Assembly: GCF_023734115.1 (NCBI RefSeq)
Contig: NZ_AP025737.1
Span: 2,046,001-2,110,000, forward strand
Length of the DNA stretch: 64,000 bases
Reading direction: 5' to 3'
DNA from: Herbiconiux sp. L3-i23
GTDB lineage: Bacteria > Actinomycetota > Actinomycetes > Actinomycetales > Microbacteriaceae
This document shows, in pieces, positions 1-64,000 of this stretch. The notes beneath the pieces were generated by a model. It did no database searches and was not told the origin of the DNA. It saw only the letters and a program-made list of their open reading frames with translations. Position 1 is the stretch's first letter. Each line of letters begins with the position of its first letter. The position numbers and the translations under genes were made by a program.

Positions 1-1
1 C

Positions 2-460
2 GACAACCCGGCCCCCGACTCCGTGGAGAGCGAATACGGCCCCTCGCTCGACGGCACCGACCCGGCGCGACTGCGGATCGCACTGCAGGACGGACGGCCG
101 GTCGGCTTCATCCAGTGGTACGCGATGAGCGACGAACCCGAATACGTCGACGTGCTCTCGAGCGTCATCCCGATCCTCGACGGCGACATGAGCCTCGACT
201 ACCTGATCGGCGAAGCCGACGCGCTCGGCCACGGCGCGGCGGCGGTCATGATCCGCCTCGCCGCCGACGAGATCTGGCACGACGTCCCGTCGGCGCACCG
301 CATCATCGTTCCCGTCCATGCCACGAACCGGGCCTCATGGCGCAGCCTCGAGAATGCCGGATTCCGGCGGATCGCCGAAGGGGAGCTCGAGCCCGACTTC
401 GCCACCGACGACCACCGCCACGTCCTCTACTCGGCCACACGCTCGAAGGTCGCGGAATAG
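2..460 (+). CDS. GNAT-family N-acetyltransferase, aminoglycoside 6'-type fold (5' end outside window)
   Basis: The reading frame is open from the first bases of the window, so the gene probably starts upstream; an internal GTG at 23 would leave only 145 residues. The visible part shows the C-terminal GNAT half: the segment DGDMSLDYLIG, a glycine-rich acetyl-CoA loop (ALGHGAAAVMI) and the late strand motif NRASWRSLENAGFRR found in acyltransferases of the AAC(6')/RimJ type. It would transfer an acetyl group from acetyl-CoA to an amine; the substrate cannot be deduced. Resemblance to aminoglycoside acetyltransferases is at fold level and should not be read as a resistance call. Confidence 0.75.
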   Translation, partial: DNPAPDSVESEYGPSLDGTDPARLRIALQDGRPVGFIQWYAMSDEPEYVDVLSSVIPILDGDMSLDYLIGEADALGHGAAAVMIRLAADEIWHDVPSAHRIIVPVHATNRASWRSLENAGFRRIAEGELEPDFATDDHRHVLYSATRSKVAE

Positions 461-513
461 TCTCCGGCACGCCGCTGCTTTCTACCGGGGATAGAAATGG
501 CAGGATTCCAGGC

Positions 514-1119
514 ATGACCAACACCACCCCGGCGCGTCGACCGATCGCGATGTCGATCCTGTTCATCGTCACCGGTCTGATCGGACTGTGGGCGTCGTTC
601 CAGCTGGTGCTCGAACGCTTCCAGCTGATCGAGGCGCCCGGTGAGGCGCTCGGCTGCGACATCAACCCGTTCGTCGCGTGCAGCACGGTCATCCAGAGCG
701 CTCAGGGGTCGGTGTTCGGCTTCCCGAACCCGCTGCTCGGTGTGATGGGGTTCGTCGCCCCCATCGCGGTCGGCGTCGCGCTCCTCGCCCGCGCCCGCTT
801 CGACCGGTGGTTCTGGATCTTCTTCAACGCGGGCCTCGTGTTCGCCATCGTCTTCATCCACTGGCTGATGACCCAGACCGTGTACGTCATCGGCACCCTG
901 TGCCCTTACTGCCTCGTCGTCTGGACCGTCACCATCCCGCTGTTCTGGTACGGCACCGTGTGGAACCTCGCGAAGAACTTCGGCCTCACCGGTTCGGCTC
1001 AGCGGTTCTTCCAGGGGCTGCTGAAGTGGACCTGGATCATCGTCCTCGTCGACTACGCGATCATCCTGCTGATCATCTACGTGAACTTCCCCCTCCTCCC
1101 GACCCTCCTCTTCCGCTAG
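514..1119 (+). CDS. Vitamin K epoxide reductase (VKOR) family membrane protein
   Basis: A 201-residue protein with about five membrane segments. It carries the VKOR signature: a loop cysteine pair (Cys48 and Cys56 in GCDINPFVACS) and the redox pair Cys130/Cys133 in the membrane-embedded motif TLCPYCLVVW. Actinobacterial VKOR proteins reoxidise DsbA-like oxidases, passing electrons to quinone, and so support disulfide formation in exported proteins. No DsbA-like domain is fused and none is adjacent. I chose the ATG at 514 because it gives the normal start just before the first membrane helix; the open frame upstream overlaps the acetyltransferase and looks like shadow coding. Confidence 0.9.
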   Translation: MTNTTPARRPIAMSILFIVTGLIGLWASFQLVLERFQLIEAPGEALGCDINPFVACSTVIQSAQGSVFGFPNPLLGVMGFVAPIAVGVALLARARFDRWFWIFFNAGLVFAIVFIHWLMTQTVYVIGTLCPYCLVVWTVTIPLFWYGTVWNLAKNFGLTGSAQRFFQGLLKWTWIIVLVDYAIILLIIYVNFPLLPTLLFR

Positions 1120-1136
1120 GGCCGCAGGGGCGCGGG

Positions 1137-1329
1137 CGCTCTCGATACGCTCGTTCCTCGCTACTCGAGCCGTCTCGATGCGGGCCTGGCGGCCCTACTC
1201 GACGACCGGATCAGGAGTCGTGCCTTCCGTATCGCTGCGCTCAACGGGCGGGCTTCACCCCGGTCGTCGAGTAGCGACGAAGGAGCGTATCGAGACGGGT
1301 CGAGTAAGCGAAGCGCACCGAGACCACAG
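1137..1329. repeat. Long palindromic intergenic repeat, family A
   Basis: This lies in the 281-bp gap between the VKOR gene and ndk. The left half carries CTCGATACGCTCGTTCCTCG followed by CTACTCGA; the right half carries the near reverse complement (TCGAGTAGCGACGAAGGAGC, then GTATCGAG). Both halves end inward in CTACTCGACGACCGG on their own strand, so a transcript would fold into a hairpin of about 190 nt. The apex contains a module at 1223-1252 (CGTATCGCTGCGCTCAACGG) that recurs alone at 46366-46394 and 55781-55809. Three further full copies lie at 38591-39200. No coding potential is apparent. Confidence 0.85.
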
Positions 1330-1349
1330 TGCGCCCGATGCCGCAGACG

Positions 1350-1388
1350 GAGGAAGGCCCCGCTGCTCGTCGCACAGGGGCCCTCCTC
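1350..1388 (-). terminator. Probable intrinsic terminator of ndk
   Basis: Inverted repeat GAGGAAGGCCCC (1350-1361) / GGGGCCCTCCTC (1377-1388), 12 bp with one wobble pair and a 15-nt loop, ending 12 bp beyond the ndk stop codon. There is no long U tract, as is usual in high-GC actinobacteria. Confidence 0.6.
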
Positions 1389-1400
1389 GCGGTCAGCGGG

Positions 1401-1814
1401 TCAGAACCAGAGGGCCAGCTCGCGGGCGGCGGACTCGGGCGAGTCGCTCCCGTGCACCAGGTTCTGCTGCACCTTCAGACCCCAGTCGCGGCCCAGGTCG
1501 CCGCGGATCGTGCCCGGCGCGGCGGTCGTTGGGTCGGTGGTGCCGGCGAGGGCGCGGAAGCCCTCGATCACCCGGTTGCCGGCCACCCGGATCGCGACGA
1601 CAGGGCCCGACTCCATGAACTCGACGAGCGGCTCGTAGAACGGCTTGCCGACATGCTCCTCGTAATGCTTGCCGAGCAGCTCACGGTCGGCCTCGACCAG
1701 CCGGATGTCGACGAGCGAGTACCCCTTCGCCTCGATGCGGCGCAGGATCTCGCCGGTCAGTCCGCGGGCGACACCATCGGGCTTCACCAGCACCAGCGTC
1801 TCTTCGACAGCCAT
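1401..1814 (-). CDS. ndk: Nucleoside diphosphate kinase
   Basis: A 137-residue protein of normal family length. It equilibrates nucleoside di- and triphosphates through a phosphohistidine. Visible hallmarks are the N-terminal ETLVLVKPDGVARG strand/loop, the RVIEGFRALAGTTDP nucleotide-binding stretch and the active-site motif NLVHGSDS with catalytic His121. The ATG start has a strong ribosome-binding site (GAGGAGAAG). It is the last gene of the minus-strand block ileS-folC-DUF4233-ndk, an arrangement common in actinobacteria, and a stem-loop terminator follows. Confidence 0.97.
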   Translation of the reverse strand: MAVEETLVLVKPDGVARGLTGEILRRIEAKGYSLVDIRLVEADRELLGKHYEEHVGKPFYEPLVEFMESGPVVAIRVAGNRVIEGFRALAGTTDPTTAAPGTIRGDLGRDWGLKVQQNLVHGSDSPESAARELALWF

Positions 1815-1859
1815 CTTCTTCTCCTCGTCGTTTCTTTCGTTCAGGTCGGGGTGGACCGG

Positions 1860-2243
1860 TCAGGCCGTCGCGCCGCTCGGCGGTCGGTCACGATCCACTC
1901 GCCCGCCCACAATGATGCAGTACGCCCAGATGCCGACGAACAGCGCCGCGACGATGAAAATCTCACCGACGAGCAGCCCACCGGCCATGAAGACCGCCTG
2001 GCAGAACCAGCCGAGCCACACACCCGACGGGTATCGCAGCACGCCGACGGTGACGAGCATCAGCACGCACAACCCGATTCCGACGGGCAGCGCGACCACC
2101 CACGGCAGACGTCCGAGCCCCGCGACGACGAGCGCGGCGAGGAACACCACGATCACCTCGAAGCCGAGGACGATCGAGCCGAGACTCTCGGTGACGCTGC
2201 GACGCCGACGCGGACGCGGAACGCGCTCCGGGGATGCGCTCAT
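1860..2243 (-). CDS. DUF4233 family membrane protein
   Basis: A 127-residue protein with a basic N-terminus (PRPRRRRS) and about four hydrophobic segments from near residue 18 to 115, ending in a charged tail. Its ATG overlaps the folC stop by four bases (ATGA), so the two are translationally coupled. DUF4233 proteins sit between folC and ndk in many actinobacteria; their function is unknown. Position suggests a housekeeping role at the membrane, but nothing in the sequence shows a catalytic site. Confidence 0.8.
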   Translation of the reverse strand: MSASPERVPRPRRRRSVTESLGSIVLGFEVIVVFLAALVVAGLGRLPWVVALPVGIGLCVLMLVTVGVLRYPSGVWLGWFCQAVFMAGGLLVGEIFIVAALFVGIWAYCIIVGGRVDRDRPPSGATA

Positions 2244-3613
2244 GAGGCCGGCTTCCAGCCTTCTTCGGCGGCGACCTCGATCACGCGACCGACGAGGGTG
2301 ATGGAGCCGAACACCACGACCGCGCCGTTGGCGGTGTCGCGCACGTCGTCGCGCGCCACCTCGAGGGCGGTCGAGATCGTCGGCTCGACGCGCACCCGGT
2401 CGGCACCCGCCACGGACACGGCGATCGCAGCGAGGTCGTCGACGTCGGTGGTGCGCTCGGACGGCGCGAAGGTGACCACGAACTCGTCGACGACCGGTTC
2501 GACGGCGCGGAGCATCCCCTCGGCGTCCTTGTCCTGCAGCACCCCGACGACGGCGACGATGCGGTCGAAGTTGAAGTAGGTCTTCAGCGCGGCGGCGAGC
2601 GATTCGGCACCGTGCGGGTTGTGCGCCGCGTCGACGAGCACGGTCGGCTCGATGCCGACCAGCTGGAGGCGACCCGGCGACGTCACGGTGGCGAATCCTT
2701 CGGCGACGACGTCGGAGTCGAGCGCGGTCGACCCGCCGCCGAGGAACGACTCGACCGCGGCGACCGCGAGCGCGGCGTTGTGGGCCTGGTGATCGCCGTA
2801 CAGCGGCACGAAGACGTCGGTGTAGTGCCCGACGAGGCCCTTGATGTCGACGAGCTGTCCACCGACGCCCACCGCGGAGGTTTCCGAGAACTCGTCGCCC
2901 TCGACCGCGAGGGTGGCCTCGCTGAGCTCGGCGGCGCGGCGCAGCTCGGTCAGCGCATCGGCCGACTGGCTCGCGCTGACGACCGTCGCGACGGGCTTGA
3001 TGATGCCGGCCTTGGTGCGCGCGATTTCCGCGATCGTCGAACCGAGACGCTCCTGATGGTCGAGCGCGATGGGCGTGAACACGGCGACCTGGGCGTCGGC
3101 GACGTTCGTCGCATCCCATTCCCCACCCATGCCGACCTCGATGACGGCGACATCGACCGGGGCGTCGGCGAACGCGGCGAAGGCGAGCACGACGAGGGCT
3201 TCGAAATAGGTGAGCGGCGCTTCGCCCGCCTGCTCGAGCTCGCGATCGACGATGCCGAGGTAGGGCTCGATGTCTCGCCAGTTGGCGACGAGCCTCTCGT
3301 CGGTGATCGGCACCCCGTCGATGAGGATGCGCTCGTTGAAGCGCACCAGGTGCGGGCTGGTCAGCAGGCCGGGTCGGAGGCCGGATGCGCGCAGCAGGCT
3401 GTCGATCATCCGGCTCGTGCTGGTCTTGCCGTTCGTTCCCGCGATCTGGATGATCGGGTACGCCCGGTGCGGGTCGCCGAGCAGCTCGACGGCCTTCCGC
3501 ACCGGCTCGAGCCGGGGCTGCGGGGACGCCTCGCCGAGGCGGTCCTGCAGTTCGAGGACGACCTGGTCGGCCTCGTCCCGGAAGTCGTCGAGGTCGTCGT
3601 AGTCGTCAGACAT
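2240..3613 (-). CDS. folC: Bifunctional folylpolyglutamate synthase / dihydrofolate synthase
   Basis: A 457-residue Mur-ligase-fold enzyme that adds glutamate to dihydropteroate and to folates, using ATP. The P-loop [12 protein letters not shown] lies at about residues 58-69, followed by the family's [12 protein letters not shown] motif; [14 protein letters not shown] is the second nucleotide/metal motif and [15 protein letters not shown] marks the C-terminal domain. The N-terminus is rich in Asp. It overlaps the end of ileS by 8 bp and the next gene by 4 bp, indicating one transcription unit. Confidence 0.95.
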
Positions 3614-6600
3614 CGAGCACCACCGGTCCCGTCTTGCGCAGTTCGAATCGGCCGCCGTCGCGGGCGCCCCACGCGCCGGGCTTCAGCACGGTGAGGTGGC
3701 CGTCGGGCCATGTCGTCAGGTTACCCGTCGAGTCGGCCGTCGCTTCGGCGAAGTCGAGCTGGACGGTGAGCGTCTCGCCTGCGATCAGGTCGCGGTGCGC
3801 GTCGATCACGGCGCCCAGCTCGTCGTCGCCCTCGAAGCGCACCTCGATGCGGTCGGACACGTCGAGTCCGGCGGCCCGGCGGGCCTGTTGCAGGTCGCGG
3901 ATGAGGTCGCGTGCGCGCCCTTCCGCCTCGAGCTCGGGAGTGAGCGCCGTGTCCAGCAACAGGAAACCTCCACCGGGCAGCAGGGACAGTGCGGGACCCG
4001 CGTCGTCGGCCGACTGCGAGGCGACCTCGAGGACGAGGTCGTACTCCCCCGCCTGCAATTCGACGCCACCGGCGACGACGACACCGGCCGCCTCGGACCA
4101 GTCGCCGGACTTCGCGGCTGTGATGACGCGCTGCACATCCTTGCCGATGCGCGGCCCGAGAGCGCGTGCGTTGACGGCGAGGCGGGTGCTGATGCCGTAC
4201 TCGGCGGCGCTCGTCGTGGCGAGGTCGACCAGGTCGATCGACTTCAGGTTGAGCTCGTCGCGGAGGATGCCCTCGAACGGCGCGAGGGACGCGGCATCCG
4301 GCGTCACGACCGTGAGGCCGGCGAGCGGCAGACGCACCCGCAGGCCCGCCTGCTTCCGCAGCGCGAGAGCGGTCGAAGTGACCACCCGCACGCGGTCCAT
4401 CGCGGTGACGAGCGTCTCGTCGGCGGGGAACTCGGCGGCGTCGGGCCAGTCGGTGAGGTGGACGCTGCGTCCACCCGTCAGGCCGCGCCAGATCTCCTCG
4501 GTGACGAGCGGCAGCAGCGGCGCCGCGAGTCGGGTGAGCGTCTCGAGCACGGTGAACAGGGTGTCGAAGGCTTCGGGGCGCCCCTCCCAGAAGCGATCGC
4601 GGCTGCGACGCACGTACCAGTTGGTCAGCACGTCGGAGAACTCGCGTAGCCGGTCGGCGGCGGCCGACGCGTCGAGCCGGTCGAAGTCGGCGGTGATCGC
4701 CTCGACGAGATCGCGGAGCTTCGCGAGCACGTAGCGGTCGAGCACATCCTCCGAGTCGGTGCGGCGCACCGCGTCGTGGTCGGAGGCGTTCGCGTACAGG
4801 GTGAAGAAGTAGTACGTGCTCCAGAGCGGCAGCAGAACCTGGCGCACGCCCTCGCGGATGCCCTCCTCGGTGACGATGAGGTTGCCGCCGCGCAGCACGG
4901 GGCTCGCCATCAGGAACCAGCGCATCGCGTCGGAGCCGTCGCGGTCGAATACCTCGTTGACGTCGGGGTAGTTGCGCAGCGACTTCGACATCTTCTGCCC
5001 GTCGTTGCCGAGGACGATGCCGTGGCTCACGACGCTCTTGAACGCCGGACGGTCGAAGAGCGCGGTGGAAAGCGCGTGCATGACGTAGAACCAGCCGCGG
5101 GTCTGACCGATGTACTCGACGATGAAGTCGGCGGGGCTGTGCCCGTCGAACCAGTCCGTGTTCTCGAAGGGGTAGTGAACCTGGGCGAACGGCATCGAAC
5201 CCGAGTCGAACCAGACGTCGAACACATCCGAGATGCGCCGCATGGTGCTCTTCCCGGTCGGGTCATCGGGGTTCGGCCTGGTGAGGTCGTCGATGAACGG
5301 CCGGTGCAGGTCGGGGTTGCCGTCGGCGCCGACCGGCAGGCGCCCGAAGTCGCGCTCGAGCTCCTCGAGCGACCCGTAGACGTCGGTGCGCGGATGCTCG
5401 GGGTCGTCGCTCTTCCACACCGGGATGGGGCTGCCCCAATACCGGTTGCGCGAGATCGACCAGTCGCGGGCGCCGTTCAGCCACTTGCCGAACTGACCGT
5501 CCTTGACGTTCTCGGGCACCCAGTCGATCCGCTGGTTGAGCTCCTCCATGCGGTCGCGGAACTCGGTGACCCGAACGAACCAGCTCGAGACCGCCTTGTA
5601 GATGAGCGGCTTGCGGCAACGCCAGCAGTGCGGGTACGGGTGCTCGTAGCTCGCCTGACGGAGCAGACGGCCCTTCTCGCGGAGGATGCGGGTGAGGTGC
5701 TTGTTCGCCTCGAAGACCTGGAGGCCGGCGACCTCCTGGATGTTGGGCAGGAACCGACCGCCGTCGTCGACCGAGACGATCGTCGGGATGCCGGCCGCGG
5801 AGCAGACGAGCTGGTCGTCCTCGCCGTAGGCCGGAGCCTGGTGGACGATGCCGGTGCCCTCGCCGGTGGCGACGTAGTCGGCGACGAGGATCTGCCACGC
5901 CTTCTCGGTGCCCCACACCTCGGTGTCGGCGTAGTAGTCCCAGAGGCGGTCATAGCGGACGCCGTCGAGCTCGCTCCCCTTGAGGGTGCGGCTGATCGCC
6001 GCGACCGCATCCTCGGCGCTGTCGTAGCCGAGCTCCTTCGCATACGCGCCGACGAGGTCGGCGGCGAGCAGGTACTCGGCGCCCATCACCTCGACGTCGA
6101 GCACCGGGCCCTCGCCGATCTCCTCGCCGGTCAGGCTGTCGGGCGCCTCGGAGTCCGGCGTCCCGTTCGGGCCGGATCGGACCACCGCGTAGTCGATGTC
6201 GGGTCCGACGGCGAGCGCCATGTTCGTCGGAAGGGTCCACGGCGTCGTCGTCCACGCGAGCGCACGCGCCGCGGTGAGGCCGAGCGCCTCGGCCTTGGGA
6301 CCGACGAGCGGGAACGTCACGGTGACGGTCTGGTCCTGACGGCTCTGGTAGACGTCGTCGTCCATCCGCAGCTCGTGGTTCGACAGGGGCGTCTCGTCGT
6401 TCCAGCAGTACGGCAGCACTCGGAAGCCCTCGTAGGCGAGGCCCTTGTCGTAGAGCTGCTTGAACGCCCACAGGACGCTCTCCATGAAGGTCGGATCGAG
6501 CGTCTTGTAGTCGTTCTCGAAGTCGACCCAGCGAGCCGAGCGGGTGACGTAGTCCTCCCACTCCTTCGTGTAGCGCAGCACCGAGGCGCGGGCCGAGGCG

Positions 6601-7007
6601 TTGAACTCGCCGACTCCCATCGACTCGATCTCGCCCTTGGTGGTGATGCCGAGCTGGCGCATCGCCTCGAGCTCGGCGGGCAGCCCATGGGTGTCCCACC
6701 CGAAGCGGCGGTGCACCTGCTTGCCCCGCATCGTCTGGAAGCGCGGGAAGACGTCCTTTGCGTATCCGGTCAGCAGGTGGCCGTAGTGCGGCAGTCCGTT
6801 CGCGAACGGCGGGCCGTCGTAGAACACCCACTCGGGTGCGCCCTCGCGCTGGTCGATCGACGCCTGGAAGGTGCAGTCCTCATCCCAGTAACGCAGGATC
6901 CGAGTCTCGATCGCCGGGAACGACGGCGAGGGCACGACGCCGAAGGAGGCGCCGGGCTCGTGGGCCGCTGCGCCGCCCGCGGTCGGGGCACTGGTCTTGG
7001 GGTACAT
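3606..7007 (-). CDS. ileS: Isoleucyl-tRNA synthetase
   Basis: An 1133-residue class I aminoacyl-tRNA synthetase of the long type found in actinobacteria. It charges tRNA-Ile. The HIGH motif appears as HYGH (residues 74-77 in [17 protein letters not shown]) and the KMSKS loop is intact at residues 672-676. Between them lies the CP1 editing domain; C-terminal helices and a DUF5915-like tail follow. The ATG has an AGGAG ribosome-binding site about 7 bases upstream. Expression is probably set by the T-box leader at 7008-7220, which reads uncharged tRNA-Ile. Confidence 0.97.
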
Positions 7008-7220
7008 CCGCTACTCCTGTGCTGGCATGTCATCTGATGCGTCGCACGAGGACGCTCCTGCAAGAGAAGCGCGGTACCACCTCGTTTGGCCGCCCGTCCG
7101 CGAAGACGAAAGGCCCACTCGTTCACTGCTGTGACGGGCTTACCCGCTCGGTTCTAACGGACTCGCCGAAGCGGGTCTTTCTTCCGAGGACTCCCCGGTG
7201 ATGGCCGGATCGATGTCGTT
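7008..7220 (-). promoter_or_regulatory. Isoleucine T-box riboswitch, ultrashort Stem I (translational class)
   Basis: Reading the minus strand toward ileS, the leader contains an ATC specifier codon (bases 7202-7200) within CATCACCGGGGAGTCC, then GGAAGAA, a central hairpin rich in GAGCGGGT/ACCCGC pairs, and the conserved T-box sequence AGGTGGTACCGC at 7082-7071. The final part pairs toward the AGGAG ribosome-binding site of ileS. This matches the class II actinobacterial ileS T-boxes, in which uncharged tRNA-Ile frees the ribosome-binding site rather than blocking a terminator. A candidate -10 box TAGCAT lies at 7232-7227. Confidence 0.88.
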
Positions 7221-7307
7221 GCCCCCATGCTACCGGCTGAGGCCCCGCACATCGGTGCCGTTCGCGGCGAGGGAAGCGGGACCATCCCCCGTTCCGCGAA
7301 CCTTTCG

Positions 7308-7321
7308 TACAATCGTCGCTT
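7308..7321 (+). promoter_or_regulatory. -10 box TACAAT for a leaderless start
   Basis: TACAAT at 7308-7313 lies 8 bases before the GTG start at 7322, the spacing expected between a -10 element and the first transcribed base. The PLDc_N gene is therefore probably transcribed without a 5' leader; no ribosome-binding site is visible. Confidence 0.55.
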
Positions 7322-7768
7322 GTGATCGTCCTGTCGTTCCTCCTCCTGGTCCTGGTGATCGGGGCGCTGGTCGATGTCGTGCGCGCACCGCTCGATCAGG
7401 TGAAGCGGGGAACGAAGGCCGGCTGGCTGCTCGCCGTGCTGCTTTTGCCGGGTATCGGCGGTGCTCTCTGGTTCGCATTCGGACGCCGGCGCGGCTCATA
7501 CGACCTCGACGAGTACATTGAAGAGCCCGCGCCGCACGACCCGGCCCGAGCCGCCGAGCGGATCGGCAGCGTCGACGGCCCCACCGAGCGCGTCGACGAC
7601 GGTCCGCGACTCCCGACGCCGCCCGAGGGTCCGCGCAGCACCGAAGAGCAGCTCGCCGACCTCGAGGCGGAGATCGCCTACTGGGAGGACTGGTCGCAGC
7701 GACGCGGCACGGCAGCACTGCCGGCTGGCTCGCAGCCGGGCGACGACCCCTCGCCCGCTCGCGACTGA
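7322..7768 (+). CDS. PLDc_N domain membrane protein
   Basis: A 148-residue protein with two membrane helices (about residues 3-17 and 31-53) that form the PLDc_N hairpin (LVDVVRAPLDQVKRGTKAGW, then LLLPGIGGALWFAFGRR), followed by an acidic, proline-rich cytoplasmic tail with a short predicted helix near residue 115. This domain is named for the N-terminus of cardiolipin synthases, but here no phospholipase domain follows, so no lipid-synthase function should be assumed. It is a stand-alone gene between the ileS leader and the ROK regulator. Confidence 0.7.
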   Translation: MIVLSFLLLVLVIGALVDVVRAPLDQVKRGTKAGWLLAVLLLPGIGGALWFAFGRRRGSYDLDEYIEEPAPHDPARAAERIGSVDGPTERVDDGPRLPTPPEGPRSTEEQLADLEAEIAYWEDWSQRRGTAALPAGSQPGDDPSPARD

Positions 7769-7772
7769 TCGC

Positions 7773-8927
7773 TCAGGCGATGGCGGGCAGGTCGGCTGGT
7801 GGGGATGCGACCGGCAGATCGTCGAGATCGCCCTCGTCGACGCCGAGCTCGCGGTAGAGCGTCCGCACCGCGTCGATCACCGCCCCCATCGCACCGGAGA
7901 ACTCGCCCAACCGGGCAGGCACCAGACGCGGAGCGATCCGCAGGTTCGCCTCGAGCGCCGACTGGTATCGCTGGAGGTCGCTCGCGAGCGATTCGGCGAT
8001 ACCGCCGCCGAGCACGATGACCTCCGGCTCGCTCGACACCGAGATCGCGGTGAGGACGATCTGCAGGGCGTGGTCGAACTGGGCGCGCAGCGCGAAGAGC
8101 GAGGGATCGGTGAAGAGCTCCTCGGGAGCGTCGATGGTGACACCCGATTCGGCGGCGCGACGGATGATGCCGGGCCCGGTGACCATGTGCTCGAGGCGCG
8201 CGCCGAACGGACCGATGGGCAGCTGACCGAACTCCCCGACCAGCCCGTGCTTGCCATGGATGATGCGTCCGTCAATGGCGAGAGCGGCGCCGAGGCCGGC
8301 GCCGATGGTGACCATCGCGGCCGCCGGGGTTCCGGCCGCCGCACCCATCCTCTGTTCGCCGAGCAGGGCGTAGTTCGCGTCGTTGTCGAGCCTGACCTCG
8401 AGGCCGAGGCGCCGCTCGAGCGCCTCGACGAATTCCGCCGACTCGACCTGCACGAGGTTGGGGGCGTTCGACACGGTTCGAGCCTCCGACACCGCGCCAG
8501 GAAGGCCGATCGCCACTGCTCCCAGGTCGCGAGGGTCGTCCTCGACCATCGCCCCCACGATGTCGGCCAGCCATTCCCCGAGGCGGGCGGGGTTGAGGCT
8601 CGATGGGGTCGGGAGCTCGGCGCGCTGCAACGGCTCGGCCGCGAAGTCCCCGATCACGATGCGGGTGTTCGAGGCTCCGAGATCGATTCCGACGACGAGG
8701 CTGCGTTCGGCGACGACATCGAGCTGCACGGCGCGGCGCCCTCGGTTCTCGGAGACGATCTCGGACGCCTCGTGGATGACTCCTTCGACGACGAGGGCAT
8801 CGACGGTCCTCGAGACCGTTGCCGCGGAGAGGCCGGTGCGCGCCGCGATGGCCTTGCGGCTCGTCGGCCGGTTCCGGAGCAGATCGGCGAGGACCGAACG
8901 GCGACTGAAGTCGCGAGCGTCCGTCAT
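7773..8927 (-). CDS. ROK-family transcriptional repressor
   Basis: A 384-residue protein: an N-terminal winged helix (about residues 5-65, with SRKAIAARTGLSAATVSRTV as the recognition region) and a C-terminal sugar-kinase-like ROK domain with VVGIDLGASNTRIVIG and RLDNDANYALLGE. The usual ROK zinc motif (CXCGXXGC) is absent; the corresponding stretch reads GPFGARLEHMVTGPG. The start at 8927 has a strong GGAGG site. It is divergent from the sugar-binding protein gene and most likely represses the adjacent ABC/catabolic operon until a sugar or sugar phosphate binds. Confidence 0.88.
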   Translation of the reverse strand: MTDARDFSRRSVLADLLRNRPTSRKAIAARTGLSAATVSRTVDALVVEGVIHEASEIVSENRGRRAVQLDVVAERSLVVGIDLGASNTRIVIGDFAAEPLQRAELPTPSSLNPARLGEWLADIVGAMVEDDPRDLGAVAIGLPGAVSEARTVSNAPNLVQVESAEFVEALERRLGLEVRLDNDANYALLGEQRMGAAAGTPAAAMVTIGAGLGAALAIDGRIIHGKHGLVGEFGQLPIGPFGARLEHMVTGPGIIRRAAESGVTIDAPEELFTDPSLFALRAQFDHALQIVLTAISVSSEPEVIVLGGGIAESLASDLQRYQSALEANLRIAPRLVPARLGEFSGAMGAVIDAVRTLYRELGVDEGDLDDLPVASPPADLPAIA

Positions 8928-9000
8928 CACTGCCTCCTTTGCTCTCTCGACGAACGCAAAGCTAGCGGAAAATGCCGTCGATCGCGCTTCTCGCGGTCCT

Positions 9001-9056
9001 GAAACACGATGGAAACACTTTGCCCGTTGACTTTGCTTGCGCAGTGAAACCAAACT
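9001..9056 (+). promoter_or_regulatory. Promoter and candidate operator of the sugar ABC/YhfX-like operon
   Basis: TTGACT (9027-9032) and CAAACT (9051-9056) form a -35/-10 pair with an 18-base spacer, 45 bp upstream of the binding-protein ATG. Just upstream is a direct repeat GAAACAC at 9001-9007 and 9012-9018 (11-bp period, one helical turn), with a further GAAAC at 9046-9050. These are plausible binding sites for the divergent ROK regulator; that assignment is inference. Confidence 0.5.
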
Positions 9057-9100
9057 GTCGACGTCCGCTCCATCGTTCCCCTCATCGAGAAGGTCCTCCC

Positions 9101-10219
9101 ATGCAGCAAACCCCCCGCGCCGTGCGGCGAGGTGCCCGCGCGGCCGCCGCCGCGTCGATCGCACTGGCCCTCGCCCTCACCTCCTGCGCCGCCCAACCCG
9201 CCGAGGAGGCCGAGTCCGCCCCGGCCACCGAGCCGAGCCTCGAGTTCGTCGGCCCCAATGGCGAGGTCCCCGGCACGCTCGACGAGCTGACCCTCACCGA
9301 TGAGGAGACCACGTCGGTGCGGGACGGCGGTTACACGGCCGCATTTGTCTGGCACACCTCGTCCGAGTTCGTCTCCGCCGTCGAGAAGGGTGCGACCGAG
9401 CAGTTCGACGATCTCGGCATCGAGGTCGTCGCCAGCACCCAGGCCGACTTCGATGCGGCGACCCAGGCGAACAATCTGCAGAGCGTGCTCGCGCTCGATC
9501 CCGACATCATCGTCACCATCGCCGTTGACGCCACCTCGGCGGCCGCAGCGTTCCAGCCCGCGGTCGACGCCGGGAAGACGCTGGTGATCATGACCACCCC
9601 GCCCGCCGGGTACGAAGCGGGCGACCAGTTCGTCTCGATCGTCACCGAGTCGCTCACCGAGGCAGGACGAGCCAACGCCGAGATCCTGGGCGACGCGCTC
9701 GGCGACGAGGGCCAGGTCGGCTACATGTTCCACGACGCCGACTTCTGGTTCACCAATCAGCGCGACGAAGCGTTCAAGTCGTGGCTCGCCTACGAGTACC
9801 CGGACATGGAGATCGTCGCCGAAGAGGGCTTCGCCGACGAGGCCCGCACCGAAGAGGTGGCCGCGGCGATGATCGCCCGCAACCCCAACATCAAGGGCAT
9901 CTACGTCTCGTGGGCGACGGCAGCGCAGGGCGTGCTCTCGGCGCTGCGCAACGCCGGACGCAGCGATGTGAAGGTGGTCACCAACGACCTCGACGCCACC
10001 CTCGCCGCCGACATGGCCGCGGGCGGCAATGTCGTCGGCCTGGTCGGGAACGGCTCGCTGGACATCGGCCGTGGGCTCGCCATCGCCGCCGCGTACGGTG
10101 TCCTCGACAAGGAGGCGCCGGCGCTCGTCGCCTCGCCGCCCGTCAAGGTGACCACCGACAACCTCGACGAGGCGTGGCGCGAGGATTACGGAACCGACCT
10201 CCCCGCCAGCGTGAAGTAG
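9101..10219 (+). CDS. ABC transporter sugar-binding lipoprotein (periplasmic-binding protein family 1/4-like)
   Basis: A 372-residue exported protein with an Arg-rich, Ala-rich signal peptide and lipobox ALTSCAA (Cys at about residue 28). The body has the alternating Rossmann-like pattern of ribose/xylose-type binding proteins: the hinge sequence DPDIIVTIAVDATSAAAAF, the segment VGYMFHDADFWFTN and NIKGIYVSWATAAQGVLSAL. It should capture the substrate outside the cell for the permease at 12220 and ATPase at 14454. The start is the ATG preceded by GAGAAGG. An intercistronic stem-loop follows the gene, which may help keep binding-protein mRNA in excess. Confidence 0.88.
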   Translation: MQQTPRAVRRGARAAAAASIALALALTSCAAQPAEEAESAPATEPSLEFVGPNGEVPGTLDELTLTDEETTSVRDGGYTAAFVWHTSSEFVSAVEKGATEQFDDLGIEVVASTQADFDAATQANNLQSVLALDPDIIVTIAVDATSAAAAFQPAVDAGKTLVIMTTPPAGYEAGDQFVSIVTESLTEAGRANAEILGDALGDEGQVGYMFHDADFWFTNQRDEAFKSWLAYEYPDMEIVAEEGFADEARTEEVAAAMIARNPNIKGIYVSWATAAQGVLSALRNAGRSDVKVVTNDLDATLAADMAAGGNVVGLVGNGSLDIGRGLAIAAAYGVLDKEAPALVASPPVKVTTDNLDEAWREDYGTDLPASVK

Positions 10220-10253
10220 GGTTCGGGCCGCTCACACCGATCAGCACCACCCC

Positions 10254-10283
10254 GGGGCGGTCCGGCTCGAACCGGATCGCCCC
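10254..10283 (+). promoter_or_regulatory. Intercistronic stem-loop after the binding-protein gene
   Basis: GGGGCGGTCCGG (10254-10265), loop CTCGAA, CCGGATCGCCCC (10272-10283): 12 pairs with one G-U. It is not followed by a U tract. Such elements after a binding-protein gene often lower read-through or stabilise the upstream message; the role here is inferred. Confidence 0.5.
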
Positions 10284-10307
10284 TCCCCTCTCTCGAACAG
10301 GTACCCC

Positions 10308-11315
10308 GTGGCTCACGTCCAGACCGTCCTCGGTCCCGTGCCCGCCGCCGATCTCGGCCGCGTCATGGCACACGAACACCTCCTCTCCCTCACCCCCGGC
10401 CCGTGGCTCCCGGCCGGCGGCGGGCTCGACCCGGTCGCCATCGCGGTGGCCGCCCTCGACGGTCTGACCGACCGGGGCTTCGGCACCATCGTCGACCTCA
10501 GCCCCTACGGTGTCGTCGGCCGGGATGCCGACGGATCGAACACCGCTCTGCTCGCGGAGATCTCGCGACGCAGCGGACTGCACGTGGTCTCCGGAACCGC
10601 CCTCTATCTCGAGTCGTGGACCCCGGCATGGGCAGCCGGGGCGTCGATCGACGAGCTCGCCGACAGGCTCACCTCCGACCTCGACACCGGCATCGGCGGC
10701 TCCGGGGTCCGCGCGGGCATCCTCGGGGAGCAGGCCACCGGGCTCGACACGATGACCGAGCACGAAGAGCGCACGCTCCGTGCCGCGGCTCGGGCGATGC
10801 GACGCACCGGCGCCGCCCTCATGACCCACACGACGCACGGCACGCTCGCGCTCCGACAGATCGAGATCCTCGCCGACGAGGGCGTCGCGCTCGACCGCGT
10901 GGTGATCGGTCATCTCGACACCCAACTCGACCCCGCGCTCGTGCGCCGCGTCCTCGGAACCGGCGCGAACGTCGCGATCGACACCATCGGCAAGCAGGAG
11001 TGGGACTTCTTCCTCGGCCCGCCCTCAGACCGGGGCGACGGCGAGTTCACCAAACGCGCCTTCCACCGCGCGGACTCCGGTCGCGCCGACCTCGTCGCCC
11101 GCCTCGTCGCCGACGGCTTCGGCGACCGCGTCGTGCTCGCGCAGGACCTCACCGGTGCGGAGATCTGGATGAACCCGTCGACCCACGGCATGCACGGGTA
11201 CCGCTACCTCCACGACGTGTTCGCGCCGATGCTCGCGGAACGCGGCGTCACCGCCGACCAGTACGAACAGCTCATCAGGCACACCCCCGCGCGACTGCTC
11301 GAGGTCGGGCAGTGA
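10308..11315 (+). CDS. Phosphotriesterase-family metal-dependent hydrolase (Php/YhfV-like)
   Basis: A 335-residue amidohydrolase-superfamily barrel. Visible metal ligands are His22 and His24 (MAHEHL), a bridging acid Glu141 in AGILGEQ where true phosphotriesterases have a carboxylated lysine, His174 (LMTHTTHG), His202 (VIGHLD) and Asp280 (LAQDLTG). Glu at the bridging position is the pattern of phosphotriesterase homology proteins such as E. coli Php, not of paraoxon hydrolases. Lactonase or phosphoester hydrolase activity on a sugar-derived intermediate is likely. Start is GTG with an ACAGG site; the stop overlaps the next gene by four bases. Confidence 0.87.
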   Translation: MAHVQTVLGPVPAADLGRVMAHEHLLSLTPGPWLPAGGGLDPVAIAVAALDGLTDRGFGTIVDLSPYGVVGRDADGSNTALLAEISRRSGLHVVSGTALYLESWTPAWAAGASIDELADRLTSDLDTGIGGSGVRAGILGEQATGLDTMTEHEERTLRAAARAMRRTGAALMTHTTHGTLALRQIEILADEGVALDRVVIGHLDTQLDPALVRRVLGTGANVAIDTIGKQEWDFFLGPPSDRGDGEFTKRAFHRADSGRADLVARLVADGFGDRVVLAQDLTGAEIWMNPSTHGMHGYRYLHDVFAPMLAERGVTADQYEQLIRHTPARLLEVGQ

Positions 11316-12223
11316 CCGCGCCGCTCTTCGCCGGACTCGATCTCGGCGGCACGAAGATCCACGGCGCGATCGCGGGCGGCGACGGCGTGATCCTCGCCGA
11401 AGCCCGCATCCTGACGACGGGCGACGTCATCGACCGGGTCGCCGAGCTCGAGGCGCAGCTCGTCGACGCCGTCGGCGCGACCACCGCGTCGATCGTCACC
11501 ACCGTCATCGGCGGCGCGGGGGTCCCCGCCGAATCGGGCGGCTTCGACCTCAACTCGAATCTCGAGCTGTCCGACGCGAAATCGTTCGGCGTCGACCTCG
11601 CCGACCGGCTGGGTCATCGCGTCCTGATCGAGAACGACGTCAACATCGCCGCGATCGGCGAGCTGCACTACGGCATCGGCGCCCGCTACGACGACTTCGT
11701 CGTCGTCGCCTCCGGCACCGGGATCGGCATGGGCATCGTCGTCGGGCGCACCCTGGTGCGCGGCGCGCGCGGAGCCGCCGGGGAGATCGGCTTCCTCCCC
11801 CTCGGCACCGACCCGTTCGACCGGGCGAATCACCGACGAGGACCCTTCGAAGAGGCGGTCGCGGGCGACGCGCTCCAGGGACGCTTCGTCGCGGTGCACG
11901 GGCGTGCGCTCACCCCGGTGGAGATCTTCGACTCCGGAGACGGCGATCCCGCCACCGCGGCGGCGATCGATGAGCACGCCCGATTCCTCGCCCTTGGACT
12001 CCTCGCCGTCCGGGCGGTGATCGACCCCGCCGCCGTCGTGCTGATGGGCGGCATGGGGTCCCGCCCCGAGTTGCTCGCTCCTCTGCAGCGGCACCTCACC
12101 GACCTCGGCGCCGGCGACCTCCCGGTCGAACCGAGCACCCTCGGCACCCGTGCGCCGGTCCTCGGCGCCCTCCATCTCGCTCGCACCGCAGCGAACGCGC
12201 TCCCGGAAGGACTCCCCCGATGA
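11312..12223 (+). CDS. ROK-family sugar kinase
   Basis: A 303-residue protein without a DNA-binding domain, so most likely an ATP-dependent kinase of a sugar or amino sugar. It shows the phosphate-binding motif GLDLGGTKIHGA (residues 8-19), the catalytic Asp109 in LIENDVNIAAIGE and the glycine-rich SGTGIGMGIVVG loop. The zinc-binding cysteines of classical ROK kinases are missing; the segment reads NHRRGPFEEAVAG. Its GTG start overlaps the phosphotriesterase-like gene (GTGA) and its stop overlaps the permease (ATGA), so it belongs to the operon. Substrate unknown. Confidence 0.85.
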   Translation: MTAPLFAGLDLGGTKIHGAIAGGDGVILAEARILTTGDVIDRVAELEAQLVDAVGATTASIVTTVIGGAGVPAESGGFDLNSNLELSDAKSFGVDLADRLGHRVLIENDVNIAAIGELHYGIGARYDDFVVVASGTGIGMGIVVGRTLVRGARGAAGEIGFLPLGTDPFDRANHRRGPFEEAVAGDALQGRFVAVHGRALTPVEIFDSGDGDPATAAAIDEHARFLALGLLAVRAVIDPAAVVLMGGMGSRPELLAPLQRHLTDLGAGDLPVEPSTLGTRAPVLGALHLARTAANALPEGLPR

Positions 12224-13221
12224 CCATCTCCACCGACCCCGACACGAAACGCACCGGCACGAGCCCCGCGGCGTGGGGCGACCGCCTGCGCGGCTTCGAC
12301 TGGCGCGCCTCGGTCGTCTACATCGGATTCGTGCTCGTCTTCCTGTTCTTCGCCGTCACGCAGGCCCAGTACTTCCTGACGCCCACGAACCTGACGAACG
12401 TGGTCATCCAGGCGGCCCCCATCGCGATCATGGCCGTCGGCGCGGTGTTCGTGCTGAGCACCGGAGAGATCGATCTCTCCATCGGCTCGACGGTCGCGCT
12501 CGCGGCACTGGGCGCCGGCCTCACCATCCAGACGACCGGGCAGTGGTGGCTCGGCGCCGTCGTCGGGCTCGCCGTCGGCGCCGCGGTCGGCGCGATCAAC
12601 GGGCTCTTCGTCACCCTCGTGCGCCTTCCGTCGTTCCTCGTCACCCTCGCGATGATGGGGCTCGTCACCGGACTCGCGCGACAGCTGACCGACCTGCAGT
12701 CCGTGCCCGTGACCGACCCGACCTTCGTGTGGCTCTTCGGCGGCGGCACGCTCCTCGGCATCCCCACCATCATCTGGTGGACCGCGGTGGTGACGGCACT
12801 CGGCTGGCACGTGCTGCGACAGCGACGCCTCGGCGCCCACGTGCTGGCCGTCGGCAACAACACGTCGGCCGCTCGGGTCAGCGGTATCCGCGTCAACCGC
12901 GTGCGCATGTGGGTCTTCATCGCCAGTGGCGTGACCGCCGCGATGGCGGCGCTGCTCTACACCGGTCGCCTGCAGGGCGCGCGGTACACCCTCGGTGAGA
13001 GCGACCTGATGTCGGTGCTCGCCGCGGTGATCATCGGTGGCACCGCTCTTGCCGGCGGGAAGGGGTCGATCATCGGCGCCCTGATCGGCTCGCTCCTGAT
13101 GAGCATGATCAACAACGGACTGATCCTCGCCGGCCTCAACGTCTCGCAGCAGATGATCGTGCGAGGCATCATCATCCTCGTCGCCGTGTCCCTGTCGCTG
13201 CGCGGCAAGAAGAACAGTTAG
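12220..13221 (+). CDS. ABC transporter permease, ribose-type (RbsC-like)
   Basis: A 333-residue inner-membrane protein with about 8-10 helices, belonging to the branched-chain/ribose permease fold. Typical family segments are VFVLSTGEIDLSIGSTVA, VTLVRLPSFLVTLAMMG, VLAVGNNTSAARVSGI and VIIGGTALAGGKGSIIG. It is the only permease gene in the operon, so a homodimer is expected as in ribose importers. It is translationally coupled to the ROK kinase; nine bases separate it from the yhfX-like gene. Confidence 0.92.
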   Translation: MTISTDPDTKRTGTSPAAWGDRLRGFDWRASVVYIGFVLVFLFFAVTQAQYFLTPTNLTNVVIQAAPIAIMAVGAVFVLSTGEIDLSIGSTVALAALGAGLTIQTTGQWWLGAVVGLAVGAAVGAINGLFVTLVRLPSFLVTLAMMGLVTGLARQLTDLQSVPVTDPTFVWLFGGGTLLGIPTIIWWTAVVTALGWHVLRQRRLGAHVLAVGNNTSAARVSGIRVNRVRMWVFIASGVTAAMAALLYTGRLQGARYTLGESDLMSVLAAVIIGGTALAGGKGSIIGALIGSLLMSMINNGLILAGLNVSQQMIVRGIIILVAVSLSLRGKKNS

Positions 13222-13230
13222 GCGGACCCC

Positions 13231-14457
13231 GTGTTCCTCTCCCTCCTCACCCGCCGCAACCCGGGTCTGCTCCGCGCCGCCGTCGACCTGCACCGCTCGG
13301 GTCAACTTCCGCCGAACACCTACGTCCTCGACCTCGACGCGATCCAGCGCAACGCCGCGGCTCTCGCCGCCGAATCCGCGCGGCTCGGTCTCACGCCATA
13401 TGCCATGACGAAGCAGATCGGTCGGAACCGTGACGCATCCGCCGCGATCGTCGCGGGTGGGATCAGCCACTCGGTGGGTGTCGACCTCGAGTGCACCATC
13501 GCCGCCGCCGCCGGCGGACTCGCGGCCGGTCACGTCGGTCACCTCGTCCAGATCCCGCGCTCGTCCGCCGATGTCGCCGCGGCGATACGCCCCCTGCACT
13601 GGACGGTGTTCTCCGAGGCCAAGGCCGCCGAGGCCGCCGCTGCCGCCGACCGCGCCGGCTTCGTGCAGGACATCCTGGTGCGCGTCGCCGCTCCCGGCGA
13701 CCGCTTCTACCGCGGCCACGAGGGCGGTGTCCCCGCCGCGGACATCGTCGCCGTCGCCGACCGCATCGACGCCCTTCCCGGCGCGCGATTCGCGGGGGTG
13801 ACCAGCTTTCCGGCGACCCTGTTCGATGCCGAGACCGGCACGGCCCGGTCGACGCCAAATCTCGCAACCCTCACCGCGGCGAAGGAGGCGCTCCTCGCGG
13901 CCGGGCGCTCCAGCGTCGAGCTGAACGCCCCGGGCACCACCTCGGTCTCGGTGCTCGCGACGCTCGCCGAGGCCGGCGCCACGCAGGTCGAGCCGGGCCA
14001 CGGTCTCACGGGCACGACCCCCCTGCACGCGGTCGAGGACCTCGTCGAAGATCCGGCCATCGCCTACATCAGCGAGGTGTCGCACCTCTACGACGGAGAC
14101 GCCTACGTCTTCGGCGGCGGTCTCTACGTCGATCCGGTGCTCGGCGGCACCACCACCGATGCGCTGATCGTCGGCGCCGACGACGATGTCGAGACCGCGA
14201 CCCGGTTGCGCGTCGACATGCCCGCTGCCGAGGCGATCGACTACTACGCGACCATCCCGACCAAAGGGCAGACCGTCACCGCGGGCGACACCGTCGTCTT
14301 CGGCTTCCGACCGCAGGTCTTCGTCACTCGAGGACTCACCGCCGGCATCCGCGGCCTCTCGACCGGACGCCCCGAACTCGCCGGCGTCTGGTCGGCCGAC
14401 GGCGCCACCCCCCTCACCATCGATGACGCCCTTCGCGGGGCCGGAAGGCAGTCATGA
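13231..14457 (+). CDS. YhfX-like PLP-dependent alanine racemase-fold protein
   Basis: A 408-residue fold-type III PLP protein. Lys61 in YAMTKQIGRN is the expected Schiff-base lysine, and the order of segments (LPPNTYVLDLDAI, HLVQIPRS, STPNLATL, ELNAPGTTS, VEPGHGLTGT, DAYVFGGGLY, QVFVTRG) matches the E. coli YhfX family rather than ordinary Alr. YhfX has no established reaction; the fold suggests racemisation or decarboxylation of an amino-acid-like group. It sits between the permease and ATPase genes, overlapping the latter by four bases, so it works on the imported substrate. Start is GTG. Confidence 0.82.
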   Translation: MFLSLLTRRNPGLLRAAVDLHRSGQLPPNTYVLDLDAIQRNAAALAAESARLGLTPYAMTKQIGRNRDASAAIVAGGISHSVGVDLECTIAAAAGGLAAGHVGHLVQIPRSSADVAAAIRPLHWTVFSEAKAAEAAAAADRAGFVQDILVRVAAPGDRFYRGHEGGVPAADIVAVADRIDALPGARFAGVTSFPATLFDAETGTARSTPNLATLTAAKEALLAAGRSSVELNAPGTTSVSVLATLAEAGATQVEPGHGLTGTTPLHAVEDLVEDPAIAYISEVSHLYDGDAYVFGGGLYVDPVLGGTTTDALIVGADDDVETATRLRVDMPAAEAIDYYATIPTKGQTVTAGDTVVFGFRPQVFVTRGLTAGIRGLSTGRPELAGVWSADGATPLTIDDALRGAGRQS

Positions 14458-15203
14458 CCTCCACAGCAACCTCATCGCCGCTCCGGCTCGAGGGCATCAC
14501 CAAGCACTTCGGCGGCGTCGTCGCCATCAAGCAGTTCGACCTCGAGGTCAACGCGGGCGAGATCGTCGCCCTGGTGGGCGACAACGGCGCGGGCAAGTCG
14601 ACGCTCGTCAAGATCATCTCCGGGCTCTACCAGCCGACCGCCGGCAGCATTCAGCTGAACGGTGAGCCGGTGTCGTTCAACGACGCGGCCGATGCGCGGG
14701 CGAAAGGGGTCGAGGTCGTCTACCAGGACCTGGCGCTCGTCGATCAGCAGCCCGTCTACATGAACCTCTTCCTCGGGCGTGAGCTGCGCAAGGGCCCGTT
14801 GCGCACCCTTGACCGCAAGGAGATGCAGCGCCAGACGCAGGGCCTCGTCGACGACCTCGACGTGCGCATCCCCTCCGCCAAGGCGATGCTCGCCGACCTC
14901 TCGGGCGGTCAGCGCCAGGGCATCGCGATCGCCCGTGCCACGCATTGGGCTTCGGGTCTCGTGCTGATGGACGAGCCGACCGCGGCGCTCGGCGTGGCCG
15001 AGACCGGCAAGGTCGAAGAGGTCATCCTGAAGCTGAAGCAGCGGGGCGCTGCCGTGCTGATCGTGTCGCACAACCTCGACCAGGTCTTCCGCATCGCCGA
15101 CCGGGTCACGGTAATGCGCCGCGGCACCCAGGTGGGGACGCGCGAGACCGCCGGCACCGACAAGAACGAGATCATCGCCATGATCACGGGGCTCACCTCA
15201 TGA
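14454..15203 (+). CDS. ABC transporter ATPase, single-domain ribose type
   Basis: A 249-residue ATPase with Walker A GDNGAGKST (42-50), signature LSGGQRQ (149-155), Walker B LVLMDEPT with Glu174, and switch His in IVSHNLD. Ribose-type importers usually use a fused two-domain ATPase (RbsA); this one has only one domain, resembling the FrcA class, and must work as a homodimer. It overlaps its neighbours at both ends by four bases. Confidence 0.92.
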   Translation: MTSTATSSPLRLEGITKHFGGVVAIKQFDLEVNAGEIVALVGDNGAGKSTLVKIISGLYQPTAGSIQLNGEPVSFNDAADARAKGVEVVYQDLALVDQQPVYMNLFLGRELRKGPLRTLDRKEMQRQTQGLVDDLDVRIPSAKAMLADLSGGQRQGIAIARATHWASGLVLMDEPTAALGVAETGKVEEVILKLKQRGAAVLIVSHNLDQVFRIADRVTVMRRGTQVGTRETAGTDKNEIIAMITGLTS

Positions 15204-16264
15204 GCGGCGCCGACAGCACCACCCCCGGGGCGCTCATCCGGGCGGAGATCGCCGAGCAGCCCGCAGCGTGGCGCAGACTGCTGACTGCGGGCCGCGAGCA
15301 GATCATCGCGGCGGCGACGCTGCTGCGCGACACCGACCCCGAGCTGATCGTGTTCGCGGCGCGCGGCACCAGCGATCATGCGGCGATGTACGCGCAGTAC
15401 CTCGCCCACGTTCGGCTCGGCATCCCTGCGATGCTCGCGACCCCCAGCGCGTTCACCGCCTACGGGGCCCGCCTGAGTTACCCGCGCGCGGTGCTCGTCG
15501 CCGTGACGCAGTCGGGCGAGTCACCCGATCTGATCGAGACGGTGAGGGTTGCGAAGTCCGCCGGCGTCCCGGTGATCGCGGTCACCAACGTGGCCGAGAG
15601 CATGGTCGCGGGACTCGGCGACGTACCCCTCGACCTGGTGGCGGGGCCCGAGCTCTCGGTCGCGGCGACCAAGACCTACACCGCCGAGCTGCTCGCTCTG
15701 CATGCCGTCATCTCGCTCGCCGCGGGCGATCGCTGGGACGACGTCGCCGCCCGCATCGGCGCTGTCGCGGACGCGGCGGAGAAGCTGCTCGCGGGCGAAC
15801 ACCCGGGGTGGAACGCTCTCGCCGACACCGTCGCAAAGACCGATCGCATCCTCGTGGTCGGCCGCGGCTACTCGATGGCGAGCGCTCGAGAAGGCGCCCT
15901 CAAGCTGATGGAGACGAACGGCATCGCCGCGTCGGGGTGGAGCGCCGCGGATGCGACGCACGGGCCGCTCGGCCAGGTGCGCCCGGCCACGCTCGTGTTC
16001 CTGCTGACGGCGTCGCCCAGCACCCGTGCGGCCGCCGCCGCGTTCGGTGAGAAGGCCTCGGCGCTCGGCGGCACGCTCGTCGAGGTCGGCGGGCCGGCTT
16101 CGACGCCGCTGCACCTCGCGCTTCCGACCGACGGCGTGGACGAGACTCTGATCCCGGTGCTGGAGATCATCCCGTTCCAGCTGCTCGCCCTGGATGCCGC
16201 GCTCCGCCGCGGTCTCGACCCCGACAATCCGGAAGGGTTGGCCAAAGTCACCAAGACCCGGTGA
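15200..16264 (+). CDS. Double-SIS-domain sugar-phosphate isomerase/deaminase
   Basis: A 354-residue protein with two SIS domains (about 35-165 and 200-335). FAARGTSDHAAMYAQYL, VTQSGESPDLIETV and ELSVAATKTYTAELLALH are hallmarks of the GlmS C-terminal (isomerase) half; no glutaminase domain is present. Family members of this length include NagB-II glucosamine-6-phosphate deaminases, AgaS and the FrlB deglycases. In this operon it should act on the phosphorylated product of the ROK kinase. It is the last gene of the operon; its stop abuts, with no spacer, the stop of the convergent gene at 16265. Confidence 0.85.
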   Translation: MSGADSTTPGALIRAEIAEQPAAWRRLLTAGREQIIAAATLLRDTDPELIVFAARGTSDHAAMYAQYLAHVRLGIPAMLATPSAFTAYGARLSYPRAVLVAVTQSGESPDLIETVRVAKSAGVPVIAVTNVAESMVAGLGDVPLDLVAGPELSVAATKTYTAELLALHAVISLAAGDRWDDVAARIGAVADAAEKLLAGEHPGWNALADTVAKTDRILVVGRGYSMASAREGALKLMETNGIAASGWSAADATHGPLGQVRPATLVFLLTASPSTRAAAAAFGEKASALGGTLVEVGGPASTPLHLALPTDGVDETLIPVLEIIPFQLLALDAALRRGLDPDNPEGLAKVTKTR

Positions 16265-17257
16265 TCACTCTCGACGCTCGGGCGCGGCCCGGCGGCGTGC
16301 GAGCAGGGCGCGAACCAGTCCCGCAGCCCGCGGAGCGTCGTCGAGGGTGATGGTGAATGCGCCGCCGGTCTGCTCGAGCCGCAACGCGGAGCCGGCGCGA
16401 AGGATCACGCCCGTGCCGTAGGAGCTGTAGCGCAGGCCCCATCCGCCGAAGTCGTTCACGGGCGACACCTCGACCACCGAGGCGTCCTTCACATGATCGA
16501 GCGGGATGCGGACCCGCGGAATCCCGATGGCGGGGCGCGCCACCAATCCGCTGTCGTCGATGCGCACCCGCCAGCTGAGGGTGAGGCAGGCGACGGCGAG
16601 GATCACGGGGGCGGCGAGGAGCGCGAGGCCCGGGGTGCCGACCGAGAAGGTCACGCCGACGCCCACCACCACGAGCACGGCGGCCGAGATGCCGAGGACC
16701 GCGATCAGCGGCCGCGGGGCCGACGCGGTGTCGAGCCAGATGACGCGCACCCCGTCGGCGACGGACAGGTCCTCGGGCTGAGCCGCGACACGGTCGAAGG
16801 GCGGAGCGACGGGAGCGAGCGCCCACACGCCGGCGCCGACGAGAACACCGCAGGCGGCGCCGACGAGAAGAGCGATCCCCGGGAACGGGCTCCCCGCGGG
16901 ATCGGTCGTGTCGAGCTGCGGGGCGAGGCTTCCGGCGAAGCCGATCGCGAGGAAGGTCGGCAACCAGCCGGCGGTGGCGAGGAGGAACCGACCGGTCCCC
17001 CGCCTGCCGTCGCCCGGGTTCCATAGGGCGGTGACGACGATCGCGGTGAAGAGTGCGGTGATCAGCACGAGCATGCCCGGATACAGGAGCGGCGTCGCGA
17101 AGCCGTCTGCACCCGACGAGGTCCAATGCACGGCGACCTCGTCGGGAAGGCGCGGGAGCCAACTGAGGATCACGGCCGCCCCGCTCAGTGCGAGGGTCAG
17201 CGGCAGCACAGCGCCGATCGCGATCAGCTTGTGTCGATACGCACGGGGACCGGTCAT
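16265..17257 (-). CDS. DUF1648-like multi-pass membrane protein
   Basis: A 330-residue protein. The N-terminal third has the DUF1648 pattern (two helices around WLPRLPDEVAVHWTSSGADG), further helices follow near residues 50, 85, 125 and 185-220, and the C-terminus (from about 225) is a soluble beta-rich domain resembling a PH-like module (RIPLDHVKDASVVEV). It overlaps the GntR gene by four bases and has a GAGGAG site. Such pairs (YtrA-like GntR plus DUF1648 protein) recur in Gram-positive bacteria; the membrane protein's role is unknown. Confidence 0.7.
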   Translation of the reverse strand: MTGPRAYRHKLIAIGAVLPLTLALSGAAVILSWLPRLPDEVAVHWTSSGADGFATPLLYPGMLVLITALFTAIVVTALWNPGDGRRGTGRFLLATAGWLPTFLAIGFAGSLAPQLDTTDPAGSPFPGIALLVGAACGVLVGAGVWALAPVAPPFDRVAAQPEDLSVADGVRVIWLDTASAPRPLIAVLGISAAVLVVVGVGVTFSVGTPGLALLAAPVILAVACLTLSWRVRIDDSGLVARPAIGIPRVRIPLDHVKDASVVEVSPVNDFGGWGLRYSSYGTGVILRAGSALRLEQTGGAFTITLDDAPRAAGLVRALLARRRAAPERRE

Positions 17258-17607
17258 CTCGAGTACTCCTCTTTGATCAAGGCGGACAGTGCGGCGGCGC
17301 CGATCCCCGCCGCTTTGGCTCGGGCGACGAGCGACGGCACGTCGGCGGCCACATCGCCGAGAACCGCCGCTTGCGCGGTGAGGACCGCGCCGCGACCACG
17401 ACGCAGGTCGAGCAGGCCCTCGTCGCGGAGCATCTGATACGCCTTCAGCACGGTGTGGAGGTTTAGCTGCAGCGATTCGGCGAGCTCCTTCGCGGCGGGC
17501 AGACGCGAGCCCGCTCCGAGCGTTCCGCGGATGACCTCGGCGCGCACGCCGTCCGCGATCTGCTGGAACAGCGGCGTCGCGGAGGCGGGATCGACGGTCA
17601 GGAGCAC
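17254..17607 (-). CDS. GntR-family transcriptional regulator, YtrA subfamily
   Basis: A 117-residue repressor: winged helix in residues 10-75 (PLFQQIADGVRAEVIRGTL, ELAESLQLNLHTVLKAYQML) followed by a short helical tail without an effector domain, as in the YtrA class. The GTG start at 17607 lies only 8 bases after a TATAGG box, so the mRNA is probably leaderless. A perfect operator-like palindrome spans the promoter, which argues for autoregulation of itself and the coupled membrane-protein gene. Confidence 0.88.
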   Translation of the reverse strand: MLLTVDPASATPLFQQIADGVRAEVIRGTLGAGSRLPAAKELAESLQLNLHTVLKAYQMLRDEGLLDLRRGRGAVLTAQAAVLGDVAADVPSLVARAKAAGIGAAALSALIKEEYSR

Positions 17608-17615
17608 GAACCGAT

Positions 17616-17646
17616 CCTATAGTTCTAGTTCGACTAGAACAAACTA
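17616..17646 (-). promoter_or_regulatory. Autoregulatory promoter/operator of the GntR gene
   Basis: GTTCTAGT (17622-17629), TCG, ACTAGAAC (17633-17640) is a perfect 8-bp inverted repeat, with a further half-site AACTAGTT just beyond (17642-17649). On the minus strand it fills the space between a -10 box TATAGG (17621-17616) and a weak -35 region (TTGTTC/TTTGTT), so a bound repressor would block polymerase. Confidence 0.65.
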
Positions 17647-17660
17647 GTTCCCGGTGCGGT

Positions 17661-18505
17661 CTACGTCTGACCCGCCGACGCATCGATGTCAGTCTCTGCG
17701 GCGACGAAACGAGGGTCGCGACGGTAGTCCGCGAGGCGCATGCCGATCGCCGTGGCGACCTGGGAAGGCGCATCGTCGCCCACGAGATGCCGGAGCCCCG
17801 TCGGATCCTCGGCGACGATCCGAAGGATGGCGGCGGCCGCATCCGCCGGCGAAGCACCGCCTGCGGTGCCTTCGGCCGGCCACGGCACCTCGGCCGTTCC
17901 GAAAAGGCTCTCTCGCAGACCGTCGTAGGCGGGGTTGGGTGCGGCGAAGCGCATGCTGCCGGTGCCCCACTCGGTGTCGAGACCGCCGGGCTCGACGATG
18001 AGCACCCGGATTCCCGCGCCCTCGACCTCGGCGGCCATCGCTTCACTGAACGCTTCGAAGCCCCACTTCGCGGCATTGTAGAGCCCGAGAGTCGGCATCG
18101 TGCCGACGGCGCCGACCGTCGAGATCTGCACGATGGTTCCCGCCGCACGAGCCCGCATCCCGGGCAGAACCGCTTGACTGAGCCAGAGCGGTCCGGACAA
18201 GTCGGTGTCGACGATGGCGCGGGCATCGGACTCCGACACCTCCTCGATCGCGCCGATTAGCCCGTATCCGGCGTTATTGACGAGCACGTCGACTCCGCCG
18301 GATTCCGCCTCGACCTGGGCCACGACGTCGAACGCCGCGCGCCGGTCGCGCACATCGAGGGTCAGCACCCTCAGGCGCTCATGCCCCGAAGAGTGCCGCT
18401 CCGAACGGTCGCGACGACACGGTGCCCGGCGGCGAGAGCCGCATCGACGAGTGCTCGTCCGAGTCCGCGGCTCGCTCCGGTGATGAGCCATGTCTGGTCT
18501 GCCAT
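17661..18505 (-). pseudogene. Short-chain dehydrogenase/reductase, frameshifted
   Basis: The N-terminal Rossmann motif (ITGASRGLGRALVDAAL) is encoded from ATG 18505 but that frame ends at a TGA at 18371-18373 after 44 codons. The rest of the SDR (LRVLTLDVRD, VDVLVNNAGYG, the catalytic Tyr-Asn-Ala-Ala-Lys in LYNAAKWGFEAFSEA, IRVLIVEPGG) continues in another frame to 17661. The shift can be explained by loss of one base near 18400, in or beside CGGAGCGG. Either the gene is broken or there is a sequence error; joined, it would be a normal 280-residue SDR. Substrate unknown. Confidence 0.75.
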
Positions 18506-18524
18506 CCGCCCATGCTGACGGGTT

Positions 18525-19097
18525 CTAAAGGCGGATGTGGTCGACCAGGCTCCCCCGAGGCCGATCCGTCAGCCACGTTTCGGCGGCGGCGGTGATCTCC
18601 GCGGCGAGCCGCCACGCGTCGGCGCGAGCGGTCGCGCCGTCCGGCGAGGCGGGCGCCCACGCCGCACCGAGCAGGTCCACGAGCCGCGCGAGCCGCGGGA
18701 ACGCCGACGCGCGGAGCTCGTCGACGACGCCCATGGTGCCGGCCTCGACGAAGGGCAGCGGCATCTCGCCGGGACCGAAGGAGGCGGCCACCTCCCGCAC
18801 CGCCTCACGGATGCCGACAGCGCGATCATCATGATCGGTGTGCTCGACACGCTCTGCGGCGAGCGCCGCGAGTCGTCGTTCGAGCCGGTCGAGAGCGGCG
18901 TCGACGTCGAACCACAACAGGTCGCTCTTCGACGCGGCGTACCCCCAGAAGGTCGAGCGGGACACTCCCGCGGTGCGGGCGATCTCATCGATCGGGACGG
19001 CCGCGTAGCCCCGCTCGAGGAAGAGCTCGTACGCGGCGTCCTGCAGCGTCGATCGCGACGAGCGCCTCGGGCGCCCCGCCGTGCTTTCTCCAGGCAT
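18525..19097 (-). CDS. TetR-family transcriptional regulator
   Basis: A 190-residue repressor: N-terminal helix-turn-helix (DAAYELFLERGYAAVPIDEI, then ARTAGVSRSTFWGYAASKSD) and an Ala-rich C-terminal ligand domain. It is divergent from the MFS transporter gene with 79 bp between them, where a near-perfect 21-bp palindrome lies. The simplest reading is a local repressor of the transporter and of itself. Confidence 0.88.
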   Translation of the reverse strand: MPGESTAGRPRRSSRSTLQDAAYELFLERGYAAVPIDEIARTAGVSRSTFWGYAASKSDLLWFDVDAALDRLERRLAALAAERVEHTDHDDRAVGIREAVREVAASFGPGEMPLPFVEAGTMGVVDELRASAFPRLARLVDLLGAAWAPASPDGATARADAWRLAAEITAAAETWLTDRPRGSLVDHIRL

Positions 19098-19118
19098 ATA
19101 CTCGATCCTCGGACGCTA

Positions 19119-19139
19119 TTTCTGTACTGAGTGCAGAAA
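19119..19139. promoter_or_regulatory. Candidate TetR operator
   Basis: TTTCTGTAC (19119-19127), TGA, GTGCAGAAA (19131-19139): arms match at 8 of 9 positions. It lies centrally between the divergent tetR and MFS genes. Confidence 0.65.
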
Positions 19140-19176
19140 GTGTCTCGTTTCTCGTCCCTCATCGCAAACCGAGGCC

Positions 19177-20523
19177 ATGACAACCACAGCTGACTCCCCC
19201 GCCATCGCTCCGTCGTCCGCCGGGTCCACCCGCCGCGTCGTCTGGGCATCCTTCGTGGGCACCGCCCTCGAATCGTTCGACTTCTACGTCTACGCCTACT
19301 TCGCCGCCTTCTTCGTCGGTCCCCTGTTCTTCGAACCGCTCGGCACCTTCGGCGCGACGCTCACCGCGTTCCTCACCATCGGCATCAGCTACGTGGTGCG
19401 CCCGCTTGGGGCGATCGTCTTCGGGCACCTGGGCGACCGCATCGGGAGGCGGAAGACCCTGCTCGTCACGATCGCGATCATGGGCGTCGCGACGGGCCTG
19501 ATCGGCGTCCTGCCGACCTACGCGGTCGCGGGCTGGTTCGGCGCGGTGGTGCTCGTCATCCTCCGTCTCGCCCAGGGCATCTCGCTCGGCGGCGAGTGGG
19601 GTGGAGCGATCCTGCTCGCCACCGAGCACTCCGACTCGCGGCGCCGCGCGTTCTGGGCGGCCTTCCCGCAGCTCGGCTCCCCCGTCGGCTCGATCCTCTC
19701 CGCCGTCGCGTTCCTCGTGCTCACGTTCGTGATGTCCGCCGAGGAGCTCGCCGCGTGGGGGTGGCGCATCCCCTTCCTCCTCGCGATCCCGCTGCTCCTG
19801 GTCTCGCTCTATCTGCGCTGGTCGATCGACGAGACGCCGGTGTTCAAGAACCTCGTCGCCACCGACCGCCGCGACCGCATCCCGTTCCTCGCGATGTTCA
19901 AGCGCCAGCCCGTCGTGCTGCTCATCGCCGTCGGCGTCTCGCTGCTCGGCATCGGCTCGTACTCGCTGATGAACACGTACACGGTGAACTACGGCGTCGC
20001 AGTGCTCGGCTTCTCATACCAGGATCTGCTCATCGCAACCACGATCGGCGGTCTGCTGCAGCTCATCACCATTCCGACGTTCGGCTGGCTGGCGACGAAG
20101 ATCGGGTCGGCCCGTGTCGTCGCGATCGGCGCCGCCGGGACGCTGCTGATCGCGTTCCCGATGTACTTCCTGCTGCAGTTCTCGACGTTCGGCATCCTCG
20201 TCGCCACGATGATCATCGGCGGAATCCTGCCGACCCTCAGCTGGGCGGCGCTCGGCGGGCTGATGAGCGACCTGTTCGACGACGACTTCCGCTACTCGGC
20301 CCTGTCGGTGGCGTACAGCGTCGGCGCCCTGATCTCGGGCTTCGTCCCCGCGGCCACCGGCGTGCTGGCCGAGGCGACGGCGAACGCCTGGTGGCACCCC
20401 GGCATCGTGCTCGCCATCATGTCCGCGATCACCCTGGTCGCCTCGATCGCGGCGGCCCGCGTCGTCGCCGCCCGCGGCACGGAACCGGTCACCGCCGTCC
20501 GTAGCGACCCGGTCTCCGCCTAA
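19177..20523 (+). CDS. MFS transporter, metabolite:H+ symporter (MHS) family
   Basis: A 448-residue, 12-helix permease. The MHS signature is clear: ALESFDFYVYAYFAAFFVGP near the N-terminus, VVRPLGAIVFGHLGDRIGRR (the inter-helix 2-3 loop), RLAQGISLGGEWGGAILLATEH and the central loop containing SIDETPVFKNL. Relatives import shikimate, citrate, proline/betaine or alpha-ketoglutarate; the substrate here cannot be named. Probably controlled by the divergent TetR protein. No strong ribosome-binding site is visible before ATG 19177. Confidence 0.9.
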   Translation: MTTTADSPAIAPSSAGSTRRVVWASFVGTALESFDFYVYAYFAAFFVGPLFFEPLGTFGATLTAFLTIGISYVVRPLGAIVFGHLGDRIGRRKTLLVTIAIMGVATGLIGVLPTYAVAGWFGAVVLVILRLAQGISLGGEWGGAILLATEHSDSRRRAFWAAFPQLGSPVGSILSAVAFLVLTFVMSAEELAAWGWRIPFLLAIPLLLVSLYLRWSIDETPVFKNLVATDRRDRIPFLAMFKRQPVVLLIAVGVSLLGIGSYSLMNTYTVNYGVAVLGFSYQDLLIATTIGGLLQLITIPTFGWLATKIGSARVVAIGAAGTLLIAFPMYFLLQFSTFGILVATMIIGGILPTLSWAALGGLMSDLFDDDFRYSALSVAYSVGALISGFVPAATGVLAEATANAWWHPGIVLAIMSAITLVASIAAARVVAARGTEPVTAVRSDPVSA

Positions 20524-20677
20524 CCCCTTCACCCCTGCGAGCTGGGCCCATCGCGCGCTTCAGCGCGAGGGAGGTGTGTTGCTGCGAGCGCGGGTGTTTA
20601 GACGCCCGCGCTCGGTGCACTCCCTCCGGGCGAACATGCCCGGTGGGGCCCAACCGCGCTCGCGGGGGTGAGGGGTT
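20522..20677. repeat. Multi-branched inverted repeat upstream of valS
   Basis: A 156-bp structure. The outer stem pairs AACCCCTTCACCCC (20522-20535) with GGGGTGAGGGGTT (20665-20677), extended by GCGAGC and TGGGCCCA matches inside. Within it are three hairpins: CGCGCTTCAGCGCG (20554-20567), GAGCGCGGGTGT / ACGCCCGCGCTC with loop TTAG (20586-20613), and CCGGGC-GAACAT-GCCCGG (20626-20643). The left edge touches the MFS stop codon. It could be a miniature transposable element, a structured RNA or a strong terminator; no known RNA motif was recognised. Confidence 0.75.
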
Positions 20678-20762
20678 CGGGTAGCCTTGATGGGTCGCAT
20701 TCGCGGCCACATTCAGGCACCCTCACGCGGTGCCGCACATAGCGGATCCGGAGTTTCTTTTC

Positions 20763-23369
20763 GTGTCGACCCCTGCAGCCATCCCCGACAAGCCGGCCCT
20801 CGAAGGACTCGAGTCCAAGTGGGGCGTCCGCTGGGACGAGAGCGGCGTGTACCGCTTCGACCGCACCGACCGGACCCGCTCCGACATCTACTCGATCGAC
20901 ACCCCGCCTCCCACTGCGTCCGGGTCGCTGCACATCGGGCACGTCTTCAGCTACACCCACACCGACGTCATCGCGCGCTACCAGCGCATGACCGGCAAGA
21001 CCGTCTTCTACCCGATGGGCTGGGACGACAACGGTCTGCCCACCGAGCGCCGGGTGCAGAACTACTACGGGGTCCGCTGCGACCCCACCCTCCCCTACGA
21101 CGCCGAGTTCGCGCCGCCGTTCGAGGGCGGCGACAACAAGAGCAGCAAAGCCGCCGACCAGATCCCGATCTCGCGCCGCAACTTCATCGAGCTGTGCGAG
21201 AAGCTGACCGTCGAAGACGAGAAGCAGTTCGAAGCCGTCTGGCGTTCGCTCGGACTCTCGGTCGACTGGACGCAGACCTACCGCACCATCGGCGACGACG
21301 CCCGCGCCGCGTCGCAGAAGGCGTTCCTACGCAACCTCGCCCGTGGGGAGGCGTATCAGGCCGACGCGCCCACCCTGTGGGATGTGACCTTCCGCACCGC
21401 GGTCGCCCAGGCCGAGCTCGAAGACCGGGTGCAGCCGGGCCACTATCACCGGGTCGCCTTCGCGAAGACCGACGCCCCCGGCGAGCACGTCGAGATCGAG
21501 ACGAGCCGCCCCGAGCTGCTGCCCGCCTGCGTCGCCCTCGTCGCGCATCCCGACGACGAGCGCTACAAGCCGCTCTTCGGCAGCACCGTCACCACGCCCG
21601 TCTTCGGTGTCGAGGTCCCCGTGCTCGCGCACCACCTCGCGCAGCCCGACAAGGGCACCGGCATCGCCATGATCTGTACCTTCGGCGACGTGACCGACAT
21701 CGTCTGGTGGCGCGAGCTCGACCTGCCGAACCGTGCGGTCATCGGCTTCGACGGTCGCTTCGTCAGCGAGGCACCCGACGCCATCGACACCGAAGCGGGT
21801 CGCGAGGCCTACGCGCAGCTCGCGGGCAAGACGGTGTTCTCGGCGAAGCAGGCCGTCGTCGAGATGCTCCGCGAGTCCGGTGCGCTTCTCGAGGAGCCGA
21901 AGGCCGTTCAGCACCCCGTGAAGTTCTTCGAGAAGGGCGACCGGCCCCTCGAGATCGTCTCGACCCGCCAGTGGTACATCACCAATGGCGGACGCGACGA
22001 GTCCCTGCGGGACCGTCTCCTCGAGCTCGGCCAGGGCATCGACTTCCTGCCCGACTTCATGCGGGTGCGGTACGAGAACTGGGTGAAGGGGCTCGCGGGC
22101 GACTGGCTGATCTCGCGTCAGCGCTTCTTCGGCGTGCCGATCCCCGTCTGGTACCCCCTCGACGGCGACGGCAACCCGGTCTTCGACCAGCCGATCGCCG
22201 CCGACGAGGCGTCGCTCCCGGTCGACCCGTCGAGCGACGTGCCCGCCGGCTACACCGAGGATCAGCGGGGCGTCGCGGGCGGCTTCATCGGCGAACTCGA
22301 CGTCATGGACACCTGGGCGACCTCGTCGCTCACACCGCAGCTCGCCGGCGGGTGGGAGCGCGACGAGGAGCTGTGGAACCTCGTGTTCCCCTACGACCTC
22401 CGCCCCCAGGGCCAGGACATCATCCGCACCTGGCTCTTCTCCACCGCGCTGCGCTCGCTGCTCGAGTACGGGGTCAGCCCGTGGTCGCACGCCGCCATCT
22501 CGGGGTTCATCGTCGACCCCGACCGCAAGAAGATGTCGAAGTCGAAGGGCAACGTCGTCACTCCGGCGGCGATGCTCGAGCAGCACGGATCCGACGCGGT
22601 GCGCTACTGGGCGGCCTCGAGCCGTCTCGGCACCGATGCGGCGTTCGACCCGCAGAACCCGACTCAGATCCGCATCGGTCGGCGCCTCGCGATCAAGATC
22701 CTCAACGCCGCGAAGTTCATCCTCGGCTTCGACGCGGCCGACGTGCCGACCGGGCGCGACGCCGTGTCCCACCCGCTCGACTGGAGCATGCTGGCCACCC
22801 TCGACCGGGTCGTCGCCACGTCCACGGCCGCGCTCGACGAGTACGACCACGCACGCGCCCTCGAGACCGCCGAGGCGTTCTTCTGGACCTTCTGCGACGA
22901 CTACCTCGAGCTCGTCAAGGAGCGCGCATACGGCTCGGCCGAGTCGGAGGACGGCGGTCAGGCGTCGGCGGTCGCCGCCCTGCGCGACGCCCTCGCGACC
23001 CTGCTGCGGCTCTTCGCCCCGTTCGTCCCGTTCGCCACCGAGGAGGCATGGTCCTGGTTCGGTGAAGGCTCCGTGCACGTCGCCGCGTGGCCGACGGCCG
23101 GCGGAGTGCCCGACACCGCGGACACCGGCCTGCTGAGCCTCGCCAGCGAGGCGCTGATCGGCATCCGCCGCGCCAAGACCGACGCGAAGGCATCGCAGAA
23201 GACCCGGGTCGCGCAGGCCACCATCGTCGGTCCGCTCGCCTCCGTCGAGAAGCTCCAGCTCGCCGAGGGCGACCTCAAGGCGGTGGGCCGCATCGACGAG
23301 CTCAGCTTCGAGGAAGGGACCGAGCTCGCGGTGACACGCATCGAGCTCGCCCCGAACGACGAACTCTGA
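20763..23369 (+). CDS. valS: Valyl-tRNA synthetase
   Basis: An 868-residue class I synthetase that charges tRNA-Val. HIGH is at residues 57-60 (ASGSLHIGHVFSYTHTD) and KMSKS at 590-594 (DRKKMSKSKGNVV). The editing domain sits between them, with the anticodon-binding domain C-terminal. I prefer GTG 20763, which has GGAG ten bases upstream, over an in-frame GTG at 20730 that would add 11 unlikely residues. No T-box precedes it. A -10-like TAGCCT lies at 20682-20687. Unlike in many actinobacteria it is not adjacent to folC/ileS; about 13 kb of other genes intervene. Confidence 0.95.
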   Translation: MSTPAAIPDKPALEGLESKWGVRWDESGVYRFDRTDRTRSDIYSIDTPPPTASGSLHIGHVFSYTHTDVIARYQRMTGKTVFYPMGWDDNGLPTERRVQNYYGVRCDPTLPYDAEFAPPFEGGDNKSSKAADQIPISRRNFIELCEKLTVEDEKQFEAVWRSLGLSVDWTQTYRTIGDDARAASQKAFLRNLARGEAYQADAPTLWDVTFRTAVAQAELEDRVQPGHYHRVAFAKTDAPGEHVEIETSRPELLPACVALVAHPDDERYKPLFGSTVTTPVFGVEVPVLAHHLAQPDKGTGIAMICTFGDVTDIVWWRELDLPNRAVIGFDGRFVSEAPDAIDTEAGREAYAQLAGKTVFSAKQAVVEMLRESGALLEEPKAVQHPVKFFEKGDRPLEIVSTRQWYITNGGRDESLRDRLLELGQGIDFLPDFMRVRYENWVKGLAGDWLISRQRFFGVPIPVWYPLDGDGNPVFDQPIAADEASLPVDPSSDVPAGYTEDQRGVAGGFIGELDVMDTWATSSLTPQLAGGWERDEELWNLVFPYDLRPQGQDIIRTWLFSTALRSLLEYGVSPWSHAAISGFIVDPDRKKMSKSKGNVVTPAAMLEQHGSDAVRYWAASSRLGTDAAFDPQNPTQIRIGRRLAIKILNAAKFILGFDAADVPTGRDAVSHPLDWSMLATLDRVVATSTAALDEYDHARALETAEAFFWTFCDDYLELVKERAYGSAESEDGGQASAVAALRDALATLLRLFAPFVPFATEEAWSWFGEGSVHVAAWPTAGGVPDTADTGLLSLASEALIGIRRAKTDAKASQKTRVAQATIVGPLASVEKLQLAEGDLKAVGRIDELSFEEGTELAVTRIELAPNDEL

Positions 23370-23433
23370 GTACCGGATTCGGAGCTTTCAGGCCTACATT
23401 TCGCACCACAACCACCACGCAGGGGGCAACACA

Positions 23434-23886
23434 ATGAGCGTCACAGTACGACCGGTCGAGCAGGGCGACTTCTTCGCCTGGTACGGGCTCTTCGCGAGCT
23501 ACGCGGACTTCTACCAGCAGCCGCTCACCGACGACCGCGCGATGCGGGCTTGGGCATGGCTGAACAGCGACGAGTACTCCGTGCGGGGCCTGGTCGCCGT
23601 CGACGACGAGTCGGGGGACATCGTCGGCATCGCGCATGTGCGCCCGTTCGAGCGTCCCCTGTCGGGCGGCATCGGCCTCTACCTCGACGACCTCTACGTG
23701 CGCGAGGACGAGCGGGGAAAGGGCGTCGGCAAGGCGCTCATCCACGCCGTCACGCAGCAGGCCAGCGAGCGCGGCTACAACGTCGTGCGCTGGGTCACCG
23801 CCGAGGACAACGAGACCGCGCGCAAGCTCTACGACGAGCTGGCCGAGAAGACCCAGTGGGTCACCTACGACATCAGCGTTGGCTGA
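23434..23886 (+). CDS. GNAT-family N-acetyltransferase
   Basis: A 150-residue protein with the full GNAT fold: N-terminal strand VTVRPVEQGDFFAWYGLFA, a central strand GGIGLYLDDLYVREDERGKG and the acetyl-CoA loop RGKGVGKALIHAV (R/Q-x-x-G-x-G/A type), ending with NETARKLYDELAEKTQWVTY. It acetylates an unidentified amine. It lies 64 bp after valS and 7 bp before a small gene that may be co-transcribed. Confidence 0.88.
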   Translation: MSVTVRPVEQGDFFAWYGLFASYADFYQQPLTDDRAMRAWAWLNSDEYSVRGLVAVDDESGDIVGIAHVRPFERPLSGGIGLYLDDLYVREDERGKGVGKALIHAVTQQASERGYNVVRWVTAEDNETARKLYDELAEKTQWVTYDISVG

Positions 23887-23893
23887 CCCTCTC

Positions 23894-24163
23894 GTGATCC
23901 AGCTCGGTACGCGGTGGCCGTTCGGCTCGGAACCGCCGGCACGCCTCGATGGCGACGTCGTCGCGCTGCTGCGCGCGGTCGAGTCGGATCTCGCGGGCGA
24001 CCGGCCGATCACCGGCATGTGGACCCTGACCTGGCTCGAGGGTCGCCCCGTGGCGACCCTCGAGCAGGACGGGTCCGACGGCGAGGTCGTCGTGACGGTC
24101 GACGCTCACGGCGTCCCGGTCACCCGACACTCCGACGACGACCCCGACGATGAGGCCTGGTGA
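23894..24163 (+). CDS. Small hypothetical protein downstream of GNAT gene
   Basis: An 89-residue acidic protein from GTG 23894 (an in-frame TTG at 23879 is an alternative). Hydrophobic/charged alternation (DGDVVALLRAVESDL, MWTLTWLEGRPVATL, EVVVTVDAHGVPVT) suggests a small alpha/beta fold; the C-terminus is very acidic (HSDDDPDDEAW). No signal peptide or motif recognised. It follows the acetyltransferase by 7 bp and ends 6 bp before the convergent DUF308 gene. Confidence 0.55.
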   Translation: MIQLGTRWPFGSEPPARLDGDVVALLRAVESDLAGDRPITGMWTLTWLEGRPVATLEQDGSDGEVVVTVDAHGVPVTRHSDDDPDDEAW

Positions 24164-24169
24164 CGGCGA

Positions 24170-24751
24170 TCAGGCGGTGACCGTCTCGGCCTTCGACTTG
24201 CGCGGAAGGGTGAGCAGGGTCGAAAGGCTGACGACGATCAGCAGGAACGACCCGATCTGGACGAGCAGGGCAAGGCTGGTGAACGGGAGCACGAAGAACG
24301 CAACTCCGGCCGCGATGGAGATGATCCCGCTGACCCAGGCGAACCAGCGCGGGTGGACGGCGCCGTTCACGCCGGCGGCGATGTCCATGACACCGTCGAT
24401 GATCCAGCCGATGCCGATGAAGATCGCCAGCGTACTCCAGGCCTCGAACGGGTCGGCGAGGCAGAGCACGCCGACAGCGAGGAGCAGCACGCCGACGATG
24501 GCGCTCAGCCAGCGGAGCGCGGCGTTGAGGCTGTGCGCGATGATCGCCGAGACGATGCGCGAGACGCCGAGCACCAGCAGGAACGCACCGAAGATGATCG
24601 AGATGGTGAGTGCGGTGGCCGCGGGGAAGATCGCCCCGATGATGCCGAGGACGAGTCCGATCACGGCGACGGCGATCAGCTGCCCCCGGTAGGCCCGGCG
24701 CAGCCAGGTCAGGTCGAGGGTGAACGCGTCGGTGGTGGGGTTCGTGGTCAT
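24170..24751 (-). CDS. HdeD/DUF308 family membrane protein
   Basis: A 193-residue protein with six predicted helices arranged in three hairpins (IAVAVIGLVLGIIGAI, ALTISIIFGAFLLVLGVSRI, WLSAIVGVLLLAVGVLCL, LAIFIGIGWIIDGVMDIAAG and so on), matching the DUF308 repeat architecture. E. coli HdeD contributes to acid resistance at high cell density, but most relatives are uncharacterised. The ATG at 24751 has a GAGAGG site. Stands alone. Confidence 0.82.
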   Translation of the reverse strand: MTTNPTTDAFTLDLTWLRRAYRGQLIAVAVIGLVLGIIGAIFPAATALTISIIFGAFLLVLGVSRIVSAIIAHSLNAALRWLSAIVGVLLLAVGVLCLADPFEAWSTLAIFIGIGWIIDGVMDIAAGVNGAVHPRWFAWVSGIISIAAGVAFFVLPFTSLALLVQIGSFLLIVVSLSTLLTLPRKSKAETVTA

Positions 24752-24868
24752 CGGAGCCTCTCTCAGGTCGCGCTCAGTGCGGCGCGGACTCCAGTGTGGC
24801 ACCGGTGATGCCGCGAGGAACGGAAGCGGGGCGACGGTTCTCGCGCGCCCCGCTCCCGTCGCACATCA

Positions 24869-25123
24869 TCAGAGGAAGTTCGGCAGCCGCGAGCGGAGGC
24901 GTTCGCGGTCGCGCTCGGCGTCGAGCGCCGCCGCGCGGAGCAGCCGCACCTCGTCGGGTGAGCGCCGACGCCGGTCGCGCTGACCCCAGAGGAGCAGAGC
25001 GAGACCGACCCTCATGGCGAGCCGGTCGAGCACGCCGAGGCGGTCGCTCGAGGTCTCGACGACGATGGTTCGAGAGCGGATGGAGGAGACGGCGCGGGAA
25101 CGAGCGCCGAGCGTGGTGTTCAC
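24869..25123 (-). CDS. Small hypothetical protein with one hydrophobic segment
   Basis: An 84-residue basic protein from GTG 25123, which has GAGGA about ten bases upstream (GTG 25147 is an in-frame alternative). It has a Ser/Arg-rich start (GARSRAVSSIRSRT), a hydrophobic stretch (VLDRLAMRVGLALLLWGQ) and an Arg-rich helical tail (RRRRSPDEVRLLRAAALDAE). No family recognised. It is the only open frame of plausible composition here. Confidence 0.5.
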   Translation of the reverse strand: MNTTLGARSRAVSSIRSRTIVVETSSDRLGVLDRLAMRVGLALLLWGQRDRRRRSPDEVRLLRAAALDAERDRERLRSRLPNFL

Positions 25124-25465
25124 AGGGAGAGTCCTCGTGGACGGCACCGCTGAGATGACGGTGCGAAGAGGTCGCGCGCTGAGCGCGCGGAGACGTGGGT
25201 GTTCCCGGACCCGTCAGGGTCGGGACGGCCGCAGAGGGTGCGACGGCGGTGGCGTCGGCTGACGACGCGACGCGGGGCGGACCTTCGGGGTCAGCCCGCG
25301 ATGACGGAGGCCGGGAACGCTGGGATCGCTTCCATGATGCGGCCTCCTCTCCTGCCTCGAACGGCTCGCCCACAGTAACGCCGCCCGCGCACCGAACTCA
25401 ACCCCCGCGGACGATTCGGGCAGGGACGATCCGGCTCGGACGACTCGTGCTCGGAAGGATCTGCC
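25124..25465. other. 342-bp region with stem-loops and a possible 14-codon ORF
   Basis: No ordinary gene is seen. On the minus strand, reading toward the small gene at 25123, there is a possible 14-codon ORF (25335-25291, sequence MEAIPAFPASVIAG) behind a strong GGAGAGGAGG site. Further on are two stem-loops: CCCGACCCTGACGGGTCCGG at about 25209-25230 and GCGCGCTGAGCGCGC at about 25172-25188. This could be a leader with a short peptide. On the plus strand nothing is evident. Confidence 0.4.
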
Positions 25466-26272
25466 TCAGGCGACCCGGGCGACGATCTCGCCGTGCGGGA
25501 AGGAGAACCATCCGTCGGGATGCTCCGCCCAGGTCCGCCACGCGTCGGCGATACGCTCGAGGTCGGTGCGGGTGGCGAGCCCCGCCTCGAGCGCCTGCTC
25601 GGCGAACGACGATCGCACCGCACGGTCGGCCCAGAGGCCACCCCACCACTGCCGCTCCTCGTCGGAGGCGAAAGCCCAGATCGACGCTGTGCTGGTCACG
25701 TCGGTGAGACCCGCCGCACGAGCCCACGCGCCGAGTCGCCGGCCCGCGTCGGGCTCGCCGCCGCCCGCCCGAGCCACCGCGTCGTAGAGCCGGAGCCACT
25801 CGCCGAGGCCGTCGATCTCGGGGAACCAGATGGAGCCGCCGTAGTCGACGTCGCGCGCCGCGATCAGCCCGCCGGGCCTCACCACCCGCGCCATCTCGGT
25901 CAGCACCGCGACCGGATCGGCCAGGTGCTGCAGGACTTGGTGGGCGTGTGCGATGTCGACGCTGTCGTCGTCGAGAGGCAGCGCGTACGCGTCTCCGACG
26001 ATGAAGCGGGCGTTGGTGATGCCGCGCTCGGTCGCGAGCGACCGCGCCTGCTCGACGATGACCTCGGCGGCATCCACGCCGACCACATCCCCGGGGGCGA
26101 CGCGCTCGGCGAAGTCGACAGTGATGGTGCCGGGGCCGCTGCCGACATCAAGGAGCTCGAGCCCCGGCCGCAGGTGCGGGACGAGGTATGCCGCGGAGTT
26201 CCCGACGGTGCGCCAGGTGTGCGAGCGCAGCACGCTCTCGTGATGGCCGTGGATGTAGCGCTCGTTCTGCAC
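25466..26272 (-). CDS. Class I SAM-dependent methyltransferase
   Basis: A 268-residue protein with a canonical Rossmann methyltransferase core: motif I ELLDVGSGPGTITVDFAE, acidic residue after strand 2 (VVGVDAAEVIVEQA), motif with VGDAYALPLDDDSVDIAHAH and MARVVRPGGLIAARDVDYG. It resembles UbiE/MenG-type and small-molecule methyltransferases (Methyltransf_11/25), with a C-terminal helical cap containing several Trp residues that probably shapes the substrate pocket. Substrate unknown. Divergent from the molybdopterin oxidoreductase gene with 59 bp between them. Confidence 0.87.
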   Translation of the reverse strand: MQNERYIHGHHESVLRSHTWRTVGNSAAYLVPHLRPGLELLDVGSGPGTITVDFAERVAPGDVVGVDAAEVIVEQARSLATERGITNARFIVGDAYALPLDDDSVDIAHAHQVLQHLADPVAVLTEMARVVRPGGLIAARDVDYGGSIWFPEIDGLGEWLRLYDAVARAGGGEPDAGRRLGAWARAAGLTDVTSTASIWAFASDEERQWWGGLWADRAVRSSFAEQALEAGLATRTDLERIADAWRTWAEHPDGWFSFPHGEIVARVA

Positions 26273-26318
26273 CTGCCCACGCTAGCGCTCGGCACGGCGG
26301 CCGCTCGGGCGGCGGGGA

Positions 26319-26331
26319 TAGCCTGTGCCCT
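26319..26331 (+). promoter_or_regulatory. -10 box TAGCCT for a leaderless start
   Basis: TAGCCT at 26319-26324 ends 7 bases before ATG 26332; no ribosome-binding site is seen. Transcription probably starts at or next to the start codon. Confidence 0.5.
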
Positions 26332-27870
26332 ATGAAGCGACCGGCGGGATGGGCGGCTCTCGCCGGGTTCGCGTCGGCGGCCGCGGGTCTCGGTGCGTCG
26401 GAGCTGATCGCGGGGATCTTCGCGCCGAGCGCGAGTCCGCTCGTGTCGATCGGCACCTGGCTCATCGATCTCGCCCCGTCGTGGGCGAAGGAGACGATGA
26501 TCGCCCTGTTCGGCACGGGCGACAAGCCCGCCTTGATCGTCCTGCTCGTCGTCGCCGTGTCGGTGCTCGGGGCACTCGCCGGCATCCTGCAGCGCCGACG
26601 CCCGCCGTGGGGCGCTCTGGTGTTCGTGGCACTCGGAGTCGTGTCCCTCGTCGCCGCGCTGACGCGCCCGGAGAGCGGGATGCTCTCCAGCGTGCCGGCG
26701 GCGGCGGGGACGGTGCTCGCCGCGATCCTGCTCGACCGCCTCATCCGTCGGGTGCGCGACGGCCTCGACGCCGATCGGACGTCTGCGCGGCCCGAGGCGA
26801 CCCCGCGATCAGTCGGTGATCGTCGGAACTTTCTTCGACTCAGCGCGGTCGCCGGCACTGCCGGTCTCGTGGCGGTGGCAGGGGGTCAGTGGATCGGCTC
26901 GTCCGCGAGACGCGCCCGCGACCTCATCGCGGACGTGCGGCTGCCCGCCGCGACGAAGACCGCCGCGGCGCCGCCGTCCGGCGCGAGCTTCTCGATCGAC
27001 GGCCTGCCGCCCGTCATCACCCCCAACGACGACTTCTACCGCATCGACACCGCACTGGTCGTACCGGAGATCGATCCGGCCGACTGGTCGCTGCGGATCA
27101 CCGGCATGGTCGACGAGGAGGTCGAGATCACCTGGAACGAGCTGCTCGCTCTGCCCCTCGAGGAGTCGACGACCACCCTGCTGTGCGTGTCGAACGAGGT
27201 CGGCGGTGACCTGATCTCGACAGCGACCTGGCTCGGCTACCCGATACGGCACCTGCTCGAACGGGCGGGCCCCTCCCCCGACGCCGACATGGTGCTCTCG
27301 CGCAGCACCGACGGCTTCACGGCCGGCTCGCCCATCGACGCGCTCACCGACGACCGCAACGCCATCGTCGCCGTCGGGATGAATGGCGAGGCGCTCCCCG
27401 TCGAGCACGGTTTCCCGGCCCGACTCGTCGTGCCCGGCCTGTACGGCTACGTGTCGGCGACGAAATGGGTGGTCGAACTCGAAGTCACGCGCTACGACCG
27501 GGCGAGCGCGTATTGGACCGACCGTGGGTGGGGCGAGCGCGGGCCGGTGAAGCTGTCGAGCCGCATCGACGTCGTGTCCCCTGCCGCCGACGGAACCGTG
27601 ACGCTCGCGGGGTTCGCGTGGCAGCCCGGAACGGGTATCGAGACGGTCGAGGTGCAGATCGACGACGGCGACTGGCGGGCGGCGGAGCTGGCGGACGAGA
27701 TCAGCGTCGACACCTGGCGTCAGTGGCGGGCACTCGTCGAGGTCGAGCCGGGCAACCACGTTGCACGGGTGCGCGCCACATCGAAGACCGGCGAGGTGCA
27801 GACCGCCAAGGAGCAGGGCGTGCTCCCCGACGGAGCTACCGGACTCGACGCGCGGCGCTTCGCCCTCTGA
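26332..27870 (+). CDS. Membrane-tethered molybdopterin-dependent oxidoreductase (sulfite oxidase fold)
   Basis: A 512-residue protein. Residues 1-145 hold four hydrophobic segments; after a linker, another helix near 170-185 (FLRLSAVAGTAGLVAVAGG) follows RRNFLR, resembling a twin-arginine-like anchor. The catalytic part (about 215-400) is the SUOX domain with the molybdenum-ligating Cys285 in LLCVSNEVGG. A C-terminal Mo-co dimerisation domain follows (GTVTLAGFAWQPGTGIETVE). It should reduce or oxidise an S- or N-oxide substrate outside the membrane; true substrate unknown. No haem-binding partner gene is adjacent. Confidence 0.88.
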   Translation: MKRPAGWAALAGFASAAAGLGASELIAGIFAPSASPLVSIGTWLIDLAPSWAKETMIALFGTGDKPALIVLLVVAVSVLGALAGILQRRRPPWGALVFVALGVVSLVAALTRPESGMLSSVPAAAGTVLAAILLDRLIRRVRDGLDADRTSARPEATPRSVGDRRNFLRLSAVAGTAGLVAVAGGQWIGSSARRARDLIADVRLPAATKTAAAPPSGASFSIDGLPPVITPNDDFYRIDTALVVPEIDPADWSLRITGMVDEEVEITWNELLALPLEESTTTLLCVSNEVGGDLISTATWLGYPIRHLLERAGPSPDADMVLSRSTDGFTAGSPIDALTDDRNAIVAVGMNGEALPVEHGFPARLVVPGLYGYVSATKWVVELEVTRYDRASAYWTDRGWGERGPVKLSSRIDVVSPAADGTVTLAGFAWQPGTGIETVEVQIDDGDWRAAELADEISVDTWRQWRALVEVEPGNHVARVRATSKTGEVQTAKEQGVLPDGATGLDARRFAL

Positions 27871-27924
27871 CGACGCCGCCCGCCCGCACCACTCGATGCG
27901 AAGGGCCCGAACTGAGCGCCCGGC

Positions 27925-28131
27925 TCAGACTTCGGCGAGCCGCCGCATCAGGTCGGCGTCGGATTCGAGAATGCGTTCGATGCCCGCGGAGATCTCAGCC
28001 TTTCGGGTCTCCCGGCTGACGAGGAGTTCGGCGGCCTGAAGCAGCACTGCGTGCTTCGAGACGTGCCACTCTTCGGCGATCGTCGAGAGCTGAGCGTTGA
28101 GGTCTTCGGGCAGCCTCAATGTCATAGCCAT
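27925..28131 (-). CDS. Ribbon-helix-helix (CopG-like) protein
   Basis: A 68-residue protein whose first strand (MTLRLPEDLNAQL) and two helices (TIAEEWHVSKHAVLLQAAELL) fit the RHH DNA-binding fold used by antitoxins and small repressors. No toxin gene is next to it: upstream is clpX on the same strand, downstream is a convergent gene. The start could be ATG 28131 or the second ATG at 28125; a TAGCTT box six bases upstream suggests a leaderless mRNA. Confidence 0.72.
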   Translation of the reverse strand: MAMTLRLPEDLNAQLSTIAEEWHVSKHAVLLQAAELLVSRETRKAEISAGIERILESDADLMRRLAEV

Positions 28132-28156
28132 TGGGCAAAGCTAACACGACACGCCG

Positions 28157-28180
28157 AAGCGCCCCACGAGTGGGATGCTT
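28157..28180 (-). terminator. Probable clpX terminator
   Basis: On the minus strand AAGCATCCCAC pairs with GTGGGGCGCTT across a short loop (one mismatch, one wobble), 13 bp after the clpX stop and upstream of the RHH gene. Confidence 0.45.
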
Positions 28181-28193
28181 TCTCAGCGACGGA

Positions 28194-29471
28194 TCAGGCG
28201 CTCTTCTCGGCCCGCATCGGCTTGCGGGGCACGATGGTCGGCGCCGCGTTCTCGGCGACGGCCTCACGGGTGATGACCACCCGGCCGACCTCGTCGCTCG
28301 ACGGGACCTCGAACATGATCGGCCCCAGCACCTCTTCGAGGATCGCCCGGAGTCCGCGCGCTCCCGTCTGACGCAGCACGGCGAGATCGGCGATCGCCTC
28401 GAGCGCACCGCGGTCGAACTCGAGCTCGACGCCGTCGATCTCGAACATCTTCTGGTACTGGCGCACGAGGGCGTTACGGGGCTCGGTGAGGATCTGCATC
28501 AGCGCGTGCTGATCGAGCGGCGTCACGGTCGTGACCACGGGCAGTCGGCCGATGAACTCGGGGATGAGACCGAACTTGTGCAGGTCTTCGGGGAGGACCT
28601 CGCTGAAGAGGTTCATCTCGTCGCCCTTGCTGTGCAGAGGGGCGCCGAAGCCGATGCCCTTCTTGCCTGCGCGGTTGGAGATGATGTCCTCGAGTCCCGC
28701 GAACGCACCGGCCACGATGAACAGCACGTTCGTGGTGTCGATCTGGATGAACTCCTGATGCGGGTGCTTGCGACCGCCCTGCGGCGGCACCGAGGCGACG
28801 GTGCCTTCGAGGATCTTCAGCAGCGCCTGCTGCACGCCCTCGCCCGAGACGTCGCGCGTGATCGACGGGTTCTCGGCCTTACGGGCGATCTTGTCGACCT
28901 CGTCGATGTAGATGATGCCGGTCTCGGCGCGCTTCACGTCGTAGTCGGCGGCCTGGATGAGCTTGAGGAGGATGTTCTCGACGTCTTCGCCGACGTAGCC
29001 CGCCTCGGTCAGCGCGGTCGCATCGGCGACGGCGAAGGGCACGTTGAGGCGCTTGGCGAGAGTCTGCGCGAGGTAGGTCTTGCCGCACCCGGTCGGACCG
29101 ATGAGCAGGATGTTGCTCTTGGCGATCTCGACGTCGTCGGCGAGGGCCTCGGCCGGCGTCAGCGTCTGACGCGAGCGGATGCGCTTGTAGTGGTTGTAGA
29201 CGGCCACCGACAGCGAGCGCTTGGCCTGCTCCTGACCGATGACGTACTCCTCGAGGAAGGAGTAGATCTCTTTCGGCTTCGGCAGGTCGAACTCGCTGCT
29301 CGTCTCTTCGCCGGCTTCGGCGAGACGTTCTTCGATGATCTCGTTGCACAGCTCGACGCACTCGTCGCAGATGTACACGCCGGGGCCCGCGATGAGCTGT
29401 TGAACCTGCTTCTGGCTCTTCCCGCAGAAAGAGCACTTGAGCAGGTCTGCGCTCTCACCGATTCGCGCCAT
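28194..29471 (-). CDS. clpX: ATP-dependent Clp protease ATP-binding subunit ClpX
   Basis: A 425-residue AAA+ unfoldase that feeds tagged proteins to ClpP. It has the N-terminal zinc-binding domain (Cys13, Cys16, Cys35, Cys38 in CSFCGKS and CDEC), Walker A GPTGCGKT (125-132), Walker B IIYIDE (186-191) and the pore/RKH-type C-terminal features. The start at 29471 has a GGAGGGG site. It lies downstream of clpP1-clpP2 with a ridA gene and a terminator between, so it probably has its own promoter. Confidence 0.97.
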
Positions 29472-29582
29472 CCCGTACCCCTCCCGGTGCTCCGTCTTCA
29501 CGGAGCCGTTGCCGTGGCAAAGAGCCTAACCCGCACTGGCGACATCAGGTGCTAACGAGGCGGATCGGAGCGTCGATCGACG

Positions 29583-29972
29583 TCATGCGTCGCGGCGGAC
29601 CGCCATCGCGTCGACGGCGACGAGCACACCCGGCAGGTCGACGCCCATGATGGTGCGCACCGGGAACGGGGTGCCGAAGCGGCGCGCCCACACCTCGTTG
29701 CAGCCGGCGAAGTCGCGGTCGAGGTGCTGCACCAGCAGGGTCGTCTTGACCACGTCGGCGAGGCTCAACCCGAACTCGGCGAGCGCGGTCTCGACGTTGT
29801 CGAGCGCCTGCTCGGTCTGCGCGACGATGCCCTCGGGGATCGGACCCTCGGCCGTGAACGGCCCGAAGCCCGAGGTGTAGACCGTGTCACCGACCCGGAC
29901 GACGTGACTGTACGCGCCGCGCGGCGCGGCGAGAGCGGCGGAGTCGACGATGCGGATTTCGTCGGGCGACAT
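29583..29972 (-). CDS. RidA/YjgF-family protein
   Basis: A 129-residue protein of the Rid superfamily (GAYSHVVRVGDTVYTSGFGP at the start; PFPVRTIMGVDLPGVLVAVDAMAV at the end). The arginine of PVRTIMGV is the position that binds substrate carboxylates in active RidA enzymes, which hydrolyse reactive enamine/imine intermediates from PLP enzymes. The start has a strong GAGGAGG site. It separates clpP2 from clpX. Confidence 0.88.
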   Translation of the reverse strand: MSPDEIRIVDSAALAAPRGAYSHVVRVGDTVYTSGFGPFTAEGPIPEGIVAQTEQALDNVETALAEFGLSLADVVKTTLLVQHLDRDFAGCNEVWARRFGTPFPVRTIMGVDLPGVLVAVDAMAVRRDA

Positions 29973-29996
29973 TGGTTCCTCCTCGGGGACGAGAAG

Positions 29997-30024
29997 AAGG
30001 GCCGCCGGTCTCCCGACGGCCCTT
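29997..30024 (-). terminator. Terminator of the clpP1-clpP2 operon
   Basis: AAGGGCCG (29997-30004) and CGGCCCTT (30017-30024) pair perfectly, with partial extension into the 12-nt loop; on the minus strand the stem is followed by CTTCTTCTC. It lies 15 bp after the clpP2 stop. Confidence 0.75.
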
Positions 30025-30038
30025 CCGGCGCCCGCTCG

Positions 30039-30707
30039 TTACTTGACGAGTGCGGGCAGGTTCTTGCGGCTGGTGAGCACCTGGTCGATGAGGCCGTACT
30101 CGAGCGCCTCGCTCGCCGACAGGATCTTGTCGCGGTCGATGTCCTTATTCACCTGCTCGATGCTGCGGTTCGAGTGACGCGACAGCGTCTCCTCGAGCCA
30201 CTCGCGCATGCGCATGATCTCGCGGGCCTGGATCTCGATGTCGGACGCCTGACCGCGGCCGGCGTCACCGGTGGCGGGCTGGTGGATGAGGATGCGGGCG
30301 TTCGGCAGCGCGAGACGCTTGCCGGGGGTTCCCGCGGCCATCAGCACCGCGGCGGCCGACGCGGCCTGGCCGAGCACGACCGTCTGGATGTGCGGACGGA
30401 TGTACTGCATCGTGTCGTAGATCGCCGTCATCGCGGTGAACGAGCCACCGGGCGAGTTGATGTACATCACGATGTCGCGGTCGGGGTCCTGGCTCTCGAG
30501 CACGAGGAGCTGCGCCATGATGTCGTCGGCCGACGCGTCGTCGACCTGGACGCCGAGGAAGATGATGCGGTCCTCGAAGAGCTTGGCGTAGGGGTCCTGA
30601 CGCTTGTAGCCGTAGGCGGTGCGCTCTTCGAAGCTCGGCAGGATGTAACGCGACGAGGGCGCCTCACCCTGACCGAACGCGGTGCCACCGAAGTCGTAGT
30701 TCGTCAT
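30039..30707 (-). CDS. clpP2: ATP-dependent Clp protease proteolytic subunit ClpP2
   Basis: A 222-residue serine protease subunit. Catalytic Ser117 is in [10 protein letters not shown], His142 in LIHQP and Asp near 189 (NKDIDRDK). The longer N-terminus (about 40 residues before the core) is typical of ClpP2 in actinobacteria, where ClpP1 and ClpP2 form a mixed tetradecamer and are usually essential. It is 37 bp downstream of clpP1. Confidence 0.95.
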
Positions 30708-30744
30708 TTCGTGTAGTTCTTCCGTTTCTGCTCGGGAGGCCTGA

Positions 30745-31350
30745 TCAGAGCTCGCCCTTGGTGGAGGGCTCGAGCGTTCCGCCGCCGCCGGTGACGTCGC
30801 TGGCCGACTCGCGGATGTGGTCGACGAACCCGTACTCGAGGGCTTCCTGCGCGCTGAACCAGCGGTCGCGGTCGCCGTCGGCGTTGATCTGCTCGACGCT
30901 CTTGCCGGTCTGCGACGCGGTGATCTCGGCGAGACGCTTCTTCATGTCGAGGATGAGCTGCGCCTGGGTCTGGATGTCGCTCGCGGTGCCGCCGAAGCCG
31001 CCGTGCGGCTGGTGCAGCAGCACGCGGGCGTTGGGCGTGATGTAGCGCTTGCCCTTGGTGCCCGCGGTGAGCAGCAGCTGACCCATCGACGCGGCCATGC
31101 CGATGCCGACGGTCACGATGTCGTTGGGCACGAACTGCATGGTGTCGTAGATCGCCATGCCGGCCGTGATCGAGCCGCCGGGCGAGTTGATGTAGAGGTA
31201 GATGTCCTTCTCGGCATCTTCCGCGGCGAGCAGCAGGAGCTTGGCCGCGATCTCGTTCGCGTTGTCGTCGCGCACCTCGGATCCGAGCCAGATGATGCGG
31301 TCGCGGAGAAGGCGGTCGAAGACACTCTGCTGCATGACGGGTTCGGCCAT
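30745..31350 (-). CDS. clpP1: ATP-dependent Clp protease proteolytic subunit ClpP1
   Basis: A 201-residue ClpP with Ser88 ([10 protein letters not shown]), His113 (LLHQPHGG) and the D-x-x-x-x-D-R region near 170. It is the first gene of the clpP1-clpP2 operon, with an AAGGAG ribosome-binding site. In most relatives tig is directly upstream; here a 3.5-kb insertion of plus-strand genes separates them. Confidence 0.95.
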
Positions 31351-31459
31351 TGGTGTGACTCCTTGTCGTTTACGTCCTCACGAATCTATCGAAGTGAACA
31401 GGGGCGGATGTCGCTGTTCGCCGTGGGCGTCAGCCGCGGATGGGACCCGTGGCTCGGGT

Positions 31460-31487
31460 GCATCCAATCACCGCATCCGTCCGGAAG
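31460..31487 (+). promoter_or_regulatory. Candidate ECF sigma promoter of the DUF4397-sortase operon
   Basis: GCATCC at 31460-31465 and CGGAAG at 31482-31487 (16-base spacer) resemble the CCATCC / CCGAAT elements reported for SigK-type sigma factors. A second GCATCC is at 31473. It lies 49-76 bp before the first gene of an operon that encodes an ECF sigma factor and an RskA-like anti-sigma, so autoregulation is plausible. Confidence 0.4.
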
Positions 31488-31535
31488 TGAGGTCGAGAGG
31501 CACCCGCCTCGGGGCCTCACGAGAGGAACGAAACG

Positions 31536-32360
31536 ATGAAGAAGACGACCATCGGCATCGTCGCCATAGGTCTCGCATCCGGCGTCGCCGCCGTCGCCGC
31601 GGCTCCGGCCGCCGCCATCTCGGACAGCACCGCCGACCTCGCCGTGCTGCACGCCATCCCGGACACCCCGGTCGATGTCTGGGTAGACGAGGAGCTCACG
31701 CTCGACGACTTCGCGCCCGGTGATCTCGCAGGCCCCCTCGATCTGCCTGCGGGGAGCTACAGCATCGTCATCACGGCACCGGACGCCACCGACACGACTG
31801 CTCCCGTGCTCGGCCCGCTCGATGTGGAGCTCGCGGCCGGCACCAGTTACACCGCCGCGGCGCATCTCGACGAGGCCGGGGAACCGACCGTGACCGTCTT
31901 CACCAACGACATCTCGACCACCGCACCGTCCGAGGGGCGGCTCACCGTGCGACACGTCGCGGCCGCACCGGCCGTCGACGTCCTGGCGGGAGGAACCGCC
32001 GTCGTGTCGGGTCTCACGAACCCGAACGAGGCGATCCTGAACCTGCCGGCGGGCACGGTGAACGCATCCGTCGCGCTCGCGGGCACGACCGACCCCGTGA
32101 TCGGCCCGGCCGATGTGACGGTGGCGGAGGGCGCGAACACCATCGTCTACGCGTGGGGCAGCGCCGAGGGCGGCAACCTGGCGCTCGCACTGCAGACCAT
32201 CGACGGACTCCACGGATCGCCCGACGGGGTGAACACCGGCGAGGCGGGGCTCGCAGCCGAGCAGCCGGTCCCGGTGCTGCCGATCATCGCGGCAGGTGCG
32301 GTGCTCGTCGCCGCCGTCGGCCTGGCGTTCGCGCGGCGGCACGCGACCGCGCGCCGCTGA
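31536..32360 (+). CDS. Secreted, C-terminally anchored DUF4397 protein
   Basis: A 274-residue protein with a signal peptide (MKKTTIGIVAIG, cleavage probably after AAPAAA), two DUF4397 beta domains (about 33-130 and 130-220: LAVLHAIPDTPVDVWVDEE and LTVRHVAAAPAVDVLAGG) and a C-terminal membrane helix followed by ARRHATARR. This is the layout of a cell-wall sorted protein, but no clear LPXTG or LAXTG precedes the helix (the region reads PVPVLPII). A GAGAGGAACG site precedes ATG 31536. It is probably the surface product of the operon. Confidence 0.82.
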   Translation: MKKTTIGIVAIGLASGVAAVAAAPAAAISDSTADLAVLHAIPDTPVDVWVDEELTLDDFAPGDLAGPLDLPAGSYSIVITAPDATDTTAPVLGPLDVELAAGTSYTAAAHLDEAGEPTVTVFTNDISTTAPSEGRLTVRHVAAAPAVDVLAGGTAVVSGLTNPNEAILNLPAGTVNASVALAGTTDPVIGPADVTVAEGANTIVYAWGSAEGGNLALALQTIDGLHGSPDGVNTGEAGLAAEQPVPVLPIIAAGAVLVAAVGLAFARRHATARR

Positions 32361-32362
32361 CC

Positions 32363-33022
32363 GTGCACCGTAGCCGACCACTCGTCGCGGCCGCCCTCGT
32401 CGTGGCCGCGGCGGCCGGGAGCGCCTCCTGCAGCGCTCCCGGTTCCGATCCTGCGGCGGTCCCCCGGCCGATGTCACCGGCCGGGGGGCCGTCGCAGCAG
32501 GAATCGCAGATCCGCAGGGCTGCCGTCGACCCCGAGGTCCGATCCGCCGCGCTGCCGCCGGTCGCGCCGGAGCCTGCTCCCCCGGCACGCGTCGCGCTGC
32601 CGTCGGTGGGCGTCGACGTCCCGATCGTCCCCACCGGGGTGCGCGCGGACGGCGGCATGGAGATCCCCGACGACCCATCGGTCGCCGGCTGGTACCGGTG
32701 GAGCGCCGCGCCCGGCGGGCCGGCGGGCAACACCGTGGTCGCGGCGCACGTCGACTCGCTGCGCTTCGGCCTCGGCCCGTTCGTCGCCCTGCGCGACGTC
32801 GCGGTGGGCGCGACCGTCACCGTCACGACCGCGGACGGTGCGGCGCACGACTACCTGGTCGAGTCGGTGACCCACGTCCCGAAAGCCGACCTCGCCTCCC
32901 TCGACGTGTTCGATCGGACGGGGCCGCCGACTCTCGCCCTGATCACCTGCGGGGGTGGTTTCGACGAGGTGACGAGGACATACTCGGACAACGTCGTCGT
33001 GCTGGCGACGGAGGCGACATGA
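32363..33022 (+). CDS. Class F-like sortase, lipoprotein type
   Basis: A 219-residue transpeptidase. After an N-terminal hydrophobic segment with a lipobox-like GSASC, a Pro/Ala-rich linker leads to the sortase barrel (VALPSVGVDVPIVPTGV). The catalytic His is in VVAAHVDS, the Cys in LALITCGGG and the Arg in EVTRTYSDNVVV. Its GTG start is 2 bp after the DUF4397 stop, which suggests that protein is its substrate or partner; the anchoring motif used is unknown. Confidence 0.85.
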   Translation: MHRSRPLVAAALVVAAAAGSASCSAPGSDPAAVPRPMSPAGGPSQQESQIRRAAVDPEVRSAALPPVAPEPAPPARVALPSVGVDVPIVPTGVRADGGMEIPDDPSVAGWYRWSAAPGGPAGNTVVAAHVDSLRFGLGPFVALRDVAVGATVTVTTADGAAHDYLVESVTHVPKADLASLDVFDRTGPPTLALITCGGGFDEVTRTYSDNVVVLATEAT

Positions 33023-33600
33023 CCGATTCCGACGGCACCGTCCGGCCCGATGACGAGGCGGACGACACCCGCCTGCTCGAAGCACGTTTCGTGGCGGGCG
33101 ACGAGCGCGCCGTCGCCGCGGCCTACGCGAGGTGGGGAGCGCTCGTCTACACCCTCGCGCTGCGCTCGCTCGGCGACGTCGGCGATGCGGAAGACGTGAC
33201 CCAGAAGACCTTCGTAGCCGCGTGGACGGGGCGCGACCGTTTCCATCCCGAGCGGGGCCCGCTGCCCGCGTGGCTCGTGGGTATCGCCCGCAAGAAGATC
33301 GCCGATACCCACGAAGCCAGGTCGCACGTGCGCAGACTGCATGAACGCGCGGTGGCGAGCGGCTTGTTCGATGCGGAGTCCTACGATGTCGACATCGCCG
33401 ACCGACTGATGATGGCCGATGAGATCGCGCACCTCGAGCCCGATGCCCAGCGCGTCATCCGGCTCGCGTTCTTCGACGGCCTGACGCACGTGCAGATCGC
33501 CGAGCGCACCGCACTCCCCCTCGGCAGTGTGAAGAGCTTGATCCGCCGAAGTCTGCAGCGACTGCGGAAGCGTTTGGAGGCGAGCCATGTCGGCCAGTGA
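33019..33600 (+). CDS. ECF-type RNA polymerase sigma factor
   Basis: A 193-residue sigma-70 family protein with region 2 (LVYTLALRSLGDVGDAEDVT, QKTFVAAW) and region 4 (DAQRVIRLAFFDGLTHVQIA, then SVKSLIRRSLQRLRKRL). It overlaps the sortase stop by 4 bp and the anti-sigma start by 14 bp. With the RskA-like partner it resembles the SigK group that controls secreted surface proteins in mycobacteria. Confidence 0.92.
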   Translation: MTDSDGTVRPDDEADDTRLLEARFVAGDERAVAAAYARWGALVYTLALRSLGDVGDAEDVTQKTFVAAWTGRDRFHPERGPLPAWLVGIARKKIADTHEARSHVRRLHERAVASGLFDAESYDVDIADRLMMADEIAHLEPDAQRVIRLAFFDGLTHVQIAERTALPLGSVKSLIRRSLQRLRKRLEASHVGQ

Positions 33601-34321
33601 CCGTCCCCCGCACGTCGACCCCGAAGCGCTCGCGCTCATGGCGCTCGGCGAGGACACCGATGCCCGAATTCGCGACCATCTCGCCGGATGCCCCGAGTGC
33701 CAGGATGAGCTCGAAGAACTGCGCGCCACCGTCGCCGTCGGGCGCGCCGGCCTCGGCGACGAACGCCTGGCCGAACCGGCGCCCCGGGTGTGGTCGGCGA
33801 TCGCCGACGAGCTCGGCCTCGACCGCGATGTCTCCCCCACGACGACGACACCGGCGTCCGCGTCGGGCCCGCCGGACGTGGTTCCGCGACGCCGGATCGG
33901 TCGCCGCGCTGCGGTCGCCGTCATCGCGACGACGCTCGCCGCGGCAGGCGTGGTCACCGCCGTGGTCGTCGCCGTGCAGGCGACGCGACCGACCGTCGTG
34001 GCCTCGGCCGCGCTGGAGCCGCTCCCCGACTGGCTGGGCGCCGAGGGCGAGGCCGTCGTCGAGGAGTCGCCGGATGGGGCGAGGGATGTCCGCGTCACGC
34101 TCGACGCGTCGGACGGCGACGGCTACCGCGAAGTGTGGCTGCTGACGCGCGATGCGACCGCGCTCGTGAGCCTCGGCGTGCTCGACGGGTCGACCGGCCG
34201 CTTCACCATCCCGGCCGACGTCGACCTCGGCGAGTATCCGATCATCGACGTGTCGCAGGAGCCTGCCGACGGCGACCCGACCCACTCGGGCGACTCCATC
34301 GTGCGCGGCCTCCTCGGCTGA
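33587..34321 (+). CDS. Anti-sigma factor, zinc-binding N-terminus and RskA-like extracytoplasmic domain
   Basis: A 244-residue single-pass protein. The cytoplasmic part carries the anti-sigma zinc motif His-x3-Cys-x2-Cys (RDHLAGCPECQDEL, near residues 31-38). A membrane helix lies at about 104-128 (AVAVIATTLAAAGVVTAVVV). The outer domain (GYREVWLLTRDATALVSLGV, then GRFTIPADVDLGEYPIIDVS) matches the RskA fold. It should hold the upstream sigma factor inactive until a surface signal triggers proteolysis; the signal is unknown. Confidence 0.9.
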   Translation: MSASDRPPHVDPEALALMALGEDTDARIRDHLAGCPECQDELEELRATVAVGRAGLGDERLAEPAPRVWSAIADELGLDRDVSPTTTTPASASGPPDVVPRRRIGRRAAVAVIATTLAAAGVVTAVVVAVQATRPTVVASAALEPLPDWLGAEGEAVVEESPDGARDVRVTLDASDGDGYREVWLLTRDATALVSLGVLDGSTGRFTIPADVDLGEYPIIDVSQEPADGDPTHSGDSIVRGLLG

Positions 34322-34356
34322 CCTGTCCGACCGCCGGTCCCACGAAGCCGAGTGCC

Positions 34357-34442
34357 GGACCGAATGCAGGAGAAATTGCTCGAGAACCCCCGCAAAGGCC
34401 CCTTTCTCGGCCCGTCTCGAGAAAATCTCCTGCATTCGGTCC
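34357..34442. repeat. 86-bp palindromic element
   Basis: Perfect 17-bp terminal inverted repeats GGACCGAATGCAGGAGA (34357-34373) and TCTCCTGCATTCGGTCC (34426-34442), with an inner pair CTCGAGA / TCTCGAG. It lies between the anti-sigma gene and a small membrane-protein gene. It could serve as a terminator, but the size suggests a miniature repeat element. Confidence 0.75.
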
Positions 34443-34503
34443 GCCACCGGATCGCGGAGATGGGAGGCCGTCTCCGCCGCGGTTCGCGTGCCATGCTGAC
34501 GGC

Positions 34504-34815
34504 ATGGCGACTCCGGGACCCGATTCACGAAACGTCGACGCTCACTCCGGTTGGCTGCGCGCGGTCCTCATCGCCGGCGCGATGATCGCGCTGATCGGCG
34601 TTCTGCTGTTCATCTGGGACGCGAGCCAGCCGCGCAGCTTCGGATGGTTCGCGTATGCGCCGCTCCAGACTTCGACCCTCCCGCCGACCGGATCATTCGG
34701 GCCGTTCGGTCCGTCTGTCGCCGCGGCATGGGGCGGGCTGCTCACCGGCCTGGGCTTCGTGCTGATCGCGTTCTGGGCCGGAGCGACGGTGGGCCGCCGC
34801 CTGCAGCAGCCCTGA
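34504..34815 (+). CDS. Small two-helix membrane protein
   Basis: A 103-residue protein with helices at about 20-39 (AVLIAGAMIALIGVLLFIW) and 74-95 (AAWGGLLTGLGFVLIAFWAG) joined by a Pro/Phe-rich loop (SFGWFAYAPLQTSTLPPTGS). No family recognised; similar small membrane proteins are common in Microbacteriaceae. A CATGCT box six bases before ATG 34504 might indicate a leaderless mRNA. Confidence 0.65.
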   Translation: MATPGPDSRNVDAHSGWLRAVLIAGAMIALIGVLLFIWDASQPRSFGWFAYAPLQTSTLPPTGSFGPFGPSVAAAWGGLLTGLGFVLIAFWAGATVGRRLQQP

Positions 34816-34857
34816 CGAGCCCGCCGCACCGCCGCGAAGCCCCCTCGGGGCAGGGAC

Positions 34858-34895
34858 GACGAAGGCCCCCGCTCACTCGAGCGGGGGCCTTCGTC
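34858..34895. terminator. Bidirectional intrinsic terminator
   Basis: GACGAAGGCCCCCGCTC (34858-34874) pairs perfectly over 17 bp with GAGCGGGGGCCTTCGTC (34879-34895) around loop ACTC. It lies between the convergent small membrane-protein gene and tig. Confidence 0.88.
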
Positions 34896-34908
34896 TGTCA
34901 CGCGACGA

Positions 34909-36288
34909 TCAGTGGCTGTGGCCCTCGTGATCGTGGTCGTGGTCGTGGCTGTTCGCGTCCTGCAACGCCTGAGTGGCGGCGGAGACGTCGAACGCGTCGT
35001 CCTCGTCGCCGCCCTGAGCGGTGAAGTCGGTCATGTCGATGGCGTTGCCCTCGGTGTCGACGACCTTGGCCTTGCCGAGCACGACGGCGAGTGCCTTCGA
35101 GCGGGCGACCTCGGCGATGACGCCGGGGAGCTGGCCGTTCTGCTGGAGCACGTCGGCGAACTCCTGCGGCTGCATGCCGTACTGCGTCGCCGCCTGGATG
35201 ACGTAGTTGGTGAGCTCGCCCTGGCCGACCTTGACGTTCTCCTTGTCGACGATCGCGTCGAGCAGCAGCTGCTGGCGGAAGGTCTTCTCGCTGGCTTCCT
35301 TCACCTCGGCACGGTGGGTGTCGTCGTCGAGGCGGCTCTCCTGCTCGAGGTGACGGTGCACCTCGTCCTCGACGAGGCTCTCGGGCACGGGGATCTCGAC
35401 CTGCTCGAGGAGCGTGTCGACGAGCTTGTTGCGCGCCTCCGTGGCCTGACCGAAGGTCTTCGAGCGGGCGACCTGCTCGCGCAGCTGCACCTTGAGCTCG
35501 TCGAGGGTGTCGAATTCGCTGGCCATCTGAGCGAAGTCGTCGTCGGCGTCGGGCAGCTCGCGCTCCTTGACGGCGATGAGCTTGACGTTGATCTCGGCCT
35601 TCTCGCCCTCACGGTCGCCGCCGAGCAGCGTCGACTCGAAGGTGGTCTCCTCACCGGCGGAGAGCGAGTCGAGGGCCTCGTCGATGCCCTCGATGAGCTC
35701 GCCGGAGCCGATCTCGTAGGAGATGCCGGTGGCGTTGTCGACCTGGGTGCCGTCGATGGTGGCGACGAGGTCGAGCTGGGCGAAGTCGCCGGCCTTGGCG
35801 GGACGGTCGACCGTGATGAGGGTGCCGAAGCGGCTGCGCAGGCGCTCGAGCTCGGCGTCGACCTCGGTGTCGTCGACCTCGGCGGCGTCGACCGTGATGG
35901 TCAGGTCGTCGTAGGCGGGCAGGTCGAACTCGGGGCGGACATCCACCTCGACGGTGATCTCGAGATCGCCGGAGAAGTCCTTGATCTCGGGGAGCTTCGT
36001 GACGTCGGCCTCGGGGCGGCCGAGCGCCTTGAGGTCGTGATCGGCGAGGGCGAGACGGTAGTAGCGGTCGAGGCCCTCGTTGACGGCGTGCTCGATGACG
36101 GCGGCCTTGCCGACGCGCTGGTCGATGATGGGCGGCGGCACCTTGCCCTTGCGGAAGCCGGGGATGTTCACCTGCTCCGCGATGTGCTTGTAGGCGTGGT
36201 CGATGCTCGGCTTGAACTCCTCAGGAGTCACCGAGATGGCGAGCTTCACCCGGGTGGGGCTGAGCTTCTCGACGGTGGACGTGACCAT
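34909..36288 (-). CDS. tig: Trigger factor
   Basis: A 459-residue ribosome-associated chaperone and peptidyl-prolyl isomerase. The ribosome-binding signature GFRKGK is at residues 44-49; the FKBP-type domain follows (about 160-245), then the helical C-terminal chaperone arms. The extreme C-terminus is unusual: an acidic stretch ([10 protein letters not shown]) and a His/Asp-rich tail ending [12 protein letters not shown], which could bind metal ions. Start is ATG 36288 with GAGGAAAG upstream. Confidence 0.95.
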
Positions 36289-36364
36289 GTGCTTTCCTCG
36301 TTCGTACGTCTGGCGTGGGCCTCGTGGCGTGACCGGCATCCGCTAGGCGGTCCGTTCGCACCAG

Positions 36365-36438
36365 TCGGGGCGACAGGATTTGAACCTGCGGCCTCCCGCT
36401 CCCAAAGCGGGCGCTCTACCAAGCTGAGCTACGCCCCG
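36365..36438 (-). tRNA. tRNA-Pro (anticodon TGG)
   Basis: A 74-nt cloverleaf: acceptor CGGGGCG / CGCCCCG with discriminator A, D-arm GCTCAGCTTGGTAGAGC, anticodon loop CTTTGGGAG (TGG), T-arm GCAGGTTCAAATCCTGT. CCA is not encoded. A -10-like TAGACT lies upstream at 36497-36492. Confidence 0.95.
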
Positions 36439-36547
36439 GTCTTTCGACCTTCGTCCCGGTGAAGCGGTCTTCGGTGATCAGGCCGCGGGAGAGTCTAGCC
36501 GAGTCGCGCTGGCGCGCGCTGAGCGGGGCGGCAGCCGGGTCAGCCGA

Positions 36548-36754
36548 TCAGGCTCCGATGCCGAGGAAGTGCTTCACCCGACCCATCCCGGTGGCACGGT
36601 AGGTGGTCCGGCGACCGTGGTGGCCGAAGAGGCCGGCGAGGCTCAGGCGGTGGTGTCGGCGGGCGCCGTCGGGGTCGAGCGGCATGGCGATTCGGCTCGA
36701 TTCGCGGGCGTCGACGGGCTTGCCGAATCCGTCGCTCCAGTGCAGGTCAGACAT
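36548..36754 (-). CDS. Small basic hypothetical protein
   Basis: A 68-residue protein from ATG 36754, with GGAAGG about 9 bases upstream. It is rich in Arg, His and Gly (ARRHHRLSLAGLFGHHGRRT, then GMGRVKHFLGIGA) with no membrane segment. No family recognised. Divergent from the AlkD-like gene. Confidence 0.5.
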   Translation of the reverse strand: MSDLHWSDGFGKPVDARESSRIAMPLDPDGARRHHRLSLAGLFGHHGRRTTYRATGMGRVKHFLGIGA

Positions 36755-36895
36755 GGCGGGTGGCCTTCCGTGGGTGGCTGTCGGCACCGTTGCCGAGGCG
36801 GATGTTGACACCGTTCCCGACACTGTATTGGCGCGCGTGCCCCTTCGCGGGGGTATTGACAGGCGCCCTGGTCTGTGCGCCCGCGCGGTTGTCCG

Positions 36896-36908
36896 TAGGG
36901 TGGCCGCC
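36896..36908 (+). promoter_or_regulatory. -10 box TAGGGT for a leaderless start
   Basis: TAGGGT (36896-36901) lies 7 bases before ATG 36909 with no ribosome-binding site between, so the AlkD-like mRNA probably begins at its start codon. Confidence 0.5.
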
Positions 36909-37679
36909 ATGACCGCCGTCGACGATGTCAAGGCCGAGATCGATGCCGTCGCCGACCCGGAGACGGGTCGGTTCCTGCAGGGCTTCTTCAAGACCGGTCC
37001 TGGCCAGTACGGCGAGGGCGATCGATTCGTCGGAGTGCGGGTTCCGGTGCTGCGGCGGATCGCGAAGGGATACACCGACCTCTCCCCCGGCGACCTGCGG
37101 GACCTGCTCGACAGCGCCATGCACGAGCACCGTCTCATCGCGCTCGTCATCCTGGTCGGCCAGTGGAAGGCGTCCGCGGCCGGTCGCGGCGACGACGGCG
37201 GCGTCGAGGTCCGACACGGCCGTCGCGCCGAGCTGCACCGGTTCTACCTCGATACCCTGCGGGCAGGGCGAGTGAATAACTGGGATCTCATCGACGCGTC
37301 CGCCGAGTACCTGATCGGCGAGTATCTGCTCGGCGAGGGTGCGGACCCTCGGAAGTCGCCCTTGCTGGACGAACTCGCCGCGGCCCCGAGCCAGTGGGAG
37401 CGACGCGCCGCCGTGCTCGCGACCTTCGCCTTCATCAAGTCCGGTGACCCGATGCCCACTCTCGCTCTCGCGGGGCGGCTACTCGGAGATCCTGAGCCGT
37501 TGATGCACAAGGCGGTCGGGTGGATGCTCCGCGAAGTGGGCAAGCGCGTGAGCCGCGACGACCTGCTCGGGTTCCTCGATGCGAACGCGGGAGGGATGCC
37601 GCGCACCATGCTGAGCTACGCGACCGAGCACCTCGCGCCCGACCAGCGGGCGGCGTACCGGGCGGTGCCGCGGAGGTGA
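36909..37679 (+). CDS. DNA alkylation repair protein, AlkD-like (HEAT-repeat glycosylase)
   Basis: A 256-residue all-helical protein of the AlkD superfamily (FVGVRVPVLRRIAKGYTDLS at the start; VNNWDLIDASAEYLIGEYLL; RRAAVLATFAFIKSGDPMPT; MHKAVGWMLREVGKRV; RTMLSYATEHL at the end). The W-D pair in NNWDLID and the R in ERRAAVLAT correspond to residues that AlkD uses to catch alkylated bases. It would excise bulky or N3/N7-alkylpurines without base flipping. Stand-alone gene. Confidence 0.88.
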   Translation: MTAVDDVKAEIDAVADPETGRFLQGFFKTGPGQYGEGDRFVGVRVPVLRRIAKGYTDLSPGDLRDLLDSAMHEHRLIALVILVGQWKASAAGRGDDGGVEVRHGRRAELHRFYLDTLRAGRVNNWDLIDASAEYLIGEYLLGEGADPRKSPLLDELAAAPSQWERRAAVLATFAFIKSGDPMPTLALAGRLLGDPEPLMHKAVGWMLREVGKRVSRDDLLGFLDANAGGMPRTMLSYATEHLAPDQRAAYRAVPRR

Positions 37680-37721
37680 CACGCGGCGGCGGCCGTGGCC
37701 GCGAGCGCCGAGCCGATACGT

Positions 37722-37727
37722 TAGGCT
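37722..37727 (+). promoter_or_regulatory. -10 box of tRNA-Gly
   Basis: TAGGCT at 37722-37727 is placed about 31 bp upstream of the mature tRNA-Gly 5' end. Confidence 0.45.
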
Positions 37728-37758
37728 TTCACCGCTGTTCGGCCCCGGCTGAGCACGC

Positions 37759-37832
37759 GGGGATGTAGCTCAATGGTAGAGCCTCAGTCTTCCAAACTGA
37801 TTACGCGGGTTCGATTCCCGTCATCCCCTCCA
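37759..37832 (+). tRNA. tRNA-Gly (anticodon TCC), CCA encoded
   Basis: Acceptor GGGGATG / CATCCCC, D-arm GCTCAATGGTAGAGC, anticodon loop CTTCCAA (TCC), T-arm CGGGTTCGATTCCCG, discriminator T followed by an encoded CCA at 37830-37832. Confidence 0.95.
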
Positions 37833-37950
37833 CTTCGCTCTTCCCGGCGACCTCCGGTCTTTCTCGCCGCTCGCCTCTCTGCTGCTTCGCGGGCTCGTCG
37901 ATCCTCCTCTTCATAGATTCGTCTGACGCCGACGATCAGGAGACCTCCGC

Positions 37951-38571
37951 ATGCGCCGACCTCTGACCGCTCTTCTCGCCGCCGCGGGAGCCGTGCTTCT
38001 GCTCACCGCCTGCTCCTCTCCCGAGCCGGCGGGGCCCGACTTCGAGCCCATCGAATTCGGTCAGCCGGGCGAGTTCGTTGCGCCGGGCACCGAGCTGCAA
38101 GAGGGCGACGTCGCCTGGATGTCGGTGACGGCGGGATCCGACGTCGAGACCCAGGGCGCCACGGTGCTCGGCGCGATCCCCGGCAGCCGCGACCGGTTCG
38201 ACGACGAGAGCGCCGACGAGTCGCTCGCGGGCATGGTGCCCGTCGAGGTCTACGTGCAGTACGCCGATGTCGACGCGAGCAGGCTGATGCTCATCCCGAT
38301 CCTCGACAGCGGCGACGAGGCGGGTCAGGTGGTGCTCGGCAACACCGGTGGACTCGCGAGCAGCTGCGAGACCGATCTCGTCGACGAGTACGACGTCCCC
38401 TATGACGGCGTCACCTGCTTCGTAGTGCCGGTGCCCGACGGCGAGACTCTCGCCGCCCTCGAGTGGCGCGGGCTCGCCGACAGTGCGATGTTCGAGCCCG
38501 ACCCGAACGAGGTCCCCTACTGGACGAACCCGATCCGGTGGACCGTGACCGTGCCCGCTCCCGCGAACTGA
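37951..38571 (+). CDS. Secreted lipoprotein of unknown function
   Basis: A 206-residue protein with a lipoprotein signal peptide (MRRPLTALLAAAGAVLLL, lipobox LTACSS with Cys21). The mature part is acidic and beta-rich, with two later Cys residues (SSCETD and GVTCFVV) that could form a disulfide. An AGGAGACC site precedes the ATG; TAGATT at about 37914 may be its -10 box. No family recognised. Confidence 0.75.
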   Translation: MRRPLTALLAAAGAVLLLTACSSPEPAGPDFEPIEFGQPGEFVAPGTELQEGDVAWMSVTAGSDVETQGATVLGAIPGSRDRFDDESADESLAGMVPVEVYVQYADVDASRLMLIPILDSGDEAGQVVLGNTGGLASSCETDLVDEYDVPYDGVTCFVVPVPDGETLAALEWRGLADSAMFEPDPNEVPYWTNPIRWTVTVPAPAN

Positions 38572-38590
38572 CCGGGCGGCCACCGGCGCT

Positions 38591-38770
38591 GCACTCTCGA
38601 TGCGCTCCTCCGTCGCTTACTCGAGCCGACTCGATACGGGCTTCGCCCTACACAACGACCGGGTTCAACTCGGTCGTCGAGTAGCGACGAAGGAGCGTAT
38701 CGAGTCCCTGGCGCAAGCGTGCGCCATGGGCCCAGGGTCGAGTAAACGAAGCGCATCGAGACCACAGTGC
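38591..38770. repeat. Palindromic repeat family A, copy 2
   Basis: Second copy of the long hairpin repeat described at 1137, in shortened form: left arm CTCTCGATGCGCTCCTCCGT, right arm GTCGTCGAGTAGCGACGAAG then GAGCGTATCGAG, ending CGCATCGAGACCACAGTGC. The region 38572-39283 has no gene; copies 2 to 4 plus a fragment fill it. Confidence 0.8.
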
Positions 38771-38784
38771 CGAACTCCGTGGCT

Positions 38785-38970
38785 GCGCTCTCGATACGCT
38801 CGTTCCTCGCTACTCGAGCCGTCTCGGTGCGCTTCGCTTACTCGACGACCGGGTGAGACTCGCGCCCTTCGTATCGCTTCGCGGGGCGGGCGGACTCCAT
38901 CCCGGTCGTTGAGTAGCGACGAAGGAGCGTATCGAAACGGGTCGAGTAAGCGAAGCGCACCGAGACCACA
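38785..38970. repeat. Palindromic repeat family A, copy 3
   Basis: Left arm CTCTCGATACGCTCGTTCCT; right arm GTAGCGACGAAGGAGCGTAT followed by CGAAACGGGTCGAGTAAGCG. The apex holds a diverged internal module at 38866-38893 (CCTTCGTATCGCTTCGCGGG). Confidence 0.8.
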
Positions 38971-38974
38971 GCGT

Positions 38975-39200
38975 GTGCTCTCGATGCGCTCGTTCCTCGC
39001 TTACTCGAGCCGTCTCGATACGGCGCTGGCGCGCCTACTCGACGACCGGTGTGGAGACTCGTGATCTTCATATCGCTTCGCTCAACGGGCGGGCTGCCTC
39101 CACCGGTCGTCGAGTAGCGACGAAGGAGCGTATCGAGTCCCCCGCGCAAGCGTGCGCGGTGGGCCCAGGGTCGAGTAAGCGAAGCGCATCGAGACCGCAG
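38975..39200. repeat. Palindromic repeat family A, copy 4
   Basis: Left arm CTCTCGATGCGCTCGTTCCT; right arm GTCGTCGAGTAGCGACGAAG, then GAGCGTATCGAGTCC. The internal module is at 39065-39093 (CTTCATATCGCTTCGCTCAA). The inserted segment CGCAAGCGTGCG also occurs in copy 2. Confidence 0.8.
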
Positions 39201-39203
39201 CGT

Positions 39204-39241
39204 GCGCTCTCGATACGGGCTTCGCCCTACTCGATGACCGA
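39204..39241. repeat. Palindromic repeat family A, 38-bp fragment
   Basis: A truncated left arm (GCTCTCGATACGGGCTTCGC, then CCTACTCGATGACC) directly after copy 4, ending 42 bp before the next gene's start. Confidence 0.65.
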
Positions 39242-39270
39242 GGGCCGCGGGCGGCGTCGGGGGCTCGTCC

Positions 39271-39283
39271 TAGGGTTCCGGGC
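39271..39283 (+). promoter_or_regulatory. -10 box TAGGGT for a leaderless start
   Basis: TAGGGT (39271-39276) ends 7 bases before GTG 39284, immediately after the repeat cluster; no ribosome-binding site is present. Confidence 0.5.
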
Positions 39284-39574
39284 GTGGGGCGGAACAGGCG
39301 ATACGACACCGAGCTGAGCTACCGAGCGGTCGCCGAGACGGTCATCCGGGCCGAGCCGGTCTCGCTCGAACGAGCCCAGGTCGGGGAGCAGGTCACGCAG
39401 GCGACCCGCGAGAACAAGGTCATCGCGTGGGTGCCGTTCCGCAGCGAGGCGATCGCCGAAATCGAGGGGCGGGTGCTCGCCTGGACAGAACGAGCAGTGC
39501 TCGTCGAGTTCGAGATGAAGGACGGCCGGACCCGCCGCAGCTGGGTGTGGGCCGGTGCGGTACGCCGACCCTGA
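39284..39574 (+). CDS. Small conserved-looking hypothetical protein
   Basis: A 96-residue basic protein from GTG 39284. The second half is a beta-rich stretch (NKVIAWVPFRSEAIAEIEGR, VLAWTERAVLVEFEMKDGR, RRSWVWAGAVRR) reminiscent of a small barrel such as a KOW- or SH3-like fold, perhaps nucleic-acid binding; this is only a shape impression. Ends 16 bp before the convergent reductase gene. Confidence 0.6.
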   Translation: MGRNRRYDTELSYRAVAETVIRAEPVSLERAQVGEQVTQATRENKVIAWVPFRSEAIAEIEGRVLAWTERAVLVEFEMKDGRTRRSWVWAGAVRRP

Positions 39575-39590
39575 CCCGCTCGCGTCGGCG

Positions 39591-40007
39591 TCAGCCGCGG
39601 CGCGCCAGGCGAAGCACCGGGATGACCCGAGACGTGCGCTTCTCGTAGGAGGCGAATCCCGGGCTCATCGACGTGAACCGCGCCCAGGCGACGTCGCGGT
39701 CTTCGCCCTGCAGGTCGGTGACGTGGACGTCGACGGCCGGCTCGTCCGCCGTCTCGATGGTGACGTCGGAGTTAGCGAGCAGGTTGTGGTACCAGGCGGG
39801 GTGGTCGTCGGCGCCGGCCTTCGACGCGGCGATCAGCCAGGCGTCGTCGCCGTCGCGGATGGCCATCACCGGGGCGATGCGCTCGATCCCGCTCTTCGCT
39901 CCGACGTGGTGAACGAGGACGAGGCTGCGACCGAACCTCGAAACGGTTCCGCCGTTGGCGCGGAACTCCTCGATGATCGTGTCGTTGAAGCTCGCGTGGT
40001 CTGACAT
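39591..40007 (-). CDS. Nitroreductase/deazaflavin-dependent oxidoreductase family (Ddn-like)
   Basis: A 138-residue split beta-barrel protein of the DUF385 family: N-terminal helix FNDTIIEEFRANGGTVSRF, VLVHHVGAKSGIERIAPVMA, then DDAWLIAASKAGADDHPAWY and HNLLANSDVTIETADEPAVD. These are the cofactor-binding segments of F420H2-dependent quinone reductases (Ddn group). Whether the host makes F420 is not shown by this window. Divergent from the gene at 40106. Confidence 0.85.
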   Translation of the reverse strand: MSDHASFNDTIIEEFRANGGTVSRFGRSLVLVHHVGAKSGIERIAPVMAIRDGDDAWLIAASKAGADDHPAWYHNLLANSDVTIETADEPAVDVHVTDLQGEDRDVAWARFTSMSPGFASYEKRTSRVIPVLRLARRG

Positions 40008-40105
40008 TCGGCGCACCGGTCTCTCGGTTGAAGGCTGTCGAGCGGAACGCTCCCCCACGCCAACGACGCATCCCGACCGGTTGTTCCAGGGTTCGGTCAT
40101 CCGCG

Positions 40106-40549
40106 ATGCGGCAGGCTGAGATCGTGTCCACCGTCGCTGCCGTCGAGCGCCTCGCGCAGGTGGCCGACCGCCTGGCGCGCAAGGACCTGACCGTCGAGCG
40201 CTTCCTGCGCGCACTCGCGTGGAACTGCGCCGGCATCCGCCTTGGGCCGCTCGGCTACCTCGACCTCGCTTCCGGCGGCCGCAACCGCTTCTCGGGTCGC
40301 GGGTTCCGCCGCCGATTCGATGATGGCACCGACGGACAGGTGCGCCACTTCGCGGGCATGGCGGTCGCCCCCGTGCTGCTCGGTGAGCGGGCCGCCCGGT
40401 GGAGCAGCATCCACGTCCTCGGCGACGCCCCCGGGTCCGCGGACGGGCAACTGAGCGAAGCCGCCCTCACCTTCTCGCGCGAGTTGCGCACCGGCCGACT
40501 CGCTCCGTCGGATGCGGGCGACTGGATCCGCCATCACCTCGCCTCCTGA
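40106..40549 (+). CDS. Hypothetical protein, divergent from the Ddn-like gene
   Basis: A 147-residue protein from ATG 40106 (GTG 40124 is an in-frame alternative). Predicted helices flank a Gly/Arg-rich middle (LASGGRNRFSGRGFRRRFDD), followed by HFAGMAVAPVLLGERAARWS and a helical C-terminus. No membrane segment or signal peptide. No family recognised. Confidence 0.6.
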   Translation: MRQAEIVSTVAAVERLAQVADRLARKDLTVERFLRALAWNCAGIRLGPLGYLDLASGGRNRFSGRGFRRRFDDGTDGQVRHFAGMAVAPVLLGERAARWSSIHVLGDAPGSADGQLSEAALTFSRELRTGRLAPSDAGDWIRHHLAS

Positions 40550-40571
40550 GCAGCCCGGCGCATCCCGCCCG

Positions 40572-40678
40572 GGTGCACGGATCAGGAGTTCTCGCCCGAA
40601 ACTGGGCAACTCGCACACGGATCAGGAGGGTTCGCGCCGCTTCTCCTGATCCGCGCACATTCTCCTGATCCGTGCACC
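40572..40678. repeat. Nested inverted repeats built on GGATCAGGAG
   Basis: Four copies of a GGATCAGGAG core: two direct (GGTGCACGGATCAGGAG at 40572-40588; CACACGGATCAGGAG at 40614-40628) and two inverted (CTCCTGATCCGCGCAC at 40643-40658; CTCCTGATCCGTGCACC at 40662-40678). The outer 17-bp arms are perfectly complementary. It lies between a hypothetical gene and the 3' end of the crcB pair. Confidence 0.75.
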
Positions 40679-40718
40679 TTCGAGTTCGGCAGGGCGGGGC
40701 TCGAGGGCCGGCTCGGGT

Positions 40719-41114
40719 TCAGGATGCCAGGGCCTGGGTGGCGTAGTAGGCGGCGGCCGCGAAGGCGATGCCTATCGCGTAGTTCGCGGCGACGCTCGTG
40801 ATGGCGATGCGATAGCGGCGCGCGAGCACCAGCTGCACGGTCTCGACGTTGAAAGTGGAGAACGTCGTCAGGCCGCCCGCGATGCCGACGAGCAGCACCG
40901 TTTCGATCTCGGACGGCAGAAGGCCCGCCGCGGCGAAGCCCGCCGCGGCGCCCGCGATCGCCGACCCGACCGCGTTGACGATCAGCACGGCAGCTGGGAA
41001 CCCGGTCGTCACCGCCGATCGACGCCGCGACGACGCCCACGTCGCGACGAGGAAGCGGACCACCGCCATCACGGCGCCCGAGAGCAGTACCGCGGCGACG
41101 AGCGCCGGGCTCAC
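40719..41114 (-). CDS. crcB: Fluoride exporter CrcB/Fluc, second subunit
   Basis: A 131-residue, four-helix protein. NAVGSAIAGA and the conserved GGLTTFSTFNVETV motif (the phenylalanine/threonine track of Fluc channels) are clear. In Gram-positive bacteria two different Fluc subunits are often encoded side by side and form a heterodimeric F- channel; this GTG start overlaps the stop of the first subunit gene by four bases. Confidence 0.9.
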   Translation of the reverse strand: MSPALVAAVLLSGAVMAVVRFLVATWASSRRRSAVTTGFPAAVLIVNAVGSAIAGAAAGFAAAGLLPSEIETVLLVGIAGGLTTFSTFNVETVQLVLARRYRIAITSVAANYAIGIAFAAAAYYATQALAS

Positions 41115-41527
41115 TCGAGAGCCTCCGGCGCACGGCGAGCCAGGGCGCGACTGCCGAGGGCGATACCGGCGACCGCGGCGCCGAGCCCGCCCGCCAGCGA
41201 GAGCACGAAGTACAGCGCGGCGATCCCCGGCCGCGACGCATCGACGAGCGTGACGAGGGCGAGCGCCACCGCCGAGAAGGTCGTGTAGGTGCCGAGCACC
41301 CCAGGCCCCAACCCCGCCTTCACCCAGACGGGCGTTCGCGGGCGCATCCATACGCCGGCGACCAGCGCGGCCAGGAGAAAGGTGCCGAGCAGGTTTGTGA
41401 TCAGGGTGCTGGTCGGGAACTCGTCGGCGGCGTGCGGGAGCAGGAGGTCGAGGCCCCACCGGAGCCCGGTGCCGATCACTCCCCCGACCGCCACCGCGAC
41501 GATCTCGGAGGTCGTCGGCGCGGTCAC
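41111..41527 (-). CDS. crcB: Fluoride exporter CrcB/Fluc, first subunit
   Basis: A 138-residue, four-helix protein with the N-terminal AVGGVIGTGLRWGLD, NLLGTFLLAALVAG and the Fluc core GVLGTYTTFSAVALA. It is the first gene of the coupled crcB pair. The upstream 90 bp contain no recognisable fluoride riboswitch (no GGAGATGGCAT-type core). Confidence 0.9.
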   Translation of the reverse strand: MTAPTTSEIVAVAVGGVIGTGLRWGLDLLLPHAADEFPTSTLITNLLGTFLLAALVAGVWMRPRTPVWVKAGLGPGVLGTYTTFSAVALALVTLVDASRPGIAALYFVLSLAGGLGAAVAGIALGSRALARRAPEALE

Positions 41528-41576
41528 GGCATCACGTTACGCCGACCCGACAGGCCCGGACGGCAGGGCTGCACGG

Positions 41577-41610
41577 GAAGCGCGGGACCCGGAACCGGGC
41601 CCCGCGCTTC
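41577..41610 (-). terminator. Terminator of the NCS1-nitrilase-HisD operon
   Basis: GAAGCGCGGG...CCGG (from 41577) pairs with CCGG...CCCGCGCTTC (to 41610) as a near-perfect stem around AA, 15 bp after the permease stop codon. Confidence 0.75.
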
Positions 41611-41625
41611 GACCTCTCCGCCGGG

Positions 41626-43128
41626 TCAGCGTCCAAGCGACTGCTCGGGCGCGGTCTCGACCGGTGCTTCGCGACCGGCGAACGCGACCGCTTCTTCGCC
41701 GTGCTCGGACGCGTCGCGTCGCGCCTGCTCGCGCTCGGCCGCCAGGTTCAGCGAGCGGGCGAAGAGCAGGTAGGCGACGGCCGACACGATGAGTCCCACG
41801 AACAGGGCGATGTCGATGCCACCCATCGCCGCTGCGATCGGCCCGGTGAACCACGCGGTCACCACGAACGGGATCATGGCGAGGATGCCGATCCCGTACG
41901 CCGCGAGGCCGCGCCACGCCCAGTTGCCGTAGATGCCGCCGGGGGTGAAGATCTCGCGGATCGCGTAGTGGCCGCGGCGCACCAGGTAGTAGTCGACCAG
42001 GTTGACGGACGTCCACGGCACGAGCACGTACAGCAGCACCACGAGGAAGCTGCTGAAGTTCGCGAGGAACTCGCCCGTGCTGAGCGCGGCGCCGAGGAAA
42101 CCGGCGAGGGCGATGATCGAGCAGGCGATCACCCGGACGGTGCGCGTCGGCCGGATCGAGCGGAACGACGCGACGATCGTGATCAGCTCGAGCGCGGAGG
42201 CGTAGATGTTGACCGTGATCACCGTGACCAGCCCGGGCAGTGCCGAGATGAGGAGCCAGAACCCGGCCCCCGGCAGCACCTCGTCGGCGGCGTCGCGGAC
42301 CGCGTCGAGCGGGGCTGCTCCGGCGAAGAGGGCGGCGACGAACGCGCCGAGCACCATCAGCCAGCCGGCGCCCACGATGACGCCCGCCGAGGTGTAGAAC
42401 AGCGCCTTGCGGGGCGAGGTCTGGGGCGGCAGGTAGCGCGAGTAGTCGGACACGTACGGCGCCCAGCCGAGGGCATACGCCGCGGCCGCGCCGAACTGCA
42501 CGAGGAACCCGGGCCAGTTGAATCCGCCGAAGCCGAGCTGGTCGGCGGGCAGCGGCAGCAGGATCACCGCGGCGACGGTGAAGACGCCGAAGGTGGCGAG
42601 GAACAGCCAGGTGAGCCAGGTCTGCGCGCGGTGGATCCAGTGGTATCCGAAGATCGCGAGCGCCAGCGCGAGTGCCGTGACCACGATGTAGTTCACGACG
42701 GGCGTCTCGACACCGGTCACCATGACGACCACGTCCGAGGCGAGCATCTGGTTGAAGATGTTGAATCCGACGATGCTGAACACGACGACCGCGCAGATCA
42801 CGATGACACCGCGGTAGCCGAACTGGGCGCGCGACTGGATCATCTGCGGCAGCCCGAGCTGCGGGCCCTGCGCCGAGTGGAACGACGTGAACACGGTGCC
42901 GACGATCACGCCGAGGACGATCGCGACGAGCGAGGTCGCGAACGAGGCGCCCAGCGCCGCACCGACCATGCCCGTGGCGAGGGTGGTGAGGTTCGCGTTC
43001 GACATGAACCACAGCGGGAACAGGGTCGTCGGCTTGCCGCGTCGCTCGTCGAGCGGCACCCAGTCGATGGACTTGACCTCGACGGCGGGTCGCGACGGTG
43101 CGGTGCCGGTGGGGGCGGATGAGGACAT
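41626..43128 (-). CDS. NCS1-family purine/cytosine-type permease
   Basis: A 500-residue, 12-helix transporter of the NCS1 (CodB/PucI-like) family: FPLWFMSNANLTTLATGMVG in helix 1, PQMIQSRAQFGYRG, WAPYVSDYSRYLP and VNLVDYYLVRRGHYAI are characteristic. NCS1 proteins import nucleobases, allantoin, hydantoins or thiamine with H+ or Na+. The substrate is probably a nitrogen-containing compound processed by the two enzymes encoded upstream in the same operon. Confidence 0.9.
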   Translation of the reverse strand: MSSSAPTGTAPSRPAVEVKSIDWVPLDERRGKPTTLFPLWFMSNANLTTLATGMVGAALGASFATSLVAIVLGVIVGTVFTSFHSAQGPQLGLPQMIQSRAQFGYRGVIVICAVVVFSIVGFNIFNQMLASDVVVMVTGVETPVVNYIVVTALALALAIFGYHWIHRAQTWLTWLFLATFGVFTVAAVILLPLPADQLGFGGFNWPGFLVQFGAAAAYALGWAPYVSDYSRYLPPQTSPRKALFYTSAGVIVGAGWLMVLGAFVAALFAGAAPLDAVRDAADEVLPGAGFWLLISALPGLVTVITVNIYASALELITIVASFRSIRPTRTVRVIACSIIALAGFLGAALSTGEFLANFSSFLVVLLYVLVPWTSVNLVDYYLVRRGHYAIREIFTPGGIYGNWAWRGLAAYGIGILAMIPFVVTAWFTGPIAAAMGGIDIALFVGLIVSAVAYLLFARSLNLAAEREQARRDASEHGEEAVAFAGREAPVETAPEQSLGR

Positions 43129-43164
43129 GAGGCTCCTTGTGGAGTCGGCCGCGATGATGCGGAG

Positions 43165-44004
43165 TCAGTCGATGGACGGTGGAGCGATGGTTCGTGGAGC
43201 AGGGTGGTACAGCTCTGGTCGGCGGTCGCCGATGAGGTCGTTGAACTCGCCGAGCACCGTGTGGCCGACGATCTCGATGTCGGCCACGACGGGCGCGCCG
43301 GTGTTCTCGGGCCCGGCGACGATCCACCCGTCGCCCGAGACGACCGCCGTGCCGCCCGTCCACGGAATTCCGCGTTCGAGGCCGTGGCGGTCGGCGATGA
43401 CGGTCGGCAGACGCGACGAACGCGCCGCCGCCATCGCCTGGATGATCTCGGGGGCGTGCTCGCCGTCGGGACGCTCGACCAGCGGCCAGTTCACCGGGAG
43501 GGCGAGCACCTCCGCGCCGGCGAGCGCGAGCCCGCGCGGCACTTCGGGGAACTCGTTGTCGTAGCAGATAGCCACTCCCACCCGTCCGACCGGGGTGTCG
43601 ACGACGACGCCGGCGGCGTCTCCGGTGGCGAAGATCGTCTTCTCGCGCGCCCAGAGGTGCGACTTGCGGTACACCGACAGCACCTCCCCGCCGCTCAGGA
43701 CGGCCGCGGAGTTGAAGAGCTCGTCGCCGTCGCGCTCGCAGAAGCCGACGACCGCGACGCGGTCCGCCGGCACCAGGGCGGCGAGGTCGCGCAACCGGTG
43801 ATCGTCGGCGGGGATGGCCACGGCGGACGCCTCGGCCTTGTCGTCGAAGACGTAGCCGCTCGTGGCCAGCTCGGGCAGCACGATGAACTCGGCGCCCGCA
43901 CCGACGGCGCGACCGAGCGCGGCGGACGCGGCGGCGAGGTTCGCGACGAGATCGCCGATGCGGATCTCGTGCGAGACCGCTGCGACCCGCAGGGTGCGCG
44001 CCAT
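43165..44004 (-). CDS. Carbon-nitrogen hydrolase (nitrilase superfamily)
   Basis: A 279-residue amidase-like enzyme with the complete Glu-Lys-Cys triad: Glu45 (LPELATSGY), Lys114 (YRKSHLW) and Cys147 (AICYDNEFPE). It would hydrolyse an amide, nitrile or N-carbamoyl bond. Its place between an NCS1 permease (36 bp downstream) and a HisD-like gene (23 bp upstream) argues for a role in breaking down the imported compound. Confidence 0.9.
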   Translation of the reverse strand: MARTLRVAAVSHEIRIGDLVANLAAASAALGRAVGAGAEFIVLPELATSGYVFDDKAEASAVAIPADDHRLRDLAALVPADRVAVVGFCERDGDELFNSAAVLSGGEVLSVYRKSHLWAREKTIFATGDAAGVVVDTPVGRVGVAICYDNEFPEVPRGLALAGAEVLALPVNWPLVERPDGEHAPEIIQAMAAARSSRLPTVIADRHGLERGIPWTGGTAVVSGDGWIVAGPENTGAPVVADIEIVGHTVLGEFNDLIGDRRPELYHPAPRTIAPPSID

Positions 44005-44027
44005 CGCCGGGCTCCCGTCCCTGTCCC

Positions 44028-45359
44028 TCAGCGGCGCCCGGCCGACGCGGCCAGACGATCGAGCCGCATGGTCGCGGTGGCGTCGTGCGCGGCCATCCCC
44101 TCGGACTCGGAGATGACGTGCACCGCCTCCGCGAGCTGCGGCGTGGCCGCCTCGGCGATGCGCTGGTAGGTGAGCGGCTTCAGGAAGCGCGAGACCGACA
44201 GTCCGCCGCTGTGCTTCGCACCACCCGCGGTCGGCAGGGTGTGGTTCGTACCCGCCATGCCCTTGTCGGAGTAGGCGACCGTGCTCCAGGGCCCGAGGAA
44301 GATCGATCCGTAGTTCGTGAGCGCCGAGTGGTAGTAGTCGTCGTCCTCGGTGAGGATCTCGAGGTGCTCGGGCGCGAGGTCGTCCATGAGGCGCACCGCG
44401 GTCTCACGGTCGGCGGCCACGATGACCGAGCCGTAGTCGCGCCACGCGGCGCCCGCGATCGACGCGGTGGCGAGGGTCTCGAGCTGCCGGTCGACGGCGG
44501 CGATCACCGCGTCGGCGAGCGCCTGCGACGTGGTGACGAGGGCGGCCGGCGAGTTGGGGCCATGCTCGGCCTGGCCGAGGAGATCCGCGGCGACGAGCTC
44601 GGGATCGGCGGAGTCGTCGGCGATGACGGCGACCTCGGAGGGGCCGGCGAGCAAGTCGATCGCGACGGTGCCGAAGAGCTGACGCTTCGCCTCGGCGACG
44701 AACGCGTTGCCGGCGCCGACCACCATGTTGACGGGCGACTCGAGCAGACCGAACGCCATCGCGGCGAGCGCCTGCACTCCCCCGATGACGTAGACGCGGT
44801 CGACCCCGGAGAGGTGAGCCGCGTAGAGCACGGCGTCGTTCGGTCCGCCGTCCGGCTGCGGCGGGGTGCACGCGATCACGTCGGGCACGCCCGCCTCCTT
44901 CGCCACGCCGACGGTCATGAATGCCGACGCGGTGAGCGGGAAGCGGCCGGCGGGCAGATAGGCGCCCACCTTGCCGACGGGCACGTACCGCGTTCCGGTG
45001 ACGAGCCCCGGCACGAGCTCGACCTCGAAGTCCTCGAGGTGCGCGCGGTGCACTCGGGCGAAGGCGCGGGTGCGCTCGCTGCCGAGCTCGATCGCGGCGC
45101 GCAGGTCGGGGGCGATGCGCGATCCGCTCTCGGCGATGCGCTCGGCGGAGAGCTCGAAGTCGCGTCCGTCCCAGTTGTCGAGCTTGCGGGCGGCGTCGCC
45201 GACCGCGTCGAGTCCGCGCTTCTCGATGTCCTGCAGCATCGAGGTGACGGTCGCGACGACCGCCGGGTCCTGCTGCGCCGCGGGGGCGTCGATGCCGGGG
45301 GCCTTGGCGATGGAGTAGCGGCCGTCGAGGGAGGAGAGCACGGAGGGGGTGAAACGCAT
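44028..45359 (-). CDS. Histidinol dehydrogenase-family enzyme (probably catabolic)
   Basis: A 443-residue NAD-dependent dehydrogenase of the HisD family with the family's metal/catalytic residues: Gln263 and His266 (LLGQAEHGP), Glu331/His332 (DLAPEHLEI), Asp365 (AYSDKGMAGTNH) and His425 (EGMAAHDATATMRL). The SDKGMAGTNH segment is one residue longer than the usual GDYASGTNH, as in HisD-like alcohol dehydrogenases of catabolic pathways. No his genes are nearby; the operon continues with an amidase-like enzyme and a permease, so the substrate is more likely an amino- or hydroxy-alcohol than biosynthetic histidinol. Confidence 0.85.
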   Translation of the reverse strand: MRFTPSVLSSLDGRYSIAKAPGIDAPAAQQDPAVVATVTSMLQDIEKRGLDAVGDAARKLDNWDGRDFELSAERIAESGSRIAPDLRAAIELGSERTRAFARVHRAHLEDFEVELVPGLVTGTRYVPVGKVGAYLPAGRFPLTASAFMTVGVAKEAGVPDVIACTPPQPDGGPNDAVLYAAHLSGVDRVYVIGGVQALAAMAFGLLESPVNMVVGAGNAFVAEAKRQLFGTVAIDLLAGPSEVAVIADDSADPELVAADLLGQAEHGPNSPAALVTTSQALADAVIAAVDRQLETLATASIAGAAWRDYGSVIVAADRETAVRLMDDLAPEHLEILTEDDDYYHSALTNYGSIFLGPWSTVAYSDKGMAGTNHTLPTAGGAKHSGGLSVSRFLKPLTYQRIAEAATPQLAEAVHVISESEGMAAHDATATMRLDRLAASAGRR

Positions 45360-45366
45360 AGGGGCG

Positions 45367-45395
45367 ATCGTAGGCAGCGGCGGAGTACGGGACAA
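45367..45395 (-). promoter_or_regulatory. Promoter of the HisD-like operon, probably leaderless
   Basis: On the minus strand TTGTCC (45395-45390), a 17-base spacer and TACGAT (45372-45367), then 7 bases to ATG 45359. No ribosome-binding site is seen. Confidence 0.6.
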
Positions 45396-45417
45396 CGGTC
45401 ATATACCCCGCACCTGC

Positions 45418-45434
45418 CATAGGGTTTGCCTATG
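45418..45434 (+). promoter_or_regulatory. Palindrome over the LysR start, with -10 box
   Basis: CATAGG-GTTTG-CCTATG (45418-45434) is a perfect 6-bp inverted repeat that includes the ATG of the LysR gene and a TAGGGT -10 box (45420-45425), six bases before ATG. It is suited to autorepression of a leaderless lysR-type gene. Confidence 0.5.
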
Positions 45435-46352
45435 CGTATCTCGCAGCTGCGCGCGTTCGCGACGGCCGCCCGGCTCGGATCCTTCACCGCCGCCGCCCGC
45501 GAGCTGGGTCTCGCCCAGCCCACCGTCTCGGAGCTGGTCCGCGCCCTCGAGCAGGGCTGCGGCCTCGAGCTGTTCGTCCGCGGCGGTCGCCGACTGGTGC
45601 TCACCGCGGCGGGCGAACAGCTGCTGCCCTGGGCGCGCCAGGCGACCGACAGCGTCGACGGCGCCGAGGACCTCGTGCGGTCGCTGCGCGGCATCTCCGG
45701 CGGCGTCGCGAGCTTCGGTGTGCTGCGCAACGCCGAGTTCTACCTGCTCTCCCCCCTGGCGCAGGAGTTCCACCATCGCTATCCGGGCGTGCAGATCCGC
45801 CTGGTCGGACAGAACTCGGTGAGCGTCGCCGAAGCGGTCCGAGCCGGTGAGCTCGAAGCAGGACTCGTGGTGCTTCCGGTGCCCCACGAGGGGCTCGATG
45901 TCCGGCCGCTGCTGCGCGACGAGGTGGTGTGGGTGAGCCGTGACGCCTCCCGGACGCGGAAGCCGATGACGATCGGGGCCATCCCCGAGGCGCCGCTCAT
46001 CCTCTACGACGCGCAGTACGGCTCATCGGATCCGACCCGACGTCAGCTCACCGACCGCGCGCAGGCCGCCGGGGTGCGGATCGACCCGCTGATCGAGGTC
46101 GAGAACGTCGACACCGCGCTGGCGCTCGTCGCCCGAGGCCTCGGCGACACGATGGTCGCCTCGGCGGTCACCCGCAGCGCCCTCTTCCCGCCGGGACTCA
46201 CCACGACGCCGTTCGCGGAGCCGCTCCACGACGTGATCGCGCTGGTGCGCCGCGAGCGCAGCACCCTGTCGCCGGTATCGCAGGCGCTCGCGGATCTCGC
46301 GACCGACATGCTGCTCCGCGGCGACACCACACTGACCCCGCCCGCCCGCTGA
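45432..46352 (+). CDS. LysR-family transcriptional regulator
   Basis: A 306-residue regulator: N-terminal helix-turn-helix (MRISQLRAFATAARLGSFTA, then AQPTVSELVRALEQGCGLEL) and a substrate-binding-fold effector domain (from about 90). Divergent from the HisD-nitrilase-NCS1 operon with 72 bp between start codons, the standard arrangement for a LysR activator of a catabolic operon whose inducer is the substrate. Its stop codon lies inside a small direct repeat (46347-46363). Confidence 0.92.
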   Translation: MRISQLRAFATAARLGSFTAAARELGLAQPTVSELVRALEQGCGLELFVRGGRRLVLTAAGEQLLPWARQATDSVDGAEDLVRSLRGISGGVASFGVLRNAEFYLLSPLAQEFHHRYPGVQIRLVGQNSVSVAEAVRAGELEAGLVVLPVPHEGLDVRPLLRDEVVWVSRDASRTRKPMTIGAIPEAPLILYDAQYGSSDPTRRQLTDRAQAAGVRIDPLIEVENVDTALALVARGLGDTMVASAVTRSALFPPGLTTTPFAEPLHDVIALVRRERSTLSPVSQALADLATDMLLRGDTTLTPPAR

Positions 46353-46447
46353 AGAGGCCCGCCTGCCCGCCCGTTGAGCGAAGCGATACGAAGGGCCCCC
46401 CCTCCGCTCGCCGATAAGGCCCGCCCTGCTCGCTGAGGAGGCCCGCC
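46347..46447. repeat. Short direct repeats and a family A internal module
   Basis: Three copies of about CGCTGAGGAGGCCCGCC at 46347-46363, 46409-46425 and 46431-46447, the first containing the LysR stop codon. Between copies 1 and 2 lies, in inverse orientation, the apex module of the family A repeat (46366-46394: CGTTGAGCGAAGCGATACGA). Confidence 0.65.
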
Positions 46448-46490
46448 AGGGCCGTCGCGAAGCGAGGAACTCGTCGCACCCTCTGCGGGT

Positions 46491-46694
46491 TCAGGCGAAC
46501 AGCGACCGCTCACCGAGCGCCGACGAGATGACCACCCAGAGCATGCTGTTCTGGTCGAAGTCCTCATCACCCGGACCGTAGCCCTGCGACCGCAGTTCGG
46601 CATGCTCGGCGAGGTTCTCGTCGAGCATGACCTGAAGCTCGGAGAGCGGAACCGACCTCAGCTCTTCGAGCATGAGCGTCATGGTCGGATCCAT
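46491..46694 (-). CDS. Small acidic hypothetical protein
   Basis: A 67-residue protein from ATG 46694, with two predicted helices (MLEELRSVPLSELQVMLDEN) and the hydrophobic end NSMLWVVISSALGERSLF. Divergent from flotillin. No family recognised; possible alternative starts at the internal Met codons. Confidence 0.5.
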   Translation of the reverse strand: MDPTMTLMLEELRSVPLSELQVMLDENLAEHAELRSQGYGPGDEDFDQNSMLWVVISSALGERSLFA

Positions 46695-46814
46695 GCGGGC
46701 GAAGCTACTTCGTGAGACTGCATGGATCCCGAAAGAATGATCTCGTTCCCATCACGGTTCGCTTTCATCAGACGTTTCCTTGCCGCGCCGCGCCCCCTCC
46801 GACAGACTGAAGCG

Positions 46815-48344
46815 GTGATCGACTTCTTCTCCGACCTGATCGGAACGGCATTTCTCATCGGCGCACTGATCGTCGTCGTCCTGATCGTGCTCATCATCGT
46901 GCTCCGCGGCATCAAGGTCGCGAAGCCCGACGAGGCGATCATCGTGACCTCTCGGCAGAAGGGCCCGAAGACGGGAGCCGAGAACGACGAGAACGCCGGA
47001 CAGCGCGTCGTCTTCGGCTCGCGCGTATTCGTGAAGCCCATCGTCGAGGCCTACTTCAAGCTGAGCCTGCGCAGCCGGCAGCTGAACGTGCAGGCCACCG
47101 CGCAGACGCGGGACGCGATCACCATCCGGGTCAACGCCGTGGCGGTGGTCAAGGTCGGCGGCTCGGAGCAGATGGTGCGCGCCGCCGCCCAGCGCTTCCT
47201 CAACCAGCAGGATCAGATCGAGGCGTCGACCGAGGAGGTCCTCAGCGGATCGGTCCGCTCGATCGTCGGTCAGCTGACGGTGACCGAGATCATCACCAAC
47301 CGGTCGGCGCTGCAGGGCCAGGTGCTCGAGGCCGTCCGTGAGGCGCTCGACGTGCAGGGTCTGCAGATCGACACTCTGCAGATCAAGGAGATCGACGACG
47401 ACAACGGCTACATCCGCGACCTCGGACGCGCCGAGGCCGCCCGTGTGAAGCAGGTCGCCGAGATCGCCGAGTCGGTCGCACGCCAGGCCTCCGAGGAGGC
47501 CCGCATCACCGCCGATCAAGCGGTCGCCGAGTCGCAGCGCAAGCTCGACCTGCGTAAGGCCGAGATCCAGAAGGAGACCGACAAGGCTCGTGCCGAGGCC
47601 GCGTCGGCGGCCCCGCTCGCCGAGGCGATCGCGCAGCAGGAGGTCGTCAGCCAGCAGGAGCTCACCGCGGGCAAGCGCGTCGGACTGCGCAAGCAGGAGC
47701 TGGACGCCGAGATCCGCGCGGTCGCCGACGCCGAGGCGTACGCGATCGCGAAGAAGGCCGAGGCCGACGCGCAGGCGTCGATCGCCGCGGCGAACGCCAC
47801 TCGCGACGCCCGCAAGTCGGCCGCCGAGGCCATCGAGGCCGAAGGTGTCGCCGACCGCAACCGCCGCCGTTCCGCGGCGGAGGCCATCGAGGCGGAAGGT
47901 ATCGCCGACAAGAACCGCCGTATCGCCGCCGCCGAAGCGCTCCGAGCCGAAGGCGAGGCGCAGGCCGACTCGATCCGCGTCACCGGTAACGCCGAGGCCG
48001 AGTCGACGAGGGCTCAGGCCGAGGCGCTGCAGGAGCGCGCCATGGATCTGCTCCGACAGCAGGTCATCAACCAGCTCCCCGAGATCGTCCGCGCGGCCGC
48101 GGAGCCGCTCGCCGGCATCCGCTCGATGACCGTGATCTCCTCCGACGGCGACCCCACCGGTCAGCTCGGTCAGAGCGTCGCGGGCCAGCTGGCGACGTCG
48201 ACGAAGCTCATCAAGGACCTGGTCGGCATCGACATCGCCGACATCGTCAATGGTCGTGCGACGGGCGCGGCGGTCGGCGAGGCGCTCGCCGCGGCGGGCG
48301 ATGGCAGGGCGACGCGGGGGTCCGCAGCTCCTGCGAAGGACTGA
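46815..48344 (+). CDS. Flotillin/SPFH-domain membrane scaffold protein
   Basis: A 509-residue protein: a membrane helix at about 6-30 (LIGTAFLIGALIVVVLIVLI), an SPFH/PHB domain (about 35-190, with VAKPDEAIIVTSRQKGPKTG and RSRQLNVQATAQTRDAITIR), and a long Ala/Glu-rich coiled coil (about 210-440). In the coiled coil, three consecutive repeats of about 17 residues occur (AAEAIEAEGVADRNRRRS, AAEAIEAEGIADKNRR, AAEALRAEGEAQ). Flotillins organise membrane microdomains. I chose GTG 46815, at the start of the helix, over an upstream ATG at 46722; a CAGACT box six bases before it suggests a leaderless mRNA. Confidence 0.88.
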   Translation: MIDFFSDLIGTAFLIGALIVVVLIVLIIVLRGIKVAKPDEAIIVTSRQKGPKTGAENDENAGQRVVFGSRVFVKPIVEAYFKLSLRSRQLNVQATAQTRDAITIRVNAVAVVKVGGSEQMVRAAAQRFLNQQDQIEASTEEVLSGSVRSIVGQLTVTEIITNRSALQGQVLEAVREALDVQGLQIDTLQIKEIDDDNGYIRDLGRAEAARVKQVAEIAESVARQASEEARITADQAVAESQRKLDLRKAEIQKETDKARAEAASAAPLAEAIAQQEVVSQQELTAGKRVGLRKQELDAEIRAVADAEAYAIAKKAEADAQASIAAANATRDARKSAAEAIEAEGVADRNRRRSAAEAIEAEGIADKNRRIAAAEALRAEGEAQADSIRVTGNAEAESTRAQAEALQERAMDLLRQQVINQLPEIVRAAAEPLAGIRSMTVISSDGDPTGQLGQSVAGQLATSTKLIKDLVGIDIADIVNGRATGAAVGEALAAAGDGRATRGSAAPAKD

Positions 48345-48363
48345 GACCGACCGCTCAGAGCTC

Positions 48364-48546
48364 CTACTCCACGTAGAAGGCGTGGTCGTCGAGCGCGGTG
48401 CGCCGCGCCGCGACGCCCGCCGGGAGAAGGGTGTCGATCGCGGTGAGCACCTCGTCGAGCTGAGCGACCAGGGTCGCCGTCGGCCGACCGGAGGCTTCGA
48501 TGATCTCGAGCTGTTCGCGGAGCTCCGCGACGGTGCGGTCGGTCAC
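48364..48546 (-). CDS. Small hypothetical protein (helical)
   Basis: A 60-residue protein from GTG 48546 with a coiled, acidic helix pair (VAELREQLEIIEASGRPTAT, LVAQLDEVLTAIDTLLPAG). No ribosome-binding site or family recognised. Convergent with flotillin, 19 bp away. Confidence 0.45.
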   Translation of the reverse strand: MTDRTVAELREQLEIIEASGRPTATLVAQLDEVLTAIDTLLPAGVAARRTALDDHAFYVE

Positions 48547-48603
48547 AGCGGCCCGGCAGCGGTGCCGTGTTCGACCGCGCCGCTGCGGTCTGGGGAGGAA
48601 ATC

Positions 48604-48795
48604 ATGAGCGGAATTGTTCTGCAGGGGTATGCACCGCACCAGGGCTGGACACGACACGGTCGAGGGCGCTACACCGCACCCCGTCCGACCGGCGCCGGAT
48701 CGATCGTGAGCGCCGTTTCCACAACCGCCGATCTCTCCACAGACCGCCGGTCCGCCCGCATCGCCGCCGACCGCTCTGACACAGTGATCGCATGA
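48604..48795 (+). CDS. Short ORF coupled to the large membrane-protein gene
   Basis: A 63-codon ORF from ATG 48604 with a strong GGGAGGAA site seven bases upstream. Its stop overlaps the next start by four bases (ATGA), the usual sign of translational coupling. The product is polar and Thr/Ser/Arg-rich (GWTRHGRGRYTAPRPTGAGS) with no known motif. It may be a real small protein or a translated leader. Confidence 0.5.
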   Translation: MSGIVLQGYAPHQGWTRHGRGRYTAPRPTGAGSIVSAVSTTADLSTDRRSARIAADRSDTVIA

Positions 48796-51700
48796 GCGGC
48801 TCCCGCCCCACGCACGCCTTCCGGTTCTGGGCCTCGTCACCGGACGAGCTGCTCGACACGACCAAGTGCCCGGCCTGCTTCACACCCCTGCGCACCCTCG
48901 TCTGCTCCCGCTGCGGGCTCGATCTCGGGGTCGACGGTGCGGATGAGCTGCTCGCCGCGTCGAGGGCCGTCGTCGGGTGGGAGGAGCAGCGCCAGCGCAT
49001 CATCGCCGGGATGCGCGAGAGGCAGCGCGCCGCGGTCGCCGCCCGCACCGGAGCAGCCGCAGTCTCCGCGCCCCTCGCGGCTCCCCTTTCTCCGTCTGAC
49101 CTCCAGGGTCCGCCGGCGGAGGCGACTCCACGACAGACCACTCCCCTGCCTGCACCCGCTGCCGCCCCTGCTGCCTCGTCGGTCGCGGCACCCTTCGCGG
49201 CGACCCCGCCGCCCGCCGCCGCTCCCGCGTTCACGACGGCGCCTCCGGCCGCACCCCCGAGGCGGCGTCCCACCGTCCAAGCCGTGCTGCTCACCACCGG
49301 CGTCATCGCCGTCTCGGTGACCGCCGTCTTCTTCCTGCTCGTGGCGTACCTCCTCGCCTCCCTCGAGGTGCGATCCGCGATCATCGCCGCCGCGAGCCTC
49401 CTCGTCATCGGCGTCGCGATCGTGCTGCGCCGCCGCGGACTGCGCGCCACGGCCGAAGGCGTCGCCGTGATCGCCCTCGTGCTGCTGCTGCTCGACGTCT
49501 GGATCATCCGCGCCAACGATCTCTTCGGCACGGGTGGTGTCGACCCGTATCTGCACGCCGGTGCCGGCGTCGCCGTGATCGCAGGCCTCGCGCTGCTCAG
49601 CCGGCGCGCCGCCCCACTGCGCACGGTCACCCTCTTCGCCGCCGGCGCCCTTCCCGCCGCCGTGGCTCTGATCACTGCCGGCGCCATCGACGGGCCCGCG
49701 AGCACCCGCGTCTGGGCGGGTGCCGCCGCCGCAGTCGCAGCTCTCGCCGGATCGCGCGTTACCCGAGCGGCGATCGAGCACAACCTCCTCGTCGGCGGGA
49801 CCCTGCTGGGCGCGCTCGTCGCGGGAGTCGCCGCCTGGATCGCGCTTCCCGATCTCGCCATCACGCGCCTGCTCACCTTCGCGGTCGTCGCGCTTCTCTG
49901 GGCGGGGGAGTCGATCATCGCCCGCGCCGCCGGCCCACGCGACCGGTGGCGCACCGTCGTCGCGGGCGCGGGCCTCGGCTACGCGTTCGCCGGCGCCGCG
50001 ATCGGAGGCCTGTCCGTCGGCACCGACGCGCTGCTCACGCTCCTCGAGGTCTCCGCCGTCGGCGCGGGGGTGGTCGCCGCCCTGGTCCTCGTGCGGGCGG
50101 GAGTGCCGCTCGCCTCGAAGCCGCAGGCTACGGCCGCGGTCATCGGCGGCCTGGTCGTGTCGGCGTTGGGTCTGCTCGTCGCAGCGGGCTCCGCCGTGAG
50201 CGCCGGCGCCGTCGCGCTCACGCGACCGCTGTTCTCGGGGCTCTTCGCCGGAGGGTCTCCGATCGGCCCCGACGACGGGCTGCTCTTCGCCCTCACCGTC
50301 ACGACGACCGTGGCCGTGCTGCTCGCCGCGCTCCGGCGTCGGACGGTATGGACCGTCGTCGCGATCGAGATCGCCGCCGGTGCGGCGCTCGTCCTTCCCG
50401 CGGCGCTCGCACCCGGTGCGGGCTCGGCGGTCGCCGCCGCCCTCATCGCGGCCGCCGCAGGGGCGGGAATGCTCGTTCTCGGAGGGTCGCGGCGCTGGCT
50501 CCGTTTCGCCCTGTACCCGGTCGGAGCCGCGGCGCTGCTCTTCCTCGCGGCCGCCGCGTTCACCGACCGCGGTGCGTGGCCGTGGGCCTCGGGTGCGGCG
50601 GTCGTCATCCTCGCGGGAACGGCCTTCGCCACGCGCATCCCTGCCGAGCGCACCGTCCTCCTCGGTGTCGGTCTGATCGCGCTCGTCGGGACCGCCGCCT
50701 CCACGCCGGAGTGGGCGCGCATCGACCTCCACGCGTCGCTGCTACCCGCGTTCGTCGGCGCCGCGGCGCTCCTCATCGTCGCGGCACTACCGCGGCTGCG
50801 CCGGCCGGACGCGGGCGTGCTCGCCGCCGTCTCCGCGGTCACCCTCACGGTCACGGGCCCCCTCGCGATCGTGACCGGAGGAGAGCAGGCGGATCTGATC
50901 GGCGCCGGGCTCGCGGGTATCGTCGCGGTCGCATCGGCGGCGACCCTCGCGTCTCCGACCGCCCGGCGACGAGCGCCCGAGGCGGTCGTCGCCGCCCTCG
51001 TCGGTCCGCTCGCCGTGATGGCGACCGCAGGACAGATCGCCGCTGTGCTGCGCCTCGACGGGGCGGTCGTCTGGGCGGTCTCCTCAGCCGTCGTCACCTC
51101 CGCTCTCGCGGTGCCGCCTGCCATCCGTCGCGCGACGGGATCGTCGCCGTGGCTGACCGGCGGCAACCTCGCCGCGGCTCTTCTCCCGGTCGTCGTCGTA
51201 CTGGCGACGGGCAGCGACTGGACCTGGCTCGTCCTCGTGCTCGCGGCCGTGGCCGTCGGGATCTCGTCCACGACCGACGGCGACCCCGTCCGCGCCACCG
51301 GCGCACGCCGCCACCTCGGCTGGCTGGCAGCGGCTCTCGCATCGGGGGCCCTCTGGTGGTCGCTCGCCGACGGCGGCGTCCGCGAGGTCGAGCCGTACAC
51401 GCTCCCCGTCACGGGCCTCCTCCTGATCATCACCGGTGCGATCACCGCGCGGCGTGCGAGCGAGCACGGCGCCGGCCGGTCCCTCCTGTTCGCTGCGGCT
51501 CTCGCCCTCGCCTTCCTGCCGAGTGTCCTCGCCTCGTTCGACACCGGAGGGGTTCGAGCGGTCGTCGTCGCTGTCGCCGGGGGCGTCCTCGCCCTCGCCG
51601 CCCCCTTCCTGCCCGAGCGCCTCCGAACGCTGGCACTGCGGGGGATCGTGCTCGCCTTCGCGCTGTCGTCACTGCTGCTGGTGGCGGCGGACCGCGCGTT

Positions 51701-52523
51701 CGACGAGGCGACGGGACGCGGCAGCCTCCTCGTCGAGGCGTGGCTGCTTCCGGCCGTCGCGGTGTCCGGGGTGGTCGGGCTGCTCTGGTTCGAGCGCGGG
51801 CTCCTCCCCCGGAACGTCGCCACCACCGCTCTCACCGCTTCCATCGTGCTTCTCGCGGGGATCGAGACGGTCGCCGTGATCGAGGGCGGCTTCGTCGTCC
51901 CTCGCCTCGTCGGCACTCTCAGCCTGCTCGGCGCCGCCTGGATCGTGCAGAACGCACTGCAGTCGGAGCGGCCCTCGCGGTTGGTCCGCGGTGCGACGAT
52001 CACCGGGCTCGGAGTCGTCACGGCGACCGGTATCGCGCTGTCGGGGCTGCTGCCCACCGCCGTCGTTCCCGGCGCCGGTAGCGTGCCCGCCGTCGAGCTG
52101 GCGACCGTGCCGACCGCGCTCGCACTCCTCGCGGGCGGCGCCCTTCTGCTCGAGCGCCGCGCCGACCTCGGCAGCGGGACCGCCCTCGGTCCGGGACTGG
52201 CGCTGCTGCTCGTGCCGTCCCTGCTCCTCGACTTCTGGCCGACCGAGCTCTGGCGCGCAGTCGCACTCGGGGTCGTCGCCCTCGCGGTGCTGCTCGTCGG
52301 CGTCGTCGGCCGCCTTCGCGCACCCCTGCTGGTCGGCGCGGCGACCTTCGCCATCCATGCCCTGGCGCAGCTGTGGCCGTGGTTGTCGGACGTCTACGAC
52401 GCGGTGCCGTGGTGGCTGTGGGTCGGTGTCGGGGGTGTCGTGCTGATCGTGATCGCCGCCCGCTACGAGCAGCGGGTCAAGAACCTGAAGGACGCGGTGC
52501 TCTACCTCGGCGCGTTGCGCTGA
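48792..52523 (+). CDS. Giant multi-pass membrane protein with N-terminal zinc ribbon
   Basis: A 1243-residue protein. An N-terminal Cys4 zinc-ribbon (Cys26, Cys29, Cys38, Cys41 in KCPACF and VCSRCG) is followed by a helix and a Pro/Ala-rich linker (about 85-155), then roughly 35 hydrophobic segments, almost all Ala/Val/Leu-rich, to the C-terminus. Similar 'SCO'-type integral membrane proteins are widespread in actinobacteria; none has a known role to my knowledge. The DUF2157-like repetitive helices suggest internal duplication. Coupled to the short ORF upstream. Confidence 0.8.
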   Translation: MSGSRPTHAFRFWASSPDELLDTTKCPACFTPLRTLVCSRCGLDLGVDGADELLAASRAVVGWEEQRQRIIAGMRERQRAAVAARTGAAAVSAPLAAPLSPSDLQGPPAEATPRQTTPLPAPAAAPAASSVAAPFAATPPPAAAPAFTTAPPAAPPRRRPTVQAVLLTTGVIAVSVTAVFFLLVAYLLASLEVRSAIIAAASLLVIGVAIVLRRRGLRATAEGVAVIALVLLLLDVWIIRANDLFGTGGVDPYLHAGAGVAVIAGLALLSRRAAPLRTVTLFAAGALPAAVALITAGAIDGPASTRVWAGAAAAVAALAGSRVTRAAIEHNLLVGGTLLGALVAGVAAWIALPDLAITRLLTFAVVALLWAGESIIARAAGPRDRWRTVVAGAGLGYAFAGAAIGGLSVGTDALLTLLEVSAVGAGVVAALVLVRAGVPLASKPQATAAVIGGLVVSALGLLVAAGSAVSAGAVALTRPLFSGLFAGGSPIGPDDGLLFALTVTTTVAVLLAALRRRTVWTVVAIEIAAGAALVLPAALAPGAGSAVAAALIAAAAGAGMLVLGGSRRWLRFALYPVGAAALLFLAAAAFTDRGAWPWASGAAVVILAGTAFATRIPAERTVLLGVGLIALVGTAASTPEWARIDLHASLLPAFVGAAALLIVAALPRLRRPDAGVLAAVSAVTLTVTGPLAIVTGGEQADLIGAGLAGIVAVASAATLASPTARRRAPEAVVAALVGPLAVMATAGQIAAVLRLDGAVVWAVSSAVVTSALAVPPAIRRATGSSPWLTGGNLAAALLPVVVVLATGSDWTWLVLVLAAVAVGISSTTDGDPVRATGARRHLGWLAAALASGALWWSLADGGVREVEPYTLPVTGLLLIITGAITARRASEHGAGRSLLFAAALALAFLPSVLASFDTGGVRAVVVAVAGGVLALAAPFLPERLRTLALRGIVLAFALSSLLLVAADRAFDEATGRGSLLVEAWLLPAVAVSGVVGLLWFERGLLPRNVATTALTASIVLLAGIETVAVIEGGFVVPRLVGTLSLLGAAWIVQNALQSERPSRLVRGATITGLGVVTATGIALSGLLPTAVVPGAGSVPAVELATVPTALALLAGGALLLERRADLGSGTALGPGLALLLVPSLLLDFWPTELWRAVALGVVALAVLLVGVVGRLRAPLLVGAATFAIHALAQLWPWLSDVYDAVPWWLWVGVGGVVLIVIAARYEQRVKNLKDAVLYLGALR

Positions 52524-52598
52524 CCTCGATCAGGCGGCTCCCAGCACCTTCCCGACTGCGCCATCGAGAGTGAGGCGACCCCGACGGAAGAGAACACC

Positions 52599-53225
52599 AT
52601 GACAGCGTCCCAGACCACCACGACCCTGACCGCGTTCGCCCTCAACTGCACGCTGAAGCCGTCACCGGCTCCCTCGAGCACGGAGCTGCTGATGAACCAG
52701 GTCCTCGACGCCCTCGGCGAGCACGGCGTGACGAGTTCGTCGGTGCGTCTCGTCGACCACGACGTGAAGCCGGGAGTCGAGACCGACATGGGTGACGGCG
52801 ACGCGTGGCCCGCCATCCGCGAGAAGATCCTCGCCGCCGACATCCTGCTCATCGCGACACCCACCTGGATGGGACACATGACGAGCATCGCGCAGCGGGC
52901 GCTCGAACGTCTCGACGCCGAACTGTCCGAGACCGACGACGCGGGCCGCCCGATCCTGTTCGACAAGGTCGCCATCGTCGCCAACGTCGGCAACGAGGAC
53001 GGCGCGCACCAGATCAGCGCGGAGCTGTTCCAGGGATGGAACGACGTCGGCTACACGATCCCCGCACAGGGCGTTACCTATTGGCACGGCGAGGCGATGG
53101 GGTCCACGGACTACAACGACCTCGACGAGACGCCCGAGGCCACCGCGGCCACGAACAAGACCGTAGCGGCGAATGCTGCGCATCTGGCGCGGGCCCTGAA
53201 GATCAGCAGCTATCCCGCCGAGTGA
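52599..53225 (+). CDS. Flavodoxin-fold NAD(P)H-dependent oxidoreductase
   Basis: A 208-residue protein of the FMN_red/WrbA-like group: FALNCTLKPSPAPSSTELLM supplies the phosphate-binding loop (Ser/Thr-rich), AADILLIATPTWMGHMTSIA the FMN ring contact and VAIVANVGNEDGAH a later nucleotide loop. It probably reduces quinones, azo or nitro compounds with FMN. Acts in the cytoplasm; stand-alone, convergent with sufU. Confidence 0.85.
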   Translation: MTASQTTTTLTAFALNCTLKPSPAPSSTELLMNQVLDALGEHGVTSSSVRLVDHDVKPGVETDMGDGDAWPAIREKILAADILLIATPTWMGHMTSIAQRALERLDAELSETDDAGRPILFDKVAIVANVGNEDGAHQISAELFQGWNDVGYTIPAQGVTYWHGEAMGSTDYNDLDETPEATAATNKTVAANAAHLARALKISSYPAE

Positions 53226-53233
53226 CGCGAGGA

Positions 53234-53260
53234 CCGGGCGTCGTGATGCGCGGCGCCCGG
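53234..53260. terminator. Candidate terminator between the flavodoxin-fold gene and sufU
   Basis: CCGGGCG (53234-53240) and CGCCCGG (53254-53260) form a 7-bp stem around a 13-nt loop in the 43-bp gap between two convergent genes. Confidence 0.45.
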
Positions 53261-53268
53261 CACCCGTC

Positions 53269-55220
<1,952 letters not shown>

Positions 55221-55222
55221 TC

Positions 55223-55720
55223 ATGACGGACACCACTACTGTCGCAGCAGCCACCAAGTCGATCTGGGGAGCCGACGTGGCCGCTGGAGTCGCACAGTTC
55301 CTCCAGCCGCTGGTCGTCAACCTGACCGCGCTGAGCGTCGACGGCAAGCAGGCGCACTGGCATGTGCGCGGACACAACTTCATCGGCATCCACGAGTTGC
55401 TCGACGTCTACGTCGCGCACACCCGTGAGTGGGCCGACCTCGTCGCCGAGCGCGTCGTCGCGCTGGGACTTCCCGTCGACGGACGCGTCCAGACCGTCGC
55501 CGCCTCGACCACCACGCCGATCTACCCCGACGGCTTCGTCAGCGTCGAGGACACCGTGGCGAACGTCGTGACGCAGATCGACGCGACGCTCGAGGTGCTG
55601 CACAAGGGCATCACCGACCTCGAGGACATCGACGTGTCCAGCCAGGACGTGCTCATCGAGATCGAGCGCGGACTCGTCAAAGACCGCTGGTTCCTGCAGG
55701 CGCATATCGCAAAGGCCTGA
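55223..55720 (+). CDS. dps: DNA protection during starvation protein (Dps)
   Basis: A 165-residue ferritin-like protein. The inter-subunit ferroxidase ligands are in place: His45 (KQAHWHV), His57 and Asp61 (HELLD), Asp72 and Glu76 (WADLVAER). It stores iron, consumes peroxide and may coat DNA in stationary phase. I chose ATG 55223, six bases after AAGGA, over the ATG at 55217, which lies too close to it. A strong terminator follows. Confidence 0.93.
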   Translation: MTDTTTVAAATKSIWGADVAAGVAQFLQPLVVNLTALSVDGKQAHWHVRGHNFIGIHELLDVYVAHTREWADLVAERVVALGLPVDGRVQTVAASTTTPIYPDGFVSVEDTVANVVTQIDATLEVLHKGITDLEDIDVSSQDVLIEIERGLVKDRWFLQAHIAKA

Positions 55721-55737
55721 CCCGCCTGAATCGTATG

Positions 55738-55765
55738 AAGGGACGCCCCGATCGGGGCGTCCCTT
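55738..55765. terminator. dps terminator
   Basis: AAGGGACGCCCCGA / TCGGGGCGTCCCTT: a perfect 28-bp palindrome 17 bp after the dps stop. It can serve both strands. Confidence 0.85.
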
Positions 55766-55780
55766 CGTCGTTGCGGAGCC

Positions 55781-55809
55781 CCTTCGTATCGCTGCGCTCA
55801 GCGGGCGGG
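55781..55809. repeat. Solo internal module of family A repeat, containing a stop codon
   Basis: CCTTCGTATCGCTGCGCTCA then GCGGGCGGG. The stop codon of the minus-strand gene at 55798 lies within it, so the last residues of that protein come from the repeat. Confidence 0.6.
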
Positions 55810-56550
55810 TTGCAGCGCCTCGTCTTCCGCAGCACGCGATATGCGCTGAGCGGGCCCGGCGAAGCGCCGCGAGATCCAGATAGCGAGTGCCGCGAGCGAG
55901 GCGATCACGAGCGCGATGATGACGACGTAGAACGCGACCGACAGGTAGCCGTTGTGCGAGAGGTTCGGGTTGAGGAACGGGTACGGGTACCAGTAGTCGA
56001 CGCCGCGCAGCACGTCGGGGGTCAGCGGGCCGCGGATCAGGGTGTAGACGACCCAGACGATCGGGAAGACGAGCACCCGGGGCAGCACCTGCCAGCGGAC
56101 CGGGGAGCGCCCGGGGGCGAACAGCCAGTCGAGCACGACGACGAGCGGGGCGACGACGTGGAACACCTCGTTCGACCATTCGAGCGTGGTGCCCTGCGGG
56201 AGCGCGATGCCCCGCAGCAGCAGGTTGTAGACGATGCCGGTGATCGCCATGTAGGTGAAGTCCGCGACACGGAACGCGAGGAACACGCGGCTGTCGGTGG
56301 TGCGTCCGCGGAACAGCCGGGCGGCGCCCCACGCCATCACGCCGATGGTGAGGACGTTCGACTGCACGGTGAAGAAGCTGAAGAAGCTGACCAGCGGGCT
56401 CGTCAGGTCGGTGAGGCCGTTCGACTGCCAGTAGCCGACGCTGGTGTTGATCTGGCCGATGATCGCGGCGACGATGGCGATCGCCAGAAGCGCTCGGACG
56501 GCTGCGACGGCGACGCGCACTCTGACTCCCCTGATCGGTCGCTGAACCAT
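55798..56550 (-). CDS. Pr6Pr family six-helix membrane protein
   Basis: A 250-residue protein with six to seven helices. Characteristic segments include FFSFFTVQSNVLTIGVMAWG, DFTYMAITGIVYNLLLRGIA and WSNEVFHVVAPLVVVLDWLF, then YWYPYPFLNP, which fit the Pr6Pr (FAR-17a/AIG1-like) family. Function unknown; relatives include androgen-induced hydrolases of eukaryotes. The C-terminal residues ALQPAR run into a repeat module. Confidence 0.75.
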   Translation of the reverse strand: MVQRPIRGVRVRVAVAAVRALLAIAIVAAIIGQINTSVGYWQSNGLTDLTSPLVSFFSFFTVQSNVLTIGVMAWGAARLFRGRTTDSRVFLAFRVADFTYMAITGIVYNLLLRGIALPQGTTLEWSNEVFHVVAPLVVVLDWLFAPGRSPVRWQVLPRVLVFPIVWVVYTLIRGPLTPDVLRGVDYWYPYPFLNPNLSHNGYLSVAFYVVIIALVIASLAALAIWISRRFAGPAQRISRAAEDEALQPAR

Positions 56551-56597
56551 ATCGGAGTGCCGACGCGAGCGACAAGAGCCGCGGCGGCGCGGGCCGG

Positions 56598-58097
56598 TCA
56601 GAGGGCGCGGTGCGTGAACCGGCCGGCGAGGAGCGTGGCTGCGACGGGGATCCCGGTGAGCCGGAACTCGGGGTCTATGCGTTGGAGCTCGATCGGGTCG
56701 TCGTCGACTACCGCGAGATCGGCGGGCGCACCGACCTGCAGCCTCGTTCGTCCGTCCGTCGACGCCGCGAGCGCCTCCTCGACGGTGAGCGCCTGCTCGG
56801 GGTGCCACGACTGATCGCCGGGCCGGCTGCGGTGCACGGCGGCGTCGATGGTCTGCCACGGGTCGAGCGCCGAGACCGGCGCATCGGATCCGAGTGCCAA
56901 CGAGGCGCCTGCGTCGAGCAGGCTCCGCAGGGGGAACGCACGGTCGGTGCGGCCCGCCCACAGCTCGTCGGCCACGTCCCTGTCGTCGAGCAGATGCGCG
57001 GGCTGGACGCTCGCCACCACTCCGAGTCGGCCGAAGCGCGCGACGTCGTCGGCGCCGACGAGCTGCGCGTGCTCGACCCTGCCGCCGATCCCGAGCCGCT
57101 CGAACACGTCGAGCGCGAGCCCGAGGGCCCGGTCGCCGATGGCGTGCACGGTGGGCACCAGTCCGCCGGAGCGTCCCGTGCGCAGCAGGCGCTCGAGGTC
57201 ATCGGGCCCGACGGTCAGCAGGCCGCTGCCGCTGTCCGGGTCGCCGGCATAGGGGTCGAAGCAGTACGCGGTGCGCGTGTTGAGCGAGCCGTCGATGAGG
57301 ACCTTGAGGTACCCGACCTCGATCAGGTCGTCGATGCGCCCGCCGGTGCGCAGCCCTTCCGCGATGGCCCGCTCGACGTGCTGCGGGTAGACACCGAATC
57401 GCACGCGGAGCGAGTTGAAGGAGGCGGCCCGGCGTCGCCGCCAGGTGTCGAGGGTCCAGTCCATCTCGAGGTCGACGACGCCGACCACTCCCCTGGCCGC
57501 CGCCCGTTTCGCCGCATCGGCCGCCCATCCGTCGACGACGTGCTCGGGCACCTCGTCGAGGGCGCGCTGCACGGCGAAGGCGGGACCTTCGCGCAGCAGC
57601 CCGGAGTCGTCGATCTCGACGCCGAGGTTCGCGGCGGCGCGGGTGCTCAGCCAGACGCAGTGCAGGTCGCCGCTGATCAGGACGACGTCCCCGCCGCCGG
57701 TTGCCTGGTCGAGCAGGCGCGAGTTCGGCGCGTCGGGCCAGAGCCCGTCGCGGAAGCCGTAGCCGATGATCGTCCCCGGCGCGGCAGTATCGGGTCCCGC
57801 GGGGGCCCCGGCGTCGGCGAGGCTCGCGGAGACCATGGTCGCCGCCTCGAACGCGGACGAGGCGGCCGAGACGTCGAGTCGCCTGCTCATCAGGCTGAGC
57901 TGGGTGAAGTGGACGTGCTGATCCCAGAGTCCCGGGAGGACGAAGCGCCCCTCGAGATCGATGACCTCCGTCGGCGTCCCCACCCGATCGGCGGCGTCGC
58001 CCGGCAGTCCGACGATCAGACCGTCCTCGAGGAGGATGTCGCCCGGCCGGGCGACGCCGCGCACTCGGGCGTTCCGCAGCAGGAGCCGCTCAGCCAC
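56598..58097 (-). CDS. Amidohydrolase, YtcJ-like (AMI-3 group)
   Basis: A 499-residue metal-dependent hydrolase: the metal-binding start LPGLWDQHVHFTQLSL, LKVLIDGSLNTRTAYCFDPY, VPTVHAIGDRALGLALDVFE, RVEHAQLVGADDV and LALGSDAPVSALDPWQTIDA match the YtcJ family, which hydrolyses amide or imine bonds in diverse small molecules. Substrate unknown. The 8-bp overlap with the PaiB-like gene indicates one operon. Confidence 0.88.
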   Translation of the reverse strand: MAERLLLRNARVRGVARPGDILLEDGLIVGLPGDAADRVGTPTEVIDLEGRFVLPGLWDQHVHFTQLSLMSRRLDVSAASSAFEAATMVSASLADAGAPAGPDTAAPGTIIGYGFRDGLWPDAPNSRLLDQATGGGDVVLISGDLHCVWLSTRAAANLGVEIDDSGLLREGPAFAVQRALDEVPEHVVDGWAADAAKRAAARGVVGVVDLEMDWTLDTWRRRRAASFNSLRVRFGVYPQHVERAIAEGLRTGGRIDDLIEVGYLKVLIDGSLNTRTAYCFDPYAGDPDSGSGLLTVGPDDLERLLRTGRSGGLVPTVHAIGDRALGLALDVFERLGIGGRVEHAQLVGADDVARFGRLGVVASVQPAHLLDDRDVADELWAGRTDRAFPLRSLLDAGASLALGSDAPVSALDPWQTIDAAVHRSRPGDQSWHPEQALTVEEALAASTDGRTRLQVGAPADLAVVDDDPIELQRIDPEFRLTGIPVAATLLAGRFTHRAL

Positions 58098-58731
58098 GCG
58101 CGGCCCGGCGGACCTCGTGCACGCGGCGCATCTCGGCGGCGAGCGCCGGCTGGGCGTAGGGGCCGTCGCCCTCGAGCTCGCCGATGATGACGTCGACGGT
58201 CTCGTCGGGCCGGTTCTGGCTCAGCTTCGACTTCGCCGTGACGCGGGTGGGGGTGAGCCGCAGCCCGACCGTTCCCGAGCTGATGCGCGCGGCGTACGCG
58301 GCGTTCTCGAGCGTGCCGTTCATGCGGCGCGGTTCGGGCATCCGGTCCTCGAAGGAGTCGACGAGGTCGCTGAGAACGCGCAGATTCTCCTCGTCGGAGA
58401 GGATCTCGGGCACCCCGTAGAAGTGCGCGACGACGAAGTTCCAGGTGGGCACGGCGGGCTTCGCGTCGTACCAGCCGGGCGAGATGTAGCCGTGCGGGCC
58501 TTGCACGATCATCATCAGCTCGTGCTGACCGAGCTCGAGGATGTTCTCGTCGGGACGGCCGACGTGGGTGAGGATGGACAGCTCGTCGCGCGTCTCGTCG
58601 AGCACGATCGGGTAGTGCGATGCGGCGAGGCCCGCCGCGGTGTTCGCGACCAGGATCGCCCACGGGTTCTCGCGGACCAACCGCTTCAGCTCGTCGGTGT
58701 CCTGCAGCACGAAGCTCGGGTTCTGTCTCAT
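58090..58731 (-). CDS. PaiB-like FMN-binding protein
   Basis: A 213-residue protein of the PaiB/FMN-binding negative regulator family: LVRENPWAILVANTAAGLAA, LDELSILTHVGRPDENILEL-type segment, YISPGWYDAKPAVPTWNFVV and the C-terminal KLSQNRPDETVDVIIGELEG. The fold is a split barrel that binds flavin or haem; PaiB in Bacillus is a sporulation/protease repressor, while many relatives are probably enzymes. Ribosome-binding site GAGGGAG. Confidence 0.85.
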   Translation of the reverse strand: MRQNPSFVLQDTDELKRLVRENPWAILVANTAAGLAASHYPIVLDETRDELSILTHVGRPDENILELGQHELMMIVQGPHGYISPGWYDAKPAVPTWNFVVAHFYGVPEILSDEENLRVLSDLVDSFEDRMPEPRRMNGTLENAAYAARISSGTVGLRLTPTRVTAKSKLSQNRPDETVDVIIGELEGDGPYAQPALAAEMRRVHEVRRAARG

Positions 58732-58747
58732 CGCTCGCGCTCCCTCG

Positions 58748-59797
58748 TCAGTCGTTCTTCGGCGCCGGGCGCTTCTGCCAGCCGGGTGCCCAGTAGAGGT
58801 TGCGGCCGCCCATCTCCTCCATGACGACCTCGCCCTTGCCGCGCGGCGACTTCTTGCCGGTCTGCTTGTAGACGTAGTGCCGCTCGTCACGGCTCGCCAT
58901 GGCCCGCCGGTACTCGTCGGGCTCGAGGTCGTCCTTCGTCATCATCTGCCCGGTCTCGACTCCGATGGTGAGCAGCTTCGCCCAGTCGCGCCAGATCGCC
59001 CGAAGCTGCCGTTCGGGCACATCGCGCCCGGGGGTGTGCGGGTCGAGGCGGGCGCGGAACAGCAGTTCGGCACGGTACACGTTGCCGATGCCGCTCACGA
59101 CGCTCTGGTCCATCAGCAGCAGGCCGATGGCGGTCGGCTTCTTCCGGACCTTCGCGACGAAGGCGTCCTCGGCCTTCTTCCCCGGATCGACGAGCGGATC
59201 GGGACCCAGCTTCGCGAGCACCTGGCGCACCTGCTCGGGGTCGAGCACCTCGCAGGCGGTCGGGCCGCGGAGGTCGGCGACGGTGGTGTCGGTCAGCAGC
59301 CGCAGACGCACCGCGCCGACGGGGGCAGGCGGGAAGTCCTCGAGCGAGGTCTCGCGCTCGGACTCGGCCATGCGCAGGCGGGCCCGGCGCGGAGCGCCGA
59401 TCGAGCCGAGCGACTCTTCGGGCAACGCATCCGGCACGAAGTCGGACTCGAGCTCGGAAGCGACCTCCTCGAGGAAGGTGCCGCGCTGATTCGTCTGACC
59501 GATCCGCCCGCTCGCGGCCAGCAGCGTCGGGTCGACGGTCACCTCTCCGGCGAAGTCCCACGCGCCGTAGAGGCCGAGGTGCACGCGGAGGATGCGGTCG
59601 CCGATGTCGGCGCCCTTCGGCCCGAACTCGACGAAGAGCTGCTTGCCGACCGCGTTGGAGGCGACGACCTCACGGCCGTCGAGATCGTCGGCGCCCGCGG
59701 CGAAACGTCCCTGAGGACTCGACGCGTGCACTCGCTTGCCGACGAAGTTCGCGCGGAACTGCCGCGCGATGCGGTGGATCGAATGGCCCTCAGGCAT
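58748..59797 (-). CDS. DNA glycosylase/AP lyase, Fpg/Nei family, zinc-finger cysteines absent
   Basis: A 349-residue base-excision enzyme. MPEGHSIHRIA gives the catalytic Pro2/Glu3; AVGKQLFVEF has the conserved lysine; the helix-two-turn-helix DNA-binding motif is in LLMDQSVVSGIGNVYRAELL. The C-terminal finger normally has four cysteines, but here it reads TGKKSPRGKGEVVMEE and RNLYWAPGWQKRP, with none of them. A 'zincless finger' as in NEIL1 is therefore likely. The protein is also longer than usual, with an extra 50-residue stretch before the H2TH region. It overlaps rpiB by 8 bp. Confidence 0.88.
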   Translation of the reverse strand: MPEGHSIHRIARQFRANFVGKRVHASSPQGRFAAGADDLDGREVVASNAVGKQLFVEFGPKGADIGDRILRVHLGLYGAWDFAGEVTVDPTLLAASGRIGQTNQRGTFLEEVASELESDFVPDALPEESLGSIGAPRRARLRMAESERETSLEDFPPAPVGAVRLRLLTDTTVADLRGPTACEVLDPEQVRQVLAKLGPDPLVDPGKKAEDAFVAKVRKKPTAIGLLLMDQSVVSGIGNVYRAELLFRARLDPHTPGRDVPERQLRAIWRDWAKLLTIGVETGQMMTKDDLEPDEYRRAMASRDERHYVYKQTGKKSPRGKGEVVMEEMGGRNLYWAPGWQKRPAPKND

Positions 59798-60299
59798 CGG
59801 CGGAGGTGACCCCGGGGGTGTGCTCGCCCGCGGCGATGGCGCCGTCGGCCTCGTACTCGGCGAGCTGGGCGATGCGGCGCTCGTGGCGCGGGTCGAACGA
59901 GAACGGCTCGGCCACGAACGCGTCGATCAGCGCCGTCGCCTCCTCCAGCGTGTGCTGGCGAGCGCCGATCGAGATGACGTTGGCGTCGTTGTGCTGGCGG
60001 GCGAGCTGCGCGGTGGAGAGGTTCCAGACGAGAGCCGCCCGGATGCCCTTCACCTTGTTCGCCGCGATCTGCTCCCCGTTGCCGGATCCGCCGAACACCA
60101 CGCCGAGCGTCTCGACGCCCGCCGCCTGGTCGCGTGCGACGGCGAGCGCCGCGCGGATGATGAACGCCGGGTAGTCGTCGAGGGGGTCGTAGGAGGTCGG
60201 TCCGTGGTCCACGACCTCGTGGCCCTGCGCTCCGAGGTGCTCGACGAGGTGCCGGCTGAAGTCGAGGCCGGCGTGATCGGTCGCGATGTGGATGCGCAT
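59790..60299 (-). CDS. rpiB: Ribose-5-phosphate isomerase B
   Basis: A 169-residue enzyme interconverting ribose-5-phosphate and ribulose-5-phosphate in the pentose phosphate pathway. N-terminal MRIHIATDHAGLDF, GVVFGGSGNGEQIAANKVKG and ARQHNDANVISIGARQ are diagnostic. Instead of the cysteine base of E. coli RpiB it has Glu76 in the loop GGSGNGE, as in the mycobacterial enzyme; His103 fits the ring-opening residue. Confidence 0.95.
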   Translation of the reverse strand: MRIHIATDHAGLDFSRHLVEHLGAQGHEVVDHGPTSYDPLDDYPAFIIRAALAVARDQAAGVETLGVVFGGSGNGEQIAANKVKGIRAALVWNLSTAQLARQHNDANVISIGARQHTLEEATALIDAFVAEPFSFDPRHERRIAQLAEYEADGAIAAGEHTPGVTSADA

Positions 60300-60351
60300 G
60301 GTTGCGATTCTAGGTGCGCTGAACCGCGCGGTGAGGGTCGGAGCCGCCCTC

Positions 60352-61353
60352 TCAGTCCGTAGGTGTCAGCCACCGCACCCACGCCCCGTGGGGGTGGGTG
60401 CGGGCGACCGGGACACCGTCCTTCGCGACGACGAACGAGAACGATTCGGTCGAGTCGCGTTCGCCGGCGTCCGAGACGCCCGGGACGACGTCGGCGAGTT
60501 CGTTGGCGATCCACACGGCGCCGAGCGCGCGGACCGTGGCGACGAAACGGTCGGCGTCCTCCTGGGTGAGGTACGAGAGCACCGCCGAGTGCATGACGAC
60601 GAGGGTCGCCTCGGGCGGTGCCGTCTCGGCCAGTCGGGCGAGCTCGTCGTTGAGGTCCCCGGGCACGATGCGCACCGGTTCGCGGCGCATCAGTTCGATC
60701 GCAGCGCTCGTCGCCTGCACCCGTGACGGGTCGTCGGGCCAGAGCAGCGCACTGAGCCACGCGACGTCGTCGGGGTCCTCGAGGTCGAGCGGGTTCATCT
60801 CGATGCCGGCGCGCCACACGATCTGCGGCATCCGCTCGGGCACGGGCACCGGTCCCCGCGTCTCGGTGGTCAGGCGCACCTCGCTCGGACCGTCCGCGGG
60901 GTGCAGCCATGGGCCGTCGTCGTACTGGTAGCTGTACCGATCCGCATTGAGCAGCAGGCCCGCCGAGGCGCCGACTTCGAGCAGGGCGATCGGCCCCTCG
61001 ATTCCGGCGAGCACCGGCAGCAGCGCGAGCAGCCGGGCGGGATCGTTGGTCTGCATGGTGCGCTCGCGCGCGATCCGCTCGACCTCGTCCCACCGATCGA
61101 TGAGGTGCTGCTTGAAGCGGTCGTAGCTGTCGAGCGGCGCCTCGAGGTAGCGGGCGACGGAGAACAGGTAGCCCGCGTGCCGCTTCGACGGCGGCAGCGA
61201 GTCGATGTACTCGAGCATCGACGGGTCGGACGCGATGCCGACGGCGGACTTCACGTAGGAGGGCGAGAGGTCGTGCGCGTCGATCTGCGAGAACACGCGG
61301 TACCGCTCGGCCGTCAGGGATTCGTTGATGTCCTCGGCCGTCACGGGTCTCAT
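60352..61353 (-). CDS. DUF2332 family protein
   Basis: A 333-residue protein with DUF2332 features: YRVFSQIDAHDLSPSYVKSA, IALLEVGASAGLLLNADRYS (a Rossmann-like glycine loop) and LVVMHSAVLSYLTQEDADRF. The glycine loop resembles a SAM-binding site, but no activity is established. Start ATG 61353 was chosen because an in-frame upstream ATG (61380) overlaps the promoter region of pepN; no good ribosome-binding site is seen for either. Divergent from pepN. Confidence 0.8.
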   Translation of the reverse strand: MRPVTAEDINESLTAERYRVFSQIDAHDLSPSYVKSAVGIASDPSMLEYIDSLPPSKRHAGYLFSVARYLEAPLDSYDRFKQHLIDRWDEVERIARERTMQTNDPARLLALLPVLAGIEGPIALLEVGASAGLLLNADRYSYQYDDGPWLHPADGPSEVRLTTETRGPVPVPERMPQIVWRAGIEMNPLDLEDPDDVAWLSALLWPDDPSRVQATSAAIELMRREPVRIVPGDLNDELARLAETAPPEATLVVMHSAVLSYLTQEDADRFVATVRALGAVWIANELADVVPGVSDAGERDSTESFSFVVAKDGVPVARTHPHGAWVRWLTPTD

Positions 61354-61387
61354 CAAAGGGCCGCAGGCCGGGTAAAGCAACTCCGCC

Positions 61388-61393
61388 TAGGGT
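61388..61393 (+). promoter_or_regulatory. -10 box of pepN
   Basis: TAGGGT at 61388-61393, 36 bases before ATG 61430, leaving room for a short leader with GAACGGAA as a ribosome-binding site. Confidence 0.4.
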
Positions 61394-61429
61394 GGATTGA
61401 CAAGCACGGAACGAAGAACGGAACCCGTC

Positions 61430-63973
61430 ATGCCCGGAGAGAACCTCACCCGCCTCGAAGCCCAAGAGCGCAAGTCGATCGTCGATGTGCGCAGCTACGA
61501 GGTCGATCTCGACCTCACGACGGGACCCGAGACGTTCCGCAGCATCACGACGGTCCGCTTCGCCGCCACCGAGGGGGCGTCCACCTTCATCGACGCGATC
61601 ACCCGCACCGTGCACTCCGTCACGCTGAACGGTCGCGAACTCGACCCTGCGACGGTCAGCGACGGTGTGCGCATCCAGCTCGACGACCTCGCCGCCGACA
61701 ACGAGCTGCGCGTCGACGCCGACGCGATCTACACGAACACGGGCGAGGGACTGCACCGCTTCGTCGACCCCGCCGACGGCGAGGTCTACCTCTACAGCCA
61801 GTTCGAGGTGCCGGACTCGCGCCGCATGTTCGCAGTGTTCGAGCAGCCCGACCTGAAGGCGACCTTCCAGTTCACGGTCACCGCGCCCGACTACTGGGAG
61901 GTCGTGTCGAACTCCCCCACGCCCGAGCCGACCGACGTCGGGTCGAGCAACTTCCGTTGGGAGTTCCCGCCCACCCCGGTGATCTCGAGCTACATCACCG
62001 CGCTCATCGCAGGGCCCTACTCGGTCGAGCGCAGCGAGCTCACCTCGTCGGACGGACGCGTCATCCCCCTCGGCGTCTTCGCCCGGGCGTCGCTCGCGAA
62101 GTACGTCGACACCGACTACATCGTCGAGAAGACCCGTCAGGGCTTCGCGTTCTACGAGTCGATCTTCGGCTACCCCTACCCCTTCGAGAAGTACGACCAG
62201 ATGTTCGTGCCCGAGTTCAACGCGGGTGCCATGGAGAACGCCGGCGCGGTGACCTTCACCGAGACCTACGTGTTCCGGTCGAAGGTGACCGACGCCGTCC
62301 GCGAGCGCCGGGTGGTCACCATCCTGCACGAGCTCGCTCACATGTGGTTCGGCGACCTGGTGACCATGAAGTGGTGGAACGACCTGTGGCTCAACGAGTC
62401 GTTCGCCGAGTACATCTCGACCCTCGCCACCGCCGAGGCCAGTGAGTGGCACGAGGCGTGGACGACGTTCGCCGCGATGGAGAAGAGCTGGGCGTACCGC
62501 CAGGACCAGCTGCCCTCGACGCACCCCATCGTCGCGACCATCAACGACCTCGAGGACGTGCAGGTCAACTTCGACGGCATCACCTACGCCAAGGGCGCGT
62601 CGGTGCTGAAGCAGCTCGTCGCCTGGGTGGGACGCGACGAGTTCCTGAAGGGCGTTGGCCAGTACTTCCAGAAGCACGCCTTCAAGAACACCGAGCTGAA
62701 GGACCTGCTCGTCGAGCTCGAGGCGACGAGCGGCCGCGACCTCGCTCTGTGGTCGCAGCTGTGGCTCGAGACCGCCGGTGTCAATACGCTCCGCTCCGAG
62801 TTCACGGTCGACGACGACGAGAACTTCACCTCCTTCGCGGTGACGCAGACCACCCCGCCCGAGTGGCCGACCCAGCGCCCCCACCGCCTCGCAATCGGCC
62901 TCTACAACCTCCGCGACGGCAAGCTGGTGCGCGAGCAGCGGTTCGAGGTCGACATCGACGGCGCCCGCACCGAGCTGCCCGAGCTGGTGGGCGCGAAGCG
63001 TCCCGACCTGCTGCTGGTGAACGACGACGACCTCGCCTACGCGAAGATCCGTCTCGACGATCGCTCGCTGCTCGTCGCGATCGACCACCTCGCCGCCATC
63101 GAGTCGCCGCTCGCGCGGTCGCTCGTCTGGGGGTCCGTGTGGGACTCCACCCGCGACGCCGAGACGAGCCCCCGCGACTACGTTCGGCTCGCCCTGCGCA
63201 ACCTGGGCGCGGAGACCGAGTCGACGACGCTCCGCACGAACCTCGCGCAGCTCGTCCTGGCGGCAACGCTGTACGTCGCCCCTGAGAACCGGCCCGAGGT
63301 GCTCGCCGAGGTCGGCGACACGCTGTGGTCGCTCGCCCGGTCCGCCGAGGCGGGATCGGACGCGCAGTTCCAGTTCGTCCGCTCCTTCGCGGCGGTCGCG
63401 CACACCGACGCGCACCTCGACGTCGTCCAGTCGGTGCTCGATGAGAAGGTGGCCCTCGAGGGTCTCGACATCGACACCGACCTCGGCTGGGAGCTGCTGA
63501 TCGCCCTCGCCGCGGGTGGACGCGTCGGCGCCGCCGAGATCGACGCGGCGCTCGCGAGCGACAACACCGCGACCGGTCAGCAGTCGGCTGCGCACGCCCG
63601 CGCGGCGATGCCGACCCACGAGGCCAAGCTCGCAGCCTGGAACTCGATCGTCGAATCCGAGGGCGCGTCGAACCTGATCGTGCGCGCGACCGGCCTCGGC
63701 TTCCTCCGCGCCGCCGACCCCGACCTGCTGCGTCCGTTCGTCGAGAAGTACTTCGGCGCCCTCGACCGCCTGTGGGAGACCCGCAGCTACGCGATCGCGT
63801 CCGGCATCATCAACGGTTTCTACCCGGCGCCGCTCGCCGACCAGGAGCTCGTCGACGCCACCCGCGAGTGGCTCGAATCGCACCCCGACACGCCCGCCCT
63901 GCGCCGCCTCATCCAGGAGGACCTCGCCGGCGTCGAGCGCGCCCTCCGAGTCCAGGACCGCGACCGCGCCTGA
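61430..63973 (+). CDS. pepN: Aminopeptidase N (M1 metallopeptidase)
   Basis: An 847-residue zinc aminopeptidase of the actinobacterial PepN type. The exopeptidase motif GAMEN is at residues 266-270 and the zinc site HELAH at 300-304 with Glu323 in NESFAEY, exactly 18 residues on. The N-terminal beta domain and the C-terminal helical ERAP1-like domain (from about 500) are complete. It removes N-terminal residues from peptides in the cytoplasm, downstream of Clp-type proteases. The gene ends 27 bp before the window edge. Confidence 0.96.
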   Translation: MPGENLTRLEAQERKSIVDVRSYEVDLDLTTGPETFRSITTVRFAATEGASTFIDAITRTVHSVTLNGRELDPATVSDGVRIQLDDLAADNELRVDADAIYTNTGEGLHRFVDPADGEVYLYSQFEVPDSRRMFAVFEQPDLKATFQFTVTAPDYWEVVSNSPTPEPTDVGSSNFRWEFPPTPVISSYITALIAGPYSVERSELTSSDGRVIPLGVFARASLAKYVDTDYIVEKTRQGFAFYESIFGYPYPFEKYDQMFVPEFNAGAMENAGAVTFTETYVFRSKVTDAVRERRVVTILHELAHMWFGDLVTMKWWNDLWLNESFAEYISTLATAEASEWHEAWTTFAAMEKSWAYRQDQLPSTHPIVATINDLEDVQVNFDGITYAKGASVLKQLVAWVGRDEFLKGVGQYFQKHAFKNTELKDLLVELEATSGRDLALWSQLWLETAGVNTLRSEFTVDDDENFTSFAVTQTTPPEWPTQRPHRLAIGLYNLRDGKLVREQRFEVDIDGARTELPELVGAKRPDLLLVNDDDLAYAKIRLDDRSLLVAIDHLAAIESPLARSLVWGSVWDSTRDAETSPRDYVRLALRNLGAETESTTLRTNLAQLVLAATLYVAPENRPEVLAEVGDTLWSLARSAEAGSDAQFQFVRSFAAVAHTDAHLDVVQSVLDEKVALEGLDIDTDLGWELLIALAAGGRVGAAEIDAALASDNTATGQQSAAHARAAMPTHEAKLAAWNSIVESEGASNLIVRATGLGFLRAADPDLLRPFVEKYFGALDRLWETRSYAIASGIINGFYPAPLADQELVDATREWLESHPDTPALRRLIQEDLAGVERALRVQDRDRA

Positions 63974-64000
63974 CCCACTCGCCCACTTCACCCCGTGTCG

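Follow-up and report, generated by a model that had tools for sequence, protein, structure and literature searches.

A conserved Herbiconiux operon joins a PTE-family hydrolase and a YhfX-type protein to a sugar importer and may serve amino-sugar use

A divergent ROK repressor gene and a seven-gene operon lie together in the window, the whole stretch of 64,000 nucleotides from Herbiconiux sp. L3-i23 that was analyzed. We propose, with a probability of about 0.5, that the operon, under the control of its repressor, takes up an N-acylated (amide-linked) glucosamine-type sugar and breaks it down by way of glucosamine-6-phosphate. This reading draws on the conservation of the operon, on its GlmS/NagB-II-like SIS enzyme and on the NagB-I, M20 and NagK-like proteins that stand in for its enzymes in relatives. 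It draws further on the amidase PTER, on amino-acid permeases in some clusters, on nagA elsewhere in the genome and on an operator-like site confined to this operon.

Results

The operon recurs in other genomes

On the + strand, positions 9101-16264 encode a binding protein, PTE hydrolase, ROK kinase, permease, YhfX, ATPase and double-SIS protein (n = 7), opposite the repressor gene (Table 1). All open reading frames were checked and confirmed at the coordinates given by the first-pass annotation; the location it gave stands, its count of six genes does not, as seven are named there and seven were found. Its family assignments agree with Pfam, where the matches of all eight proteins were judged against family cut-offs and lie above them. 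None of the NCBIfam models listed for the eight proteins, limited for the ATPase to the best 25 of 188, exceeded its cut-off.

Table 1 Features of the operon region (positions within the window).
Feature	Position	Strand	Evidence
ROK-family repressor, N-terminal helix-turn-helix	7773..8927	-	PF00480 134.8 bits and helix-turn-helix matches; start ATG 8927
Probable operator TTTGNTTGC-N4-TGAAANCAAA	9032..9054	+	TTGACTTT enriched in divergent regions
Sugar-type substrate-binding lipoprotein	9101..10219	+	PF13407 (Peripla_BP_4) 114.6 bits; lipobox LTSC in sequence
PTE-family metal hydrolase	10308..11315	+	PF02126 173.2 bits
ROK sugar kinase	11312..12223	+	PF00480 125.4 bits
RbsC-type ABC permease	12220..13221	+	PF02653 (BPD_transp_2) 133.3 bits
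YhfX-type PLP enzyme, Lys61	13231..14457	+	PF21279 82.5 bits
Single-domain sugar-type ABC ATPase	14454..15203	+	PF00005 (ABC_tran) 107.4 bits
Double-SIS enzyme, probably of the GlcN6P deaminase (NagB-II)/GlmS isomerase kind	15200..16264	+	Two Pfam SIS stretches

The operon is a real, self-contained gene set. A chance arrangement is excluded because the arrangement recurs in other genomes, and the operon type is spread over several bacterial phyla. Permease, YhfX and ATPase follow each other in that order in 51/58 untruncated YhfX loci; the loci come mostly from the best 80 of 413 matches, so the sample is biased. The first-pass annotation had tied PTE and YhfX to a sugar importer, a kinase and a SIS enzyme, and this same combination was encountered elsewhere; it had also set the co-occurrence of these families in other genomes as a test of its reading, and they do co-occur.

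Partners are missing from part of the sample. Among the 58 complete clusters, again mostly from the best 80 of 413, an importer or permease of any sort is absent in 5, PTE and M20 are both absent in 8 (7 if the Php homologue at locus L094 is counted), and SIS and NagB are both absent in 25. At locus L068, YhfX stands without any partner gene, and four annotated alphaproteobacterial operons hold a single ROK gene, labelled regulator, and no separate kinase. These clusters without core partners weaken the amide-sugar reading, as do the isolated YhfX, the operons without a separate kinase, the NCBIfam cut-offs that were not reached and the small number of independent enzyme exchanges described below.

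The SIS enzyme resembles GlmS and NagB-II

The top NCBIfam models for the SIS protein are GlmS and NagB-II, both below cut-off (NagB-II model NF046059, 180.2 bits vs a cut-off of 430). We take K235, E238, H254 and K349 to be the catalytic residues of the GlmS/NagB-II fold, in which the last is a C-terminal Lys; in an alignment of 39 rows that counts the window twice, they are conserved at 90% or more. E. coli FrlB, aligned with the SIS protein, lacks both lysines, and the SIS protein is not FrlB-like at this site. The models and conserved residues suggest an enzyme of the NagB-II/GlmS rather than the FrlB kind, with predicted GlcN6P activity, which sharpens the earlier description of an isomerase/deaminase.

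NagB-I is present and SIS absent in 13/93 YhfX loci (mostly from the best 80 of 413), all of one clade; tested on the tree, the mutual exclusion of SIS and NagB offers too few independent pairs to reach significance, NagB being limited to that clade. The NagB-I copy of locus L061 scores 268 bits against the GlcN6P deaminase subfamily model (cut-off 326). Elsewhere the Herbiconiux genome carries nagA, whose match exceeds its cut-off, and a nagB-like gene, whose match does not. Plain GlcNAc use should thus be able to do without the operon, and this candidate role is weakened.

These residues and stand-ins bear on a second type of substrate, an Amadori- or Heyns-type adduct with the sugar on an amino-acid amine. 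Such an adduct would be handled in the manner of frl for fructoselysine or fra for fructose-asparagine, by import, a kinase and a SIS deglycase, while the amidohydrolase would trim the amino-acid side and YhfX would convert the released amino acid. Both the frl and the fra operon have an importer, a kinase and a SIS enzyme, as here; for fra, the part of the source consulted describes a transporter, a kinase, a SIS-type deglycase and a putative asparaginase (PMC4072780). The yhf operon adjoins frl in E. coli, and an amino-acid-type permease occurs in 8/93 clusters, 4 of them without an ABC permease (loci mostly from the best 80 of 413). However, the operon's SIS retains the two lysines that are absent from FrlB, and the stand-in found is NagB-I and no deglycase. 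We consider an adduct of this kind unlikely. Unlike the operon, the frl genes and those fra genes named in the consulted part of the source include no YhfX.

The PTE hydrolase alternates with M20 amidohydrolases

With PF02126 and the ligands H, H, E, H, H, D, the hydrolase fits the Php/PTER kind with a Glu bridge. Positions H22, H24, E141, H174, H202 and D280 are presumably the metal ligands, with Glu141 at the bridging position; in an alignment of 46 rows (window counted twice) they are conserved at 90% or more. The operon's PTE is the one PTE-family match in its own genome at E ≤ 0.001. It had been called a Php homologue; membership of the PTE family holds, but orthology to Php is not clear, as the Php model PRK09875 gives 134.4 bits vs a cut-off of 486.

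An M20 amidohydrolase was found in 19/93 YhfX loci and never beside PTE (loci mostly from the best 80 of 413), and for two M20 copies the best match is the ArgE/DapE deacylase subfamily, below cut-off. One M20 of a relative is WP_011536882.1 of Ruegeria sp. TM1040. The PTE/M20 exchange requires a minimum of 4 changes on the tree; with 3-4 independent pairs it does not reach the number needed for significance.

Because the PTE family includes lactonases too, lactone chemistry is conceivable. The operon could then serve a plain sugar or lactone pathway with PTE as sugar lactonase, SIS as aldose-ketose isomerase and YhfX as an accessory, which would suit the ribose/monosaccharide-type importer; one family member is the phospho-furanose lactonase, whose model gives 57 bits on the operon's PTE vs a cut-off of 630. 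Loci without PTE that have deacylase-type M20 proteins, loci without SIS that have NagB, and the conserved deaminase-type lysines of SIS all speak against such a pathway, which we regard as improbable. For the amide-sugar reading, PTER offers a precedent within the PTE family as a proven amidase on N-acetyltaurine that acts more slowly on some N-acetyl amino acids, according to the part of the source consulted (PMC11374699).

YhfX differs from alanine racemase in its domain make-up

Pfam (E ≤ 0.001) finds only Ala_racemase_N (PF01168) and YhfX-like_C (PF21279; cut-off 27) in YhfX, and neither the alanine racemase C-terminal domain nor the C-terminal domain PF14031. Its C-terminal domain is not that of alanine racemase, nor that of D-serine dehydratase/D-threonine aldolase. 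YhfX matches the E. coli YhfX structure 4kbx at E 4e-68, and its AlphaFold2 model (pLDDT 93) shares the overall fold with a TM of 0.89 at 36% identity. Operon and E. coli YhfX are 36-38% identical and fall on separate sides of the tree with long branches.

Lys61, a conserved residue, occupies what we take to be the PLP-lysine position. Glu254 is invariant in 36 YhfX proteins and aligns with an Arg of D-serine dehydratase-like proteins, the family that the alignment covered; alanine racemase presumably places an Arg at the PLP ring nitrogen. Alanine racemase was rejected as the function of YhfX on domain make-up; 9/19 plasmid matches bear that name. Beta-elimination by YhfX, with a glycosylated serine as substrate, was also weighed but dropped for want of evidence.

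By profile and by fold, E. coli YhfX comes first among the neighbours, followed by D-threonine aldolase, hydroxyaspartate aldolase and hydroxyaspartate dehydratase. The D-threonine aldolase-like N-terminal part would allow YhfX to act as a dehydratase or aldolase on a 2-amino aldonic acid of the N-acyl-D-glucosaminate kind, but SIS or NagB would then be needless. Moreover, the D-threonine aldolase/D-serine dehydratase family shares the N-terminal PLP barrel with YhfX but has PF14031 and the Arg where YhfX has PF21279 and Glu254. We judge an aldonic acid substrate very improbable. The profile alignment to this family covers YhfX up to residue 286, short of the metal-ligand place.

Importer, kinase and probable operator

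Pfam and NCBIfam models place the ABC importer in the ribose/monosaccharide type. Its ATPase has 249 aa and one ABC domain, whereas RbsA-type models span ~500 positions. No ligand was transferred to the binding lipoprotein because all its relatives of solved structure are distant (closest 5dkv, E 3.8e-15; best of a second search, E 2.4e-15). The closest solved structure to the ROK kinase is the beta-glucoside kinase 4htl. One locus, L063, has a NagK-like stand-in for this kinase, a BcrAD_BadFG protein in the operon with GlcNAc kinase NagK as best match (95.7 bits vs a cut-off of 370). Taken with the M20 proteins for PTE and NagB for SIS, it suggests that the catalytic slots can be filled by unrelated proteins. 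In a few loci an amino-acid permease takes the place of the importer.

A conserved operator-like site at the promoter is the probable operator of the ROK repressor. It overlaps a -35-like TTGACT (9027-9032) and a -10-like CAAACT (9051-9056); a generic sigma-70 scan of this region found no promoter. TTGACTTT occurs in 20/32 divergent regions vs 0.05 expected from letter shuffles, a contrast inflated by the kinship of the regions. In its own genome the site occurs once, at this operon, when up to 2 mismatches are allowed (reversed control, 0); of 10 related genomes, 8 have one site each and 2 have none. A search for further regulon members in own and related genomes yielded no second site and therefore no extra pathway gene.

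Discussion

Genes, gene order, conservation, stand-ins and the operator-like site can be read from the DNA; we infer every reaction, the reaction order, the repression and the substrate. The ABC importer would take up an N-acylated glucosamine-type sugar, which the ROK kinase would phosphorylate. The PTE-family hydrolase, or M20 in relatives, would split the amide and remove the acyl group, and the SIS enzyme, or NagB, would convert glucosamine-6-phosphate to fructose-6-phosphate and ammonia. YhfX may act on the amine that this hydrolysis releases, which would be the 2-amino sugar (with, e.g., C2 epimerisation into glucosamine) or an amino acid that was the acyl partner. The ROK repressor would shut off the promoter as long as it has no substrate or product bound. 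The first-pass annotation had guessed at an amino sugar or a sugar-amino-acid adduct, a guess that gains support from the NagB-II/GlmS-kind SIS and the NagB-I, M20 and NagK-like stand-ins.

Catabolism by nag or by NagK and NagB-II has the logic of kinase and SIS deaminase in common with the operon, and NagB-I and a NagK-like protein appear in relatives. However, the operon has PTE or M20 where that catabolism uses NagA, adds YhfX and has an ABC importer. The E. coli yhf operon (yhfS-T-U-php-yhfW-yhfX-yhfY-yhfZ) also sets YhfX beside a PTE-family hydrolase, and the RefSeq record names both YhfX and Php putative; as annotated, it lacks the ABC importer, kinase and SIS gene present here. Conversely, a tblastn search (1e-6) of the window's first 26 kb found no match to yhfS, yhfT, yhfU, yhfW or yhfZ. 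Titles and abstract openings of the papers listed, subscription papers and preprints aside, held no account of the operon or of YhfX function, though one may exist.

Tentatively, and with considerable doubt, we suggest a new amino-sugar route, in which the amine is released by a PTE or M20 amidase rather than by NagA. YhfX, as a PLP enzyme with a C-terminal domain of its own and Glu at the presumed ring-nitrogen position, would then isomerise the free amino sugar ahead of deamination, for example by turning a mannosamine-type into a glucosamine-type sugar through C2 epimerisation. If this were true, the yhf operon of E. coli would put this pair of hydrolase and YhfX to a divergent use. The domain make-up of the operon's YhfX puts the database label alanine racemase in question. 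The operon ties orphan E. coli families, the Php-type hydrolase and YhfX, to probable amino-sugar use; with PTE and YhfX set beside a kinase and an enzyme of the GlcN6P deaminase type, their likely chemistry narrows to amide-linked amino sugars.

Layout of the operon

The first-pass annotation described a sugar ABC operon with Php-like and YhfX-like genes. This observation was confirmed: all eight genes are present and the reading frames bear out the gene set, except that seven genes rather than six lie on the + strand. Every junction within PTE-kinase-permease and within YhfX-ATPase-SIS is a 4-base overlap. The binding-protein and PTE genes are separated by 88 bases, the permease and YhfX genes by 9. 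Each of the eight proteins matches a Pfam family above cut-off, and none reaches the cut-off of a listed NCBIfam model (for the ATPase, among the best 25 of 188 models). The genome (3.18 Mb, two contigs) contains a single PTE match, located in the operon. Four loci from Chloroflexi and Thermoanaerobacterales (L055, L057, L063, L065) appear to encode the ATPase as a tandem pair of 510-538 aa.

Coordinates of features in the window and in related loci
Feature	Location	Strand	Remark
ROK repressor gene	window 7773-8927		divergent from + strand genes
Putative operator site	window 9032-9054		conserved sequence
Seven operon genes	window 9101-16264	+	
ATPase gene	window 14454-15203	+	single ABC domain
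Second YhfX paralogue	L024:2754-3941		same cluster
Second YhfX paralogue	L031:12028-13221		same cluster
Second YhfX paralogue	L037:11217-12416		same cluster
Two Gfo/Idh/MocA oxidoreductases, Blastococcus MAG	L071:5867-7883		upstream of ROK kinase and YhfX
Amidase-annotated extra gene, Cetobacterium plasmid yhf operon	L094:5994-7025		between YhfT and PTE homologue
frl (fructoselysine) and yhf operons, E. coli K-12	L005:1911-14345		directly adjoining

Distribution and cluster anatomy

The YhfX C-terminal domain PF21279 is rare, occurring in 3/99 related genomes and 5/396 genomes phylum-wide (window's own counted in both). Among the six other carriers, L002, L087 and L088 show the permease-YhfX-ATPase arrangement, L004 and L086 follow the yhfS-yhfX-yhfW order of E. 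coli type, and L089 has a YhfX end fragment next to M20. A wider scan yielded 413 stretches encoding a YhfX relative; the sample is tilted toward window-like loci because only the best 80 of 413 were kept. Plasmid records gave 19 matches, of which six were inspected (one without gene annotation); the records name the YhfX homologues of L090, L091 and L092 (at 9001) alanine racemase.

Altogether, 94 loci including the window were searched by tblastn with the operon proteins, M20, NagB-I, an APC amino-acid permease and E. coli yhf/frl proteins. YhfX matched in 93, L089 being dropped for want of a match, and 58 clusters, window included, were complete (>2.5 kb on each side). In these, the permease-YhfX-ATPase order is kept in 51/58 and at least one ROK gene is present in 56/58. 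An ABC permease occurs in 51, an amino-acid permease in 4 (2 without ABC permease) and neither in 5. In the full set of 93, an amino-acid permease is present in 8 clusters, 4 of them without ABC permease. The Blastococcus MAG locus carries an amino-acid permease downstream of its ROK kinase and YhfX. As exceptions by tblastn, L068 has YhfX with none of the partner genes, and L029, L066 and L077 have PTE, ROK genes and YhfX without importer.

Candidate stand-ins for the catalytic genes

The complete clusters carry PTE alone in 34 cases, M20 alone in 16, neither in 8 and both in 0. Cetobacterium L094, counted here under neither, nevertheless carries a Php homologue as well as an amidase-like gene whose Pfam match is weak (21.3 bits vs cut-off 27); allowing for this homologue changes the counts to 35/16/7/0. 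SIS alone was found in 26, NagB-I alone in 7, neither in 25 and both in 0. On the YhfX tree, built by a quick method and having several long branches, PTE/M20 requires at least 4 changes among carriers (7 with absence as third state) and SIS/NagB one (13 with absence as a state). The number of independent pairs, 3-4 for PTE/M20, is too small for significance. NagB is restricted to one YhfX clade, mainly Acidimicrobiia going by record titles; it lies 27-36 bases after the ATPase in five loci, after a ROK gene in L079 and 782-965 bases downstream of the ATPase in the remaining seven. Non-orthologous replacement of catalytic genes is a good hypothesis for the stand-ins.

The candidate stand-ins score below the cut-offs of their closest models: two M20 copies reach 135 and 177 bits against the ArgE/DapE deacylase subfamily (cut-off 217.6), L061 NagB 268 bits against the GlcN6P deaminase subfamily (cut-off 326) and 212.5 bits against the nagB equivalog (cut-off 236.9), and the L063 BcrAD_BadFG protein 95.7 bits against GlcNAc kinase (cut-off 370). 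The latter's gene is flanked by the binding-protein gene and by a ROK gene, which has a helix-turn-helix-like start.

By analogy, amide hydrolysis within the PTE family has a precedent in mammalian PTER. One report describes N-acetyltaurine hydrolysis, rates below 20% of this on some N-acetyl amino acids, and a docked model in which the authors place H26, H28 and E169 at the metal (PMC11374699); PTER and N-acetyl-beta-alanine are the subject of another (PMC13311154).

The solved chains closest to SIS, 3fj1 and 7kqa, have no stated function, and are followed by 8eol (named glucosamine-6-phosphate deaminase), 3hba and GlmS chains. In an alignment of 39 rows that counts the window twice, SIS K235, E238, H254 and K349, whose catalytic roles we assume from GlmS, are conserved in at least 90%. 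E. coli FrlB shares the Glu and the His but lacks both lysines.

YhfX

K61, E254-P-G, R360, Q362 and R367 are invariant in 36/36 YhfX sequences. A PDB profile search returned E. coli YhfX first, followed by hydroxyaspartate aldolase and D-threonine aldolases (E 9e-6 to 8e-4, about residues 25-256). Foldseek with the AlphaFold2 model (pLDDT 93) placed 4kbx on top (TM 0.89); D-threonine aldolases and hydroxyaspartate dehydratase came next, at a TM of about 0.65, and the highest-ranked alanine racemase stood at position 21. In a profile-profile comparison, E254 aligns with an invariant Arg of three D-serine dehydratase-like proteins; a Glu at this place would hold the PLP ring nitrogen protonated, as in ornithine decarboxylase. 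The second paralogues in L024, L031 and L037, 43-48% identical to the window's YhfX, differ around the HEGG and GHGLTGTTP stretches and possibly act on a second substrate.

Operator and control

From 35 divergent ROK/binding-protein regions, three near-copies were excluded. TTGACTTT is present in 20/32 (0.05 expected by letter shuffles), an enrichment inflated by shared ancestry. The site is unique in the window's genome at up to 2 mismatches (reversed control 0). Ten related genomes, from whose regions the pattern itself was derived, gave at up to 1 mismatch a single site in 8 and none in 2 (controls 0), and by position all eight sites fall within the ranges on those contigs that the operon loci span. 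Since the single sites all fall at operon loci, the ROK repressor seems, from sequence, to be dedicated to this single operon. A generic promoter scan gave no hit in the operon's promoter region.

Proposed substrate of the operon

Corresponding places are taken by proteins of amino-sugar type (NagB-I, a NagK-like protein and SIS of the NagB-II kind) and of amide-hydrolase type (M20 deacylase and PTE with its Glu bridge), a combination that points to an N-acyl amino sugar as substrate. The first-pass interpretation, a pathway for an amino sugar or sugar-amino acid adduct, is supported in part. The acyl group is probably other than acetyl, because the genome has nagA (232.8 bits, above its 225.65 cut-off) and a nagB-like gene (214.4 bits, below its 236.9 cut-off) at other places. 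The target of YhfX may be the amino sugar once freed, or else an amino acid that had served as acyl partner: the constant presence of a sugar importer and ROK genes tilts toward the former, the second YhfX genes and some clusters' amino-acid permeases toward the latter. The operon is a conserved variant of amino-sugar operons and, as far as the literature searched shows, an undescribed one.
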